In this document: piece by piece, positions 1 to 64,000 of the stretch | Position numbering within the stretch: the stretch's first letter is position 1 | Layout: each line of letters opens with the position of its first letter | Assembly: GCF_030268045.1 (NCBI RefSeq) | Contig: NZ_BSDC01000004.1 | Span: 1 to 64,000, forward strand | Source: Geothrix edaphica | Lineage (GTDB): Bacteria > Acidobacteriota > Holophagae > Holophagales > Holophagaceae | Direction of reading: 5' to 3' | Length of the DNA: 64,000 nt | Translations under genes and position numbers: made by a program | The notes under the pieces: generated by a model | What the model was told of the DNA's origin: nothing | Database searches by the model: none | Seen by the model: only the letters and a program-made list of their open reading frames with translations

Positions 1-165
1 CTTCGGACCATGCGGAAGCGTGGTGGGCGTCTTTGAAAACCGGATAGAAGATAGGAAGCCTTTGAGGGTTCCGTGTGTCGTCTAAGGACGGTGCATGGGA
101 TTCAGAACAATTTTTCGACCAGAACATTGGCCCGAGGGGGAACCCGAGGGTGAGAGTTCAGAATG
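1..165 (+). other. rRNA operon leader (promoter lies outside the window)
   Basis: Transcribed leader ahead of the 16S gene, with no credible coding frame. Positions 28-52 are the left arm of the 16S processing stem and pair with 1757-1780. The stretch around 29-40 (gtctttgaaaac) also resembles an antitermination boxA, which is an inference from the consensus only. A -35/-10 pair was not found, so the promoter is probably upstream of base 1. Confidence 0.6.
28..52 (+). other. Left arm of the 16S rRNA processing stem
   Basis: These bases are almost perfectly complementary to 1757-1780 downstream of 16S; the core tttgaaaaccggatag faces ctatccggtttttaaa. Long stems that bring the two ends of pre-16S together are standard RNase III-type processing sites. 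The pairing is visible directly; the enzyme is inferred. Confidence 0.8.
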
Positions 166-1709
<1,544 letters not shown>

Positions 1710-1756
1710 GGAGAGTCGCTTTTAGGAGCGACGAAAGGTCAACGCTTCCGATCGAA

Positions 1757-1780
1757 ATTTCTATCCGGTTTTTAAAGACG
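1757..1780 (+). other. Right arm of the 16S rRNA processing stem
   Basis: Complement of 28-52. It is followed at once by a small hairpin, acgctcg (1778-1784) with cgagcgt (1797-1803), so the pre-16S 3' side carries two stacked structures before the tRNA genes. Confidence 0.8.
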
Positions 1781-1901
1781 CTCGGGCAATCTTTGACGAG
1801 CGTGTTTGGGCGTCCATGCCTGGGGTCGTGGTTCTGCGATCGCAAGTGGTGGTCTCGCGGGCAGGTTGCGAGTGCGGGTTTCCCGCGCGAGCAGCGGGGG
1901 C

Positions 1902-1944
1902 CCGGGGGGACATCGCGAGCGAAGCGAGCAGGCGGTCCCCCCGG
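1902..1944 (+). other. Strong hairpin in the 16S-tRNA spacer
   Basis: Perfect 10-bp stem ccggggggac (1902-1911) with gtccccccgg (1935-1944). The 23-nt loop is itself partly self-complementary (gcgagc/gcgagc-like). It ends 9 nt before tRNA-Ala. There is no U-tract, so a processing or antitermination-related structure is more likely than a terminator. Confidence 0.6.
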
Positions 1945-1953
1945 ACAACATTC

Positions 1954-2029
1954 GGGCCCGTAGCTCAGCTGGGAGAGCGCCTGGTTTGCATCCAGGAGGT
2001 CGTCGGTTCGATCCCGGTCGGGTCCACCA
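1954..2029 (+). tRNA. tRNA-Ala(TGC)
   Basis: 76-nt cloverleaf with encoded CCA. The acceptor gggcccg pairs with cgggtcc, with one G-U pair. The anticodon loop ttTGCat sits between cctgg and ccagg. The T-arm carries ggttcgatcc. The position inside the 16S-23S spacer is typical. Confidence 0.97.
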
Positions 2030-2051
2030 GCGCCTGCTGGAGCACGAACAG

Positions 2052-2129
<78 letters not shown>

Positions 2130-2336
2130 ATTTGAGTTGAGTTGAGATCCCGAGGGATTTGAATCCAGCTCAAGGGTTGGCGTCTGAACAAGACAGCAGT
2201 TGTTTGACAGTTGAATAGAAGGAATAGAGAAGGGTGATCCATGGCGTTGAAGTGGCGCTGTGGGCTTAAGGCGAGGCAAGTTTAGCGAAACAATTAACTC
2301 TCGTGGGTCTGAAGTCGATGTAATTCATTGATGGAA
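2130..2336 (+). other. tRNA-Ile to 23S spacer with left arm of the 23S processing stem
   Basis: 207-nt untranslated spacer with no gene. Its 3' end (2320-2343, running into 23S) is complementary to 5264-5287 after 23S: ttgatggaaggccaag against cttgacctttcatcaa, with two wobble pairs. This is the expected 23S processing stem. The stretch near 2199-2212 (gttgtttgacagtt) recalls the boxA-like leader sequence but is not a confident match. Confidence 0.65.
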
Positions 2337-5272
<2,936 letters not shown>

Positions 5273-5459
5273 TCATCAATCAATTGCATTCAAGTGCAAT
5301 TCAAGTAGGCTTTTCCGATAGGAAAAGCCGTCAAGTGAACCAGGCCAGGCCGGGCAGAGCCCGAGACTGGAATGGTGAGCGCCTTGAATTGCCGACCGAA
5401 ATACCCACGAACGCTCTACGGAGCTTCGCCTTAACCCTTCTCAACCCTTCTTAACCCTT
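5273..5459 (+). other. 23S-5S spacer
   Basis: 187-nt spacer with no coding frame. It starts with the right arm of the 23S processing stem, which extends back to 5264 and ends near 5287. A small palindrome follows (ttgcattcaagtgcaa, 5284-5299). It ends in a triple 10-bp repeat directly before 5S. Confidence 0.6.
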
Positions 5460-5460
5460 C
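5431..5460 (+). repeat. Three tandem 10-bp repeats abutting 5S
   Basis: Three adjacent copies of the decamer tYaacccttc (ttaacccttc, tcaacccttc, ttaacccttc) end exactly where the 5S helix I begins. Only one base differs among the three copies. Confidence 0.8.
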
Positions 5461-5575
5461 GTCGTGGCTTTTCCCCAAGTGTCACACCCGTTCCCATCCC
5501 GAACACGGCAGTTAAGACTTGGAGGGCCGATGATACTGCTCCTCACAGGAGTGGAAAAGTAGGTCGCTGCGACGT
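5460..5575 (+). rRNA. rrf: 5S ribosomal RNA
   Basis: About 116 nt. It carries the conserved core cacccgttcccatcccgaac (about 5487-5506), and helix I is formed by cgtcg (5460-5464) with cgacg (5570-5574). It is the last gene of the rRNA operon and a factor-independent terminator follows 8 nt later. Confidence 0.93.
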
Positions 5576-5583
5576 TAAATCCC

Positions 5584-5620
5584 CTCCGGGCCATCACCAT
5601 TGATGGCCCGGAGTTGTTTT
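5584..5620 (+). terminator. rRNA operon terminator
   Basis: 13-bp perfect stem ctccgggccatca (5584-5596) and tgatggcccggag (5601-5613) with a ccat loop, followed by ttgtttt. Classic intrinsic terminator, 34 bp before the thrS start. Confidence 0.93.
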
Positions 5621-5654
5621 ACTGATAAAATTCTTCTCCTATTTCGAGGAACCC

Positions 5655-7568
5655 ATGCCCATCGAGGTCCGACTTCCTGACGACTCCCTCCGGCAGCTGC
5701 CCGAGGGGGCGACTGGAACCGATCTGGCGGCCGGCATCGGGGCCCGTCTCCTGGACGCTGCGCTGGCCATCAAGGTGGATGGCCGCCTGGCGGACCTGAA
5801 ATCCCCCCTGGCCGATGGCGCCAAGGTGGAGATCGTCACCAGCAAGACTCCGGAGAGCCTGGAGTTGATCCGCCACTCCACGGCCCACCTCCTGGCCCAC
5901 GCGGTGAAGCGCCTCTATCCGGAGGCCCGGGTGGGCATCGGTCCGACCATCGAGGATGGGTTCTACTACGACTTCTGGGTGGAGAAGCCCTTCACCCCCG
6001 AAGATCTGCCGGTCATCGAGGCCGAGATGCGGAAGATCGTGGCCGAGGGGGTCGAGGTCGAGCGCGAGGATCTCGGCCGGGATGCCGCCGTGGCGCGTTT
6101 CCAGGCCATGGGCGAGCCCCTCAAGGTCGAGGTCGTGTCGGGGATCCCCGCCGGGGACATCATCAGCGGCTACAAGCAGGGGGACTTCTACGACCTCTGC
6201 CGCGGCCCTCATGTGCCCAACACCTCGAAGCTGAAGGCCTTCAAGCTGCTCAGCATCGCGGGCGCCTACTGGAAGGGCGACGAGAAGAACCAGATGCTCA
6301 GCCGCATCTACGGGACCGCCTTCCACACCCAGAAGGAGCTCGACGAGCACCTGAAGCGGCTGGAGGAGGCCAAGGCCCGCGACCACCGCAAGCTGGGCAA
6401 GGAGCTGGGACTCTACTCCTTCCACCCGGAGGCGCCCGCCTCGCCCTTCTTCCACCCCAGGGGCACCCAGGTCTACAACGAGCTGGTGACCTACATGCGG
6501 GAGCTGTACTTCAAGTACGGGTACGACGAGGTGATCACCCCGCAGGTGCTGGACGTGGCTCTCTGGAAGACCAGCGGCCACTACGAGAACTACGCCGAGA
6601 ACATGTACTTCACCACCGCCGAGGAGCGGGAGTACGCGCTGAAGCCCATGAACTGCCCGGGCCACTGCATCCTGTTCGGCAGCCAGAAGCACAGCTACCG
6701 CGACCTGCCCATCCGCTACGCGGACTTCGGCCGCCTGCACCGCTATGAGCGCAGCGGCGTCACCCACGGGCTGACGCGGGTGCGGACCTTCTGCCAGGAT
6801 GACGCCCACATCTACTGCGCGCCCGAGCAGATCAAGACCGAGATGGCCGCCTTCCTGGCCCTGCTGAAGGAGGTCTACGACACCTTCGGCTTTGAGGGCA
6901 TGCGGGTGGCCCTGTCGACCCGCCCCGAGAAGCGGCTGGGCTCGGACGAGATCTGGGACGCGGCCGAGCAGGCCCTGGGCGAGGCCCTGGACGAAGCGGC
7001 CATGCCCTACACCCTGAACCCCGGCGAGGGCGCCTTCTACGGCCCCAAGATCGAGTTCCAGATCCTGGATGCCCTCAAGCGCCCCTGGCAGCTGGGCACC
7101 CTCCAGGTGGACTACATGCTGCCGGAGCGCTTCGATCTGAAGTACACGAAGCCCGATGGCACCGAGGGGCGGCCCGTCATGCTGCATCGGGCCATCCTCG
7201 GCAGCCTCGAGCGCTTCATGGGCATCCTGGTCGAGCACACCGCCGGGGCCTTCCCGGCCTGGCTGGCCCCGGCCCAGGTGGCCATCCTGCCCATCACCGA
7301 CCGGGCCAATGCCTTTGCCACCGAGGTGGCCGCCCAGGCGAAGGCGCTCGGGCTCCGGGCGGAGCTGGATTCGCGCAATGAGAGCCTGAAGGCCAAGATC
7401 CGCGAGGCCCAGCTGGCCAAGGTGCCCTACATGCTGGTCATCGGGGACCGCGAGGCCGAGGCGGGCACGGTGTCCGTGCGGCACCGCCACCGGGGGGACC
7501 TCGGGGTGCAGGAATGCGGGGCCTTCCTCACCTCGCTCGCCGCCGAGGTCCGGGACCGCCAGCGCTGA
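5655..7568 (+). CDS. thrS: Threonine--tRNA ligase
   Basis: Charges tRNA-Thr in the cytoplasm. 637 aa, the usual length. Order: TGS domain (about 1-61), the editing second additional domain with HSTAHLLAHA (about 73-82) and the later zinc-like HVPN region, then the class II catalytic core with MNCPGHC supplying a zinc cysteine and motif 2 around FGRLHRYERSG, then the C-terminal anticodon-binding domain (from about 540). The ATG at 5655 is preceded by cgaggaaccc. It follows the rRNA terminator directly; gataaaat at 5624-5631 could be a -10 element, but the match is weak. Downstream infC has its own promoter. Confidence 0.97.
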   Translation: MPIEVRLPDDSLRQLPEGATGTDLAAGIGARLLDAALAIKVDGRLADLKSPLADGAKVEIVTSKTPESLELIRHSTAHLLAHAVKRLYPEARVGIGPTIEDGFYYDFWVEKPFTPEDLPVIEAEMRKIVAEGVEVEREDLGRDAAVARFQAMGEPLKVEVVSGIPAGDIISGYKQGDFYDLCRGPHVPNTSKLKAFKLLSIAGAYWKGDEKNQMLSRIYGTAFHTQKELDEHLKRLEEAKARDHRKLGKELGLYSFHPEAPASPFFHPRGTQVYNELVTYMRELYFKYGYDEVITPQVLDVALWKTSGHYENYAENMYFTTAEEREYALKPMNCPGHCILFGSQKHSYRDLPIRYADFGRLHRYERSGVTHGLTRVRTFCQDDAHIYCAPEQIKTEMAAFLALLKEVYDTFGFEGMRVALSTRPEKRLGSDEIWDAAEQALGEALDEAAMPYTLNPGEGAFYGPKIEFQILDALKRPWQLGTLQVDYMLPERFDLKYTKPDGTEGRPVMLHRAILGSLERFMGILVEHTAGAFPAWLAPAQVAILPITDRANAFATEVAAQAKALGLRAELDSRNESLKAKIREAQLAKVPYMLVIGDREAEAGTVSVRHRHRGDLGVQECGAFLTSLAAEVRDRQR

Positions 7569-7583
7569 AACCATTTTCCTTGC

Positions 7584-7612
7584 TTGGCGTGAATCCATCC
7601 AAGTGGTAGACT
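7584..7612 (+). promoter_or_regulatory. Predicted sigma-70-type promoter of infC-rpmI-rplT
   Basis: TTGGCG (7584-7589), 17-nt spacer, TAGACT (7607-7612). It lies in the 74-bp gap between thrS and infC. Transcription would start near 7619, leaving a leader of about 24 nt before the AUU start codon. Seen by consensus only. Confidence 0.6.
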
Positions 7613-7642
7613 TTTTGTCCTTGTGCAACTAGGGGAGGAACC

Positions 7643-8227
7643 ATTCGTCCTAACGAGACCCGCATCAATGACGGCATCCGGGCCCCCGAGGTCCGCGTCA
7701 TCTCCGAAGATGGCGAACAGCTCGGCTTGATGCCCCCAAACCAGGCCATCCGGATCGCCGAAGAACGCGGTCTCGACCTGGTGGAAGTGGCAGGAAACGC
7801 CAACCCGCCCGTCTGCAGGATCATGGACTACGGCAAGTACAAGTTCATGGAAGCGAAGCGGGAACACGCGGCGCGGGCCAAGCAGAAGAACATCGTGGTC
7901 AAGGAAGTGAAGTTCCGCCCCAAGACCGATGACCACGACTTCGACTTCAAGGTGAAGCACATCCTGCGGTTCCTGGAGGAAGAAGACAAAGTCAAGGTGG
8001 TGGTCATGTTCCGCGGACGCGAAGTCGTCCATCGCGACATCGGCTACCGGATCATTGAGGAAGTCATCCAGCGGGTCGGGGACAAGGCCATCGTCGAAAA
8101 GGGGGCCGGCATCGACGGGCGTGACATGCACGCCATCCTCGCCCCCCGGATCATCGAAGTGCCCAAGGCCCCCAAGAAGTCCAAGCCCGCCACACCTGAA
8201 ACCCCAGCAACCGAAGCTCAAATCTAG
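7643..8227 (+). CDS. infC: Translation initiation factor IF-3 (AUU start)
   Basis: IF-3 keeps 30S subunits free and rejects wrong start codons. 194 aa if initiated at ATT 7643, which is right after aggggagg (7631-7638). The first ATG in frame is at 7727 and would delete the conserved start of the N domain ([14 protein letters not shown]) that reads through cleanly from the ATT. The linker and C domain follow ([16 protein letters not shown]). An AUU start is the known basis of IF-3 autorepression in enterobacteria, and the same control is inferred here. First gene of infC-rpmI-rplT. Confidence 0.93.
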
Positions 8228-8237
8228 CGAGGAACCC

Positions 8238-8441
8238 ATGGCCGGTTACAAGATCAAGACCCACAAGGGCGCCCAGAAGCGGTTCAAGAAGACCGCCGGC
8301 GGCAAGTTCAAGCGCGGCTGCTCGCACCAGCGCCACATCCTGACCAAGAAGACGGCCAAGCGGAAGCGGCAGCTGGACATGGGCGGAATGGTGGCCAAGG
8401 CCGACCAGAAGGCCGTGGCCGCGATGCTGCCTTACGCCTGA
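8238..8441 (+). CDS. rpmI: Large ribosomal subunit protein bL35
   Basis: 67-aa, strongly basic protein starting [17 protein letters not shown], with the bL35 hallmark [10 protein letters not shown] and a C-terminal MLPYA. SD gagga sits 7 nt before the ATG. It lies 10 bp after infC and is presumably co-transcribed with it. A long structured gap separates it from rplT, which is unusual for this operon. Confidence 0.96.
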
Positions 8442-8633
8442 TTGATGTTGTCAGGGGGTTCCGCGCTGCGCGCACACCCCCTGGCCCCCGCGCTTCGCGC
8501 AGGCAAAGCCTGCACGAAGCTTGTTCTCCAAGGCCTGAGGTCCTAGGATCGAAGGTTCAACCCGGTGGCTGAGGCCACCCCCGATGAGGCCTTCAAACGC
8601 TCGCTCTGAGCTGCCTCGAGGAAAGGAACGCAC
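8442..8633 (+). promoter_or_regulatory. Structured rpmI-rplT intergenic region
   Basis: 192 bp without a gene, carrying three hairpins: cagggggt/accccctg (8452-8459, 8476-8483); a 12-bp interrupted stem gcttcg-gcaggc/gcctgc-cgaagc around an aaa loop (8492-8520); and ggtggc/gccacc (8564-8569, 8574-8579). None ends in a U-run. In other bacteria bL20 represses this operon by binding structured mRNA, so an L20-binding or processing element is the leading guess. A repetitive palindromic element is the alternative. Confidence 0.5.
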
Positions 8634-8981
8634 ATGACTCGTGTAAAACGCGGATTCAAGCGCGCCCAGCGCCGCAAGCGGATGATGAAGTTCGCCAAGG
8701 GCTTCTACGGCGCCAAGTCCCGCCTGTACCGCTCCGCCAAGGAAGCCGTCGAGAAGGCCCTCGGCTACGCCTACCGCGACCGCAAGGTCAAGAAGCGCGA
8801 CTTCCGCCGCCTCTGGGTGGTGCGCATCAGCGCCGCCTGCACGCAGAACGGCACCAGCTACTCCAAGTTCATGGGCGGCCTGAAGAAGGCCTCCGTGGAT
8901 CTGGACCGCAAGATCCTCGCGGACCTCGCCGTGCGCAATCCCGAAGCGTTTACCAAGCTCGTGGCCGTGGCCAAGGGCTGA
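8634..8981 (+). CDS. rplT: Large ribosomal subunit protein bL20
   Basis: 115 aa, usual length; basic N-terminal arm [18 protein letters not shown] followed by the globular RNA-binding part ending [18 protein letters not shown]. bL20 binds 23S rRNA early in 50S assembly and is the usual autoregulator of this operon. SD gaaagga sits before the ATG. A strong terminator follows within 30 bp. Confidence 0.97.
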
Positions 8982-9007
8982 TCGCGAAGCAACCATCGCA
9001 GACACCC

Positions 9008-9036
9008 GAAAGGCCGCGTGAGCGGCCTTTCTTTGT
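9008..9036 (+). terminator. Terminator of infC-rpmI-rplT
   Basis: Perfect 10-bp stem gaaaggccgc (9008-9017) and gcggcctttc (9022-9031), loop gtga, then tttg and a further ttt. It argues against a pheS start at the in-frame GTG 9018, which lies in the hairpin loop. Confidence 0.9.
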
Positions 9037-9062
9037 TTCGAGACACCTGTCCAGAGGGCTTC

Positions 9063-10133
9063 ATGGACCACCTGCTTCCAGCTGAGATTCTCGAGGCGGA
9101 TCGCGCCTTCGCGGGGGCCCTGGCCGCCTGCGGCGACCTGGATGCCCTGCTGCGCCTGAAGGGCGCCTACGTGGGCCGCGAGGGCAGCCATGCCGCGCGG
9201 CTCATGGAGCTGCTCAAGGCCGCGCCCAAGGAGCAGAAGCGCGACCTGGGCGCGGCCATCAATGGGCTCAAGCAGCAGTGGGAGGAAGGCCTGAAGGCCC
9301 GCCAGGGAGAACTCGAGACGGCGAAGAAGCACCTGAACGCGCTGGCCTCGAATTGGGATTCCTCCCTGCCGCCGCCGGTGCCGGCCCACGGCGCGCTGCA
9401 TCCCCTGAACCGCCTCGTGGACCGCCTGGTGGAGGTCTTCCGCCCCCTGGGCTTCCATGTGGAGGAAGGGCCCGAGGTGGAGACCGAGGCCCACAACTTC
9501 GACGGCCTGAACATCCCCGAGGACCATCCGGCCAAGGCCTCCTCCGACACCTTCTACCTCGCGGCCCACCCGGAGCTGCTGCTCCGCACCCACACCAGCC
9601 CCGTGCAGGTGCGCACGCTCCTCCGCGTGGCGCCAAGCCTGGAGCAGCACGGCGGCATCCGCTTCCTGGCGCCGGGCCGGGTCTACCGCAAGGATGAGAT
9701 CGATCCCACCCACAGCCCCATGTTCCACCAGGTGGAGGGCATGCTCGTGGGCCACGACATCGGCATGCAGCACCTCAAGGGCACCCTGGAATACGCGCTG
9801 CGGGCGCTGTTCGGCCCCCACACGGAGATCCGCCTGCGGCCTTCGTACTTCCCCTTCGTGGAACCGGGCTGCGAGGTGGACGTGAGCTGCCCGCTGTGTG
9901 ACGCCAAGGGCTGCCGCGTGTGCAAGGGCTCGGGCTGGGTGGAGATCCTGGGCGCGGGCCTCCTCCATCCCAACGTGCTGCGCTACGCGGGCATCGACCC
10001 GGCGGAGTGGTCCGGCTGGGCCTTCGGCATGGGCGTGGAGCGCATGGCCATGATGCTGAGCCAGACACCGGATCTGCGCCTGTTCTTCGAGAACGATCAG
10101 CGCTTCCTCAAGGCCATGGGAGGGCTGGACTGA
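9063..10133 (+). CDS. pheS: Phenylalanine--tRNA ligase alpha subunit
   Basis: 356 aa from ATG 9063 (agaggg upstream). Catalytic subunit of the (alpha-beta)2 class II enzyme. The N-terminal coiled-coil region is followed by the catalytic core: EGPEVETEAHNFDGLNIP, HTSPVQVRTL, VYRKDEIDPTHSPMFHQVEG (motif 2) and FGMGVERMAMM (motif 3). A CPLC...CRVC cysteine pair sits between motifs 2 and 3, where many PheS proteins have only CxxC-like remnants. Its TGA overlaps the pheT ATG by one base (tgATG). Confidence 0.96.
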   Translation: MDHLLPAEILEADRAFAGALAACGDLDALLRLKGAYVGREGSHAARLMELLKAAPKEQKRDLGAAINGLKQQWEEGLKARQGELETAKKHLNALASNWDSSLPPPVPAHGALHPLNRLVDRLVEVFRPLGFHVEEGPEVETEAHNFDGLNIPEDHPAKASSDTFYLAAHPELLLRTHTSPVQVRTLLRVAPSLEQHGGIRFLAPGRVYRKDEIDPTHSPMFHQVEGMLVGHDIGMQHLKGTLEYALRALFGPHTEIRLRPSYFPFVEPGCEVDVSCPLCDAKGCRVCKGSGWVEILGAGLLHPNVLRYAGIDPAEWSGWAFGMGVERMAMMLSQTPDLRLFFENDQRFLKAMGGLD

Positions 10134-12055
10134 TGTGGATCGAACGCAAGGCCCTCGCCGCCGAGATTCCCGCCGCCGCGGCCCTGGACACGCGCCAGCT
10201 CTGCGAGCTGCTGGCAGCCCTCGGCTTCCCCGTGGATGGCGTGGCCTCCCGTGAAGGTGCAGATGTGCTGGATGTGGACATCACCGCCAACCGCGGCGAT
10301 GCCATGTCCCACCGCGGCATGGCCCGGGAGGTGGCGGCGAAGCTGCAGCAGCCCCTGGCGCCCCTGGCGCCAGCGCCCTTGGCCGAAGGTGCGCCGAGGG
10401 TCGAGGTCCGCCTGGAGAGCCCCGCCTGCCCCCTCTATGCCACGGCGCTCCTGAGCCTGGGGGCGGGCGGCACGCCGCCGGAGCCCCAGGCCCTGTTGCG
10501 CGCCCTGGAGTCTTCGCCCAAGGGCCTGCCCGCCGTGGACGCCTCCAACGAGCTGCTGCACCGCTACGGCCATCCCACCCATGCCTTCGACGCGGACCGC
10601 ATCCAGGGCGCCGTGACGGTGCGCTGGGCGAAGGGCGGGGAGACTCTGGTCACGCTCGATGGCGTGACGCGCACCCTCACCCCTCAGGACCTCGTCATCG
10701 CCGACGAGACCGGCCCCATCGCCCTGGCGGGTGTCATGGGTGGGGACGGCACCAAGGTCACAGGGGCCACGCGCCGTGTGCTGCTGGAGAGCGCCTGGTT
10801 CGACCCCAAGACCGTGCGCGCCACGGCGCGCCGCCACAGCCTGCACACGGACGCCTCACACCGCTTCGGCCGGGGCGCGGATCCGGCCATGGCGACCGTG
10901 GCGCGGGATCTCCTGGTGGAGCGGCTCCAGGCCTGGGCGGGTGCTTCCCTGGAGGGAGCCTGGACTGCCGGCTCCCTGCCGGCGCCCGCTGGCTCGGTGA
11001 GCCTGCCCGAGGCCCTGCTCAGCCGGGTGGCCGGGGAACCCCTGCAGCTGGGTGAGGCCGCCGAGGCCCTGCGGCGGCTCGGTTGCCGCGTGGAGGTGCG
11101 CCCGGAGGCCCTGGCCGTCCAGCCGCCCAGCTGGCGCCACGACCTGACCATTCCGGAGGATCTGGCCGAGGAGGTCCTCCGCCTGCGTGGGTACGAGGCC
11201 ATCCAGTCGGTGCTCCCGCCCTTGGAGGGCCCCCCGCAGCCGCTGGCTCCGGGCTACCTCCAGCGGCAGGCCCTGGCCCGCCGCCTGGCCCACCTGGGCT
11301 TCCACCAGACGGTGACCTACGGCTTCATCAGCCCGGAGGCGGATGCCGCCTACGCGGCGCCGGACAACGCCCCGGGAGGCCGCACCCTGGTCAACCCGCT
11401 GGGGCAGGAATACTCCGTGCTGCGCGGCACCCTCCTGTCCAGCCTCCGCGCCGCTGCGGAGCAGAACCTCCGCCAGGGCGCCCGGGAGATCCGCCTCTTC
11501 GAGGTGGCGCCCACGTACACCAGCGGTCCCGGCGGGCCCGTGGAGTGCTTCACCCTGGGCCTGGTCTGGGGCGGCACCCTGGGGGGCGAGGACTACCTGA
11601 GCCCCGCCCGCCGCGTGCAGGAGGCCGACCTCAGTGGCATCGCCCTGGACCTCGGCCTGGCTTCGGCCCCCGAGGTGCGTTCTCTGGGCGAGGGCCTCTT
11701 CGGCTTCGAGCTCCCCGTCTCCGCCCTGCCCCCGGCCGGAGCGCGGATCATCCCGGCCTTCCGCCCCTTCAGCCGCTTCCCCGCGGTGGAGCGGGACCTG
11801 TCCCTCCTGGTGGAGCTGGGCCAGTCCTACGAGACCCTGGCCTCGGCCATGCGGGCGGCGCTGCCCCAGGACCTGCTCCAGGATCTGCGCTGCGTGGACG
11901 TGTTCCGCCACAAGAGCCTGCCCGCAGGCAGCCAGGCCTGGCTGATGCGCCTGCGGTTCCAGGCGGACCGCACCCTGGTGGGGAGCGAGGTGGATGGCTG
12001 GATGGCCTCGGCGCTGGCCGCGGCGGAGTCCCTCGGGGCGAAGCTCCGGGCGTAA
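10133..12055 (+). CDS. pheT: Phenylalanine--tRNA ligase beta subunit, short form
   Basis: 640 aa, against about 790-800 in most bacteria. Seen: the N-terminal start MWIERKALAAEIPAA, then B1-type LDVDITANRGDAMSHRG; B3/4 editing region (DASNELLHRYGHPTHAFD); IALAGVMGG; the RRHSLHTDASHRFGRG catalytic-like region; B5 (YLDQPPSWR-like QPPSWRHDLTIPEDLAEE); and the C-terminal FDX-ACB domain from about 550 (RFPAVERDLSLLVE). Missing is the roughly 115-residue EMAP/OB-fold tRNA-binding insert: GVASREG runs straight into ADVLDVDI. Translationally coupled to pheS. Confidence 0.94.
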   Translation: MWIERKALAAEIPAAAALDTRQLCELLAALGFPVDGVASREGADVLDVDITANRGDAMSHRGMAREVAAKLQQPLAPLAPAPLAEGAPRVEVRLESPACPLYATALLSLGAGGTPPEPQALLRALESSPKGLPAVDASNELLHRYGHPTHAFDADRIQGAVTVRWAKGGETLVTLDGVTRTLTPQDLVIADETGPIALAGVMGGDGTKVTGATRRVLLESAWFDPKTVRATARRHSLHTDASHRFGRGADPAMATVARDLLVERLQAWAGASLEGAWTAGSLPAPAGSVSLPEALLSRVAGEPLQLGEAAEALRRLGCRVEVRPEALAVQPPSWRHDLTIPEDLAEEVLRLRGYEAIQSVLPPLEGPPQPLAPGYLQRQALARRLAHLGFHQTVTYGFISPEADAAYAAPDNAPGGRTLVNPLGQEYSVLRGTLLSSLRAAAEQNLRQGAREIRLFEVAPTYTSGPGGPVECFTLGLVWGGTLGGEDYLSPARRVQEADLSGIALDLGLASAPEVRSLGEGLFGFELPVSALPPAGARIIPAFRPFSRFPAVERDLSLLVELGQSYETLASAMRAALPQDLLQDLRCVDVFRHKSLPAGSQAWLMRLRFQADRTLVGSEVDGWMASALAAAESLGAKLRA

Positions 12056-12076
12056 GATGGGTTCTTTGAGGCATCC

Positions 12077-12313
12077 ATGGACCTTCTGAAGCAGCTCGAA
12101 TCGAAGATGCAGTCCCTCGTCCAGCAGCGTAACCAGCTGAAGGAAGAGCTGGATGCCCTGAAGTCTGCCGGTTCGGCCGGAGAGCAGGAGCTGCAGTCCC
12201 TCCGGACCCGGCTGGAGGACGCCCTGGCCGAGAAGGCGGCTCTCGAGAAGGACCGGGAAGCAGTGAAGGCCCAGGTGGCCGCCATCCTGCAGGCCCTGGA
12301 GGCCCTGGGATGA
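12077..12313 (+). CDS. Small coiled-coil protein, ZapB-like
   Basis: 78 aa, almost entirely heptad-patterned and charged (LKQLESKMQSLVQQRNQLKE, then ALAEKAALEKDREAVKAQV), without membrane segment or signal. Size, coiled coil and position directly before zapA (4-bp overlap) suggest a ZapB-type partner that bridges ZapA-FtsZ. Short coiled coils are easily confused, so the family name rests on context. Confidence 0.6.
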   Translation: MDLLKQLESKMQSLVQQRNQLKEELDALKSAGSAGEQELQSLRTRLEDALAEKAALEKDREAVKAQVAAILQALEALG

Positions 12314-12669
12314 AGCCCCAGCCGCCCCTGCCGGGGGTCCGGGCCGCCACGGTCTCGGTCCTGGGGCGGGAGCTCCAGGTCCAGACGGACCGGCCCGAGA
12401 CCCTGGCGGCCGCTGCCCGGATCCTGGAGGACACCTTCCGCGACATGGACTCGCAATGCCAGCTAAGATGGGGGAGCGTCCCGAAGGGCCTCGACACTCC
12501 GTCCTGGTACCTCCTGGGCGCCCTGAACCTGGCGCACCGCGTGGCGCGCCTCGAGCAGGAAGCCAACCAGCACACCCAGAACCTGGAACAGACTCTTTCG
12601 AAGTTGCTGAACGATGTTCCGGACGAACCTTCCGCCCCCGTGCCCTTCCTCGCCGAGGACGGAGACTGA
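12310..12669 (+). CDS. zapA: Cell division protein ZapA
   Basis: 119 aa. The N-terminal globular part (ATVSVLGRELQVQTDRPETL) matches the ZapA fold, which binds FtsZ and bundles protofilaments at the division site. The C-terminal half is a helix (LLGALNLAHRVARLEQEA). The ATG overlaps the stop of the ZapB-like gene (gggATGA). A candidate 6S RNA follows, the same neighbourhood seen in many other bacteria (zapA-ssrS). Confidence 0.82.
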   Translation: MKPQPPLPGVRAATVSVLGRELQVQTDRPETLAAAARILEDTFRDMDSQCQLRWGSVPKGLDTPSWYLLGALNLAHRVARLEQEANQHTQNLEQTLSKLLNDVPDEPSAPVPFLAEDGD

Positions 12670-12708
12670 TTTCCCTGCGAGGCCCGTGATCATGGCCAAG
12701 CGCTTGTT

Positions 12709-12833
12709 CCGTAAGTCGACCTGGGAGACCTTCCCCCTGTCCTGTGCGTTCCGCGCGTCGGCGCGCCTTAGACAGGGATCCTGGTTTCCCCCCTACCAGC
12801 TAGGGAACTCGGCAAGCCTCCACGACTGAGCGG
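12709..12833 (+). ncRNA. ssrS: Candidate 6S RNA
   Basis: No coding frame fits the 225 bp between zapA and rny, but it folds into one rod. A closing stem is formed by ccg/agtcg (12709-12718) with cgact/cgg (12823-12833). An inner arm is gggagacc (12723-12730) with ggtttccc (12783-12790). An apical stem is ccctgtc (12735-12741) with gacaggg (12771-12777), topped by gcgcg-tcgg-cgcgc. A small hairpin cccta/taggg lies in the 3' bubble strand. Position after zapA plus the rod shape suggest 6S RNA, which mimics an open promoter and traps RNA polymerase. Ends are approximate; another structured RNA is possible. Confidence 0.45.
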
Positions 12834-12894
12834 GGATCTTCTTTCACATTCTGGTGCTGGTGGCTCTTCGGATCCCTATTCCCTGGAGTCGCCC

Positions 12895-14535
12895 ATGAAC
12901 CTGATCAGCTGGATTTTTCTTCTACTCTTCTTCGCTGCGGCCGGTGTCGGCCTGCTGATGGCCCTGCGGGCGCAGAAGGCCACGGTGGAGGCCTCCCAGG
13001 CCCAGGCCCGTGCCGAAGCCGACGTCAAGGTCCAGCGCGAGAAGCTGCTGGAAGAGGCCAGGCGCGAGGCCCAGCGGCTCCGGGAGCGCGGTGAGCAGGA
13101 GGCGGAGGCCCTCCGCAAGGAATCCGACCTGAAGGCCAAGGAGCAGGCCCTCCATGCCCGGCAGGAGGCGGAGAAGCTGCTGGCCGAGCGCCAGGCCAAC
13201 CTGGAGAAGCAGGAACAGCGCATCCAGTCGAAGGAGGCCGGCCTCCAGTCCAAGGAGGAGGGCCTGGACAAGAAACTCCAGCAGGTGGAGCAGAAGGCCA
13301 AGGATCTCGAGGGGCTGACCGAGAAGCGGAAGGCCGAGCTCGAGAAGCTGGAGGCCCAGCAGACCGAGGCGAAACAGCTGGTGGAGGCCCAGGCCAAGCG
13401 CCTCGAGGAGGTCGCCGGTCTCACCCGCGAGGACGCCAAGAAGGAGCTGATCTCCCAGCTCGAGTACGCCGCGAAGATGGATGCCGCCAAGCTGGTGCGG
13501 CGCATCGACGAGGAGGCCCAGGAGGAGGCCGCCAAGAAGGCCCGCTGGACCATCGGCGCGGCCATCCAGCGGGTGGCCTCGGACGTGGTGGCCGAGCAGG
13601 CCGTGAGCTCCGTGCAGCTGCCCAGCGACGACCTCAAGGGCCGCATCATCGGCCGCGAGGGCCGCAACATCCGGGCCCTGGAGAAGGCGACGGGCTGCGA
13701 CCTCATCGTGGACGACACGCCGGAGAGCATCGTCGTCTCCAGCTTCGACCCCATCCGCCGCGAGGTGGCCCGCCAGGCCATCCTCAAGCTCCTGGCCGAC
13801 GGCCGCATCCACCCCGCCCGCATCGAGGAGGTGGTGGAGAAGGTGAAGGTGGACATGGACCAGCACCTCAAGGAGATCGGCGAGGCCGCCTGCATCGAGC
13901 TGGGCTTCCCGGATGTCCATCCCAAGATGCACAAGCTGGTGGGCCGCCTGAACTACCGCACGTCCTACGGCCAGAACGTGCTGGAGCACACCAAGGAAGT
14001 GGCGCGCATCGCCGAGTACATGGCCGGTGAGATGGGGGCGGATGCCCGGCTGGCCCGGCGCGCGGGGCTCTTCCACGACATCGGCAAGGCCATCGACCGC
14101 GAGGTGGAGGGCACCCACATCGAGATCGGCATGCAGCTGATGCAGCGCTACGGGGAGAAGGAAGAGGTCATCCACGCCATGAGCTGCCACCACGGGGACT
14201 TCGAACCCCGGACGGTGGAGGCCATGCTCATCACGGCCGCCGACGCGCTCAGCGCCGCCCGGCCCGGCGCGCGGCGCGAGATGCTGGAGACCTACGTCAA
14301 GCGCCTGGAGAAGCTCGAGGAGATCGCCGGCAGCTACAAGGGCGTGCAGAAGAGCTACGCCATGCAGGCGGGCCGCGAGATCCGCATCCTGGTGGACGCC
14401 GGTTCCGTCAACGACGACCAGGCCTACTGGATCGCCAAGGACGTCAGCCGCCGCATCGAGTCCGAGATGCAGTACCCCGGCCAGATCAAGGTCACGGTCA
14501 TGCGGGAGCTGCGCGCGGTGGAAATCGCCAGGTAG
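12895..14535 (+). CDS. rny: Ribonuclease Y
   Basis: 546 aa, membrane-anchored endoribonuclease that starts mRNA decay. Seen in order: an N-terminal membrane helix (about 5-23), a very long Glu/Lys/Arg coiled coil (about 25-200), a KH RNA-binding domain with the loop IIGREGRNIRALEKATG (from about 251), and an HD phosphohydrolase domain with FHDIGKAID (about 391-399) and SCHHGD. Usual length. It starts at the ATG after ctggagtcgccc. An interrupted inverted repeat follows it. Confidence 0.96.
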   Translation: MNLISWIFLLLFFAAAGVGLLMALRAQKATVEASQAQARAEADVKVQREKLLEEARREAQRLRERGEQEAEALRKESDLKAKEQALHARQEAEKLLAERQANLEKQEQRIQSKEAGLQSKEEGLDKKLQQVEQKAKDLEGLTEKRKAELEKLEAQQTEAKQLVEAQAKRLEEVAGLTREDAKKELISQLEYAAKMDAAKLVRRIDEEAQEEAAKKARWTIGAAIQRVASDVVAEQAVSSVQLPSDDLKGRIIGREGRNIRALEKATGCDLIVDDTPESIVVSSFDPIRREVARQAILKLLADGRIHPARIEEVVEKVKVDMDQHLKEIGEAACIELGFPDVHPKMHKLVGRLNYRTSYGQNVLEHTKEVARIAEYMAGEMGADARLARRAGLFHDIGKAIDREVEGTHIEIGMQLMQRYGEKEEVIHAMSCHHGDFEPRTVEAMLITAADALSAARPGARREMLETYVKRLEKLEEIAGSYKGVQKSYAMQAGREIRILVDAGSVNDDQAYWIAKDVSRRIESEMQYPGQIKVTVMRELRAVEIAR

Positions 14536-14548
14536 GAAGGGTTCGCGT

Positions 14549-14592
14549 CTGATACAGTCCAGGCATCCTAACCCTACCTGGTCTGGTATCAG
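14549..14592 (+). repeat. Interrupted inverted repeat between rny and the kinase gene
   Basis: ctgatac (14549-14555) pairs with gtatcag (14586-14592), and ccagg (14559-14563) with cctgg (14577-14581). It lies 13 bp after the rny stop and ends 2 bp before the first possible kinase start (TTG 14595). It could be an rny terminator without U-tract, or an operator. Confidence 0.5.
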
Positions 14593-14594
14593 CC

Positions 14595-17246
<2,652 letters not shown>

Positions 17247-17249
17247 TCT

Positions 17250-17579
17250 GTGCGCACCATCCTGCTGCTCGTCCTCAGCAACATATTTATGACCTTCGCC
17301 TGGTACGGGCACCTGAAGCACCACCGGGACAGCCCGCTCTGGCTCGCGATTCTGGCCAGCTGGGGCATCGCCTTCTTCGAATACTGCCTGATGGTCCCCG
17401 CCAACCGCGCCGGCTACGGGCGCTTCAGCCTGCCGCAGCTGAAGGTGATCCAGGAGGTGGTGACGCTGCTGGTGTTCGCGGTGTTCACGGCGACCTGGAT
17501 GCGCGAGCGGCTGCACCTCAACCATCTCTGGGCGGGGCTCTGCCTGGTGGGCGCGGTCTTCTTCACGTTCCGGAAATGA
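17250..17579 (+). CDS. DUF486 / DMT-family small membrane protein
   Basis: 109 aa with four predicted membrane helices. The sequence AFFEYCLMVPANRAGYGR matches the DUF486 family, distant relatives of drug/metabolite transporters. GTG start 3 bp after the kinase stop, with the SD gagaggtgatc inside the kinase end, so it is translated from the same mRNA. Substrate unknown. It converges with the response regulator gene, leaving only 9 bp between the two stops. Confidence 0.8.
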   Translation: MRTILLLVLSNIFMTFAWYGHLKHHRDSPLWLAILASWGIAFFEYCLMVPANRAGYGRFSLPQLKVIQEVVTLLVFAVFTATWMRERLHLNHLWAGLCLVGAVFFTFRK

Positions 17580-17588
17580 CGGAGCCGC

Positions 17589-18233
17589 TCAGCGCTCCAT
17601 GTGGATGATGCCCCGCCGCAGGGCCACCATGGCCGCTTCGGTGCGGTCCTTCACCTGGAGCTTGCGCAGCAGGTTGTTCACGTGGATCTTCACGGTGGGC
17701 TCCGCCAGCCCGAGGGCATCGGCAATCTCCCGGTTCCGGTGCCCCTGGGCCAGGAGCTTGAGGACATCCAGTTCCCGGGCGGTGAGCCGCTCGGACTCCA
17801 TGCCCTCCACCAGCTTCGCGGCGGTGGCGGGCGGCAGGTACCGCTGGCCCGCGGCCACCGCGCGGACGGCCTCGATGAGGGTGCCCCGCCGCATGCTCTT
17901 CAGCAGGTAGCCCCGGGCCCCGGCCTCCAGGGCGCGCTGGATGTCCGCGTCGCCATCGAAGGTGGTGAGCACCAGGACCCGGGCGTCCGGGTCCTCCCGC
18001 CGGATGGCGGCGATGGCCTCCACCCCCGACTGCCCGGGCAGCTGGAGGTCCATGATGGTGACCGTGGGGCGAAGGGTGCGCCAGACCGTCACGGCCTCCT
18101 TGCCGTCGCCGGCCTCACCCACCACTTCGAGATCAGGCTCCGCCTGGTGGAGGATGGCGACGAGGCCATCGCGCACCACCGGGTGGTCGTCCACGATGAG
18201 CAGGCGGATCGGGGCGGAAGGGATCGTGGTCAT
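17589..18233 (-). CDS. NarL/LuxR-type response regulator
   Basis: 214 aa from the ATG whose last bases form the kinase stop (ATGA overlap); an in-frame GTG at 18242 is possible but has no better SD. Receiver domain: LLIVDDHPVVRDG, phospho-Asp in TIMDLQLPG, Lys in GYLLKSM. C-terminal LuxR HTH: LTARELDVLKLLAQGHRN and PTVKIHVNNLLRKL. It should act as DNA-binding output for the propeller kinase encoded just upstream on the same strand. Confidence 0.92.
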   Translation of the reverse strand: MTTIPSAPIRLLIVDDHPVVRDGLVAILHQAEPDLEVVGEAGDGKEAVTVWRTLRPTVTIMDLQLPGQSGVEAIAAIRREDPDARVLVLTTFDGDADIQRALEAGARGYLLKSMRRGTLIEAVRAVAAGQRYLPPATAAKLVEGMESERLTARELDVLKLLAQGHRNREIADALGLAEPTVKIHVNNLLRKLQVKDRTEAAMVALRRGIIHMER

Positions 18234-21214
18234 GGGCGCCACCTCCGGAGGGGCAGGATGATGGTGATGCGGGTTCCCCGGCCAGGTCCACTGTCGATGT
18301 CGATATGGCCCCGGAGCTTCCCTAGGGTTTCACGGATGCTGCGAAGACCATAGCCCGCGGCGCCGGCGGCGGGATCGAAGCCCCGCCCGTCGTCCTCGAT
18401 GCAGAGGCCCACCTGGCGAGCGCCGTGCTGGACGGTCACGCGCACCCACTTCGCCTTGCCGTGACGGAGGGCGTTGGTGAGGGCCTCCTGGGCCATGCGC
18501 AGCAGCTCCTCCTCCAGCCGGTGGTCCAGGCGCTTCGGCTGCCCCGTCTGCGCGAGCTCCACCTGGATGCCCGTGCCGGCGAGGAGGCGATCGGAGAGGA
18601 TGCGGAGCGCCCCCAGGAGGTCGGTCCCCTCGGGCTTGCGGGGACTCAGGGCCATGACGGAGCGCCGGGCCTCCTGGAGGCTGGCGGCGGCCAGCTCGCG
18701 GGCGTGGCCGAGGCGCGTGAGCACGGGCTCGGGGTCGCCCTCCATGCGGGCCAGCCTGGCCTCGGCGGCCTCCAGCTGCAGGAGGACCCCGGTGAAGCCC
18801 TGGGCCAGGTGGTCGTGGATCTCCCGGGCCATGCGGTTGCGCTCGTCGAGGACGGCGGAGCGGGCCTCCACCTGCTGGAGCCGGAGTTGCAGCAGCCACC
18901 ACCCGAAGAGTCCGGCGACCGCGGCGCACAGGAACCAGAACACCGGTCGCTGGTGGAAGAAGGGCTGGACCGCCACCTCCAGGGACACCTCCTGGGGCGG
19001 TCCAGCTTCCCCGGGCCGCCAGGCCTGGAGGAGGAAGCGGCGGCTCCCCGGGGGCAGGTTCGAATACACCGCGAAACGCCGGTCCCCCACTTCATTCCAG
19101 CCCGGATCGACGCCCTCCATGCGGTACCGGAACCGCACCTTCTCGGCGCCGGTGAGGCTGATGCCTGTGTAGTGGATCTCCAGGCGATGGCTGCCGGGAG
19201 CCAGGTCCAGCGGGCCCCGGACCGGGAGCACCGATTCGTCGCTCAGCACCTTCACGAGGCGCAGGCGGAGGGGGCGGGGGGGCAGCGCCAGACGGCCGGT
19301 GTCCGCCTGCGCCATGCCCCGGCTGGTGGGAACCCAGAGCTCCCCGGTCCGGGTCAGCCAGGCGGCGGGTTGGGTCCCGCCATGGGTCTCCCGGGCCGGC
19401 AGGCCATCCCAGTGATCGAAGACCGCGAGGGTGGAGGGGCCGGAGGCCGGCAGTCCCTGGAGCAGGGCCGAGCGGGGCGCCCGCAGCACGCCCTGGCCGG
19501 TGCTGAGCCAGAGGTTCTGGCCTGCATCCTCCAGGATGGCGTGGATGCTGGTCTTCAGCAGGCCCTCGGCGCCGGTGAACCGCCGGAACGAGCCGTTCCG
19601 GAAGAGGCGCAGGCCATCGGCGGTGCCGACCCAGAGCGCGCCCGTGCCATCCAGGTGCAGCGCCTGGGCGCCGCTGGACCCCAGCCCCTGGGTTGGGCCG
19701 AACCAGCGCAGGCCATCGGCGTCCAGCCTCCCGAGACCCTGGGAGAGGCTGGCCAGATAGAGGGGGCCGGAACCCCCTCCGGCCATGGCGACCACGTCCC
19801 GGGCCTGGGGGAAGACCTGGGGCGCACCGGGAAAGGGGACCTTCAGCAACCCCTGGTGGGGGGTGGCGATCCACAGGTTGCCGGAGGGATCTTCGAAGAG
19901 AGCGAGGATCCCGTCAGGACGCGGGCCGCCCTGCCAGGACACCCCCTGGGCCCGGCCGTGCTCAAGGCTGAACAGCCCTCCGCCCCGGGTGCCCAGCCAG
20001 AGGCCTCCGCTGCCCCGGGGCCACAGGGCGGAGATGGGTCCCGGGCCCACGGTTCCGCCGAGGCTCACGGGCTCGATGCGGCCCTCGCGGACCTGGCCGA
20101 GGGACTGGTCCCCCGTCAGGCACCACACCGTGCCGGCGGAATCCTGGCAGACCATCCGGCCGGCCTCCTCGGGTTCCGGTCCCTTCGCGGGCACGGCCTG
20201 GAACGGGACCGCATAGATCGCGCGAAGGCCGCGATCTTCGCTGCCCACCCACAGGGTGCCCGCGCGGTCCTCCAGGAGGTCCAGCACGGTCCAGCGGACC
20301 TGGGGTCCCCCGGGCGCTGTCTCCATCCGGCCATCGCGGGTCCGGTGGTAGAGGCCCGCCTGTTCCGTACCGATCCAGAGCCCCCCATCCCGGTCCGCCC
20401 GGAGGACGGTGATGGGCCTGGCCGGCAGGACCCCGGCCCCGGACGAAGGTTCCAGGCGGCCCTCCGCGAGGATGAGCAGACCCTGCGCCCGGGTCCCCGC
20501 CCACACCGTTCCCGCCGCATCCAGCTCCAGGGCCGTGATGTCCCCTGCCGAGAGGGCCGCCAGCTCCAGGCGCTGGTCCTTCAGGCGCCAGAGGCCGGAG
20601 CCGGCCGTGCCGACCCAGAGGGTGCCCTCGCGGTCCGTGGCGATGGCCTGGATCCGCAGCCGGGCCGCGTCGCAGGCGACCGGTTCGAAGCGCCCCCCGG
20701 CCAGCCGCAACAGGGGGCCCTCCGCCGGGGCCGCCCAGAGGGTGCCCCGGGCATCCACGAGCAGGCGGAGGATGGGGCTGTCGGGCAGGCCCTCGGGCGC
20801 GCCGAATCCCGTGAAGACGCCGTCCTTCATGCGGAAGAGGCCCGGCTGGGAGGTGCCGATCCAGAGACTGCCATCGGAGGTCTCGGCCAGGCAGCGCACA
20901 TCGTTGTGGGCGAAGACGGGAGCCTCGGTCCGGGAGAACCGGTCGAACCGGGCGCCATCGAAACGGATCAGGCCATCCTCGGTGCCGATCCACAGGAATC
21001 CCTCCCGGCTTTCCAGGAGGGCTGTGGCGGTGTCCTGGGCGAGCCCCGACTCGCCACGCCAGATCCGGTGGACCGTGGCCCTCGGCTGGGGTCGGTCGGA
21101 ACCCCGGGCCGCGGGAGGGAGGGCCAGGGTTGCCCATAGCGACAGGGCGACGGCACATCGCCATCCCGTCCAGCCCCGGTGGAGGCGGTGGAACCCAAGT
21201 CTGCCCATGGTCAT
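18230..21214 (-). CDS. Two-component-regulator-propeller sensor histidine kinase
   Basis: 994 aa. Signal peptide (about 1-38, ...ALPPAARGS), then a large periplasmic beta-propeller made of repeated GxLWIGT-type blades (LWIGTEDGLIRFDG, LWIGTSQPGLFRM, LWVGTADGLRLF and others; about 55-640), a Y_Y_Y-type domain (GSHRLEIHYTGISLTGAEK), one membrane helix (FWFLCAAVAGLFGWWLLQL), a HisKA_3 domain with phospho-His in MAREIHDHLAQG (about 798), and an ATPase domain (DDGRGFD, GYGLRSIRE). ATG 21208 is an equally possible start, two codons shorter; neither has a clear SD. Coupled to the NarL-type regulator by an ATGA overlap. Ligand unknown. Confidence 0.9.
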   Translation of the reverse strand: MTMGRLGFHRLHRGWTGWRCAVALSLWATLALPPAARGSDRPQPRATVHRIWRGESGLAQDTATALLESREGFLWIGTEDGLIRFDGARFDRFSRTEAPVFAHNDVRCLAETSDGSLWIGTSQPGLFRMKDGVFTGFGAPEGLPDSPILRLLVDARGTLWAAPAEGPLLRLAGGRFEPVACDAARLRIQAIATDREGTLWVGTAGSGLWRLKDQRLELAALSAGDITALELDAAGTVWAGTRAQGLLILAEGRLEPSSGAGVLPARPITVLRADRDGGLWIGTEQAGLYHRTRDGRMETAPGGPQVRWTVLDLLEDRAGTLWVGSEDRGLRAIYAVPFQAVPAKGPEPEEAGRMVCQDSAGTVWCLTGDQSLGQVREGRIEPVSLGGTVGPGPISALWPRGSGGLWLGTRGGGLFSLEHGRAQGVSWQGGPRPDGILALFEDPSGNLWIATPHQGLLKVPFPGAPQVFPQARDVVAMAGGGSGPLYLASLSQGLGRLDADGLRWFGPTQGLGSSGAQALHLDGTGALWVGTADGLRLFRNGSFRRFTGAEGLLKTSIHAILEDAGQNLWLSTGQGVLRAPRSALLQGLPASGPSTLAVFDHWDGLPARETHGGTQPAAWLTRTGELWVPTSRGMAQADTGRLALPPRPLRLRLVKVLSDESVLPVRGPLDLAPGSHRLEIHYTGISLTGAEKVRFRYRMEGVDPGWNEVGDRRFAVYSNLPPGSRRFLLQAWRPGEAGPPQEVSLEVAVQPFFHQRPVFWFLCAAVAGLFGWWLLQLRLQQVEARSAVLDERNRMAREIHDHLAQGFTGVLLQLEAAEARLARMEGDPEPVLTRLGHARELAAASLQEARRSVMALSPRKPEGTDLLGALRILSDRLLAGTGIQVELAQTGQPKRLDHRLEEELLRMAQEALTNALRHGKAKWVRVTVQHGARQVGLCIEDDGRGFDPAAGAAGYGLRSIRETLGKLRGHIDIDSGPGRGTRITIILPLRRWRP

Positions 21215-21306
21215 GGAGCAGCAGGTTAGGCCATCGCCCGGCTGTGGGCAACGAAGACTTGGACCTGCCTGCCAATCCGCCGCGCCGAACCGCTTCCGAG
21301 CCGGGC

Positions 21307-23643
21307 TCAGGGCCTGGAGCCGCCGCGCCTCTGATCGCGCAGCATCGCCGTCATCAGGGCGAGGAGCCGGGACAGCTCGAAGGGCTTGGGCAGGAGCCGC
21401 ACTCCGGGCACCTTGGCGAGGGTCGCCTCCATGCCCTCCAGTCCCTGGCCGCTCACCAGGATGAAGGGCACCTGGGAGCCGGTGGCGCGGATCCGCTCCA
21501 GCAGCTCGAGGCCCGTGCAGTCCGGCATGCGGTGGTCGCTCAGCACCAGGTCGAAGTCCCCCGCCTGCCAGGCCTGCCAGGCCACGCAACCATCCGGCGC
21601 GGTCGTGACCTGGGCCCGCTCCAGGGTCAGGGCATCTGCCAGCATGTCGCGCAGCATGGCCTCGTCCTCCGCCACCAGGATCCGCCGCCCGGCCAGGAGA
21701 TCGCCTTCCGCGGCGGCGTCCGGCTGGTGCGGGGCCGCCACGGCCTCCTCCCGCAGGGCCTGGGGGAGGCTGACGATGAAGCGGGCACCGCCGCCGGGGA
21801 CATTCTCGGCACGGACCTGCCCCTGGTGCGCCTTCACGATGCCGAAGACCATGGCCAGTCCCAGGCCGGTGCCCTTGGTGAAGTCCTTGGTGGTGACGAA
21901 GGGCTCGAAGATGTGCGGCAGGAGATCCTCGGGGATGCCGGTGCCGGTGTCCTGGACTTCCACGCAGACGTGCCCGTCCTCGTCCCGGAAGGTGCGGAGG
22001 CTGAGGCTGCCCCCGGATGGCATGGCATCCCGGGCGTTCACGGCCAGGTTCATGAGGACCTGCTCCAGCTGCACCGAGTCGCCGGAGATGGGCGGCAGCT
22101 CCCCCTGGAGGGAAAGCTGGACGCGGATGAGGCCCCCGAGCAGGCGACCGAGGATCTCCGCCGTGTCGCGGACGAGGTCGTTCAGGTCGAGGGGCTTGAG
22201 CTCGGGCCGGGACTCGTGGCTGAAGGAGAGCAGGGCCTTGGTGGTCTGGGCGCAGCGCCGGGTGGCCTCCTCGGCGCGGAGGATCCGGGCCAGGACGGGA
22301 TGGCCTTCCGGCAGCAGCTCCCGGCTGAGGTGGAGCTGGCCCAGGATCGCGGCCAGCTGGTTGTTGACGTCGTGGGCGATGCCCCCCGCCAGGGTCCCCA
22401 CGGTCTCCATGCGCTGGCTGTGCTCCAGCTGGCTCTTCAGCCGGGTCTGCTCCGAGAGGCTCTCCTCCGCCCGGAGCAGCGCCCGCTCCAGGCTGCAGAT
22501 TTCCTGGATGTCCGAATGGATGGTGGGGGCCGGCCTCCCCTGCCCCAGGGACTCGGCGAGGGATCCGAGTGCGGCGATGGGCTCGGCCACTCGCCGGGCG
22601 ATGGCCCGGATGCGCAAGGCCGCCAGGCCGATGCCCAGAATGGCCAGACCCAGCATGCTCCCTGCCCGGAACTTCAACGGCCCCAGCAGGTCGTCCTCCG
22701 GGATGATCAGGATGAGCCGCCAATGCAGCCCCGGAAGGCCCTCGAAGTCCCGGGCCAGCCCCATGGCCGGCCCCCCCTGGGTGACGATCCGGCGGGGCAG
22801 ACCTCCGGCGGCATCATCCGGCAGGTGGCTGGCCTCGGGGCTCAGGAAGGATGTCTCCAGGGGTTTGAGGAAGGCCTGGCGCCGGCGGTCGTAGGTCGCG
22901 AAAGCCGGATCCCGCGGGAGGATCAGGGCCCGGCCCTGCGGATCGAGGATGAGGGCGCGGCTGCCCGGTGTGGGCTGGGCCGACCAGACCAGCTGTGTCA
23001 GGTCATCCAGCATGAAGTCCAGGGCCGCCACACCCCGGAGGCCGGCGGCGTCGCGGACGGGCAGCGTGTAGGTGATGCCCGGATCCTGCGTGGTGTAGAA
23101 CGCATAGGGTGGCGTCCAGGCGGGGGCGGGAGCCCCGGCTCCCGCCTGGTACCAGGGCCGGTCGCGGGGATCGTAGGCCATGGGCGCCCAGGGTTCCTGG
23201 GACAGGATCTGGCCGCTCGGAGCCAGATGCCACCAGCGGATCCGGGCCTCGGCTCCGGCCCGCTCCAGCTCCCGGAGCGACCAGGCGCCGTCAGACCGCA
23301 GGAAGAGGAGGGAGCGGCCGTCGGTCTGCGCCAGGTTGAGGCTGGTGATGCTGCGCTGGGTGGTCAGGGCGGGCATGATCAGCTGGGCGGCCTGCTCGGG
23401 CCGGGTGGGATCCAGGGTTCCCCCCAGCCACCATTCCTGGATGGCCCTGCCCAGGGCCTGGGAGGCCCCCAGGTCGATCCTGAGGGCCTCGTCGAGATGG
23501 CGCAGGGCGGCCTGGGACCGGGCCTTGGCCTGGCGTTCCAGGGCCTGCTGCCGGCTCCACCAGGACAGGCCGAGGAGGAGGGCGGACAAGCCGACCATGA
23601 GGATCAGGAGATCCCGCAGGAGCAGTCGGCGGATGGGGAGCAT
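21307..23643 (-). CDS. dCache-type hybrid histidine kinase
   Basis: 778 aa. Membrane helix about 7-28, an extracytoplasmic double-Cache sensor (about 35-310, with DPRDRPWYQAG and ALDFML), a second helix about 325-348, a HisKA with phospho-His in LAGGIAHDVNNQ (about 424), an ATPase domain (DTGTGIPEDL, GTGLGLAM) and a receiver (VAEDEAMLRDML, phospho-Asp in LVLSDHRMP). Cache sensors of this type often bind small organic acids or amino acids; the ligand here cannot be read. It lies 92 bp before the propeller kinase on the same strand. Confidence 0.9.
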   Translation of the reverse strand: MLPIRRLLLRDLLILMVGLSALLLGLSWWSRQQALERQAKARSQAALRHLDEALRIDLGASQALGRAIQEWWLGGTLDPTRPEQAAQLIMPALTTQRSITSLNLAQTDGRSLLFLRSDGAWSLRELERAGAEARIRWWHLAPSGQILSQEPWAPMAYDPRDRPWYQAGAGAPAPAWTPPYAFYTTQDPGITYTLPVRDAAGLRGVAALDFMLDDLTQLVWSAQPTPGSRALILDPQGRALILPRDPAFATYDRRRQAFLKPLETSFLSPEASHLPDDAAGGLPRRIVTQGGPAMGLARDFEGLPGLHWRLILIIPEDDLLGPLKFRAGSMLGLAILGIGLAALRIRAIARRVAEPIAALGSLAESLGQGRPAPTIHSDIQEICSLERALLRAEESLSEQTRLKSQLEHSQRMETVGTLAGGIAHDVNNQLAAILGQLHLSRELLPEGHPVLARILRAEEATRRCAQTTKALLSFSHESRPELKPLDLNDLVRDTAEILGRLLGGLIRVQLSLQGELPPISGDSVQLEQVLMNLAVNARDAMPSGGSLSLRTFRDEDGHVCVEVQDTGTGIPEDLLPHIFEPFVTTKDFTKGTGLGLAMVFGIVKAHQGQVRAENVPGGGARFIVSLPQALREEAVAAPHQPDAAAEGDLLAGRRILVAEDEAMLRDMLADALTLERAQVTTAPDGCVAWQAWQAGDFDLVLSDHRMPDCTGLELLERIRATGSQVPFILVSGQGLEGMEATLAKVPGVRLLPKPFELSRLLALMTAMLRDQRRGGSRP

Positions 23644-23705
23644 GGGGCGGGTGACTCCGGAGAGGGATGCCTCCTATCTTGCCGGAAGCGCGAGCCGGGT
23701 GTGGA

Positions 23706-26327
23706 TCACAGCGCCGCGCGCAGGGCCGCGAAGGCTTCGGGCAGGCCGGCGGGGTTGGTGCCGCCTCCCTGGGCCAGGTCCTTCCTGCCGCCGCCCCGGC
23801 CGTTCAGGGCCGGCAGCATGGTCTTGAAGAGGGCGCCGGCGTCGTAGGCCAGGTCCGGTGACACCGAGACCAGGGCCGCCACCTTGTCCTCGGCGGCCTT
23901 GGAGGCCAGGACGATGATGGCGCTGGAATGCCGGGTGCGGACCTGGTCCATGAACTCGCGCAGGGCGTTGCCCTCTAGCCCTTCCACGGCGGCCGTGACC
24001 AGGGTGATGCCCTTCACCTGCTCCACCTGCTCGGCGCTGCCGCCGCCGCTGGCGGCCTTGAGCTTGGCCTCCTTGAGCTCCCGCTCCAGCTGCGCGATGC
24101 GCTGATCCTTGGCCGTCAGCAGCTCGGGCAGGGCTTCCCGGGCGGCGTTGGCCTGGCGGGACAGGCCGTGGATCATGGCCTCGTCGGCCTGGAGCAGGTC
24201 CAGGGCCATCTCGCCCGCCACGGCCTCGATGCGGCGGACGCCGGCGGCGACGGCGCCCTCGGAGACGATCTTCACCACGCCGATCTCGCCGGTGTTGGCC
24301 ACGTGGGTGCCGCCGCAGAGCTCCGTGGAGAAGCCCGGCACCTGCACCACGCGCACCACGTCGCCGTACTTCTCGCCGAAGAGGGCCATGGCCCCGGAGG
24401 CCAGGGCCTCCTCGATGTCCATCTCGTTCACGCGGGTGGGTACCGAGGCCAGGGCCTGCCGGGAGGCCAGGCGCTCGATCTCGGCGATCTGCTCGGGTTC
24501 CAGGGGCGCGAAGTGGGTGAAGTCGAAGCGCAGGCGGTTCTCATCCACCACGCTGCCCGCCTGCTTCACGTGGGTGCCGAGGACCTCGCGCAGGGCGGCA
24601 TGCAGCAGGTGGGTGGCCGTGTGGTGGGCCCGGACCCGGCGGCGGCGGATGGGGTGGACCAGGGCGTTGACTGAGGCATTCTCCAGCAGGAGGCCGGCGA
24701 CTTCGACCTTGTGCAGGTGCCGCTTCTGGGCGGGCGCCGTGCAGTCCAGCACCTCCGCATGGCCGCCCTCGAAGCGGAGCTGGCCCGTGTCGCCCACCTG
24801 GCCGCCGGACTGGGCGTAGAAGGGGGTGCGGTCCAGCAGGACGTAGCCTTCGCCTGAGAGCTGCTTCACCCGGCGGTGTGCCGCGTCGAAGAGGGCCACC
24901 ACGTGGGCCTGGCCTTCGAGGTGGTCGTAGCCCGTGAAGGTGGTGGGCGGCAGGTCCGCCAGCACGGCCAGGTCGCCCGCCAGGCGCAGGTCGTGGGCCT
25001 TCATGGCGGCCCGGGCGCGGGTGCGCTGGGCGTTCAGCTCCTGCTGGAAGCCCTCCAGGTCGGCGGCGATGCCCCGCTCCCGGCACCAGTCCTCCACCAG
25101 ATCCACGGGGAAGCCATAGGTGTCGTAGAGGCGGAAGATGTCCGAGCCCGCGAGGCGCCCCTGGGAGACGTCGCTGGCCTCCAGCACCTTCAGGCCCGTG
25201 GACAGGGTCTGGCTGAACTGGCGCTCCTCGCGGTGGAGGGACTTCTGGATGCGCGGCAGCTCGCCCAGCAGCTCGGGGTACTGGTCGCCCATGGCCTGGG
25301 CCACGGCCGGGGCCAGATCCGCGAAGAAGAGGCCCTCGATGCCCAGCTTGCGGCCGAAGCGCAGGGCCCGGCGCACGATCTTGCGCAGCACGTAGCCGCG
25401 GCCCTCGTTGCTGGGCACCACGCCGTCGAAGCACATGAACGTGGCGGCACGGATGTGGTCCGCGATCACCTGGGAGGCCGTGCGGTTCGTGTGCTCCCGG
25501 CGGTCCTCCGGCTTGACCTTGGCGGCCTTCCAGATGGCCTCGAAGATGGGCTCGAAGAGGTCGATCTCGTAGTTGGTGTCCACGCCCTGGAGGATGCTCG
25601 CCGTGCGCTCCAGGCCCATGCCCGTGTCGATGCTGGGCCGGGGCAGCGGCGTGAGGACGCCCTTGGCGTCGCGCTCGTACTGCATGAAGACCAGGTTCCA
25701 GATCTCCATGACACGGTCGCCCTCGCCGTTGGGTGTGGCATCGCCGGGAAGGTGGGCGCCGCGGTCGTAGTGCATCTCGGAGCAGGGCCCACAGGGGCCC
25801 GTGTCGCCCATCTGCCAGAAGTTGTCCTTCTTGCCGAAGCGCATGATGCGGTCGGGCCGCACGCCGGCGGCCTTCCACAGCTCCTCGGCCTCGGTGTCGG
25901 CGGGCACCCCGTCGGCGCCCTCGAAGACCGTGACCCAGAGATGCGCGGGATCCAGCCCGAGGTTGCCCTGGTCCACGGGGCCCGTGACGAATTCCCAGGC
26001 GAAGCGGATGGCGTCGGCCTTGAAGTAGTCGCCGAAGCTGAAGTTGCCGAGCATCTCGAAGAAGGTGTGGTGGCGGGCCGTGAAGCCCACCTGGTCCAGG
26101 TCGTTGTGCTTGCCGCCGGCCCGCAGGCACTTCTGGCTGGTGGTGGCGCGGCTGTAGTCGCGCTTCTCCTTGCCCAGGAAGACATCCTTGAACTGGATCA
26201 TGCCCGAGTTCGTCCACATCACCGTGGGATCGTCCGCCGGCCCGATGACCGCGCTGGAAGCCACCCGCCGGTGCCCCTGGCGCTCGAAGTACTGCAGGAA
26301 TCGCTGGCGGAGTTCAGAAGTCTTCAT
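23706..26327 (-). CDS. alaS: Alanine--tRNA ligase
   Basis: 873 aa from ATG 26327 (MKTSELRQRFLQYF); an upstream in-frame TTG would add only four residues. Class II core (MWTNSGMIQFKDVFLG, ATTSQKCLRAGGKHNDLD), editing domain with HHTATHLLHAAL and the zinc Cys in LCGGTHVANTGEIG, and C-terminal DHHA1/C-Ala region ending GRGGGRKDLAQGGG. Full length. It follows purH on the same strand after a palindromic repeat, and a dCache kinase follows 62 bp later. Confidence 0.97.
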   Translation of the reverse strand: MKTSELRQRFLQYFERQGHRRVASSAVIGPADDPTVMWTNSGMIQFKDVFLGKEKRDYSRATTSQKCLRAGGKHNDLDQVGFTARHHTFFEMLGNFSFGDYFKADAIRFAWEFVTGPVDQGNLGLDPAHLWVTVFEGADGVPADTEAEELWKAAGVRPDRIMRFGKKDNFWQMGDTGPCGPCSEMHYDRGAHLPGDATPNGEGDRVMEIWNLVFMQYERDAKGVLTPLPRPSIDTGMGLERTASILQGVDTNYEIDLFEPIFEAIWKAAKVKPEDRREHTNRTASQVIADHIRAATFMCFDGVVPSNEGRGYVLRKIVRRALRFGRKLGIEGLFFADLAPAVAQAMGDQYPELLGELPRIQKSLHREERQFSQTLSTGLKVLEASDVSQGRLAGSDIFRLYDTYGFPVDLVEDWCRERGIAADLEGFQQELNAQRTRARAAMKAHDLRLAGDLAVLADLPPTTFTGYDHLEGQAHVVALFDAAHRRVKQLSGEGYVLLDRTPFYAQSGGQVGDTGQLRFEGGHAEVLDCTAPAQKRHLHKVEVAGLLLENASVNALVHPIRRRRVRAHHTATHLLHAALREVLGTHVKQAGSVVDENRLRFDFTHFAPLEPEQIAEIERLASRQALASVPTRVNEMDIEEALASGAMALFGEKYGDVVRVVQVPGFSTELCGGTHVANTGEIGVVKIVSEGAVAAGVRRIEAVAGEMALDLLQADEAMIHGLSRQANAAREALPELLTAKDQRIAQLERELKEAKLKAASGGGSAEQVEQVKGITLVTAAVEGLEGNALREFMDQVRTRHSSAIIVLASKAAEDKVAALVSVSPDLAYDAGALFKTMLPALNGRGGGRKDLAQGGGTNPAGLPEAFAALRAAL

Positions 26328-26351
26328 GGGTGTGTCCAAAAAGAAAAAACG

Positions 26352-26449
26352 CTCGCAGAGAAAGGACGAGAAAGCAGAGGTGCGCAGAGATTGCCGTATT
26401 CAAGAGCATGTCTCGGCGGCCCTCCGCCATCTCTGCGATCCTCTGCGAG
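26352..26449. repeat. CGCAGAG-type palindromic intergenic element
   Basis: Two nested inverted arms in the purH-alaS gap: ctcgcagag (26352-26360) with ctctgcgag (26441-26449), and cgcagagat (26383-26391) with atctctgcg (26429-26437). Further gcagagg and cctctgcg units lie between. The sequence is A/G- versus C/T-biased and unlike the flanking genes. Similar CGCAGAG-rich dispersed repeats occur between genes in various bacteria (from memory); whether this is one needs a genome search. Confidence 0.6.
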
Positions 26450-26458
26450 TGTAGTTCC

Positions 26459-28003
26459 TCAATGTCTGAAGTGACGCATGCCGGTGAAGAAGAGCCAGAC
26501 ACCGAGTTTCTGGGCGGCGGCGATGACTTCGTTGTCGCGGAGGCTGCCGCCGGGCTCTACGAAAGCCGTGACGCCGTGGCTGGCGGCCAGCTCGAGGCCG
26601 TCGGCGAAGGGGAAGAAGGCGTCGCTGCCCAGCACCGAGCCGCGGGCACGGGTGCCGGCCTTGCGGCAGGCGATCTCCACAGAATCCACGCGGCTCATCT
26701 GGCCGGCGCCGATGCCCACGGTGGCGCCGTCCTTCACCAACACGATGGCGTTGGACTTCACGGCCTTGGCCACCCGCTGGGCCAGCATCAGGTCCTCCGC
26801 CCGGGGCTTGGTGCCGGGGCCCGTGGCCTTCACCTCCCAGTCCTCGAAGGGCACGAAGCCGTCATCCGCCCGCTGGACCAGGTAGCCGCCGCCGATGGAG
26901 CGGGCGTCCAGGCCCTCGGCACTCTGGGGCCAGTGGTCCGGCGTCTGGAGGATGCGGAGCTGCTTCTTCGCAGCGAAGACCTCCAGGGCCTCCCCGGTGA
27001 AGGCGGGGGCCAGGATCACCTCCCAGAAGTTCTGGGCCATGACCCGGGCCACTTCGACGCCCACGGGCCGGTTGAAGGCCACGATGCCGCCGAAGGCGCT
27101 GACGGGATCGCCCGCCTGGGCGCGCATGAAGGCCTCCAGCGCATGGGGGCCCTGCCCCACGCCGCAGGGGTTGTTGTGCTTGACGATGACGCAGGCGGGG
27201 GCCGGGAACTGCCAGACCAGGCGGGCGCAGGCATCGGCATCCAGCAGGTTGTTGAAGCTGAGCTCCTTGCCCTGGTGCTGCTGGCAGGCGGCCATGCCCT
27301 CCACCTTGCGGCCGGGTTCGACGAAGAAGGCGGCGGCCTGGTGGGGGTTCTCGCCGTAGCGCAGGCCCTGCTTCTGCACGAGGTTCAGGCAGAGGTGGTG
27401 CGGCAGCTCCGAGGACTTGCCTGCGGCCAGTTCCCGCTCCATCCAGCCGGAGATGGCGGCGTCATAGGCGGCGGTGCGCCGGAAGGCCTCCAGGGCGCAG
27501 CGGCGTCGGTCCTCCAGGCCCCAGGCGCCGGCCCTGAGCTTGTCGAGGAAGGCCCCGTACTGATCCGGGTCCGTCAGCACCGTCACCGAAGCGTGGTTCT
27601 TCGAGGCGCTGCGGATCATGCTGGGGCCGCCGATGTCGATCTGCTCGATGGCCTCGGCGGGGGTCACGCCCTCCCGGGCGATGGTGGCCTCGAAGGGATA
27701 GAGGTTGATCACCACCAGGTCGATGGGGTCGATGCCCTGGGCCTTGGCGTCCTTCGCGTGTTCCGGCAGGTCGCGCCGGTAGAGGAGGCCGCCGTGGATG
27801 CGGGGATGCAGGGTCTTCACCCGGCCGTCGAAGCACTCGGGGGCGCCCGTGTAGGCCGCCACCTCCTGGGCCTCCAGCTTCGCCTCCTGCAGGGCGCGCA
27901 AGGTCCCGCCCGTGGCCAGGAGCCGCCAGCCCAGGGCCAGCAGGCCTTCCGCCAGGGGGATGAGTTCCGTCTTGTCGTACACCGAGATCAATGCCGTCGG
28001 CAT
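26459..28003 (-). CDS. purH: Bifunctional AICAR transformylase / IMP cyclohydrolase
   Basis: 514 aa, catalysing the last two steps of IMP synthesis. The N-terminal MGS-like cyclohydrolase domain (about 1-150) has SVYDKTELIPLAEGL, LLATGGTL and VKTLHPRIHGGLLYRRD. The C-terminal AICARFT domain has LRYGENPHQAAAF, KHNNPCGVG and SDAFFPFADG. ATG 28003 follows aggggg (8 nt away); frames upstream of it do not match the family. No ZTP riboswitch could be recognised in its leader. Confidence 0.97.
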   Translation of the reverse strand: MPTALISVYDKTELIPLAEGLLALGWRLLATGGTLRALQEAKLEAQEVAAYTGAPECFDGRVKTLHPRIHGGLLYRRDLPEHAKDAKAQGIDPIDLVVINLYPFEATIAREGVTPAEAIEQIDIGGPSMIRSASKNHASVTVLTDPDQYGAFLDKLRAGAWGLEDRRRCALEAFRRTAAYDAAISGWMERELAAGKSSELPHHLCLNLVQKQGLRYGENPHQAAAFFVEPGRKVEGMAACQQHQGKELSFNNLLDADACARLVWQFPAPACVIVKHNNPCGVGQGPHALEAFMRAQAGDPVSAFGGIVAFNRPVGVEVARVMAQNFWEVILAPAFTGEALEVFAAKKQLRILQTPDHWPQSAEGLDARSIGGGYLVQRADDGFVPFEDWEVKATGPGTKPRAEDLMLAQRVAKAVKSNAIVLVKDGATVGIGAGQMSRVDSVEIACRKAGTRARGSVLGSDAFFPFADGLELAASHGVTAFVEPGGSLRDNEVIAAAQKLGVWLFFTGMRHFRH

Positions 28004-28288
28004 GTCCGCCCCCTGAACCCTTGATTTTTCCATGCCCTGGACCCTTTCGGAAGGGTCGGATGTCCCCGGTGCAAAACCGGCGGGGAGCCTGGAGTGGCCG
28101 GCGGGCCCGCGGACGCCGACGGCCAGCCTGAATGTGATCCCCGCCACAGGGGGCCGGGACCCGCCGGATCTGGCGGATTCCCCGGGTTTCAGGCCCCTGG
28201 GTGGAGGAGGCGCCGCCGGAAGGGACGGGGCTGCCCACCTTTACCTCCAGGGCCCCAAGCCCCATCCTGGAAGGCCTGGAGTGGGCCC
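28004..28288. other. Divergent purH-nuoG intergenic region
   Basis: 285 bp between divergent starts, about 70% GC, no gene supported. Visible structures: gaccctt/aagggtc (about 28039-28056) just upstream of purH, and ccccggtgcaaaaccggcgggg near 28060-28082. Both could be leader hairpins of the purH mRNA (minus strand). A promoter could not be assigned with confidence for either gene. Confidence 0.5.
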
Positions 28289-29737
28289 ATGCCGACGATC
28301 AAGATCAACGATGTCGAACTGAGCGTGACCCCCGGCACGCTGGTGCTGGATGCCTGCCGCACCGTGGGCATCGACATCCCGCACTACTGCTACCACCCGG
28401 CGCTGACGCCCGTGGCCACCTGCCGCATGTGCCTCGTGGAGATCAAGGGCCAGCCCAAGCTCGCCACCAGCTGCACGACGACCGTTCCACCCGCGCCCAA
28501 GGACAACCCCGACGCGGTGGTGATGGAGGTATTCACCAACACGCCCGCCGTGGCCGACGCCCGGGCCGGCGTGATGGAGTTCCTGCTCATCAACCACCCG
28601 CTGGATTGCCCCATCTGCGACCAGGCCGGCGAGTGCAAGCTCCAGGACTACTCCTACAATTACGGGAGCGGCGACTCCCGCATGGCCGAGGTGAAGCGCC
28701 GCTACCGCTACGAGGACCTGGGCGCCAAGATCGTCATCGACAAGAACCGCTGCATCCACTGCACCCGCTGCGTCCGGTTCACCCGCGAGATCAGCGGCGG
28801 CGGCGAGCTTATCGTGGCCAACCGCGGCTCGCGCCTGGAGGTCACCACCTACACGGGCAAGTCCCTGGACCAGAACCCCTACGCGGGCAACGTGGTGGAT
28901 CTCTGCCCCGTGGGCGCCCTCACGAGCCGCGACTTCCGCTTCCGCAAGCGGGTCTGGTACCTCAAGAACACGCCCTCCATCAGCCGCCACTCGGCCCTGG
29001 GCAACCCCATCTGGATCGACCACGAGGGGAACCAGATCCACCGCTTCCGCCCCCGGCCCCTGGAGGGCAAGGAGACCACGCACTTCATCAGCGACGCGGA
29101 GCGCCACGCCTACGTGCAGTACAACCGCTCGGGCCAGGCCCCGGTCCCCACCTTGAAGGGCGCCCCGGCCAGCCTGGAGGCCATCCGCGAGGCGCTGCAG
29201 TCGGCGGGCCCCGCGGCCGTCATCGGCCAGGGCACCTTCGGCTGCGACACGGCCCAGCGGCTGGGCGAGCTGGCCGCCTCGCCAGACCTGCGCTTCGGCA
29301 GCGGCGACAAGACCATCCCCGTGGTGCTGCCCAAGTACCAGACCAGCGCCGACGGCATCCTCAACCGGCGCGGCTTCACGGAGCGGGGCTTCCGCTTCGG
29401 CGTCCTGGAGGAGCTGCTGGCCAAGGCGCAGAAGGGCGAGGTCAAGGCCGTCGTGCTGCTGCACGATGCCGCCTTCACCAGCGCGAAGGAAGCGGAGCTG
29501 CTGGGCCAGATCCTCAAGGCCGCGGCCTTCAGCCTGGCCTTCGAAGCCGAAGCCTCGGACCTGGGCCGCGCCGCCACGGCCTGGCTGCCCATCACCAACT
29601 ACGCCGAAGAGAGCGACTTCATCATCAACCACGAGGGCGAGCTCCGCCGCTACCAGAAGGCCCTGCAGGCGCCCAAGGGCGTCCGCACCGTCCCCGCCTG
29701 GGTGAAGGAACTGGCCGTCGTACCCGCAGCCGTCTAG
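28289..29737 (+). CDS. nuoG: NADH-quinone oxidoreductase subunit G, short form
   Basis: 482 aa, against roughly 700-900 in typical NuoG. Seen: an N-terminal 2Fe-2S ferredoxin domain (PHYCYHPALTPVATCRMCLV, later SC), the His-Cys segment HPLDCPICDQAGECKLQD, and a 4Fe-4S module (NRCIHCTRCVRFTREI ... DLCPVGAL). The molybdopterin-like remainder is shortened and lacks the extra Cys cluster (TPSISRHSALGNPI in its place). ATG 28289 with ggag upstream. No other nuo gene is in the window, so it is an orphan, or serves a dehydrogenase encoded elsewhere. Confidence 0.85.
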   Translation: MPTIKINDVELSVTPGTLVLDACRTVGIDIPHYCYHPALTPVATCRMCLVEIKGQPKLATSCTTTVPPAPKDNPDAVVMEVFTNTPAVADARAGVMEFLLINHPLDCPICDQAGECKLQDYSYNYGSGDSRMAEVKRRYRYEDLGAKIVIDKNRCIHCTRCVRFTREISGGGELIVANRGSRLEVTTYTGKSLDQNPYAGNVVDLCPVGALTSRDFRFRKRVWYLKNTPSISRHSALGNPIWIDHEGNQIHRFRPRPLEGKETTHFISDAERHAYVQYNRSGQAPVPTLKGAPASLEAIREALQSAGPAAVIGQGTFGCDTAQRLGELAASPDLRFGSGDKTIPVVLPKYQTSADGILNRRGFTERGFRFGVLEELLAKAQKGEVKAVVLLHDAAFTSAKEAELLGQILKAAAFSLAFEAEASDLGRAATAWLPITNYAEESDFIINHEGELRRYQKALQAPKGVRTVPAWVKELAVVPAAV

Positions 29738-29755
29738 CGGAGAGGGGAGGGACCC

Positions 29756-30532
29756 ATGTTCCTCCACGACGCGCTGACCCGAGGGCTGGTGCGCTACCTC
29801 ACGGCCGAGCTGCCGAGCTACCAGCGGCGGGTGCCCAACGACGTGGACCGGCTCCGGGCGGGGCTCCGCCCCGGGGACGTGGTGCTGGTGGAGGGCAAGT
29901 CCCGCATCAGCCGCATGATCATGACCCTCAGCCAGAGTTCCTGGAGCCACGCGGGCATGTACATCGGCGACGCCCTGCTGCGCTGGGGCGGGCCCCATGC
30001 GGAGGAGGCCCTGGAGGCCTTCGGCATCGAGGCGGCGCACCTGGTCCTGGAGAGCGACATGGCCGAGGGCGTGCGCGTGAAGCCCGTGGCGTGGTACGCG
30101 GACCACAACCTGCGCGTCTGCCGCCCCCAGGGCCTCTCCACCGGGGACCTGGAGGAGGTCGTCGCGGAGATGCTGCGGCACCTGGGGCTGCGCTACGACC
30201 GGCGGAACATCTTCGACCTGGGGCGCTACCTCACCCCTGTCCAGCTGCTGCCCGCCCGCTGGCGGCGGCGGCCCCTGTACCTGGGCAGCTCCAGCAGCCG
30301 CGAGGTCATCTGCTCGGCCCTCATCGCCAAGGCCTTCTACCGGGTGGGCTTCCCCGTGCAGCCCCTGGTCAACGATGCCGCCGACCCGGGCCCGCATGCC
30401 GTGATCGCCCGCCACCCGAGCTACATCATGCCCAGGGACTTCGACCTCAGCGCCAACTTCGAGGTGCTCAAGGTCAACCTGGCCCCACCCAAGAAAGCGG
30501 GCGCCTGGGGGCGCCCGCTTCCCGAGGGTTGA
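29756..30532 (+). CDS. YiiX/YebB-like permuted papain-fold hydrolase
   Basis: 258 aa. The block SQSSWSHAGMYIGD carries the conserved His, and SSSREVICSALIAKAFYRVG the conserved Cys, in the order typical of circularly permuted NlpC/P60 (LRAT/YiiX-like) enzymes; the start RAGLRPGDVVLVEG fits as well. No signal peptide. Substrate unknown: members cleave amide or ester bonds in cell wall or lipids. Strong SD gaggggaggg. It follows nuoG by 18 bp. Its last codons hold a hairpin that serves the convergent lipoprotein gene. Confidence 0.8.
   Translation: MFLHDALTRGLVRYLTAELPSYQRRVPNDVDRLRAGLRPGDVVLVEGKSRISRMIMTLSQSSWSHAGMYIGDALLRWGGPHAEEALEAFGIEAAHLVLESDMAEGVRVKPVAWYADHNLRVCRPQGLSTGDLEEVVAEMLRHLGLRYDRRNIFDLGRYLTPVQLLPARWRRRPLYLGSSSSREVICSALIAKAFYRVGFPVQPLVNDAADPGPHAVIARHPSYIMPRDFDLSANFEVLKVNLAPPKKAGAWGRPLPEG
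30494..30520 (-). terminator. Terminator of the lipoprotein gene, inside the convergent CDS
   Basis: Perfect 11-bp stem aagcgggcgcc (30495-30505) and ggcgcccgctt (30510-30520), four-base loop. Read on the minus strand it ends in ctttcttgg, so it fits the minus-strand lipoprotein gene (stop at 30543), although it lies within the last codons of the plus-strand YiiX-like gene. Confidence 0.75.
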
Positions 30533-30542
30533 AGCCCGGAGC

Positions 30543-31295
30543 CTACTTCTTCACCACCTTGGCGTCCTCGACGAGGACCGCGTAGGAGTAGCCGGAGCCG
30601 AAGTCCTTGTCCGTGCGCACCACGCCCGTGACGGTGACGGTGTCGCCCTTGGCGGCCCCGTCGTTGCTGGTGACAGTGATGTCGTTGGTGCCGGCCTTGG
30701 CGTCCCCGCTGCCGTCCTGCAGGTGCAGCCAGTTCTTGCCCATGATGCCGGCGTTGTACTTCACGACCTTGCCGCGGACGGTGACGGTCTTCCCCTTGAG
30801 GCTGCCCTTCTGGGCCCATACTTCGGCCACGGTGCGGGCGTCGGCCCCGGTGGCCTTCTCGACCTTGCCCACTTCCACGGCCGCGGCGGGCTGCCCGGCG
30901 GAGGTGTGGGGATCGGCGGCTGGCGCGGTGGCGGGGCCACTGCCGGCCAGGGTGCCGAAGTAGATCTCGGGGAAGGTCCGCTTCAGGGTCTTGGACTCGA
31001 AGTCCCGCATGATCATGGCGCCGGTCACCGTGACCTCCGCGCCCTTCTCGACCTTGGTCTCGGGCACGGCGGCCCAGACCTCGCCCTGGGCGGTCTGGAT
31101 CCGCAGGTAGGAGTAGGGCGTGGCGGCGACGCGCTCCATCAGCTTGCCGGTGACGGACAGGCCTGCGGCGGGTGCTGCGGCCGGGGCGGCAGCCTGGCCC
31201 TGGATGGGGGCGGCGACCACGGGGGCCTGGGACTTGTTGGAATTGCAGCCGACGATGGCCGAGGCGATGAGCAGGACGGGAAGGGCGCCGCGCAT
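30543..31295 (-). CDS. Lipoprotein with OB-fold (NrfJ-related) domains
   Basis: 250 aa. Lipobox ASAIVGC right after a hydrophobic signal (about 3-19), so likely membrane-anchored on the periplasmic side. An Ala/Pro-rich linker leads to two similar beta-rich units: about 45-110 (VTGKLMERVAATPYSYLRI ... VTVTGAMIM) and about 165-245 (VRGKVVKYNAGIMGKNWLHL ... VTVTGVVRTDKDFG). The second resembles the OB-type domain of NrfJ-related proteins near cytochrome c systems. Start chosen at ATG 31295 with aaggag 8 nt upstream. Function unknown. Confidence 0.7.
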   Translation of the reverse strand: MRGALPVLLIASAIVGCNSNKSQAPVVAAPIQGQAAAPAAAPAAGLSVTGKLMERVAATPYSYLRIQTAQGEVWAAVPETKVEKGAEVTVTGAMIMRDFESKTLKRTFPEIYFGTLAGSGPATAPAADPHTSAGQPAAAVEVGKVEKATGADARTVAEVWAQKGSLKGKTVTVRGKVVKYNAGIMGKNWLHLQDGSGDAKAGTNDITVTSNDGAAKGDTVTVTGVVRTDKDFGSGYSYAVLVEDAKVVKK

Positions 31296-31398
31296 GGATG
31301 GGACTCCTTGTAGGGACCGGGAAGAGGCCACGGGACCCTGAAGCTTAAGGCCAAAGGCCTATGACCGTCGACAAAGGCCCCATCGTGGTGGTATTTCC

Positions 31399-32355
31399 CT
31401 AGGGCCGGGGGCCGGGGGCCCGCGCGGGGTCGTCCCAGAAGGGGTAGAAGCAGTACCACTGGCTGGGCTGCTCGCGGATGAGGGCCTCAAGGTCGGCCAC
31501 GTAGGCGCGCATCCCGGTCTCGATGGCCGCCATCCGCTCGCCGCGGCCGCCCTGGACGCGGATGGGCTCGCTGAACCGGGCATGGAAGCGGCGGTCCGCG
31601 TCGGTGTAGAAGAAGCTGGTGACGATGGGGGCGCCGGTCATGGCTGCCAGCTCCCAGGGCCCGCGGGGGAAGGGCACGTCCCGGCCGAAGAAGGGCATGG
31701 TCACGCCGTTCAGGCTGAAGTCCCGGTCCCCCTGCATGCCCACCAGGCGACCCTCCCGGAGGAGCTTCACCAGGGGCAGGGTGGAGAAGCCCACGCCGTC
31801 CACCGGGAGGCCCACCACGCCCCCCTGGGCCCGCAGGCGCTCCCGCAGGCGCTCCACCGCCTCGAAGCGGTCGGGCTTGTAGACCGCGTGGACCTTCAGG
31901 TTCCGGGCCCGCAGCAGCAGGCCGCCCAGCTCGTAGTTGCCGGCATGGGCGGTGAGGAGGATGACCCCCCGGCCCTCGGCCATGGCCGCGTCCATGTGCT
32001 CCAGACCTTCGATGGTCGCGAACTGGGCCAGGGCCTCCTCCACGGGTCGCTGGCCGTACCAGAAGAAGTCCACCCAGGCCCGGGCGTGCTGGCGCACCAT
32101 CTCCCGGGCGGTGCGGTCCACGTCGGGGTGGGATTCCCGCAGGCCCAGCACCCGGGCCGTGTTGCCGAGGATGGCCGCCAGGTACCTGGGTCGGAGGGTC
32201 ATGAAGGCGTCGGCCACCTGGTCCGCGATCTCGTGGGCCCGCTCCCGCCGGGCGAAGGACCTCGCGGCGAAGAAGAAGAGCGGGAACAGCGATCCGAAGA
32301 CGGCCCCGTAGACGAGGCCGAGGAGCCTGGAGTCGGACTGCATGCGATCCTGCAT
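31399..32355 (-). CDS. Lipid A biosynthesis (LpxL/HtrB-type) acyltransferase
   Basis: 318 aa from ATG 32355 (aggag 5 nt upstream). N-terminal membrane helix (LGLVYGAVFGSLFPLFFF). The acyltransferase core shows LLTAHAGNYELGG, the HX4-5(D/E) catalytic signature of this family, then VYKPDRFEAVERLR and MQGDRDFSLNGV. These inner-membrane enzymes add secondary acyl chains to lipid A. Last gene of an EF-P/rsgA/acyltransferase operon; the gap to rsgA is 8 bp. Confidence 0.88.
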   Translation of the reverse strand: MQDRMQSDSRLLGLVYGAVFGSLFPLFFFAARSFARRERAHEIADQVADAFMTLRPRYLAAILGNTARVLGLRESHPDVDRTAREMVRQHARAWVDFFWYGQRPVEEALAQFATIEGLEHMDAAMAEGRGVILLTAHAGNYELGGLLLRARNLKVHAVYKPDRFEAVERLRERLRAQGGVVGLPVDGVGFSTLPLVKLLREGRLVGMQGDRDFSLNGVTMPFFGRDVPFPRGPWELAAMTGAPIVTSFFYTDADRRFHARFSEPIRVQGGRGERMAAIETGMRAYVADLEALIREQPSQWYCFYPFWDDPARAPGPRP

Positions 32356-32363
32356 CCCGACTC

Positions 32364-33503
32364 CTAACGCCACACGTTCTGGTTCGGGTTGCGGTCTTCC
32401 ATCTCCAGCCACAGGCGCTGGAGGCTCTGGAGACGCTCGGGGTAGGCGAGGTCGAGGCGGTCCAGGGTCTCCTCGTCATCGGCATCGAAGGCTGTGGGAT
32501 CCTCCAGGACGTCGGCGGGGAACTCGGGGAAGACGGTGCCCAGCAGGGCGCGGTCGAAGCCGCGGACGCTGAGGGTGCGGATGCCCGGCGTATCCACCAG
32601 GGTGCCGCCGGCGCCGAGGGGCAGCCAGCGGGCGGCGGTGGTGGTCTGCTTGCCTGTGCCGAACTTGGTGAGGCCCCCGGTCTTCAGGGCCATCTCGGGC
32701 TGGAGGGCGTTCACCAGGGTGCTCTTGCCGACGCCGCTGTGACCCAGCAGCACCACGACCTTCCCCTGGAGGAGGCTGCCCAGGGACTCCAGGCCCTCGC
32801 CCTTCAGGGCCGAGGTCTCGTGGATGGGGACGCCCTGTTCGCGCAGGGGATCCAGTTCCGGCAGGGTGTCCTTCTTCGAGGCCCGGTCCCGCTTGGTGAT
32901 GAGGATGCGGAAGGTGAGGCCCGCATCGAGGGCCAGGACCTGGGCCCGCTCGAGCAGGCCCGGCCGCAGGGGGGGATCCACGACGGCGGCGCAGATCCAG
33001 AGCTCGTCGGCATTGGCGCAGATGAGCTGCCAGGGCTCGCGGTCGTCGATGCCACCGCGCTTGAGCAGGGATTTCCGCGGCATGACGGCCACGACCTGGG
33101 CCTCTGGGGAGCCGCCGTCGCCGCGCACGGGGAGGTGGGCGGGAAACCTGGGGTCGTCCGGCTCGACGGGAACCGCGGAGTAGCGCACCCGGTCGCCGCA
33201 GACGAGGCGCACGCCCTTGAGCTTGCCGCCCAGGGTGGCCCGCATGACGGTCCGATCCGCCAGCTCCAGGTCCACCCACTGGCTGTGCCGCTGGATGAGG
33301 GTGGCCTCAGGCAGGTGCATCCATGGGGCGGGATCCGGCAGCCGCAGGAGCGAGTCGGCATCATGGGACTCGATGCCGGTCTCCAGCCGCTCGGCATGAC
33401 GCTGGCGCCGCTTGCTCTCTCCGCCCCGCTCCCGGGAGTAGGCCTCCCGGTGGTCCAGATCCTGGGCCTCCCGGCTCTGGCCGAGGCGGAACTTGCGAGT
33501 CAT
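32364..33503 (-). CDS. rsgA: Ribosome small subunit GTPase RsgA, lacking the zinc finger
   Basis: 379 aa. Circularly permuted GTPase: an OB-like domain (about 65-165), then G4 ITKRD, G5 SALKG, G1 GHSGVGKST, switch II DTPGIRTL. It matures the 30S subunit's decoding centre. The C-terminal part after DTPG is helical, with no cysteine at all, whereas family members have a Cys/His zinc finger there. An N-terminal basic extension of about 60 residues (SRERGGESKRRQRHAERLE) may replace RNA contacts. It lies 16 bp after the EF-P gene. Confidence 0.9.
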   Translation of the reverse strand: MTRKFRLGQSREAQDLDHREAYSRERGGESKRRQRHAERLETGIESHDADSLLRLPDPAPWMHLPEATLIQRHSQWVDLELADRTVMRATLGGKLKGVRLVCGDRVRYSAVPVEPDDPRFPAHLPVRGDGGSPEAQVVAVMPRKSLLKRGGIDDREPWQLICANADELWICAAVVDPPLRPGLLERAQVLALDAGLTFRILITKRDRASKKDTLPELDPLREQGVPIHETSALKGEGLESLGSLLQGKVVVLLGHSGVGKSTLVNALQPEMALKTGGLTKFGTGKQTTTAARWLPLGAGGTLVDTPGIRTLSVRGFDRALLGTVFPEFPADVLEDPTAFDADDEETLDRLDLAYPERLQSLQRLWLEMEDRNPNQNVWR

Positions 33504-33519
33504 GCGGCGGCTCTCGGCA

Positions 33520-34095
33520 TCAGGCCCGTCCAGCGAACTCGCCGGTCTCGGTGCTGACCTTCACCTTCTCGCCCTCCTTGATGAAGAGGGGCACCTTGAT
33601 CTCGATGCCGGTCTCCAGCTTGGCGGGCTTGGTGACGTTGCCGCTGGCCGTGTCGCCGCGGGCGCCGGGTTCCGTGTAGGTGACGGCCAGCTCCACCTGG
33701 CTGGGCAGCTGCAGGCCGATGGGGTTGCCGTTGTACTTCTGGATCTGCACGATGAGACCTTCGGTGAGGTAGTCGAGGGCCTCGCCCATGAGGCTCTCGC
33801 CCAGGGTGTGGGTCTCGTAGGTCTCCTGGTCCATGAAGTGGGACCCGTCGCCATCGCTGTAGAGGTAGCTGGCGGGGGCGAGGGCGAGGTCCGGCTCCTT
33901 GAACTTGTCGCCGGCCTTGAAGGTCTTGTCGAAGACGGCGCGCGTGAGGAGGTTCCGCATCTTGATGCGGACCAGGGTCTGGCCGCCCCGCGCCGTGGGC
34001 GTGGAAATCTCAACATCCAGGCAGTGAAAAGGCGTCTCTTCGAGTTCGAAGAACATCTTGCGCTTGATTTCGATGGCTTCGAGAAGGGCGGCCAT
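33520..34095 (-). CDS. Elongation factor P family protein (EfpL/YeiP-like loop)
   Basis: 191 aa, three beta-barrel (KOW-OB-OB) layout: EIKRKMFFELEETPF, MRNLLTRAVFDKTFKAGDKF, then a C-terminal VPLFIKEGEKVKVSTETGEF. EF-P relieves stalling at proline stretches. The tip of loop I reads TPTARGGQT (Arg36), as in EfpL/YeiP, in place of the PGKG/PGRG loop of classical EF-P, while the C-terminal domain looks EF-P-like. ATG 34095 with ccggag upstream. First gene of the rsgA operon. Confidence 0.85.
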   Translation of the reverse strand: MAALLEAIEIKRKMFFELEETPFHCLDVEISTPTARGGQTLVRIKMRNLLTRAVFDKTFKAGDKFKEPDLALAPASYLYSDGDGSHFMDQETYETHTLGESLMGEALDYLTEGLIVQIQKYNGNPIGLQLPSQVELAVTYTEPGARGDTASGNVTKPAKLETGIEIKVPLFIKEGEKVKVSTETGEFAGRA

Positions 34096-34121
34096 GGGGA
34101 CTCCGGAATGTCGAATCCTCC

Positions 34122-34161
34122 ATTCTAGCCCGGCTTGGGAGGGAGATCTCGTGGTTAGAAT
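34122..34161. promoter_or_regulatory. Divergent -10 elements between the EF-P and Ser/Thr kinase genes
   Basis: TAGAAT on the plus strand at 34156-34161 and TAGAAT on the minus strand at 34127-34122, facing outwards in a 75-bp gap. The plus -35 would be near cttggg (34134-34139). The plus element ends 9 bp before the kinase ATG, implying a leader of only 2-3 nt. The minus one leaves about 20 nt with an SD for EF-P. -35 matches are poor. Confidence 0.45.
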
Positions 34162-34170
34162 TTCAGTTCC

Positions 34171-35385
34171 ATGGCAGATCCCAGAACCATCGGCAGGTAC
34201 CAGATTCTGCGCCCCATCGGACAGGGCGGCATGGGGACCGTCTACCTGGCGGAGGACCCCCTGCTCAAGCGGCGGGTGGCCATCAAGGTGGTGCGTGTCA
34301 CCGGCGCCGCGCGGCACCAGGCCACGCTGCGGTTCCGCCGGGAGGCCGAGATCAGCGCCCAGCTGAACCACCCGAACCTGGTGACGGTCTTCGACGTGGG
34401 CGTGGAGGAGGATCTGGGGCCCTTCCTGGCCATGGAATACGTGGAGGGCAAGAGCCTCGGCCGGCACATCAAGGACCGCGACCTGGACACGGAGACCAGC
34501 GCCCGGGTGCTGATCCAGGCCATGCGGGCCCTGCGGGCCGCCCACCGCCGGGCCATCGTGCACCGCGACGTGAAGCCGGACAACATCCTGCTCAGCGAGG
34601 AGGGCCGGGCCAAGCTCATGGACTTCGGCATCGCCCGGACCCTGGGCCACATGAGCCTGAGCCCCGAGCAGTCCCTGGACCTGGCCCCCGTGGATGAGGA
34701 TGGCGCGGCCCTGGCCCAGACGCTGGCCCTCCGCCTGACGTCTTCCGGCGACTTCCTGGGCTCCCCGGCCTACGCACCCCCCGAGGTGCTCCGGGGCGGC
34801 GAGGGGACGCCGGCGTCGGACCGCTACAGCTTCGCGGCCACGGCCTTCGAGCTCCTCACCGGCAAGCTGCCCCATCCGGGCGGCGGCCTCACGGAGATCA
34901 TCCTCCACATCCTCCAGGAGCCCGTGGCCATTCCGGCGGACCTGCCCCCGGCCATGGCCGCCGTGTTCAAGCGGGCCCTGGCGGCGGATCCCGATGACCG
35001 CCACACCACCCTCCCGGAGTTCATGGAGGAGCTGATCGACGCGCTCCCGGGCCCCGTCAGCATGCGGGCCCGGCTCTTCACCTTCCTCGGCCAGGACGAG
35101 GACGGCACCGGCAGCGTATCGACGGCGCGGTTCCGCCTGCCCGAACCGGCGCCGCCGGAAGCTTCCGGCACCCATGATTCCCGCCTCCGGAAGACAGGGC
35201 CCGGGAAGATCACCCTGGCGGAAGATCCCGTGGAAACCTACCTCTCCACCCGGCGGCCATCGCTCCACCAGCCTCGACCTGAAGCGACGGACTGGGGCCG
35301 GATCATGAAATGGGTCGTCCTGGTGTTCCTGGTGCTCCAGCTGTTCTGGTGGCTGGCGCCCGCCCTGTCGCACCTCCAGTTCTAG
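34171..35385 (+). CDS. Membrane-anchored Ser/Thr protein kinase
   Basis: 404 aa. N-terminal Hanks-type kinase: glycine loop IGQGGMGTVYLAED (about 17-30), VAIK lysine, catalytic HRDVKPDN (about 131), DFGIAR (about 150), GSPAYAPPEVL (about 195). The segment between DFG and PPE is about 45 residues, roughly 20 longer than usual. A Pro-rich linker leads to one C-terminal membrane helix (KWVVLVFLVLQLFWWLAPAL), with only a few residues beyond it, so there is no outside sensor domain. No SD before the ATG; probably leaderless. Confidence 0.92.
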   Translation: MADPRTIGRYQILRPIGQGGMGTVYLAEDPLLKRRVAIKVVRVTGAARHQATLRFRREAEISAQLNHPNLVTVFDVGVEEDLGPFLAMEYVEGKSLGRHIKDRDLDTETSARVLIQAMRALRAAHRRAIVHRDVKPDNILLSEEGRAKLMDFGIARTLGHMSLSPEQSLDLAPVDEDGAALAQTLALRLTSSGDFLGSPAYAPPEVLRGGEGTPASDRYSFAATAFELLTGKLPHPGGGLTEIILHILQEPVAIPADLPPAMAAVFKRALAADPDDRHTTLPEFMEELIDALPGPVSMRARLFTFLGQDEDGTGSVSTARFRLPEPAPPEASGTHDSRLRKTGPGKITLAEDPVETYLSTRRPSLHQPRPEATDWGRIMKWVVLVFLVLQLFWWLAPALSHLQF

Positions 35386-35406
35386 GCCGGCCCGGACCGG
35401 GGATGG

Positions 35407-36753
35407 TCAGGCGAAGGCCCGCATCAGCAGGAAGAGCGACCCGTTCCAGCAGGCGTGGACCAGGATGGCGGGCCATAGGCTCCCGGTCTGCCGCACCGCC
35501 AGGGCGAGCACCAGGCCCAGGGTGCCGAGGATGGGCAGGCCGGCGGGCTGCAGGTGGATGGCCCCGAAGAGCAGGGCGGAGGCGAACAAGGCAAGCGTGA
35601 TCCGGCCCTGCCGGGCCAGCACGGGAAACAGGAAGCCCCGGAACAGCAGCTCCTCGAAGAAGGGGGCCACACCGGCCACCACGGCGAACATGGCCAGGGA
35701 GGGGCCCCAGCCGGACAGCCCCCGCAGCAGTTCCTGCAGGTCCCGCTGGGGACTCTGGTCGGGCTTCAGCACCAGGCTCGTGGCCATGGCCACGGTCAGC
35801 ACCAGGAACACCGCCAGGGCGAGGAAGGCCGCGCCCCAGGCGAGGTTCCGCCGGGCGGTTCCCGGCGCCAGCCGCCGCCAGAGCTCAGGGAAGGTGAGTC
35901 CCTCCGCCCAGCAGAGCAGGCGCACGCCGATGCCGGCATGGAAGAGGGTGCCCAGGGGCACGACGGCCCAGCGCAGGGAGGGCCAGGGCGTGAGCAGCAG
36001 CGCCGAGAGGTTGCCGGCGGCGAAGAAGGCCATGAACCAGCCCAGGAAGACCAGGGTCGCCGCCCGGCCCGACAGGCCCCAGGCCGGGAGGGGCCGGACC
36101 GGCGGCTGGCGGCGGGTGACCCAGAGGTAGACCCCCACGGCGAGGCCCCCCACTGCGAAGGTCATCACCAGCAGCCCGAAGCCGCCGAGGACCGCCAGGC
36201 GCGTGAGCAGGGCGCTGCGGGCCCGGGCGCGAAGCGCCTCGCCGGAGGCCGGCCCCCCTTCGCGGTCGCAGAGCCTGGCCTCCAGCAGCGAGGCCGCATA
36301 GCCGTTTCCGAGGCGCCTCCCCACGTCCTCACGGGCGGCCGCGTCGGGGATGAGGTCGGAGCCGTAGGCCGCCGCGAAGGCCCTCCGGAACCGCTCGCCG
36401 CCGAGCCCGGCCGGGCCCTCCTCCGTCAGAACCCCGCGGGCCTCGGCGGGATCGCCCAGCTCCGCCATGAGGACTGCGAGCAGGGCCCGGTCCCAGGGAT
36501 CCGCCAGCTGGGTCCGGGCCCTGGTCCATTCCCTGGGTGTGACTCTGGCGCCGCCCAGCAGGCGCGGGCCTGCGAGGGCCGCCTCCAGGATCTGCCCCTG
36601 GAGGCTGGTCCGGGCGGAGGGCCGGTGGTTGCCCGCCTGGCGGGTCCGGAGGGTGAGGCCCGCGGCCATCAGGGCGATGAGGGCCAGGAGGGCGATGAGG
36701 GGATCCGCCCAGCGGCGGTCAGGGTGCCAGGGGCTCGGGGGGGTGGAATCCAT
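35407..36753 (-). CDS. CPBP-family intramembrane metalloprotease
   Basis: 448 aa. One N-terminal helix, a soluble region (about 45-165), then about eight membrane helices. Motifs of the CAAX/CPBP (Abi) family: FEELLFRGFLFPV, LLFGAIHLQ and LVHACWNGS, which supply the Glu/His residues of the metal site. Substrate unknown. Convergent with the Ser/Thr kinase (21 bp apart) and 9 bp after the DCC gene on the same strand. Confidence 0.87.
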   Translation of the reverse strand: MDSTPPSPWHPDRRWADPLIALLALIALMAAGLTLRTRQAGNHRPSARTSLQGQILEAALAGPRLLGGARVTPREWTRARTQLADPWDRALLAVLMAELGDPAEARGVLTEEGPAGLGGERFRRAFAAAYGSDLIPDAAAREDVGRRLGNGYAASLLEARLCDREGGPASGEALRARARSALLTRLAVLGGFGLLVMTFAVGGLAVGVYLWVTRRQPPVRPLPAWGLSGRAATLVFLGWFMAFFAAGNLSALLLTPWPSLRWAVVPLGTLFHAGIGVRLLCWAEGLTFPELWRRLAPGTARRNLAWGAAFLALAVFLVLTVAMATSLVLKPDQSPQRDLQELLRGLSGWGPSLAMFAVVAGVAPFFEELLFRGFLFPVLARQGRITLALFASALLFGAIHLQPAGLPILGTLGLVLALAVRQTGSLWPAILVHACWNGSLFLLMRAFA

Positions 36754-36762
36754 GGACCCAGG

Positions 36763-37140
36763 CTACGCGAAGGGCGGGCGTCCGGTGCGCCGGAAGCGCC
36801 GGGCCGCCACCCACAGGTAGAGGTGGTTCAGCAGGCGGGGCAGGCCGGGGAGGGCCAGCAGCGGGGCCACCCACCGCCACCCCGGCAGGCGGCGGGCGAC
36901 GGGCCCGAGCAGGTCGGCCCCGGCCCAGACTTCCCGGGTGGCCAGGTCAATGCCGTGGATCTCCTTTTCCAGGGGTTTCCCGGCCAGTTCCGGGGCCAGG
37001 GCCAGCAGGTCGGGATCCCGCAGCGGGACCATGTGCAGCAGTCCCCGCCGGTCCTGCCGCGCAAGCCAGAGGGTCGCCCGGCTGCAGAGGGAGCACGACG
37101 CGTCGTAGGCGAGCAGGAGGGGGGCGGCCATCGGAGGCAT
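36763..37140 (-). CDS. DCC-family (DUF393) thiol-disulfide oxidoreductase-like protein
   Basis: 125 aa. LLAYDASCSLCSRA is the D-x-x-C-x-x-C motif of the DCC family near the N-terminus; the C-terminal half (LLALPGLPRLLNHLYLWVA) is hydrophobic. The thioredoxin-like role is a family guess. Start at ATG 37140; ATG 37131 is possible. Divergent from the thioesterase gene with a 42-bp gap. Confidence 0.8.
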   Translation of the reverse strand: MPPMAAPLLLAYDASCSLCSRATLWLARQDRRGLLHMVPLRDPDLLALAPELAGKPLEKEIHGIDLATREVWAGADLLGPVARRLPGWRWVAPLLALPGLPRLLNHLYLWVAARRFRRTGRPPFA

Positions 37141-37182
37141 GATCCCACGGGATGGCGGTAAGGTTGAGGCTCCGGAGGCCCC

Positions 37183-37578
37183 ATGCCCTTTTCCCATCCC
37201 ATCGAGGTTCGGTTCAGCGACCTGGACGCCATGGGCCACGTGAACAACGCCGTGGTGGTGAGCTTCATGGAGCAGGGGCGCTTCCAGTGGTGGCGCAGCT
37301 TCCTGGGCGGCCGGAAGTTCCAGGAGGAGGGCTTCCTCATCGCCCGGATCGAGGTGGACTACCGGATGCCGATCCTGCTGGGCGACGACGTGCGCGTGGA
37401 GCTGCACTGCACCAAGGTGGGCAACAGCTCCTTCGACCTGAGCTACCGCCTCACCAAGGGACTGGGCGGCGAGCTGTTCGCGGAGGGCCGGAGCGTGCAG
37501 GTGATGCTGGACTTCGCCACCAACCGCCCCAAGCCCCTGGCCCCCGCCACCCGCGAGTGGCTGGAAGCGCAGGGCTGA
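37183..37578 (+). CDS. Acyl-CoA thioesterase, 4-hydroxybenzoyl-CoA thioesterase family
   Basis: 131 aa single hotdog fold. VRFSDLDAMGHVNNAVVVSF is the active-site segment of YbgC/4HBT-type enzymes (Asp in SDLDAMGHVNN), followed by ARIEVDYRMPILLGDDVRVE. It hydrolyses acyl-CoA thioesters; the chain length cannot be read. SD ggaggcccc. A hypothetical gene follows after 4 bp. Confidence 0.88.
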   Translation: MPFSHPIEVRFSDLDAMGHVNNAVVVSFMEQGRFQWWRSFLGGRKFQEEGFLIARIEVDYRMPILLGDDVRVELHCTKVGNSSFDLSYRLTKGLGGELFAEGRSVQVMLDFATNRPKPLAPATREWLEAQG

Positions 37579-37582
37579 TCCC

Positions 37583-38332
37583 GTGTTGTTGGGGACCGCC
37601 GCCTGGTCCGAGGGCCCCGTGGAACGCCGCGCCCTCGTGGGCCGGCTGGCTTCCGGCCGCCTGGCGGACCTGAACCGCATCGAGGCCATCCGCCTGCGCA
37701 AGCTGGGCGAAGGGGATCCCGAGCGGCTGGCGGAGGCGCTGGTGCCCGGGAGCCTCCGCCGCCTGCTCGAGGGCGGGCCCAGGGCCCTGACCCGGGCCAA
37801 GCAGGCCCTGGCCTACGCCGAGAAGTGGGAGCGTCGCGGCACCCTGCCGGAGGCCCTGGCGCCCTTTCCGGAGGCGGCGGATCTGATGCCCTGCCTGCCG
37901 AGGCCCGCGGCGCTGCACCGGCCCGATGGGAGCGCCCTCGACCGCTTCGGGGTCCGGGGGCCGGGAGCGGAGCTGATGGAGCTGCCGCGCCCGTGCCTGG
38001 CCGTCCTGGGACAGGCCGGGGGCGGGATCGCGGGGTTCTGCCTGGCGCTGGAAGACTCGGGCAGCGCCGTCCTGGGGGCCTGGATGGTGGATGCCTGGCC
38101 GGAGGGGAGCCTGGACTTGAGGGCCGGGTCCGCCCGGCGCAGCACGCCCCTTGGGGCCTGGGAGGGACTGGAGCTGCCCTCCCTCCGTCCCGGCGGGGTC
38201 CTGCTGCTGCCCGCGCCGAAGCTGAAGGCGCTGCAGGAACTCCTGCCGGGGGCCGAGGTCGCGGTGGGCGGGGCCTTCGACACCCTGGTCCTCCGGGCCG
38301 GGCCCGAGGGGATCCATCCCACCGTCCATTAG
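37583..38332 (+). CDS. Hypothetical protein
   Basis: 249 aa, not recognised. Leu/Ala/Gly/Pro-rich, without a signal peptide or membrane helix. The N-terminal half is helical and basic (LVGRLASGRLADLNRIEA, RALTRAKQALAYAEKWE); the C-terminal half is beta-like (CLAVLGQAGGGIAGFCLALE). GTG start 4 bp after the thioesterase stop, with agggctgatccc as a weak SD inside that gene, so it is probably co-translated. Codon use matches its neighbours, so it is likely a real gene. It converges with the DAHP synthase. Confidence 0.7.
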   Translation: MLLGTAAWSEGPVERRALVGRLASGRLADLNRIEAIRLRKLGEGDPERLAEALVPGSLRRLLEGGPRALTRAKQALAYAEKWERRGTLPEALAPFPEAADLMPCLPRPAALHRPDGSALDRFGVRGPGAELMELPRPCLAVLGQAGGGIAGFCLALEDSGSAVLGAWMVDAWPEGSLDLRAGSARRSTPLGAWEGLELPSLRPGGVLLLPAPKLKALQELLPGAEVAVGGAFDTLVLRAGPEGIHPTVH

Positions 38333-38349
38333 CGGGGCATTAGCCGGCT

Positions 38350-39684
38350 TCAGGGCGCAGCGCGCATCATCTCGGCGATGAGGAAGGCCATCTCCAGGCT
38401 CTGGGTGCCGTTGAGGCGCGGGTCGCAGCCGGTCTCGTAGGCCTTGGCCAGGTCCGCCTCGGACAGGCCCTCACTGCCGCCGGTGCATTCGGTGACGGCC
38501 TCGCCGGTGAGCTCGATGTGGACGCCGCCCAGGTGCGAGCCGTGGGCCCGGTGGAGCTCGAAGGCCTGGCGCAGCTCGGACAGGATGGCCCCGAAGTCCC
38601 GGGTCTTGAGCCCCCCCGCGCTTTCGGCGCCGTTGCCGTGCATGGGATCGCAGCTCCAGAGCACGGGGCGCCGCGTGGCCTGGACGGCCTCCAGGAGCGG
38701 AGGCAGGGCGGCCTGGATCTTCGTGGCGCCGAACCGCGAGATGAGGGTGATGCGCCCGGGCTCCCGGTCAGGATCGAGGTGATCCAGCAGCGCCACCAGG
38801 TGCCCGGGCGTGGCGCTGGGTCCCACCTTCACGCCGATGGGGTTGCGGAGGCCGCGCAGGTACTCGAGGTGGGCACCGTCCAACTGGCGGGTGCGCTCCC
38901 CCACCCAGAGCGTGTGGGCGCCGAGGTTGTAGTAGGCAGAGGCCTCGCCCACCCAGCGGGTGAGGGCCTCCTCGTAGGGGAGCAGCAGGGCTTCGTGGCT
39001 GGTGTAGAAGTCGATGCGCTCCAGCACGTCCCGCTGCACACCGCCCAGGGCCTCGAGGAAGTCGAGGGACTCGCGCACCTGATCCAGGGTGCGGCGGTAC
39101 TCGGGCACCTGGCCGGTGCCGCCGGGCAGCTCCCAGCGTTCCGGGTGATGCAGATCCGCGAAGCCCCCGGCCGTGAGGGCCCGCAGGTGGTTCAGTGTGG
39201 CGGAGGCGTGGAAGTAGGCCTCCAGCATGCGGCCGGGGTCGGGGCGACGGGCGGCGGCATCGGCTTCCAGGCTGTTGATGAGGTCGCCCCGGTAGCTGGG
39301 CAGCTCCCGGCCGCGCACCGTCTCGGTGGGCTTGCTGCGGGGCTTGGCGAACTGGCCGGCGATGCGGCCCACGCGCACCACGGGCTTGCGGCCGCCATGG
39401 GTGAGGGCCACGGACATCTGGAGCAGCACGCGGAGCTTGCCGGCGATGGCTTCCGGCGTGCAGTCCTTGAACTGCTCGGCGCAGTCGCCGCCCTGGAGGA
39501 GGAAGCGGCGCCCGGCCGCGGCTTCGGCCAAGAGGCCCCGGAGGCGGTCCACCTCCTCGGGCACCACCAGTGGGGGCATGCGCCGCAGGCGGGCCAGCAC
39601 CGCCTCGAGCTCCGAGGGATCGGCGTAGTCCGGCTGCTGCATCGCAGGAAAGCGCTGCCAGCTGTGGGGATTCCAGGGAGACAT
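38350..39684 (-). CDS. 3-deoxy-7-phosphoheptulonate synthase, class II
   Basis: 444 aa. First step of the shikimate pathway: phosphoenolpyruvate + erythrose 4-phosphate to DAHP. Class II (plant/mycobacterial type) marks: LLQGGDCAEQFKDC (metal-binding Cys), QFAKPRSKPTE, RGRELPSYRGDLIN, TLISRFGATKI, LWSCDPMHGNG, IELTGEAVTECTGGS and CDPRLNGTQSLEMAF. The N-terminal extension that carries aromatic-amino-acid sensing in mycobacteria is short here. It lies 24 bp after the OmpR-type regulator gene on the same strand. Confidence 0.95.
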   Translation of the reverse strand: MSPWNPHSWQRFPAMQQPDYADPSELEAVLARLRRMPPLVVPEEVDRLRGLLAEAAAGRRFLLQGGDCAEQFKDCTPEAIAGKLRVLLQMSVALTHGGRKPVVRVGRIAGQFAKPRSKPTETVRGRELPSYRGDLINSLEADAAARRPDPGRMLEAYFHASATLNHLRALTAGGFADLHHPERWELPGGTGQVPEYRRTLDQVRESLDFLEALGGVQRDVLERIDFYTSHEALLLPYEEALTRWVGEASAYYNLGAHTLWVGERTRQLDGAHLEYLRGLRNPIGVKVGPSATPGHLVALLDHLDPDREPGRITLISRFGATKIQAALPPLLEAVQATRRPVLWSCDPMHGNGAESAGGLKTRDFGAILSELRQAFELHRAHGSHLGGVHIELTGEAVTECTGGSEGLSEADLAKAYETGCDPRLNGTQSLEMAFLIAEMMRAAP

Positions 39685-39708
39685 CGGACCTCGGGGCGAG
39701 GGACCAGT

Positions 39709-40434
39709 CTACCCCCGCTCCGCCGCCCCACCAGGCCCGGCGCCCGGGTCCGGTTCCACGGGGGTGATCCAGCGGTAGCCCTCCCCGCCCACGGTGGTGA
39801 TCCAGGGCGAGCCCAGCTCCTCGCCAAGCTTCCGCCGCAGGTTCGCGATGTGGACGTCCACGGTGCGGGCGCTGGGGCGGGCATCCGGCTCCCAGGCCAG
39901 CTGCAGCAGCTCCTTGCGGCTGTGGGTGCGGCCGGCGTGGGAGATGAGGATCTCCAGCAGCCGGAACTCCCGGGGCGTCAGCTCCAGGGTCTTCCCGTCG
40001 CGCCGGGCCTCCAGGCGGGGGAGGTCGAACTGGAACGGGCCGGAGCGCAGCCGGGCCGGCCGGTCCACGGGGCGGGTCCGGCGCAGGATGGCCTTCACGC
40101 GGGCCATGAGCTCGAGCACGGAGAAGGGTTTCACCAGGTAGTCGTCCGCCCCCAGGCTCAGGCCCTTCACCCGGTCGGTCTCCTCGCCCCGGGCCGTGAG
40201 GAGGAGCACGGGAACCTCGTCCTTGCGCTCCCGGAGCGTGCGGAGGACCTCGAAACCATCCAGCTGGGGCAGCATCAGATCCAGCACGATGAGGTCTGCC
40301 CGCCGGGCCGTGTGCGCGGAGAGGGCGGGCACACCATCTCCCACCGCCTCGACGGAATAGCCTTCGAAGCCCAGGTTGTTGACGAGGAGCTGGCAGAGGG
40401 AGGGCTCGTCCTCTACCACAAGGATGTGGATCAC
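39709..40434 (-). CDS. OmpR/PhoB-type response regulator
   Basis: 241 aa. Receiver: ILVVEDEPSLCQLL, phospho-Asp in LIVLDLMLPQLDG, Lys in DDYLVKPFSVLEL. C-terminal winged helix: LELTPREFRLLEILISHAGR and ARTVDVHIANLRRKLGEELG. Transcription factor for the kinase encoded upstream (40712-42280). Between the two lies a 277-bp gap holding a copy of the kinase 3' end. Confidence 0.93.
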   Translation of the reverse strand: MIHILVVEDEPSLCQLLVNNLGFEGYSVEAVGDGVPALSAHTARRADLIVLDLMLPQLDGFEVLRTLRERKDEVPVLLLTARGEETDRVKGLSLGADDYLVKPFSVLELMARVKAILRRTRPVDRPARLRSGPFQFDLPRLEARRDGKTLELTPREFRLLEILISHAGRTHSRKELLQLAWEPDARPSARTVDVHIANLRRKLGEELGSPWITTVGGEGYRWITPVEPDPGAGPGGAAERG

Positions 40435-40518
40435 GGCGGCTCACTCAAGGAACGGATCCTCCCAAGATGCACGTATTGACTTGGAAGGGCAAGCGGGATT
40501 GGCTGCAATTTCCAAGGT

Positions 40519-40590
40519 TCAGGCGGCCGGGATCTCCAGGAGGGCCGAGAAACCCTCACCGGGGCCCGAGGCGAAGGTGAGGCCCCAGCC
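40519..40590 (-). pseudogene. 72-bp remnant copy of the histidine kinase 3' end
   Basis: Matches 40712-40783 at 70 of 72 positions and, in the same frame, encodes the identical last 23 residues plus stop (GWGLTFASGPGEGFSALLEI...). Both differences are silent. No reading frame leads into it, so it is not expressed as a protein. The 121 bp between the copies are not repeated. Likely the trace of a recombination or insertion at the gene end. Confidence 0.85.
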
Positions 40591-40638
40591 ACGGGACCCC
40601 CTCCGCGATCGCAAGCCGGAGGCGCCGCGGGAGCGGGA

Positions 40639-40661
40639 GGACGCGCCTTGATGGCGCGTCC
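40639..40661 (-). terminator. Hairpin between the kinase 3' end and its remnant copy
   Basis: 9-bp perfect stem ggacgcgcc (40639-40647) and ggcgcgtcc (40653-40661), 5-nt loop, without a U-run on either side. It may attenuate transcription from the kinase into the regulator gene. Confidence 0.4.
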
Positions 40662-40711
40662 GATCGGGGGGTGGTGGGAAGCGTGGCCTCACCGGGGTCT
40701 GGATGAGCCCC

Positions 40712-42280
40712 TCAGGCGGCCGGGATCTCCAGGAGGGCCGAGAAACCCTCGCCGGGGCCGGAGGCGAAGGTGAGGCCCCAGCCTTCCTGGTCGGCCACCT
40801 GGACGAGGAGGCTCAGGCCCAGTCCCTGGCCTTCACGGAGGAAGCCCTCCTTGCCCGATTCCCGGATCCTCTGGAAGGGTTTGCCGAGGACCTTGAGCTG
40901 GTGGGGATCGAGCCCGCCCTCGTCGCTGACCTGGATGCAGAACCGGCGACGGGCCCGCCAGGTCTCCAGGGTGACGCGGCCCTTGCCGTGGGCCAGGGCG
41001 TTCTCCACCAGGGTGAGCACGGCCGCCCGCAGGGAGGGCAGCGGGGCGTGGCCGGCCTCCGGGGCGAGCTTCAAATCGAGGGGGCGGCCCTCGGCATCGA
41101 AGCCCGGGCGGAGATCCTCCGCCACCTCCTGGAACCAGGCCGGGTTGGCCTGGCCCCGGGGGCCCGAGGCGCCGCTGCCGCGGATCACCCGCAGGCCGGT
41201 CTCGATGATGGTGGTGAGGTGGTCCACCTCTTCGCTGATCTTCAGCAGCTCCTCGTCGGCCCGGTCCGGATCGAGGCGGCCCAGGCGCAGGGAATCGCAG
41301 CGGAACTTGAGGATGGCCAGGGGGGTCTTGAGGCTGTGGGTCATGGAGGCCATGCGGTCCGCGTCCAGCTCGGCCTTGCGGCGGGCCCGGTGGCGCAGCC
41401 AGAGGCCGAGCAGCACGGCCAAGCCCACGGAGAGGGCCGCGCCGGAGATCAGCCGCCTCTGATACTTCAGGGACTTCCGGAAGGTGACCTGCTCTTCGTC
41501 GAAGGCGACTCCCGCCAGGTACCACCCATCCCCGAAGGCGTTGGTCTTGGTGGAGGAGCCCAGGGGCAGGGTCACCAGCCGCTGGGGGTCCGCCTGGAGG
41601 TTGGGCTGGGCGCCCCAGGGCTGGGGCTTCAGGTCCCGCCGGTTGGCGTCCGATTCCCGGAGCAGGCCCATGCGCAGGGCCCGGCGGGGGGCCAGGGCGA
41701 TCCCCAGCTCCCGCTCCACCTCGGGCGCGCCCGGCCGCCAGCGCTTGATCACCAGCCAGCGGTCGGAGAGGAGGACCACGGTGGCGACCTTCCCGAAATC
41801 CGGGTCCTGCTCCCGCGGCGGGTTCCACTCGAAGCGCTGGGCGGTCTCGGCGTGGGTCATCCAGCCCAGGTACTGCTGGGCCAGGGCGGCGTCCTTGGGA
41901 ACCACCAGGCGGTCCCCCTCGCGCACCCAGAGGCGGCGGCCCTCGAAGCGGTCCAGCAGGGCCACCACCAGGGGCTGGTCCTCGAGGAGGCGGCGCACAT
42001 CCTCCTCGTCGCCCCGGCGGACGCTGTGGAGGATCGGGAGGCTCTTCCAGTGCCGCTCGACGGCCTCGTGGTCCACCCAGTGGGCATCCATGTAGGCCTG
42101 CTGGGCGGTGCTGACCTGGTCATTCAGGTAGTAGCGGGGCGCGGCCATGAGCAGGGCCGTGACCACCAGGCCGGCCAGGACCAGCAGGGCGATGCCGCTC
42201 TGCTGCTGGAGGCGCTGCCAGCGCGAGAGGCCCAGGCTGGGGTGGATGAGGCGGAACCGGGAGGCGCGGTGGCGGTACAT
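40712..42280 (-). CDS. Sensor histidine kinase
   Basis: 522 aa. Membrane helix about 27-47, an extracytoplasmic sensor of about 230 residues with no recognised fold, a second helix about 280-298 (ISGAALSVGLAVLLGLWL), HisKA with phospho-His in ASMTHSLKTPLAILKF, and an ATPase domain (LTLVENALAHGKG, VSDEGGLD, GQGLGLSLLVQVAD). The ATP-lid and G-box residues are present, so it is probably active. Cognate regulator: the OmpR-type gene downstream, although separated from it by the duplicated 3' end. Confidence 0.9.
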   Translation of the reverse strand: MYRHRASRFRLIHPSLGLSRWQRLQQQSGIALLVLAGLVVTALLMAAPRYYLNDQVSTAQQAYMDAHWVDHEAVERHWKSLPILHSVRRGDEEDVRRLLEDQPLVVALLDRFEGRRLWVREGDRLVVPKDAALAQQYLGWMTHAETAQRFEWNPPREQDPDFGKVATVVLLSDRWLVIKRWRPGAPEVERELGIALAPRRALRMGLLRESDANRRDLKPQPWGAQPNLQADPQRLVTLPLGSSTKTNAFGDGWYLAGVAFDEEQVTFRKSLKYQRRLISGAALSVGLAVLLGLWLRHRARRKAELDADRMASMTHSLKTPLAILKFRCDSLRLGRLDPDRADEELLKISEEVDHLTTIIETGLRVIRGSGASGPRGQANPAWFQEVAEDLRPGFDAEGRPLDLKLAPEAGHAPLPSLRAAVLTLVENALAHGKGRVTLETWRARRRFCIQVSDEGGLDPHQLKVLGKPFQRIRESGKEGFLREGQGLGLSLLVQVADQEGWGLTFASGPGEGFSALLEIPAA

Positions 42281-42340
42281 GGGGGCTCGGCGGAAGGGGG
42301 TGACAGCCAGCTTAGCGGCCGCCGGGCCCTTCCGGGGGGC

Positions 42341-43318
42341 CTAACCCAGGGCGAGCATCCGCTCCAGGGGCTTGAGGGCCTTCACCCGCACGGCCTCGTC
42401 CAGGTGGATCTCCGGCTTCAGGTCCCGCAGGCAGAGGTAGAGCTTCTCCAGGCTGTTGAGCTTCATGTAGGGGCAGAGGCTGCAGTTGCAGCCGCTGTCG
42501 GCGGGGGCGGGGATCAGCTCGGCATCCGGCCGCCGCTGGCGCATCTGGTGGAGGATGCCCGCCTCGGTGGCCACGATGAAGGCCCTGGCGCTGTCCTTGG
42601 CCACGAAGTTGAGCAGGGCCGCCGTGCTGCCCACGAAATCCGCCAGCTGGCTGACCGTGGCGTCGCACTCGGGATGGGCGATGAGCTTGGCCTCCGGGTG
42701 CTGGGCCTTGAGGGCCGCCAGGCGCTTGGCCGTGAACTGCTCATGCACGATGCAGAAGCCCGGGAACAGCACCATGTCGCGGCCGGTCTGCTTCATGACC
42801 CACTTGCCCAGGTGGCGGTCGGGTGCGAAGACGATCTTGCGGTCCTTCGGGAGGCTCTCCACCACCCGCACCGCATTGCTGCTGGTGCAGATGACGGTGC
42901 TGAGGGCCTTCACGCCTGCCGAGCAGTTGATGTAGCTGACGACGTCGTGATCCGGGTACTGCTTCAGCCACTCGGCGAAGTAGTCCGCCGGGCAGCGGTC
43001 CGCCAGGCTGCAGCCCGCGTCCATGTCGGGGATGACCACGGTCTTGGCGGGGTTGAGGATCTTGGCGGTCTCGGCCATGAAGTGGACACCGCAGAAGGCG
43101 ATGACGTCGGCGTCGGCCTTGGCGGCCTGCTGGCTGAGCTGGAGGCTGTCGCCCACGAAGTCAGCCAGGTCCTGGATCTCGGGCTCCTGGTAGTAGTGGG
43201 CCAGGAGCACGGCCCGCCGCTCGGCCTTGAGCCGCCGGATCTCGGCGGGCAGGTCGATCCCCGCGGGGATGCTCTCGAGGTCGGGGACGTAGGGGGCGGT
43301 CATGTCCATGGCACTCAT
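42341..43318 (-). CDS. nadA: Quinolinate synthase
   Basis: 325 aa. Condenses iminoaspartate with dihydroxyacetone phosphate to quinolinate for NAD synthesis, using a 4Fe-4S cluster. Seen: [64 protein letters not shown] and the C-terminal cluster Cys in [17 protein letters not shown]. Its ATG overlaps the stop of a small upstream frame (ATGA), so the two are probably co-translated. nadB and nadC are not in the window. Confidence 0.96.
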
Positions 43319-43497
43319 TCTAGTTCCTTCTCCAGGAACCCGCGGATGCGCTCGCCCGGCCCCTCATGGTCGAACACCTCGGCGAAGGCCGCCCGCTCCC
43401 AGGCCAGGGCGGCGGGGCTAGGCACCCTCTCCTGGTGGCGCCGGAGGTCCCCGAGGAGGGAAAGGGCGCGCTCGGGCGCGGAAACCCCTGTTGCCAC
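43315..43497 (-). pseudogene. Crotonase (enoyl-CoA hydratase) C-terminal stub
   Basis: 60 aa if begun at GTG 43497. The last 30 residues ([20 protein letters not shown] and the following IRGFLEKE) look like the C-terminal trimerisation helix of enoyl-CoA hydratases; the catalytic part is absent. The frame stays open to 43605, but that part reads into the glnN promoter side and looks non-coding. It ends in an ATGA overlap with nadA, which could keep it as a translated leader. Either a gene remnant or a real small protein. Confidence 0.5.
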
Positions 43498-43629
43498 AAG
43501 CGGGTTTCCTGTATCCTGTGCTTGGATCGCAGGATCCAGTTGGATGTGGGAATCCGATGGCTGCCCCCGAGGGGCGGACATCGGTTTATTTTTATTTACC
43601 TTCATCGTTCAACGTCCAAGGGGGGACAC
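43480..43629 (+). promoter_or_regulatory. glnN upstream region
   Basis: 150 bp between the stub and glnN. Holds a hairpin ggaaaccc (43480-43487) with gggtttcc (43502-43509) and an AT-rich stretch tttatttttatttacc (43585-43600) just before the SD aagggggga. No clear sigma-54 GG-N10-GC site was seen and no convincing sigma-70 pair, so how glnN is switched by nitrogen cannot be read. Confidence 0.4.
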
Positions 43630-45789
43630 ATGGCCAAGGCGCCGGCGCCAGACACTTCCAGCATCTCACGGCTGGATCAGCTCAAGATCAGCCAGTACTT
43701 CGGCTGCAACACGTTCAGCGAGCGCACCATGCGCGACCGGCTGCAGAAGGATGTCTACAAGGCCTACCGCCAGGCGCTGAAGCGCGGCGAGGCCCTGTCG
43801 CCCGAAGTGGCCAAGAGCGTCGCCCAGGCCATGAAGGATTGGGCCCTGGAGCAGGGCTGCACCCACTTCACCCACTGGTTCCTGCCCATGACCGGCGCCA
43901 CGGCCGAGAAGCACGACGCCTTCATCGCCTGGGACGAGCCGGGCCAGGTCATCGAGCGCTTCAGCGGCGGCCAGCTCATCCAGGGCGAGCCCGACGCCAG
44001 CTCCTTCCCCAGCGGCGGCCTGCGCGCCACCTTCGAGGCCCGCGGCTACACGGCCTGGGATCCCGCCAGCCCGGCCTTCCTCATGGAAGGGCCCCTGGGC
44101 AAGACGCTCTGCATCCCCACCGCCTTCGTCGGGTACCACGGCGAGGCCCTGGACCACAAGGTGCCCCTGCTGCGCTCCATGGACGTCCTGTCCCGGCAGG
44201 CCGTCGAGGGCCTGGCCCACTTCGGCGTGAAGGCCAATTCCGTCATTGCGCAGTGCGGTCCCGAACAGGAGTACTTCGCCGTGGACCTGGAGCTGGCCCA
44301 GCAGCGGCCGGACCTCATGTTCGCCAACCGCACCCTCCAGGGTGCCAAGCCCCCCAAGGGCCAGGAGCTGGAGGACCACTACTTCGGCAGCATCAAGGAG
44401 CGCGTCCTCGGCTTCATGCAGGAGGTCGAGCTGGAGTGCTTCAAGCTGGGCATCCCCGCCAAGACCCGCCACAACGAGGTGGCCCCCAACCAGTTCGAGA
44501 TCGCGCCCATCTACGAGGCCGCCAACATCGCCAGCGACCACAACCAGCTGCTCATGGAGCTGCTCAAGTCCGTGGGTGAGCGGCACGGCCTGGCCATCCT
44601 GCTCCACGAAAAGCCCTTCGCCGGCGTCAACGGCAGCGGCAAGCACGTGAACTGGAGCCTGGCCACGGACGAGGGCCAGAACCTGCTGGAGCCCGGCCAG
44701 ACGCCCGAGGAGAACCTGCAGTTCCTCTACTTCCTCAGCGCCACGCTGAAGGCCATCCACACCCACGGCGGCCTGCTCCGCGCTGCCATCGCCAGCGCCG
44801 GCAACGACCACCGCCTGGGCGCCAACGAGGCGCCGCCGGCCATCATGTCCGCCTTCCTCGGCGCCCAGCTCAGCCACATCCTCGACGCCATCGAGAAGGG
44901 GGACGCGGCGGATGCCTCCACCCAGCGTATCCTCGATCTCGGCATCGGCAACCTGCCCCGCATCGAGAAGGATGCCACGGACCGGAACCGCACCAGTCCC
45001 TTCGCCTTCACGGGCAACAAGTTCGAGTTCCGCGCCGTGGGCTCCAGCCAGCCCATCGCGCTGCCCCTGACCGTGATCAACGCCGCCGTGGCCGAGGCGC
45101 TTGAAGGCCTCAACGCCAAGCTCGACGTCGAGATCAAGTCCGGCAAGGAGCACAAGGCCGCCGTCCTGTCCGTCGTGCGCCAGGCCATCATCGAGACCAA
45201 GGCCATCCGCTTCGAGGGCAACGGCTACGCCGAGGAGTGGAAGGTCGAGGCCGAGCGCCGCGGCCTGCCCCACGCCAAGGACACCGTGGCCGCACTCCAC
45301 ATCTGGGAGGCCGCCGCGGCCAAGGCCGTGTTCTCCAAGCCGGGCATCCTGTCCGAGGGCGAGTTGGAGTCCCGCATCCACATCCGCCACGAGCAGTACC
45401 AGAAGGCCATCGCCATCGAGACCCAGGTCCTGCGCGAGATGGCGGAGACCCAGATCCTGCCCTCCATCACCGCCGACCTCGGGGCCAGGGCCAAGAGCCT
45501 CGGGCGGCTGGCTGCCGTCGGCATCGCGGTGCCCGAGACCCTGAAGGCCGCCCTCCAGGCCCAGGCCACCCTGGCCGGCGAGGCCCAGGCGCGTCTTTCC
45601 GCGATGAAGACGGCCCTGGCCGAGGCCGACGCCCTTGAGGACCTGCACGCCCGCACCGAGGCCTTCGGCAAGAAGGTCAATGAGGCCAAGCACGCCCTCC
45701 GGGAGGTGCTGGACCACCTGGAAGAGGCCTGCGACGCGGACCTCTGGCCCCTGCCCAAGTACTGGCAGCTGCTGTCTCCGCTGCTTTAG
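43630..45789 (+). CDS. glnN: Glutamine synthetase type III
   Basis: 719 aa, the length of GSIII rather than the roughly 470 of GSI. Makes glutamine from glutamate, ammonia and ATP. Seen: N-terminal GSIII region (FGCNTFSERTMRDRL, HFTHWFLPMTGATAEKHDAF), catalytic core with AQCGPEQEYFAVD, KTRHNEVAPNQFEIAPIYE, GKHVNWSLAT and DRNRTSPFAFTGNKFEFRA, and a long helical C-terminal part (about 560-719). ATG 43630 follows aagggggga. A strong bidirectional terminator follows. Confidence 0.96.
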   Translation: MAKAPAPDTSSISRLDQLKISQYFGCNTFSERTMRDRLQKDVYKAYRQALKRGEALSPEVAKSVAQAMKDWALEQGCTHFTHWFLPMTGATAEKHDAFIAWDEPGQVIERFSGGQLIQGEPDASSFPSGGLRATFEARGYTAWDPASPAFLMEGPLGKTLCIPTAFVGYHGEALDHKVPLLRSMDVLSRQAVEGLAHFGVKANSVIAQCGPEQEYFAVDLELAQQRPDLMFANRTLQGAKPPKGQELEDHYFGSIKERVLGFMQEVELECFKLGIPAKTRHNEVAPNQFEIAPIYEAANIASDHNQLLMELLKSVGERHGLAILLHEKPFAGVNGSGKHVNWSLATDEGQNLLEPGQTPEENLQFLYFLSATLKAIHTHGGLLRAAIASAGNDHRLGANEAPPAIMSAFLGAQLSHILDAIEKGDAADASTQRILDLGIGNLPRIEKDATDRNRTSPFAFTGNKFEFRAVGSSQPIALPLTVINAAVAEALEGLNAKLDVEIKSGKEHKAAVLSVVRQAIIETKAIRFEGNGYAEEWKVEAERRGLPHAKDTVAALHIWEAAAAKAVFSKPGILSEGELESRIHIRHEQYQKAIAIETQVLREMAETQILPSITADLGARAKSLGRLAAVGIAVPETLKAALQAQATLAGEAQARLSAMKTALAEADALEDLHARTEAFGKKVNEAKHALREVLDHLEEACDADLWPLPKYWQLLSPLL

Positions 45790-45800
45790 CTTTTCCGGTT

Positions 45801-45840
45801 CTCACGAAAACGGGCCGCGATTGCGGCCCGTTTTCGTGAG
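45801..45840. terminator. Bidirectional terminator between glnN and the outer membrane gene
   Basis: Perfect 18-bp stem ctcacgaaaacgggccgc (45801-45818) and gcggcccgttttcgtgag (45823-45840), loop gatt. Symmetric A/T tracts (aaaa, tttt) sit within the stem, so it can work for both convergent genes. Confidence 0.9.
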
Positions 45841-45851
45841 TGGAAGAAAGC

Positions 45852-46442
45852 CTATCGCCCGAAGCGGAACACGGCGCTGACCTGGGCCCAGGTGGCGGTG
45901 TCGAAGCCAAGGCCGTCGCTGCCGTTCTTGTCTACGAACACCTGGTTCAGCGTGCCTTCCAGGGAGAACATCCGATTGAAGGTGTAGCCACCGCCGCCGC
46001 GGAGGCCCAGCTTGCCGCTCTGGCTGGCGCTGCCGCTGATCCGGAAGCCGTTCCCATTGGTGAACTCCCACTCGTCCTTGACGCTGTTGATAGAGGCGCC
46101 GGCGATGGTGTACCAGCCCTGGTTCGGGCTCTGGAAGTTGTAGACCCAGTCGGCGCCGACCTGCAGGATCTTGTAGTCGTTCTGATCGTCGGAGAAGCCG
46201 CCCCAGCCGGAGCCGGGAAGGCTGTGGTAGGTCAGCTGGGCGCGGACCTGATGGTGCGGGGTGATGTTGAAGTCGAGGTGGCCGCCGACGTGGGCGCCGA
46301 AGAACTGGTTGGTACCGAGGCCATCCTTGTCCTTCAGATCCCCGACTGGTAGTGACAGACCTGTCTGCAGGCCGCCGGTGATGTCCTGGGCGGCGAGGGG
46401 CAAGCCCAGCAGGGCGAGCGTGAGGGCAACGTGGTGACGCAT
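45852..46442 (-). CDS. Outer membrane beta-barrel protein
   Basis: 196 aa. Short signal peptide (MRHHVALTLALLGLPLAAQD), then alternating amphipathic strands (TNQFFGAHVGGHLDFNIT, LQVGADWVYNF, GLRGGGGYTFNRMFSLEG) ending in an aromatic C-terminal strand (WAQVSAVFRFGR). This fits an 8-stranded OmpA/OmpW-like barrel without a periplasmic domain. Function unknown. Confidence 0.8.
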   Translation of the reverse strand: MRHHVALTLALLGLPLAAQDITGGLQTGLSLPVGDLKDKDGLGTNQFFGAHVGGHLDFNITPHHQVRAQLTYHSLPGSGWGGFSDDQNDYKILQVGADWVYNFQSPNQGWYTIAGASINSVKDEWEFTNGNGFRISGSASQSGKLGLRGGGGYTFNRMFSLEGTLNQVFVDKNGSDGLGFDTATWAQVSAVFRFGR

Positions 46443-46525
46443 GGAACCTCCGGCAAAAACGGGCCTCGAAGCAAGGCCGGTCCCAGCCTAGCGGGTAACT
46501 GTCACAACCGGATCATCCGAACGGT

Positions 46526-47023
46526 CTATTCGTGCGGTTCAAGCGTGACACCGCGCCCGCTGCGGATCCGCTGCTCGATGCGGGAGGTGCTGTGCCCCGG
46601 GAGGAAGGGCAGAAGCACAAGCTTTCCGCCCCTACCTTCCACGATCTCTCGGCCCACCACGGTCTCAGGGGTGTAGTCGCCGCCCTTCACCAGCACATCC
46701 GGCCGGAGGGCGGTGATGAGCTCCAGCGGTGTGTCCTCATCGAAGCGGATGACCGCGTCGACGCTCCGCAGCCCCAGCAGGATGGCGGCGCGGGCCGCCT
46801 CGTCCTGGAGGGGGCGGCTCGGGCCCTTGAGCCGGGCCACCGAGGCATCGCTGTTGAGGCCCACTACGAGGAAGTCGCCGAGGGCGCGGGCCTCGGCGAG
46901 GTACTGCACGTGGCCCGGATGGATCAGGTCGAAGCAGCCGTTGGTGAAGCAGAGGATCCCCGGCCGGGGAACGGCCGCGAGGAAGGCTTCAGGGCTCTGG
47001 AAGAAACGGATCGGTGACGGCAT
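46526..47023 (-). CDS. rfaE2: D-glycero-beta-D-manno-heptose 1-phosphate adenylyltransferase
   Basis: 165 aa. Nucleotidyltransferase fold: [20 protein letters not shown] carries the HxGH motif, with [24 protein letters not shown] and the C-terminal [11 protein letters not shown]. It makes ADP-heptose for the LPS core. The kinase half (HldA/RfaE1) is not fused to it and is not in the window. Divergent from the FmdB gene. Confidence 0.92.
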
Positions 47024-47043
47024 CTAACCAGCTGGGATAAAAT
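47014..47043 (+). promoter_or_regulatory. Possible promoter of the FmdB-type gene
   Basis: GTGACG (47014-47019), 18-nt spacer, TAAAAT (47038-47043), 36 bp before the ATG; the -35 overlaps the start of the divergent rfaE2. Consensus match only, -35 weak. Confidence 0.35.
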
Positions 47044-47079
47044 GATCGGTTCAGGGAGAAGTCCCGGGAGAAGTCTGCC

Positions 47080-47343
47080 ATGCCGCTCTATGAATACCGT
47101 TGTGAAGCTTGTGGCCGGTCCGAGGAGAAGCTGGAGAGCATGTCCGCGCCCGAGGTCCACGCCTGCCCGGCCTGCGGCCTGGCGAGCGGGATGCGGCGCC
47201 AGGTCTCCGTGGCGGGCTTCACCCTGGCCGGGGGAGGCTGGTACAAGAGCGCGGCCTCCGAGCCCGCGGTATCGGCCCCGGAGACCCCCAAGAGCGGCCA
47301 TGGCTGCGCCGCCGGGGGCTGCGGCTGCCCCCTGGCCGGGTGA
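47080..47343 (+). CDS. FmdB-family zinc ribbon protein
   Basis: 87 aa. The N-terminal zinc ribbon MPLYEYRCEACGRSEEKLES ... HACPACG carries two CxxC pairs, diagnostic for FmdB-type regulatory proteins. The C-terminal tail is a low-complexity linker ending in a second Cys-rich cluster (HGCAAGGCGCPLAG). The tail's extra cysteines could bind another metal. Role unknown, though often transcription-linked. Confidence 0.85.
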   Translation: MPLYEYRCEACGRSEEKLESMSAPEVHACPACGLASGMRRQVSVAGFTLAGGGWYKSAASEPAVSAPETPKSGHGCAAGGCGCPLAG

Positions 47344-47371
47344 TGCCGGTCTCTTGTTTTGGCTTGGCGCG

Positions 47372-47400
47372 TTGACTTTCCAGGCCATTCCGTTAGCCTA
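47372..47400 (+). promoter_or_regulatory. Predicted promoter of the str operon
   Basis: TTGACT (47372-47377), 16-17 nt, TAGCCT (47394-47399). About 115 nt of leader up to the rpsL GTG. Good -35, moderate -10. Confidence 0.5.
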
Positions 47401-47522
47401 GATGGTTCCGGCCCCGTGGGCCGGCGCAGGATTTCATCCGTCCGACGTTCCCCGAAGCCTCCAACGCGGCGAACCTCTCGGGCCCAGGCCCGGAAAACCC
47501 GGCGCCTTCCTTGGAGGATGGT

Positions 47523-47921
47523 GTGCCTACCATCAATCAGTTGATCCGCATTGGGCGGAAGACGTTCCAGAACAAGACCAAGAGCCCCGCGCTCGACGCC
47601 TGCCCGCAGAAGCGCGGCGTGTGCACCCGCGTGTTCACCACCACCCCGAAGAAGCCGAACTCCGCGCTTCGCAAGGTGGCCCGCGTGCGCCTCACCAACG
47701 GCATCGAGTGCACGACCTACATCCCGGGCGTGGGCCACAACCTGCAGGAGCACAGCATCGTGCTCATCCGCGGCGGCCGCGTGAAGGACCTGCCGGGCGT
47801 GCGCTACCACGTGGTCCGCGGCACCCTGGACGCCACTGGCGTCGCGGGCCGCAACCAGTCCCGTTCCAAGTACGGCGCCAAGCGCCCCAAGGCTGGCGCC
47901 GCGCCGGCCAAGAAGAAGTAG
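47523..47921 (+). CDS. rpsL: Small ribosomal subunit protein uS12
   Basis: 132 aa from GTG 47523, preceded by ggagg at 47513-47517; the TTG at 47511 overlaps the SD and is rejected. Decoding-centre protein: [20 protein letters not shown] and [17 protein letters not shown], with the loop lysines that streptomycin-resistance changes affect in wild-type state. The C-terminus is about 8 residues longer than in E. coli ([10 protein letters not shown]). Starts the str operon rpsL-rpsG-fusA. Confidence 0.97.
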
Positions 47922-47933
47922 GGGAGGTGAAAC

Positions 47934-48404
47934 ATGGCCCGTCGCAACGCACCCGCCAAGCGTGAGATCCTCCCGGATCCCGTCTACAACAGCCTCACCG
48001 TCTCCAAGTTCGTGAACATCCTCATGGAGCGCGGCAAGAAGGCTACCGCCGAGCGCATCCTCTACGGTGCACTCGAAATCGTCGCCAAGAAGTCCGGTGA
48101 GGAGGCCCTTGAGGCCTTCCAGAAGGCCCTCAACAACATCAAGCCCTCGGTGGAAGTCAAGTCCCGCCGCGTGGGCGGCGCCACCTACCAGGTGCCCGTG
48201 GAGGTTCCCCAGAACCGCCGCCAGTCCCTGGCCATGCGCTGGCTGAAGACCTACTCTGCCTCCCGTGGCGAGCGCACCATGCGCGACAAGCTGGCCGGCG
48301 AGATCCTGGACGCCATGAACTTCCGCGGCGCCGCGATCAAGAAGAAGGACGACGTCCACAAGATGGCCGAGGCCAACAAGGCCTTCGCGCACTTCCGCTG
48401 GTAG
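47934..48404 (+). CDS. rpsG: Small ribosomal subunit protein uS7
   Basis: 156 aa, usual bacterial length. [20 protein letters not shown], the [15 protein letters not shown] beta ribbon and the helical C-terminus [15 protein letters not shown] are all present. It nucleates 30S head assembly and is the classical translational repressor of the str operon. 12 bp after rpsL. A 13-bp hairpin follows before fusA. Confidence 0.97.
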
Positions 48405-48418
48405 TAGCCCGTCCGACC

Positions 48419-48449
48419 GGAAGGAGCCGCCGATCCGGCGGCTCCTTCC
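48419..48449 (+). other. Hairpin between rpsG and fusA
   Basis: Perfect 13-bp stem ggaaggagccgcc (48419-48431) and ggcggctccttcc (48437-48449), 5-nt loop gatcc. No U-run follows, so attenuation, mRNA processing or partial termination are all possible. Confidence 0.7.
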
Positions 48450-48509
48450 GCGAAGGTCTTTGAAGCACCCTCGACTCCGATTCCGTTTTGATCCTTTCAG
48501 GAGGCCGCT

Positions 48510-50618
<2,109 letters not shown>

Positions 50619-50628
50619 TTGTTCCCAG

Positions 50629-50657
50629 CTCCAAAGCGGGCTTTGCCCGTTTTGGAG
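50629..50657 (+). terminator. Terminator-like hairpin after fusA
   Basis: 13-bp stem ctccaaagcgggc (50629-50641) and gcccgttttggag (50645-50657) with one G-U pair and a ttt loop. The U-run is weak (ttaagc), so termination may be partial. It separates the str operon from the S10 promoter. Confidence 0.65.
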
Positions 50658-50787
50658 TTAAGCAAGACCTTTAGTTGATTGTTTTAGCCCCTCTCGGGGT
50701 GAGGTCATCCTTCGAACCTTCGGGTTGCCGGGCCTCCTGATCCACCGCTTCCTCCTCCGGGAGGTCGTGCGTTCTCTCAAAAAGCCG

Positions 50788-50815
50788 TTGAATTTACAGC
50801 GGCTTTTGTTATGCT
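50788..50815 (+). promoter_or_regulatory. Predicted promoter of the S10 operon
   Basis: TTGAAT (50788-50793), 16-nt spacer, TATGCT (50810-50815). Predicted leader about 83 nt up to rpsJ, starting with the hairpin gtccc-tgtcgtt-gggac. Such a leader is where L4-type feedback acts in E. coli; no sequence similarity to that leader was judged. Confidence 0.6.
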
Positions 50816-50904
50816 GATCAGCCCTGTCCCTGTCGTTGGGACGGATTTACATGGGCGGTCAGCGCCCCACGTCTATGGACGGTTCCCGTCCCAATGGAGT
50901 GAGC

Positions 50905-51231
50905 ATGAAAGACAACATCCGCATCCGTTTGCGTGCCTTCGACCACCGTCTGCTCGATCAGAGCACCCGCGAGATCGTGGACACCGCCAAGCGCACGGGC
51001 GCCCAGGTGGCCGGGCCCATCCCCCTCCCCACCCGGACGAACAAGTACACCGTGAACCGTTCCCCCCACGTGGACAAGAAGAGCCGGGACCAGTTCGAGA
51101 TCCGCACGCACAAGCGGCTGCTCGACATCCTGAACCCGACCCAGAACACCGTGGACACCCTCATGCGCCTGGATCTGCCCGCTGGCGTCGACGTGGAGAT
51201 CAAGGTCTTCAGCCGTCAGGGCAACAGGTAG
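50905..51231 (+). CDS. rpsJ: Small ribosomal subunit protein uS10
   Basis: 108 aa from ATG 50905 (ggag 6 nt upstream). [20 protein letters not shown] and [20 protein letters not shown] match uS10, a 30S head protein and NusB partner in rRNA antitermination. An open frame continues upstream to 50836, but it lacks conservation and an SD. First gene of the S10 operon. Confidence 0.97.
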
Positions 51232-51245
51232 AGGGGGGAGAAGAC

Positions 51246-51872
51246 ATGTCCAAAGGAATCATCGGCAAGAAGCTGGGGATGACCCAGATCTTCAATGAGC
51301 AGGGCCAGATCGTCCCCGTGACGGTCATCCAGGCCGGCCCCTGCGTGATCGTGCAGCGCAAGACCTCCGCCAAGGACGGCTACGAAGCGGTCCAGATCGG
51401 TTTCGTCGACCCCAATGGCGGCAAGCGCGCCTCCAAGGCCGAGAAGGGCCACTGCGAGAAGCTGGGTGTCGCCCCGGTCCGCGTGCTCCGCGAGATCAAG
51501 GTGGACGCCTCCGACGCCGCCAAGCCCGGCGACAGCGTCCTGGCCAGCGCCTTCGAGGCGAAGACCAAGGTGAACGTCACCGGCATCAGCAAGGGCAAGG
51601 GCTTCGCCGGCGTCATCAAGCGGCACCACTTCGCGGGCGGCCGTGCGACCCACGGCTCCATGTTCCACCGCGCTCCCGGCTCCATCGGCCAGTCGAGCTA
51701 CCCCAGCCGCGTCTTCCCCGGCATGCGCATGGCCGGCCACATGGGCGACGCCCAGGTGACCGTGCGCAACCTGGAGATCGCCAAGGTGGACGCCGAGAAC
51801 AACCTGCTGCTCATCAAGGGCGCCGTCCCCGGCCCCAAGGGTGGGTACATCGTCATCAAGCAGGAGGCCTAG
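51246..51872 (+). CDS. rplC: Large ribosomal subunit protein uL3
   Basis: 208 aa. MSKGIIGKKLGMTQIFNEQG at the start, and GFAGVIKRHHFAGGRATHGS in the extension that reaches toward the peptidyl transferase centre. SD gggggagaag. Overlapping longer frames upstream are not conserved. 14 bp after rpsJ. Confidence 0.97.
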   Translation: MSKGIIGKKLGMTQIFNEQGQIVPVTVIQAGPCVIVQRKTSAKDGYEAVQIGFVDPNGGKRASKAEKGHCEKLGVAPVRVLREIKVDASDAAKPGDSVLASAFEAKTKVNVTGISKGKGFAGVIKRHHFAGGRATHGSMFHRAPGSIGQSSYPSRVFPGMRMAGHMGDAQVTVRNLEIAKVDAENNLLLIKGAVPGPKGGYIVIKQEA

Positions 51873-51873
51873 G

Positions 51874-52509
51874 ATGGCAGCGTTCCAGCACCCCGTCGTC
51901 AACCTCGACAACAAGCAGGTCGGCACCGTCGACCTCCTGCCCGAGGTGTTCAAGCTCGAGGACCTGAACGAGCACCTGATCTGGGAAGCGGTCCGCCACT
52001 TCCTGGCCAAGCGCCGCGCCGGCACTGCCAAGACCAAGGACAAGTGGGAAGTCAGCGGCTCCGGCAAGAAGCTCTGGAAGCAGAAGGGCACCGGCCGCGC
52101 CCGCGTGGGCTCCATCCGCAGCCCGCTGTGGAAGGGCGGCGGCACCACCCACGGTCCGCACCCCCGTTCCTATGACTACGCCTTCCCCAAGAAGGCCCGG
52201 CGCGCGGCCCTGCGCAACGCGCTGTCCGCCAAGCTGGCCAGCGGCCAGATCCTGGTGGTCGAGAACTGGGAAGTCGAGTCCCACAAGACCAAGGCCCTGG
52301 TCCAGACGCTGGGCAAGCTCGGCGTCACCGGCTCCGCCCTTCTGGTGGGTGCCGAGGCCAGCGAGAAGCTCTCCCAGGCCGCGGGCAACAACCCGAAGCT
52401 GCAGACGATCGAGAGCCTGGGCGTCAACGTCTATGAGCTCCTCAAGTACGACCAGGTGATCTTCTCCAAGGAAGCCGTCCTGGCCCTCCAGGAGGTGGTG
52501 AAGCCATGA
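51874..52509 (+). CDS. rplD: Large ribosomal subunit protein uL4
   Basis: 211 aa from ATG 51874, one base after the rplC stop, with caggagg upstream. The extended loop KLWKQKGTGRARVGSIRSPL lines the exit tunnel. uL4 is the S10 operon repressor and RNase E partner in E. coli; the same role here is only inferred. Its TGA overlaps the rplW ATG. Confidence 0.97.
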   Translation: MAAFQHPVVNLDNKQVGTVDLLPEVFKLEDLNEHLIWEAVRHFLAKRRAGTAKTKDKWEVSGSGKKLWKQKGTGRARVGSIRSPLWKGGGTTHGPHPRSYDYAFPKKARRAALRNALSAKLASGQILVVENWEVESHKTKALVQTLGKLGVTGSALLVGAEASEKLSQAAGNNPKLQTIESLGVNVYELLKYDQVIFSKEAVLALQEVVKP

Positions 52510-52781
52510 CCAAGATCTTCGACGTGATCCGCAAGCCCCTCCTCACCGAGAAGGGTCAGATCCTGCGCGAGAAGAACATCCAGGTGTTCGAGGTGGCCAC
52601 CTGGGCCACCAAGCACCAGATCAAGGAAGCCGTGGAGCTCCTGCTCCAGTCCAAGGTGAAGGGCATCCGCACCGTGCGGATCCCCAGCCGGACCAAGCGT
52701 CTGGGCCGTTTCGTGGGGACGTCCAGCCCCCGCAAGAAGGCCTATGTCGAACTCGCCGCGGGCGCACCCGCGTCCGAGTAA
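52506..52781 (+). CDS. rplW: Large ribosomal subunit protein uL23
   Basis: 91 aa. VIRKPLLTEKGQILREKNIQ and IRTVRIPSRTKRLGRFVGTS match uL23, which sits at the tunnel exit and docks trigger factor and SRP. ATGA overlap with rplD implies coupled translation. Confidence 0.96.
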   Translation: MTKIFDVIRKPLLTEKGQILREKNIQVFEVATWATKHQIKEAVELLLQSKVKGIRTVRIPSRTKRLGRFVGTSSPRKKAYVELAAGAPASE

Positions 52782-52855
52782 GGCGATCCATGGCGGACGG
52801 AAAAGCTTTGCCCACTATCGCCCGCCCCTTTCAACCCTGAGGCAAGAGGACAACC

Positions 52856-53677
52856 ATGAGCATCAAGCAGCTCAAGCCCACGACCCCCGGTCAGCGCGGC
52901 ATGTCCAAGTTCGGCTTCGAGGAAATCACGACGGATACGCCTGAGCGTTCCCTGATTGCCAAGAAGAACCGCACTGGAGGCCGCTCCAACACCGGCCGGA
53001 TCACCACCCGCCACATCGGCGGTGGCCACAAGCGCCAGTACCGCATCATCGACTTCAAGCGCAACAAGCTGGAAGTGCCGGCCAAGGTCGCGACCATCGA
53101 GTACGATCCCAACCGCACCGCCCGCATCGCCCTGCTGGTCTACGCCGACGGCGAGAAGCGCTACATCCTGGCCCCCGACGGCCTGGAAGTGGGCCGCACC
53201 GTGGTGGCCGGCAAGAACGCCGACATCCTGGTGGGCAACGCGCTCCCCCTGCGGAACATCCCGGTCGGCAACACCGTCCACAACATCGAGATGAAGCCCG
53301 GCAAGGGCGGCCAGATCGCCCGCGCCGCCGGCACCTTCGCCCAGCTCGTGGCCAAGGAAGACGACTACGCCCAGCTCCGCATGCCCTCCGGCGAGATCCG
53401 CAAGATCCACCTCGAGTGCTACGCGACCATCGGCACCGTCGGCAACCTGCAGCACGAGAACATCCAGATCGGCAAGGCCGGCCGCACCCGCTGGAAGGGC
53501 ATCCGCCCGACCGTCCGCGGCGTGGTCATGAACCCCGTCGACCACCCGCACGGTGGTGGCGAGGGACGCACCTCCGGTGGCCGTCACCCCGTGACGCCCT
53601 GGGGTCAGCCGACCCGCGGCTACAAGACCCGTGGCAACCGTCGCACGGACAAGTTCATCGTCAAGCGGATCAACTAG
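52856..53677 (+). CDS. rplB: Large ribosomal subunit protein uL2
   Basis: 273 aa. Peptidyl-transferase-centre protein; the conserved C-terminal [20 protein letters not shown] holds the key His. N-terminal [20 protein letters not shown] 74-bp gap precedes it, longer than most in this cluster; SD aagaggaca. Confidence 0.98.
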
Positions 53678-53688
53678 GAGACACGACA

Positions 53689-53973
53689 ATGGCACGATCC
53701 CTGAAAAAAGGCCCGTTCATTGACGCCCACCTCCAGAAGAAGGTGGAAGTCGCCCAGGCGGCCAACGACAAGCGCGTGATCAAGACCTGGTCCCGCCGGT
53801 CGACGGTCATCCCGCAGATGATCGGACTGACCCTCGCCGTGCACAACGGCAACAAGTTCATTCCTGTTTATGTCACCGAGAACATGATCGGTCACAAGCT
53901 CGGCGAATTCTCGCTGACCCGCACGTTCAAGGGTCACGCCGGCAAGTCCGATTCCAAGGCGAAGGGGAAGTAG
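53689..53973 (+). CDS. rpsS: Small ribosomal subunit protein uS19
   Basis: 94 aa. [40 protein letters not shown] and [17 protein letters not shown] match uS19 in the 30S head. 11 bp after rplB, SD aggagacac. Confidence 0.97.
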
Positions 53974-53975
53974 CG

Positions 53976-54332
53976 ATGGCTGAGATCGTTTCCAGCGCCA
54001 CCGTTCGCCACCTGCGCGGTTCGGCCCAGAAGGCCCGCCTCGTGGTGGACATGATCCGCGGCAAGCACGTCGGCGAGGCCCAGTGGGTGCTCGCGCAGGC
54101 CAAGAAGTACGCCGCCGCCCCCATCCGCAAGCTCCTGGATTCCGCCGTGGCCAACGCCATCGACAAGAATCCCTCTGTCAATCCGGACGAGCTGATGGTG
54201 AAGTCCGCGTTCGTGGACGAGGGCTTCCGCATGAAGCGCGTCCGTCCTGCGCCCATGGGTCGCGCCTATCGGGTCCAGAAGCGCACCTGCCACATCACCA
54301 TCCAGCTCGCGTCCGCGGCCGGGGAGGAGTAG
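53976..54332 (+). CDS. rplV: Large ribosomal subunit protein uL22
   Basis: 118 aa. [20 protein letters not shown] and the tunnel-lining beta hairpin [20 protein letters not shown] with SHITIQL-like CHITIQLA. No insertion in the macrolide-related loop. 2 bp after rpsS. Confidence 0.97.
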
Positions 54333-54334
54333 TC

Positions 54335-54982
54335 ATGGGTCAGAAAGTCCACCCGTACGGGTTCCGCCTCGTCTACCAGAAGAACTGGCGCAGCAAGTGG
54401 TTCTCCAAGCGCGAGTACTCTTCGCTGCTCCACGAGGACATCAAGCTCCGCCGCGAACTCAAGAAGCAGCTGCACAGCCTCAACGCGATGATCTCGAAGA
54501 TCGACATCGAGCGCGCCGCGGACAAGGTCACCGTGCGCATCTTCACCGCCCGCCCCGGCATCGTGATCGGCCGCAAGGGCGCGGAGATCGACAAGCTGCG
54601 CGAAGACCTCCAGAAGCGCCTCAACCGCCCCGTGTCCGTCGACATCCAGGAGATCAAGAAGCCTGAGGTCGATGCCCAGCTGGTGGCCGAGGGCGTGGCC
54701 CAGCAGCTCGAGCGCCGCATCGCCTTCCGCCGTGCCATGCGCAAGGCTGAGGAGGCCGCGATCCGCTTCGGCGCCAAGGGCTTCAAGATCAAGGTCTCGG
54801 GCCGCTTGAACGGTGCCGAGATCGCCCGGACCGAGGACTACCTCTCCGGCCAGATGCCCCTGCAGACCATCCGCGCGGGTGTTGACTACGGTTTCGCCGA
54901 GGCCCGCACGACCTACGGGATCATCGGCATCAAGGTTTGGGTGAATCTGGGCGACCAGGTTGCCGAGACCGTGAAGCGCTGA
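54335..54982 (+). CDS. rpsC: Small ribosomal subunit protein uS3
   Basis: 215 aa from ATG 54335 (ggggagg upstream). N-terminal [19 protein letters not shown], a KH domain with [20 protein letters not shown], and a C-terminal mRNA-entry domain. Frames opening further upstream belong to rplV in another phase. Confidence 0.97.
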
Positions 54983-54991
54983 GGTGAATCC

Positions 54992-55411
54992 ATGTTGATG
55001 CCCAAGAAGGTCAAGAACCGCAAAACCCAGAAGGGCCGCACCCGCGGCGTCGCCACCCGTGGCAACGATCTCGCCTTCGGTGACTACGGCCTCAAGGCGA
55101 TCGAGCACTGCTGGCTCACGAACCGTGAGATCGAGGCCGCCCGTATCGCCATGACCCGCCACATCAAGCGCGGCGGCAAGATCTGGATCCGCATCTTCCC
55201 CGACCGTCCCACCACCTCGAAGCCCGCGGAAACCCGCATGGGCTCCGGCAAGGGGGCTCCGGACGGCTGGGTGGCGGTGATCCGCCCCGGCCGCATCCTC
55301 TTCGAGATGGAGGGGGTGACCGAGGAGATCGCGCGCGAAGCCCTGCGCCTGGCCCAGATGAAGCTGTCCGTCGCGTCCGAGTTCGTCAGCCGCACGCCGC
55401 CGGAGGAGTGA
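54992..55411 (+). CDS. rplP: Large ribosomal subunit protein uL16
   Basis: 139 aa. [20 protein letters not shown], then [20 protein letters not shown] near the A site. Usual length. 9 bp after rpsC, SD gaggtga. Confidence 0.97.
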
Positions 55412-55416
55412 GAGCC

Positions 55417-55617
55417 ATGACCAAGAAGAACCCCTTTTCCGATTTGACCGGCAAGAGCGTCGAGGAGCTGGCGCAGCTGGAGGCCGAACTGGCCGCCAAG
55501 CGCTTCACCCTCCGCTTCCAGCACGCCGTGGGCCAGGTCGAGAACACCGCCGAGATCCGCAAGACTCGCCGTGAGCTCGCCCGTGTCAAAACCGCCCTGG
55601 CGACGAAGCTGGCCTAG
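55417..55617 (+). CDS. rpmC: Large ribosomal subunit protein uL29
   Basis: 66 aa from ATG 55417, with ggaggag spanning the rplP end. Helical hairpin: [20 protein letters not shown] and [18 protein letters not shown]. Located at the tunnel exit. Confidence 0.95.
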
Positions 55618-55625
55618 GAGATCCC

Positions 55626-55883
55626 ATGAGCCTCGAAAACAAGATGATTCGTAACGGCGTCGTGGTCTCCAACAAGGCCGACAAGACCGTGGTGGTGAAG
55701 GTGGAGCGCAAGTTCCAGCACCCGCTCTACCACCGTACGGTCAAGCAGACCGCCAAGTTCATGGCTCACGATGAGACCAACGCCTGCGGCATCGGCGACG
55801 TGGTCAAGATCGTGGAGACCCGCCCCCTTTCCAAGCGCAAGCGCTGGACGGTCCTCGAGATCGTCCAGAAGGCCGGCGAGTAA
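55626..55883 (+). CDS. rpsQ: Small ribosomal subunit protein uS17
   Basis: 85 aa OB-fold protein. [40 protein letters not shown] and [19 protein letters not shown] are typical. SD taggaga. Confidence 0.97.
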
Positions 55884-55892
55884 GGAGCTCAC

Positions 55893-56261
55893 ATGATCCA
55901 GATGGGAACCATGCTCACCGTCGCCGACAACTCCGGCGCCAAGAAGATCTGCTGCATCCTGCCCCTGGGCGGCGGTGTGGGCAAGATCGCGCAGCTCGGC
56001 GACGTGATCACCGCCTCCGTGAAGGAAGCGATCCCGGGCGGCACGGTCAAGAAGAAGGCCGTCGTCCAGGCCGTGATCGTCCGCCAGCGCAAGGCCTACC
56101 GCCGCAAGGACGGCTCCTACATCCGCTTCGACGAGAACGCCGCCGTCATCATCAAGAAGGATGGCGAGCCCGTCGGCACCCGTGTCTTCGGCCCCGTGGC
56201 CCGCGAGCTGCGCGAGCGGAAGTACATGAAGATCGTCTCCCTCGCCCCTGAGGTGCTGTAA
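55893..56261 (+). CDS. rplN: Large ribosomal subunit protein uL14
   Basis: 122 aa. [26 protein letters not shown]-like [20 protein letters not shown], and [10 protein letters not shown]-like [20 protein letters not shown]. Binds 23S helix 95 and the subunit interface. Its TAA shares a base with the rplX ATG. Confidence 0.97.
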
Positions 56262-56536
56262 TGGAAGCCACCACCAAGATGAAGCTCAAGAAGGGCGACC
56301 AGGTCGTCGTCATCGCCGGCAAGGAGAAGGGCAAGACCGGGACCATCTCCAAGGTCAGCCCCGCCACCAACCGCGTGGTCATCGCCGGCATCAACATGAT
56401 CAAGAAGGCCACCAAGCCCAATCCGCAGACCGGCGAGGGTGGCGGGATCATCGAGAAGGAGGCCTCCATCCACGCCTCCAACGTCATGATCCTCGACCCC
56501 AAGACCGGCAAGGGCACCCGCAAGCGCCCCGAGTAA
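56261..56536 (+). CDS. rplX: Large ribosomal subunit protein uL24
   Basis: 91 aa. KOW motif [20 protein letters not shown], then [20 protein letters not shown]. Assembly initiator of the 50S subunit. 1-bp overlap with rplN. A 188-bp structured gap follows, unusual before rplE. Confidence 0.96.
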
Positions 56537-56724
56537 ACCGCTTTCCATCCTCCCGCATTCGTGGGAGGATGGTCATTCTGCCCCGTGCGCGGGGCGGAGC
56601 ACCACGGCGCATCCCGCGCCATGACAACTGAGGTTGGGGGGAAACGGGCCGGACCGCCGTTCCCAAGCCCCCCCGCTCTCCCGAACCCCTGGGGCATAGC
56701 CGCCCCACGGAAATGGAGGAATCC
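56537..56724 (+). promoter_or_regulatory. Structured rplX-rplE gap
   Basis: 188 bp without a gene inside an otherwise tightly packed operon. A 12-bp stem ccatcctcccgc (56545-56556, one G-U) with gtgggaggatgg (56561-56572), loop attc, then GC-rich sequence with further self-complementarity (gtgcgcggggcgg / ccgcgc). No U-run. Boundary between S10- and spc-type operons, so a promoter or processing site is possible; no convincing -35/-10 pair was seen. Confidence 0.5.
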
Positions 56725-57288
56725 ATGACTGCCAAGCAGGACCACGCGGAGCCCCGCGTCAAGGCTCGCTACCACCAGGAGGTGGTGTCGAAGCTCAAGG
56801 AGGAGTTCGCCTTCTCCTCCGCCATGCAGGTGCCCCGCCTGCAGAAGATCGTCATCAACATGGGCGTCGGCGATGCCATCCAGAACATCAAGGTCCTGGA
56901 CGTGGCCGTGGACGAGCTCACCGCCATCGCCGGCCAGAAGGCCGTCGTGCGCAAGGCCAAGAAGAGCGTCGCCCAGTTCAAGCTGCGCGCCGGCATGCCC
57001 ATCGCCTGCATGGTGACCCTGCGCGGTCCCCGCATGTGGGAGTTCTTCGACCGCCTGGTGACCCTGTCCCTTCCCCGCGTCCGCGATTTCCGCGGCGTGC
57101 CCACCAAGTCCTTCGATGGCCGCGGCAACTACACCCTGGGCCTCAAGGACCAGCTGATCTTCCAGGAGATCGACTACTCCCGCGTGGACAAGATGAAGGG
57201 CATGAACATCACGTTCGTGACCACCGCCGCCAACGACGCCGAAGCGCGGGCCCTGCTGGCCCACCTCGGTATGCCCTTCCGCAAATAG
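56725..57288 (+). CDS. rplE: Large ribosomal subunit protein uL5
   Basis: 187 aa from ATG 56725, chosen over ATG 56713 because ggagg lies between the two. Central protuberance protein binding 5S r[63 protein letters not shown]. Confidence 0.96.
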
Positions 57289-57306
57289 GCTAAGGAGATC
57301 ATACCG

Positions 57307-57492
57307 ATGGCCAAGATTTCGAAGATCGTCAAGGATTCGCGCAAGCCGAAGTTCTCGACCCAGCACCGCAATCGCTGCAAGTGCTGCGGCCGGCCCCGGG
57401 GCTTCATGCGCAAGTTTGAACTCTGCCGTCTGTGCTTCCGCAAGTTCGCCCTCAACGGCGAGCTGCCGGGCGTCCAGAAGTCCAGCTGGTAA
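57307..57492 (+). CDS. rpsN: Small ribosomal subunit protein uS14, zinc-binding short form
   Basis: 61 aa type Z. Four zinc cysteines at 24, 27, 40 and 43 ([20 protein letters not shown]); an extra Cys26 sits inside the first pair. The long zinc-free paralogue is absent from this cluster. SD aaggagatc. Confidence 0.97.
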
Positions 57493-57504
57493 GGAGAGGG
57501 GACC

Positions 57505-57900
57505 ATGCATACCGATCCCATCGCTGACTACCTCACCCGCATTCGTAACGGCATCATGGCCGGTCACGATGCCGTGGTGGTGCCCGCCTCCAAGATCAAG
57601 GCCGGTCTCTGCGGCATCTTGAAGCAGGAGGGCTACATCCACTCCTTCAAGCAGGTCGAGCATGAGAACCGCGTGTATCTCATCGTCAATCTGAAGTACG
57701 TGAAGGACAAGGAGAACGTGATCCACGGCCTGCGCCGCGTGTCCCGTCCCGGCCTGCGCATCTACACCGGCGCGCAGGAGATCCCCGAGGTCCACGGCGG
57801 CCTCGGCATCGCCATCCTGTCCACCCCGAAGGGTCTCCTGACGGGCAAGGACGCCAAGAAGCAGAACGTCGGCGGCGAAATCCTCGCCCACGTCTGGTAA
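57505..57900 (+). CDS. rpsH: Small ribosomal subunit protein uS8
   Basis: 131 aa. [20 protein letters not shown], and the C-terminal [20 protein letters not shown]. In E. coli uS8 is the spc operon repressor through a site at rplE; whether that holds here is untested. SD aaggagagg. Confidence 0.97.
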
Positions 57901-57949
57901 CCCAATCCTGAAATGGGCGGATCCTCCGCCCTCATCTAAGGAATCCACC

Positions 57950-58486
57950 ATGTCTCGAATCGGAAAGAAGCCCGTGACGCTGCCCAAGGGCGTGAAGGTC
58001 ACAGTCACCGGGTCCGAGGCCGTCGTCGAGGGCGCCAAGGGCAAGCTCACCTGCCCGATCCCCGCGGGGATCACGCTCGACGTCCAGGCCGACTCCGTGA
58101 GCCTCACCCGCGCCAACGATGAAGCCCAGACCCGTGCCTATCACGGCCTGACCCGCGCCCTGCTCGGCAATGCCGTCACCGGCGTGACCGAAGGCTGGAA
58201 GAAGGAACTGGACATCGTCGGCGTCGGCTATAAGGCCGCCATGGACGGCGCCAAGCTCAACCTCGAGCTCGGCTACAGCCATCCCATCAAGTACGAGGCC
58301 CCCGCTGGCATCCAGATGGCCGTCGAGAAGACCACCCATATCGTCGTGACCGGCATCGACCGGCAGCTGGTGGGCCAGGTCGCCGCCGACATCAGGAAGT
58401 TCCGCAAGCCCGAGCCTTACAAGGGCAAGGGTGTCATGTACACCGGCGAAGTCATCCGCCGCAAGGCCGGCAAGACCGGGAAGTAA
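57950..58486 (+). CDS. rplF: Large ribosomal subunit protein uL6
   Basis: 178 aa. MSRIGKKPVTLPKGVKVTVT, the VVEGAKGKLTCPIP strand and the C-terminal KPEPYKGKGVMYTGEVIRRK. Near the factor-binding site. SD aaggaatcc. Confidence 0.97.
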   Translation: MSRIGKKPVTLPKGVKVTVTGSEAVVEGAKGKLTCPIPAGITLDVQADSVSLTRANDEAQTRAYHGLTRALLGNAVTGVTEGWKKELDIVGVGYKAAMDGAKLNLELGYSHPIKYEAPAGIQMAVEKTTHIVVTGIDRQLVGQVAADIRKFRKPEPYKGKGVMYTGEVIRRKAGKTGK

Positions 58487-58495
58487 GGGGAACCC

Positions 58496-58858
58496 ATGGC
58501 GAACGATATCAATATTCGACGCGACAAGACCAAGGCCCGCATCCGCGGCCGCGTGAGCGGGACGCCCGAGCGGCCCCGCCTCACCATCTACAAGAGCCTG
58601 AAGCGCATCTACGTGCAGGCGGTGGACGACACCCAGGGCATCACCCTGGCGTCCGCCAGCAGCCTGGAGAAGGATCTCCGCGCTTCGCTGAAGAACGGCG
58701 CCAACATCGAGGCCGCGAAGGCCGTCGGTGCGAGCATCGCCGCCCGCCTGAAGGAGAGGGGCATCACATCCGTGGTGTTCGACCGGAACGGCTACGTTTA
58801 CCACGGCCGCGTCAAGGCGCTGGCTGACAGCGCCCGCGAAGCCGGGCTCCAGTTCTAG
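58496..58858 (+). CDS. rplR: Large ribosomal subunit protein uL18
   Basis: 120 aa. [24 protein letters not shown]-like [15 protein letters not shown] and [20 protein letters not shown]. Binds 5S rRNA with uL5. SD aagggga. Confidence 0.96.
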
Positions 58859-58867
58859 GGGATGACC

Positions 58868-59392
58868 ATGGCGACTGCAGAGCTCAAGGACAACAAGGAA
58901 ACCCGCAACTCCGAAGCCGGGGAATTCAAGGACCAGGTCATCTACGTGGGCCGCGTCACCAAGGTGGTGAAGGGGGGCAAGAACTTCTCCTTCTCCGCGC
59001 TGGTGGTCGTGGGCGACGGCAACGGCAAGGTCGGCTTCGGTCTCGGCAAGGCCCTCGAAGTGCCCTCCGCCATCAAGAAGGGCATCGAGAGCGCCAAGCG
59101 CAACATGATCAAGGTCCCCGTCACCTCGAACGGCAGCCTGCCGCACCCGGTGACCGGCATCTTCGGCTCCGGCAGCGTGCTGCTGAAGCCGGCCCCCGAG
59201 GGCACCGGCATCATCGCCGGCGCCGCGGTGCGCGCGATCATGGAGGCCGCCGGCATCCATAACGTGATGACGAAGAGCCTGGGCTCCTCCAACCCCCACA
59301 ACGTGGTTCGCGCCACGTTCGAGGGTCTGAAGGACCTCATGGATCCCTACACGGTCCTGACCAATCGGGGCCTGGATCAGGCGGAGGTTTAA
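58868..59392 (+). CDS. rpsE: Small ribosomal subunit protein uS5
   Basis: 174 aa from ATG 58868; ATG 58862 touches the SD aggggg too closely. [20 protein letters not shown] and the C-terminal [20 protein letters not shown]. Contributes to decoding accuracy and mRNA entry. Confidence 0.96.
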
Positions 59393-59393
59393 C

Positions 59394-59591
59394 ATGTCGC
59401 AGTTCATCGGCAAGCAGGTGGTGCTGACCCTCAAGCGCTCCATCATCTGCACCACTCCCAAGCACCGGGCCTTCATGCAGACCCTTGGTCTGAAGCGCCC
59501 CGGCGACACCCGCGAATGCGAATACACCCCCAACGTCCATGGGATGGTCAAGCTCGTGCCCCATCTCATCAGCGTTCAGGTGAAGGGGTAG
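59394..59591 (+). CDS. rpmD: Large ribosomal subunit protein uL30
   Basis: 65 aa. VVLTLKRSIICTTPKHRAFM then LGLKRPGDTRECEYTPNVHG and a hydrophobic end. Starts 1 bp after the rpsE stop; SD gcggaggtt inside rpsE. Absent from some phyla, present here. Confidence 0.94.
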   Translation: MSQFIGKQVVLTLKRSIICTTPKHRAFMQTLGLKRPGDTRECEYTPNVHGMVKLVPHLISVQVKG

Positions 59592-59594
59592 ACC

Positions 59595-60056
59595 ATGAAG
59601 CTCAACGAACTCCGCCCCGCTGAGGGCGCCACCAAGTCCCGCAAGCGCCTGGGCCGTGGCAAGGGCTCCGGCCTCGGCAAGACCTCCGGCCGCGGCGAGA
59701 AGGGCCAGAAGTCCCGGTCCGGCTACCGCAGCAAGCGCGGCTTCGAGGGCGGCCAGATGCCCCTGGTCCGCCGCCTGCCCAAGCGCGGTTTCACCAACAT
59801 CTTCGCTCCCGAGACCAAGGAGATCACCCTCAGCCTCATCTCCATCCACTTCAAGGATGGCGAGACGGTCACGCTCGAGGCGCTCCGCGAGAAGAAGCTG
59901 GTCAACTCCCGCGTGGAGAAGATCGTGGTGCTGGCCAGCGGCGAACTCACCACCAAGGTGAACGTCGTCGCCGACCGCATCACCAAGGGCGCCCGGGAAG
60001 CCATCCTGGCCAAGGGAGGCACCATCCAGGAGCCCGTCGCGAAGTCTGCCGAGTAA
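59595..60056 (+). CDS. rplO: Large ribosomal subunit protein uL15
   Basis: 153 aa. MKLNELRPAEGATKSRKRLG, GSGLGKTSGRGEKGQKSRSG and FEGGQMPLVRRLPKRGFTN. Basic N-terminal tail penetrates 23S rRNA. 3 bp after rpmD, SD gaagggg overlapping its stop. Confidence 0.97.
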   Translation: MKLNELRPAEGATKSRKRLGRGKGSGLGKTSGRGEKGQKSRSGYRSKRGFEGGQMPLVRRLPKRGFTNIFAPETKEITLSLISIHFKDGETVTLEALREKKLVNSRVEKIVVLASGELTTKVNVVADRITKGAREAILAKGGTIQEPVAKSAE

Positions 60057-60062
60057 CGGCCG

Positions 60063-61418
60063 ATGAACCGCCTCAGGAACCTCTTCGCAATCCCGGAGCT
60101 GCGCAAGCGGCTCCTCTTCACCCTGATCCTCCTGGCCATCTACCGCCTGGGGGTGCACGTCAGCGTGCCCGGGGTGAACGCCGAGAACCTGGCCGCCGCG
60201 CTCAAGCGCGGCGGCGGCGGGCTCTTCGACGTCGTTGACCTGTTCTCCGGTGGTGCGTTCAAGAAGTTCTCCGTCTTCGCCCTGGGCATCGCCCCCTACA
60301 TCACCGCCAGCATCGTGCTGCAGCTGATGGGGGCCGTGGTCCCCTACCTGGAGAACCTCCAGAAGAAGGAAGGCGAAGCCGGCCGGCAGAAGATCAACCA
60401 GTGGACACGCTATCTCACCGTGGGCCTGGCCTTCGTGCAGGGCATGGGCATCGCGTCCCTGGCCCAGAGCCAGAACGCGCCCGGCCTCGAGGTGGTGACC
60501 AACGCCATCTCCCCGACGGCCTTCCGGTTCCTGGCGGCCTTCACCCTGTCCGTGGGCACCCTGTTCGTCATGTGGATCGGCGAGCAGATCACCGAGCGGG
60601 GCATCGGCAACGGCATCAGCCTGCTGATCTTCGCTGGCATCGTGGCCGGCCTGCCCCAGGCCCTCACCACCCTGACGGTGATGATCACCCAGTCCCTGCA
60701 GAACGCTCCCAACGTCCCGCCCCCGGGCATCTTCATCCTGCTCATCGGGGCCATGATCGTGGTGCTGCTGGCGGTGGTGCTGGTGGAAAACGCCTACCGG
60801 CGCATCCCCATCCACTACGCCCGCCGGGCCGACTCGGCCGGCATGTCCAGCCAGCGCAGTTCCTACATGCCACTGAAGCTGAACACCGCCGGCGTGATGC
60901 CCGTCATCTTCGCCAGCTCGGTGATCTTCTTCCCGGCCACCATCGCCCAGTTCACCCGCTGGGAGTGGCTGGCCAAGGCGGCGGCCTACCTCAATCCGCA
61001 GACCCACTTCTGGATCTACACCCCGGTCTTCGTGGGGGTGGTGATCTTCTTCGCCTTCTTCTACACCAGCATCGTGTTCAATCCCGATGAGACCGCCGAG
61101 AACATGAAGCGGTCCGGGGGCTACATCCCGGGCATCCGGCCCGGCAAGGAGACCAGCATCTTCATGGACAGCATCCTGTCCAAGCTGACCTTCGTGGGCG
61201 CCATCTACCTGGCCCTGGTCTCCCTGGTGCCCCTGCTCATCACGAACAACATCCAGGGCCTCAACTTCTACTTCGGCGGCACCAGCCTGCTGATCGTGGT
61301 GGGCGTGGCCATGGACAGCGCGGCCCAGCTGGAAAGCCTGCTGGTCATGCGCCGCTACGACGGCTTCCTCGAGAAGGGCCGCATCCGCGGCCGTTCCACC
61401 CGAGGGGGGGGCTCATGA
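60063..61418 (+). CDS. secY: Protein translocase subunit SecY
   Basis: 451 aa, ten membrane helices. Forms the Sec channel with SecE and SecG. N-terminal NLFAIPELRKRLLFTLILLA, plug region VDLFSGGAFKKFSVFALGIA, GNGISLLIFAGIV, and the C-terminal loop RPGKETSIFMDSILSKLTFV with MRRYDGFLEKGRIRGR. ATGA overlap with adk. Confidence 0.97.
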   Translation: MNRLRNLFAIPELRKRLLFTLILLAIYRLGVHVSVPGVNAENLAAALKRGGGGLFDVVDLFSGGAFKKFSVFALGIAPYITASIVLQLMGAVVPYLENLQKKEGEAGRQKINQWTRYLTVGLAFVQGMGIASLAQSQNAPGLEVVTNAISPTAFRFLAAFTLSVGTLFVMWIGEQITERGIGNGISLLIFAGIVAGLPQALTTLTVMITQSLQNAPNVPPPGIFILLIGAMIVVLLAVVLVENAYRRIPIHYARRADSAGMSSQRSSYMPLKLNTAGVMPVIFASSVIFFPATIAQFTRWEWLAKAAAYLNPQTHFWIYTPVFVGVVIFFAFFYTSIVFNPDETAENMKRSGGYIPGIRPGKETSIFMDSILSKLTFVGAIYLALVSLVPLLITNNIQGLNFYFGGTSLLIVVGVAMDSAAQLESLLVMRRYDGFLEKGRIRGRSTRGGGS

Positions 61419-62074
61419 GCCTCATCGCCAACATCCTCCTCGGGGCCCCGGGCTCCGGGAAGGGCACCCAGGCCAAGTGCCTGGTGGAAACATTCTCTTT
61501 GACTCACCTCTCAACCGGTGACATTCTGAGAGATGCCGTTTCGAAAGGGACGGAGATCGGCCTGAGGGCGAAAGCCATCATGGCCGAGGGAAAACTGGTG
61601 GACGACGACACCGTCAACGGCCTGGTCTTCGCGCGGCTGCTGGACGAGACCTCTGACGTGTTGTTCGACGGCTACCCACGCACCCTTCAGCAAGCTCAGG
61701 CCCTGGAAGACTTCCTCTCCTCCAAGGGCATGAAGGTCGGGCACGTGGTACTGGTCGATGTCCCCCAGGAGGTGCTGGAAGCCCGCGTGGTGGGCCGGCG
61801 CGTCTGCAGCAACAATGCCTGCGGCGCCATCTACCACCTGGAGTCCAAGCCCTCCAAGCAGGCCGGTATCTGCGATCTGTGCGGAAGTCCCCTGAAGCAC
61901 CGGTCCGACGATACCGCTGAAGCTTTCCGGAGCCGGATGGGCGAGTTCCACTCGACCTTCCAGCCGCTCCTGGGCTTCTACAAGCATCGGCCGACCTTCC
62001 GGAGCGTGGATGGCAATCGCGCGCCGGAGCTGGTGTTTGAATCGCTGCGTCACGTCTTCGGAGAACGCGCTTGA
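61415..62074 (+). CDS. adk: Adenylate kinase
   Basis: 219 aa. P-loop [10 protein letters not shown] at about 10-19, [23 protein letters not shown]. Zinc-type LID domain with four Cys ([14 protein letters not shown] ... ICDLCGSPL). Interconverts 2 ADP with ATP and AMP. Overlaps secY (ATGA) and infA (TTGA). Confidence 0.97.
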
Positions 62075-62289
62075 GCAAAGAAGAAGCCATTGAGCTCGAA
62101 GCCACAGTGGTCGAGGCCTTGCCCAACGCGGTGTTCCGGGTCGAACTGGAGAACAAGCACCAGGTGCTGGCGCACATCAGCGGGAAGATGCGCAAGAACT
62201 TCATCCGAATCCTTCCCGGTGACCGGGTGCTCGTCGAGGTAACGCCCTACGACCTCACCCGCGGCCGCATCATCTACCGATTCAAGTAA
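62071..62289 (+). CDS. infA: Translation initiation factor IF-1
   Basis: 72 aa from TTG 62071, which overlaps the adk TGA as TTGA; ggag lies 7 nt upstream. S1-type OB fold: [40 protein letters not shown] and [17 protein letters not shown]. map, often found between adk and infA, is missing. Confidence 0.96.
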
Positions 62290-62302
62290 ACGAGAGGACA
62301 CC

Positions 62303-62419
62303 ATGAAAGTACGGCCCTCCATCAAGAAGCTGTGCGAGCACTGCAAAGTGGTCCGGCGCGAAGGCATCAACCGGATCATCTGCAAGAAGAACCCCAAGCA
62401 CAAGCAGCGTCAGGGTTAA
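62303..62419 (+). CDS. rpmJ: Large ribosomal subunit protein bL36, zinc form
   Basis: 38 aa. Starts [17 protein letters not shown]; zinc ligands Cys11, Cys14, Cys27 and His33 ([12 protein letters not shown]) mark the C+ form. ATG 62303 after gagagga; stop TAA 62417-62419. 13 bp after infA and 9 bp before rpsM, as in most genomes. Confidence 0.96.
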
Positions 62420-62428
62420 GGAGAAACG

Positions 62429-62797
62429 ATGGCACGCATCTCAGGCATTGATCTGCCCATCGGAAAGCGCATCGAAATCGCGCTCACCTACATTTTCGGC
62501 ATCGGGCGCGCCAAGGCGCACAGCATCCTGACCCGCGCGAAGGTCGACTTCGGCACGAAGGTCCGGGATCTGACCGAGGACGAGGTCGGTCGCATCCGCC
62601 GCGTCATCACCGCCGAGGAGACCGTGGAGGGTGACCTCCGCAAGAACATCTCCCTCGACATCAAGCGGCTCATGGACATCGGCTGTTACCGCGGCCTGCG
62701 CCACCGGAAGGGCCTCCCCGTCCGTGGTCAGCGCACGCACACCAACGCCCGCACCCGCAAGGGCAAGCGACGCACCGTGGCCGGCAAGAAGAAGTAG
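62429..62797 (+). CDS. rpsM: Small ribosomal subunit protein uS13
   Basis: 122 aa. [33 protein letters not shown] and the basic tail [20 protein letters not shown]. Bridges 30S head to 50S. SD aaggaga. Confidence 0.97.
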
Positions 62798-62809
62798 GAC
62801 GAGGAACCC

Positions 62810-63217
62810 ATGGCAAAGACCCAGACCCGGACCGCCGGCAAGAAGGTGGTCAAGAAGAAGGAAAAGAAGAACGTCCCCCACGGCGTGGCTCACGTCCAGG
62901 CGTCCTTCAACAACACCATCATCTCCATCTCTGACCCGATGGGGAACATGCTCTGCTGGGCTTCCAGCGGCAACCAGAACTTCCGCGGCACCCGCAAGGG
63001 CACGCCCTTCGCAGCCCAGGTGGCCGCCGGCATCGCTGCCGAGGCCGCCAAGGAGCAGGGCGTGCGCTCGGTGGACGTCCGCGTCAAGGGCCCCGGTGCC
63101 GGTCGTGAGAGCGCCATCCGCGCCCTCAACGCCGCCGGCATCCAGGTGACCAGCATCCGCGACGTCACCCCCATCCCCCACAACGGCTGCCGGCCGCCCA
63201 AGCGGCGCCGGGTTTAA
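62810..63217 (+). CDS. rpsK: Small ribosomal subunit protein uS11
   Basis: 135 aa. [40 protein letters not shown] and [20 protein letters not shown]. Platform protein contacting E-site mRNA. SD cgaggaacc. Confidence 0.97.
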
Positions 63218-63232
63218 GAGAGGAGGAGAGAC

Positions 63233-63865
63233 ATGGCACGTTACACAGACGCCGTTTGCCGCCTCTGCCGCCGCGAGGGCATGAAGCTTTATCTCAAGGG
63301 CGAGCGCTGCTTCAAGGAGAAGTGCTCGTTCGAGACCCGCAAGGGCAAGATCCCCGGCCAGCACGGCGCGGGGAAGATCAAGAAGCCCACCGGCTACGCC
63401 CTGCAGCTTCGCGAGAAGCAGAAGGTGAAGCGCATCTACGGTGTGCTCGAGAAGCAGTTCCGCCACTACTTCGAGAAGGCCGACGCCAAGAAGGGCGTCA
63501 CCGGCCACAACCTGCTCGGCTTCCTCGAGAGTCGCCTCGACAACGTGATCTACCGTCTGGGCTTCGCGCCCAGCCGCTCGTCCGCCCGCCAGATGGTCAT
63601 GCACGGTCACGTGCTGGTCAACGGCAAGCGGGTCGACATCCCCTCCTTCCAGGTGAAGCCTGGGCAGGCGGTGGAGCTGGGTAGCCGCGCCCGCGAGAAC
63701 GACGGGGTCAAGTCCTCCGTCGAGACCTCCGCCGGCCGTGGGATTCCCAAGTGGCTTTCCCTGGACGCCACCGCCTTCAAGGGTCAGGTGCTTGCCGCGC
63801 CGACCCGTGAGGACATCACCCTGGACATCAACGAGCAGCTGATCGTTGAACTGTATTCCAAGTAA
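63233..63865 (+). CDS. rpsD: Small ribosomal subunit protein uS4, zinc form
   Basis: 210 aa. Four N-terminal zinc cysteines at 9, 12, 26 and 31 (VCRLCRREG, RCFKEKCSF), then the S4 RNA-binding domain LESRLDNVIYRLGFAPSRSS and QMVMHGHVLVNGKRVDIPSF. 30S assembly initiator and alpha operon repressor in E. coli. SD gaggaggag. Confidence 0.97.
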   Translation: MARYTDAVCRLCRREGMKLYLKGERCFKEKCSFETRKGKIPGQHGAGKIKKPTGYALQLREKQKVKRIYGVLEKQFRHYFEKADAKKGVTGHNLLGFLESRLDNVIYRLGFAPSRSSARQMVMHGHVLVNGKRVDIPSFQVKPGQAVELGSRARENDGVKSSVETSAGRGIPKWLSLDATAFKGQVLAAPTREDITLDINEQLIVELYSK

Positions 63866-63874
63866 GGGGGCAGG

Positions 63875-64000
63875 ATGCTGAACCTCAGCGATTTCCAGAG
63901 GCCGCGATTCGCGGAGGTGACCCCCGGGTCCCTCACGGACTCCTACGGAGAATTCGTGGCCTACCCCTTCGAGCGTGGCTTCGCCACGACCGTGGGGCAC
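63875..64000 (+). CDS. rpoA: RNA polymerase alpha subunit, 5' part
   Basis: First 42 codons only; the window ends inside the gene. Starts MLNLSDFQRPRFAEV at ATG 63875 after aaggggg. The conserved block YPFERGFATTVG corresponds to the VEPLERGFGHTLG region of alpha-NTD that contacts beta. Identity also follows from its place after rpsD. Confidence 0.93.
   Translation, partial: MLNLSDFQRPRFAEVTPGSLTDSYGEFVAYPFERGFATTVGH

Follow-up and report, generated by a model that had tools for sequence, protein, structure and literature searches.

A 121-bp insert at a histidine kinase gene end in Geothrix belongs to a family of tiny structured non-coding DNA elements

The window, a 64,000-nt stretch of the Geothrix edaphica genome (contig NZ_BSDC01000004.1, positions 1 to 64,000), contains the gene of a sensor histidine kinase and that of its response regulator (Table 1). 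The 3′ end of the kinase gene is duplicated. The two 72-nt copies are spaced by 193 nt and agree at 70 of 72 positions (97%). Both mismatches lie at third codon positions and are synonymous, and both copies close with the same stop, TCA on the plus strand corresponding to TGA of the minus-strand kinase, exactly as an earlier sequence-only reading had reported. One copy completes the kinase gene. The other is a displaced orphan whose flank TTGGAAATTGCAGCC continues as in the alleles of two relatives (G024 and G010) that are empty at this site.

The 121 bp that separate the copies begin with a sharp end, which abuts the orphan, and finish with a variable distal end towards the kinase. They hold the 9-bp hairpin that the same reading had described, but its statement that they are unrelated to the repeat does not wholly stand: GGCCTCACC, near the distal end, is the exact reverse complement of GGTGAGGCC, present in the two copies at 40576-40584 and 40769-40777 and adjoining the insertion junction.

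Table 1. Features of the kinase locus and element copies at other genes
Feature	Position	Strand	Basis or description
Response regulator gene, 241 aa, kinase partner	39709-40434	-	PF00072 and PF00486 (Trans_reg_C)
Native kinase-regulator spacer	40435-40518	-	Matches the spacer of empty alleles
Displaced (orphan) kinase-end copy, still attached to native downstream flank	40519-40590	-	Repeat; flank comparison
Insert, one copy of a dispersed structured element	40591-40711	+	Model R1 matches 40591-40685, 105 bits
Three-way-junction fold	40597-40670	+	RNAalifold and covariation
Closing stem of fold	40597-40601/40666-40670	+	RNAalifold
Hairpin 1 stem	40602-40606/40633-40637	+	RNAalifold
Hairpin 2, 9 bp, loop TTGAT	40639-40647/40653-40661	+	RNAalifold
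GGCCTCACC, candidate target-pairing segment	40685-40693	+	Direct sequence reading; class-wide pairing tests
Gene-side copy of the 72-bp kinase end (functional last 23 codons and stop), distal side of element	40712-40783	-	Repeat comparison
Sensor histidine kinase gene, 522 aa, 3′ end duplicated	40712-42280	-	ORF; HATPase_c PF02518; weak HisKA match
L002, own genome	C3:55002		About 99 bp of insert between two identical 68-bp copies of a thioesterase gene start
L003, own genome	C1:587625		131 bp of insert; a MacB-like permease gene 3′ end is repeated on both sides (56 bp, 89%)
L043, own genome	G000:C4:137336-137424		3′ end of a DUF6677 gene; 121-bp repeat
L044, own genome	G000:C4:161349-161439		3′ end of a superoxide dismutase gene; 87-bp repeat
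L165, genome G143 (another genus, single contig)	L165:1500-1680		tRNA-Thr 3′ end; 34-bp tRNA-end copy displaced beside element

Close orthologues of the kinase are found in 17 relatives. Homologous inserts occupy the same kinase site in G001, G009, G020, G046, and G047, and the junction is identical in six genomes. In G001, G009, and G020, the insert is followed by a copy of that genome's own kinase end. In many other orthologues, the spacer is plain and about 70-140 bp long, or measures about 1 kb and holds a cytochrome gene; these empty alleles contain a single kinase end. In several Geothrix species (loci L007, L008, L009, L015, and L017), a two-haem cytochrome c gene (SoxA/TsdA-like plus Cytochrom_C) lies between the kinase and regulator genes; the window's genome has no cytochrome c gene at this position.

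The insert is patchily distributed among species. The kinase site is filled in 7 of 21 taxa and empty in 14, and one genome (G048) carries the element without an orphan. On a kinase tree of the 21 taxa, built without the duplicated tail, parsimony requires seven changes, the maximum for seven filled tips, and each is an isolated change. The site therefore switches state frequently, through gain, exchange, or exact loss, the last being expected of an element flanked by direct repeats. An arrangement that is old, invariant in all relatives, and without linked copies, as had also been considered, is contradicted by the 14 empty species and by copies that are more alike within than between genomes. 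Orphan and gene copy are 96-97% identical within a genome, versus 87-92% between an orphan and the gene copies of other genomes. Empty alleles of the kinase, thioesterase, and mnmG sites share their flank or leader with the orphan side of filled alleles, which identifies the gene-side junction as new.

A search of the genome and its relatives for the insert and the repeat, as had been suggested, reveals dispersed copies in addition to sites with one kinase end and tandem arrays. Within the genome, the query 40470-40800 finds two other loci (L002 and L003) that match the insert alone and not the kinase end. That the insert recurs there, with the ends of other genes duplicated around it, argues for a mobile element. 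A covariance model built from six inserts, R1, detects five strong and two weak copies in the same genome. All 47 Geothrix genomes searched, including G. fermentans, G. paludis, and G. terrae, contain copies, 374 in total when per-genome counts are summed. At the level of the family, 61 of 77 genomes and 8 of 11 genera have matches. Outside the family, a single sampled genome of the phylum matches (G164), and its 410-contig assembly may be mixed. The five own-genome copies have no relevant match in Rfam at E values up to 1, the element has no match in plasmid records, phage records, or a pattern scan of viral contigs, and no earlier description of it was found in the open-access literature. 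The 121-bp insert belongs to a family of very small structured non-coding DNA elements that had not been labelled before. A dense cluster of several related copies is present in another genus of the family (L163, G201:C16, about 52900-53270).

The element measures about 85-135 bp, the inserts 85-145 bp, and the copies share a core of about 85 nt composed of two hairpins and a closing stem. Among 107 distinct copies, 98% of pair cells hold standard pairs, and 21 of the 23 pairs vary on both sides. The covariation score is 0.51, whereas shuffles give 0.14 and sliding the alignment gives no more than 0.064; as the alignment was fitted to the structure, the slid control is the most telling. The strong covariation and the low slid control indicate that the fold in one strand is under selection or required for mobility.

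The recurrence of the element bears on two other origins of the kinase locus. The repeat is a kinase end, which is the one point in favor of a scar left by a deleted paralogous kinase and kept similar by gene conversion. The insert contains no kinase sequence and is a dispersed element present in the same arrangement at unrelated genes, and the probability of such a scar is vanishingly small. An assembly artefact is also very unlikely, with the arrangement recurring in many independent assemblies, including the single-contig genomes G044, G046, G055, and G143.

The element copies almost always sit at gene termini between two copies of the gene end, and the gene is kept whole. For 111 copies, the flank outside model position 1 was aligned to the sequence past the other end. 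In 87 copies, a direct repeat terminates at the sharp end, no more than four bases from model position 1. The same score is reached by 34 of 2806 mismatched flank pairs, a number that may include shared orthologous sites, and by 2 of 281 control sites (about 1%), which excludes chance for the abutting repeat. The copies fall into 20 target classes with median duplication lengths of 30-141 bp. The non-sharp end is variable and lies 0-75 bp past the model. Wherever frames can be assigned, which leaves out two loci, the intact gene is always distal and the orphan always on the sharp side, for gene starts and gene ends alike.

The targets are diverse. The kinase, MacB permease, and superoxide dismutase genes are hit at the stop end, and the MnmG and thioesterase genes at the start. 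Further targets are MiaB-like, QueE-like radical-SAM, MutL-like ATPase, M24 peptidase, and TP_methylase genes, with sub-family names reflecting a reading of conserved motifs. The mutL-like and queE-like genes have identical insertion points in Geothrix and in genomes outside it. The filled and empty alleles, the displaced native end, and the presence of the family at many genes and one tRNA bear out the earlier suggestion that a short segment was inserted at the gene end and restored the gene. In most cases, the end of the visible repeat coincides with the start or stop codon or lies at most a dozen bases away. A codon boundary as the cutting specificity is weakened as a candidate by G001 and G020, which show longer, non-coding homology. 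At two loci (L110:418-860 and L105:601-793), an element lies inside the orphan segment of another, with about 5 bases apparently replaced and no long duplication of its own. Judging by the first element of L110 and by L105, a long duplication may not be obligatory.

Tandem arrays of the form repeat-element-repeat-element-repeat, with one repeat more than elements, occur at about ten loci. In the arrays L070 and L094, the middle repeat differs from both outer repeats. In G009, a remnant of a second element lies outside the second kinase-end copy. The arrays and this remnant are what would be left if a pre-existing element beside a gene had been caught in a tandem duplication of gene end and element and the outer element had then been lost. 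This origin is very improbable: most loci have one repeat more than elements and the native flank outside, and the outer element would have had to disappear separately in some 20 gene classes, which is unlikely.

We consider that the insert is probably a mobile element that is small, non-coding, and non-autonomous and whose single-strand fold is conserved, and that its arrival at the kinase 3′ end produced or carried the copy of the last 72 bp. The element would insert at a break inside the gene. A second break, in the opposite strand about 60-100 bp away and just outside the gene, would allow fill-in to duplicate the segment between the two breaks. Insertions would persist only where a complete gene remains, which would account for the location of the element at gene ends. 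The direct repeats would then let homologous recombination remove, re-form, or multiply the filled allele, the last giving tandem arrays, and exchange it between strains and species. Recombination through the repeats would keep the copies alike, make the site patchy among species, and trim the visible homology to its coding part. Speaking against this reading are the elements of L110 and L105 without their own long duplication, a cassette-like leader at the thioesterase gene, and a synonymous bias between copies.

This bias is seen over all assigned frames. Of 134 differences between copies, 91 are synonymous and 92 are at third positions (raw counts); a few frames are misassigned (L057, L062, and L078), and the synonymous figure is thus conservative. 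If the orphan simply decayed neutrally, more replacements would be expected, and the differences would not be mostly synonymous. Exchange with functional gene ends by homologous recombination would explain the bias, with a possible contribution from the translation of start-type orphans.

The bias also suits a different course, in which the mobile unit is a cassette, the element together with its own gene-end copy, that enters by recombination in the shared gene end, restores the gene, and displaces the native end, much as with phages and integrative elements at tRNA genes or mitochondrial mORF elements at atp6. This course is possible, though we think it rather unlikely. The repeat boundaries, mostly at stop or start codons or a tRNA 3′ end, look as if the gene alone were common to donor and recipient. 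Each gene has its own element lineage, common to several species and genera, and the distinct middle repeats of L070 and L094 agree with this course too. The orphan leader is native and the gene-side leader is foreign; at the thioesterase gene, the latter resembles the native leader of another lineage (G053, G001, and G020), and the likeness would fit a ready-made cassette acquired through recombination and not a fresh insertion in each species. However, a cassette leaves unexplained how one element obtained the ends of about 20 unrelated genes, and a primary insertion with duplication would still be needed. The inserts encode no recombinase, and the mnmG-site elements of different species are 85% alike against 87% for the gene, so a recent spread is not evident there.

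The distal arm of the insert can pair in part with the gene sequence that spans the insertion point. Over the 20 classes, the mean pairing score is 9.2, versus 7.0 (sd 0.32) in shuffles, none of which (0 of 3000) equals it. In 8 of the classes, no distant window within 450 bp of gene scores equally, and the gene target, which is uninterrupted, shows a larger excess than the interrupted orphan side. This complementarity hints at guided targeting. An element RNA might pair through its variable arm across a nick, with its fixed 3′ end copied from the nicked gene strand in a LINE/SINE-like manner, and such target-primed insertion would duplicate a long stretch of the target and leave one junction sharp and the other variable. 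The fixed and variable junctions and the conserved fold agree with it, as does the intact gene-side target, which would permit tandem re-insertion. Against it, about half of the classes show little or no clear pairing, the segment beyond the junction (Z) is not significant alone, and the RVT_1 reverse transcriptase (PF00078) is absent from the window's genome and from 32 of 47 Geothrix genomes. The pairing may represent a guide, and it may equally result from selection on folding or be left over from an inverted repeat in the target. Guided, target-primed insertion is improbable. A wider reading is a new kind of bacterial mobile element, a structured RNA (or single-stranded DNA) whose variable arm pairs with conserved gene sequence near the gene end and directs insertion with a 60-100 bp duplication, the gene staying intact and the target reusable; we regard it as unlikely.

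Two enzymes were considered as partners. The RAYT (Y1, PF01797) transposase is not found in the window's genome and is present in 5 of 47 Geothrix genomes. A reverse transcriptase is likewise not found in the window's genome; RVT_1 occurs in 15 of the 47. Neither tracks copy number, and G017, with 22 copies, has neither. Inserts contain no recombinase or other gene; a recombinase may act in trans. Y1 (IS200-like) transposases occur in five copies in G055:C1 and seven in G019:C1, unrelated to the distribution of the element.

Phages, ICEs, and genomic islands integrate at tRNA genes and gene 3′ ends through tyrosine-recombinase att sites, so that the gene is restored and its native end displaced. 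Like these, the Geothrix element carries an identity segment that restores the host gene end, in one case that of a tRNA-Thr. Unlike them, it has no integrase, no cargo, and no single att core, and its targets differ among about 20 classes and include starts as well as stops. Fungal mitochondrial mORF elements (at atp6, cox2, and nad3 of Allomyces and Glomus) are about 1 kb long and encode homing endonucleases; the insert brings a replacement C-terminal segment, the native segment remains downstream, and copies spread between species (PMC3630166). The Geothrix element similarly adjoins a substitute gene end with the native end displaced. In contrast to mORF elements, it is non-coding, structured, and 85-145 bp long, too short for a homing endonuclease frame, none of which is found in the inserts; it resides in bacterial chromosomes and also occupies gene starts and a tRNA gene. 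The element thus works like gene-end-restoring integrations and mORF elements, and by the features tested is a member of neither.

REP sequences of the GTAG type are simple palindromes of 20-40 bp with a GTAG tag at the end and are mobilised by RAYT, and REPtrons can be lost in some species (PMC3733652). The Geothrix element resembles REPs and BIMEs in being short, dispersed, palindromic, and non-autonomous, and many copies have GTAG after the closing stem. It differs in its greater length, three-way junction, and long gene-end duplications, in GTGG replacing GTAG in the kinase-site copies, and in the absence of a Y1 transposase from 42 of 47 host genomes. Like MITEs and other small bacterial mobile repeats (PMC2229807, PMC10969869), it is small, non-autonomous, and dispersed. 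Unlike MITEs, its ends are not mutual inverted repeats, its duplications measure 30-141 bp and not a few base pairs, and it is specific for gene ends. The element therefore resembles REPs and MITEs in size and dispersal and fails their defining tests. With non-LTR retroelements (LINE/SINE-like), the element shares a target duplication of which one end is fixed and the other varies, whereas a reverse transcriptase is not consistently present in the hosts; relic copies could outlive the enzyme. Rickettsia palindromic elements are palindromic repeats at or in coding sequences, inserted in frame inside ORFs. In the Geothrix case, by contrast, the gene is kept whole through its duplicated end.

Small dispersed repeats usually lie between genes and have duplications of a few bases. 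Here, a bacterial element spread across a family lies almost always exactly at gene termini, a tRNA gene included, inside long duplications of the gene's own end. It provides a natural, very small-scale example of gene-end capture and a test bed for how such long duplications form. For annotation, it is a warning that displaced ends resemble gene fragments.

The element also gives rise to alternative gene starts whose translation overlaps that of the main gene, as at mnmG and the miaB-like gene. Translation running through orphan and element was rejected as a general function, since the periods are not uniform modulo 3. Wherever both copies of a filled mnmG allele are readable (L217-L229), their starts lie 155 nt apart, despite a lack of conservation in the 31 bases preceding the gene start. 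In the window's genome, the mnmG orphan frame stops in a TGA that overlaps the ATG of the gene. Overlaps of orphan stop and gene start (ATGA or GTGA) are found at mnmG, at the miaB-like gene, and at L079/L089 and L115/L116.
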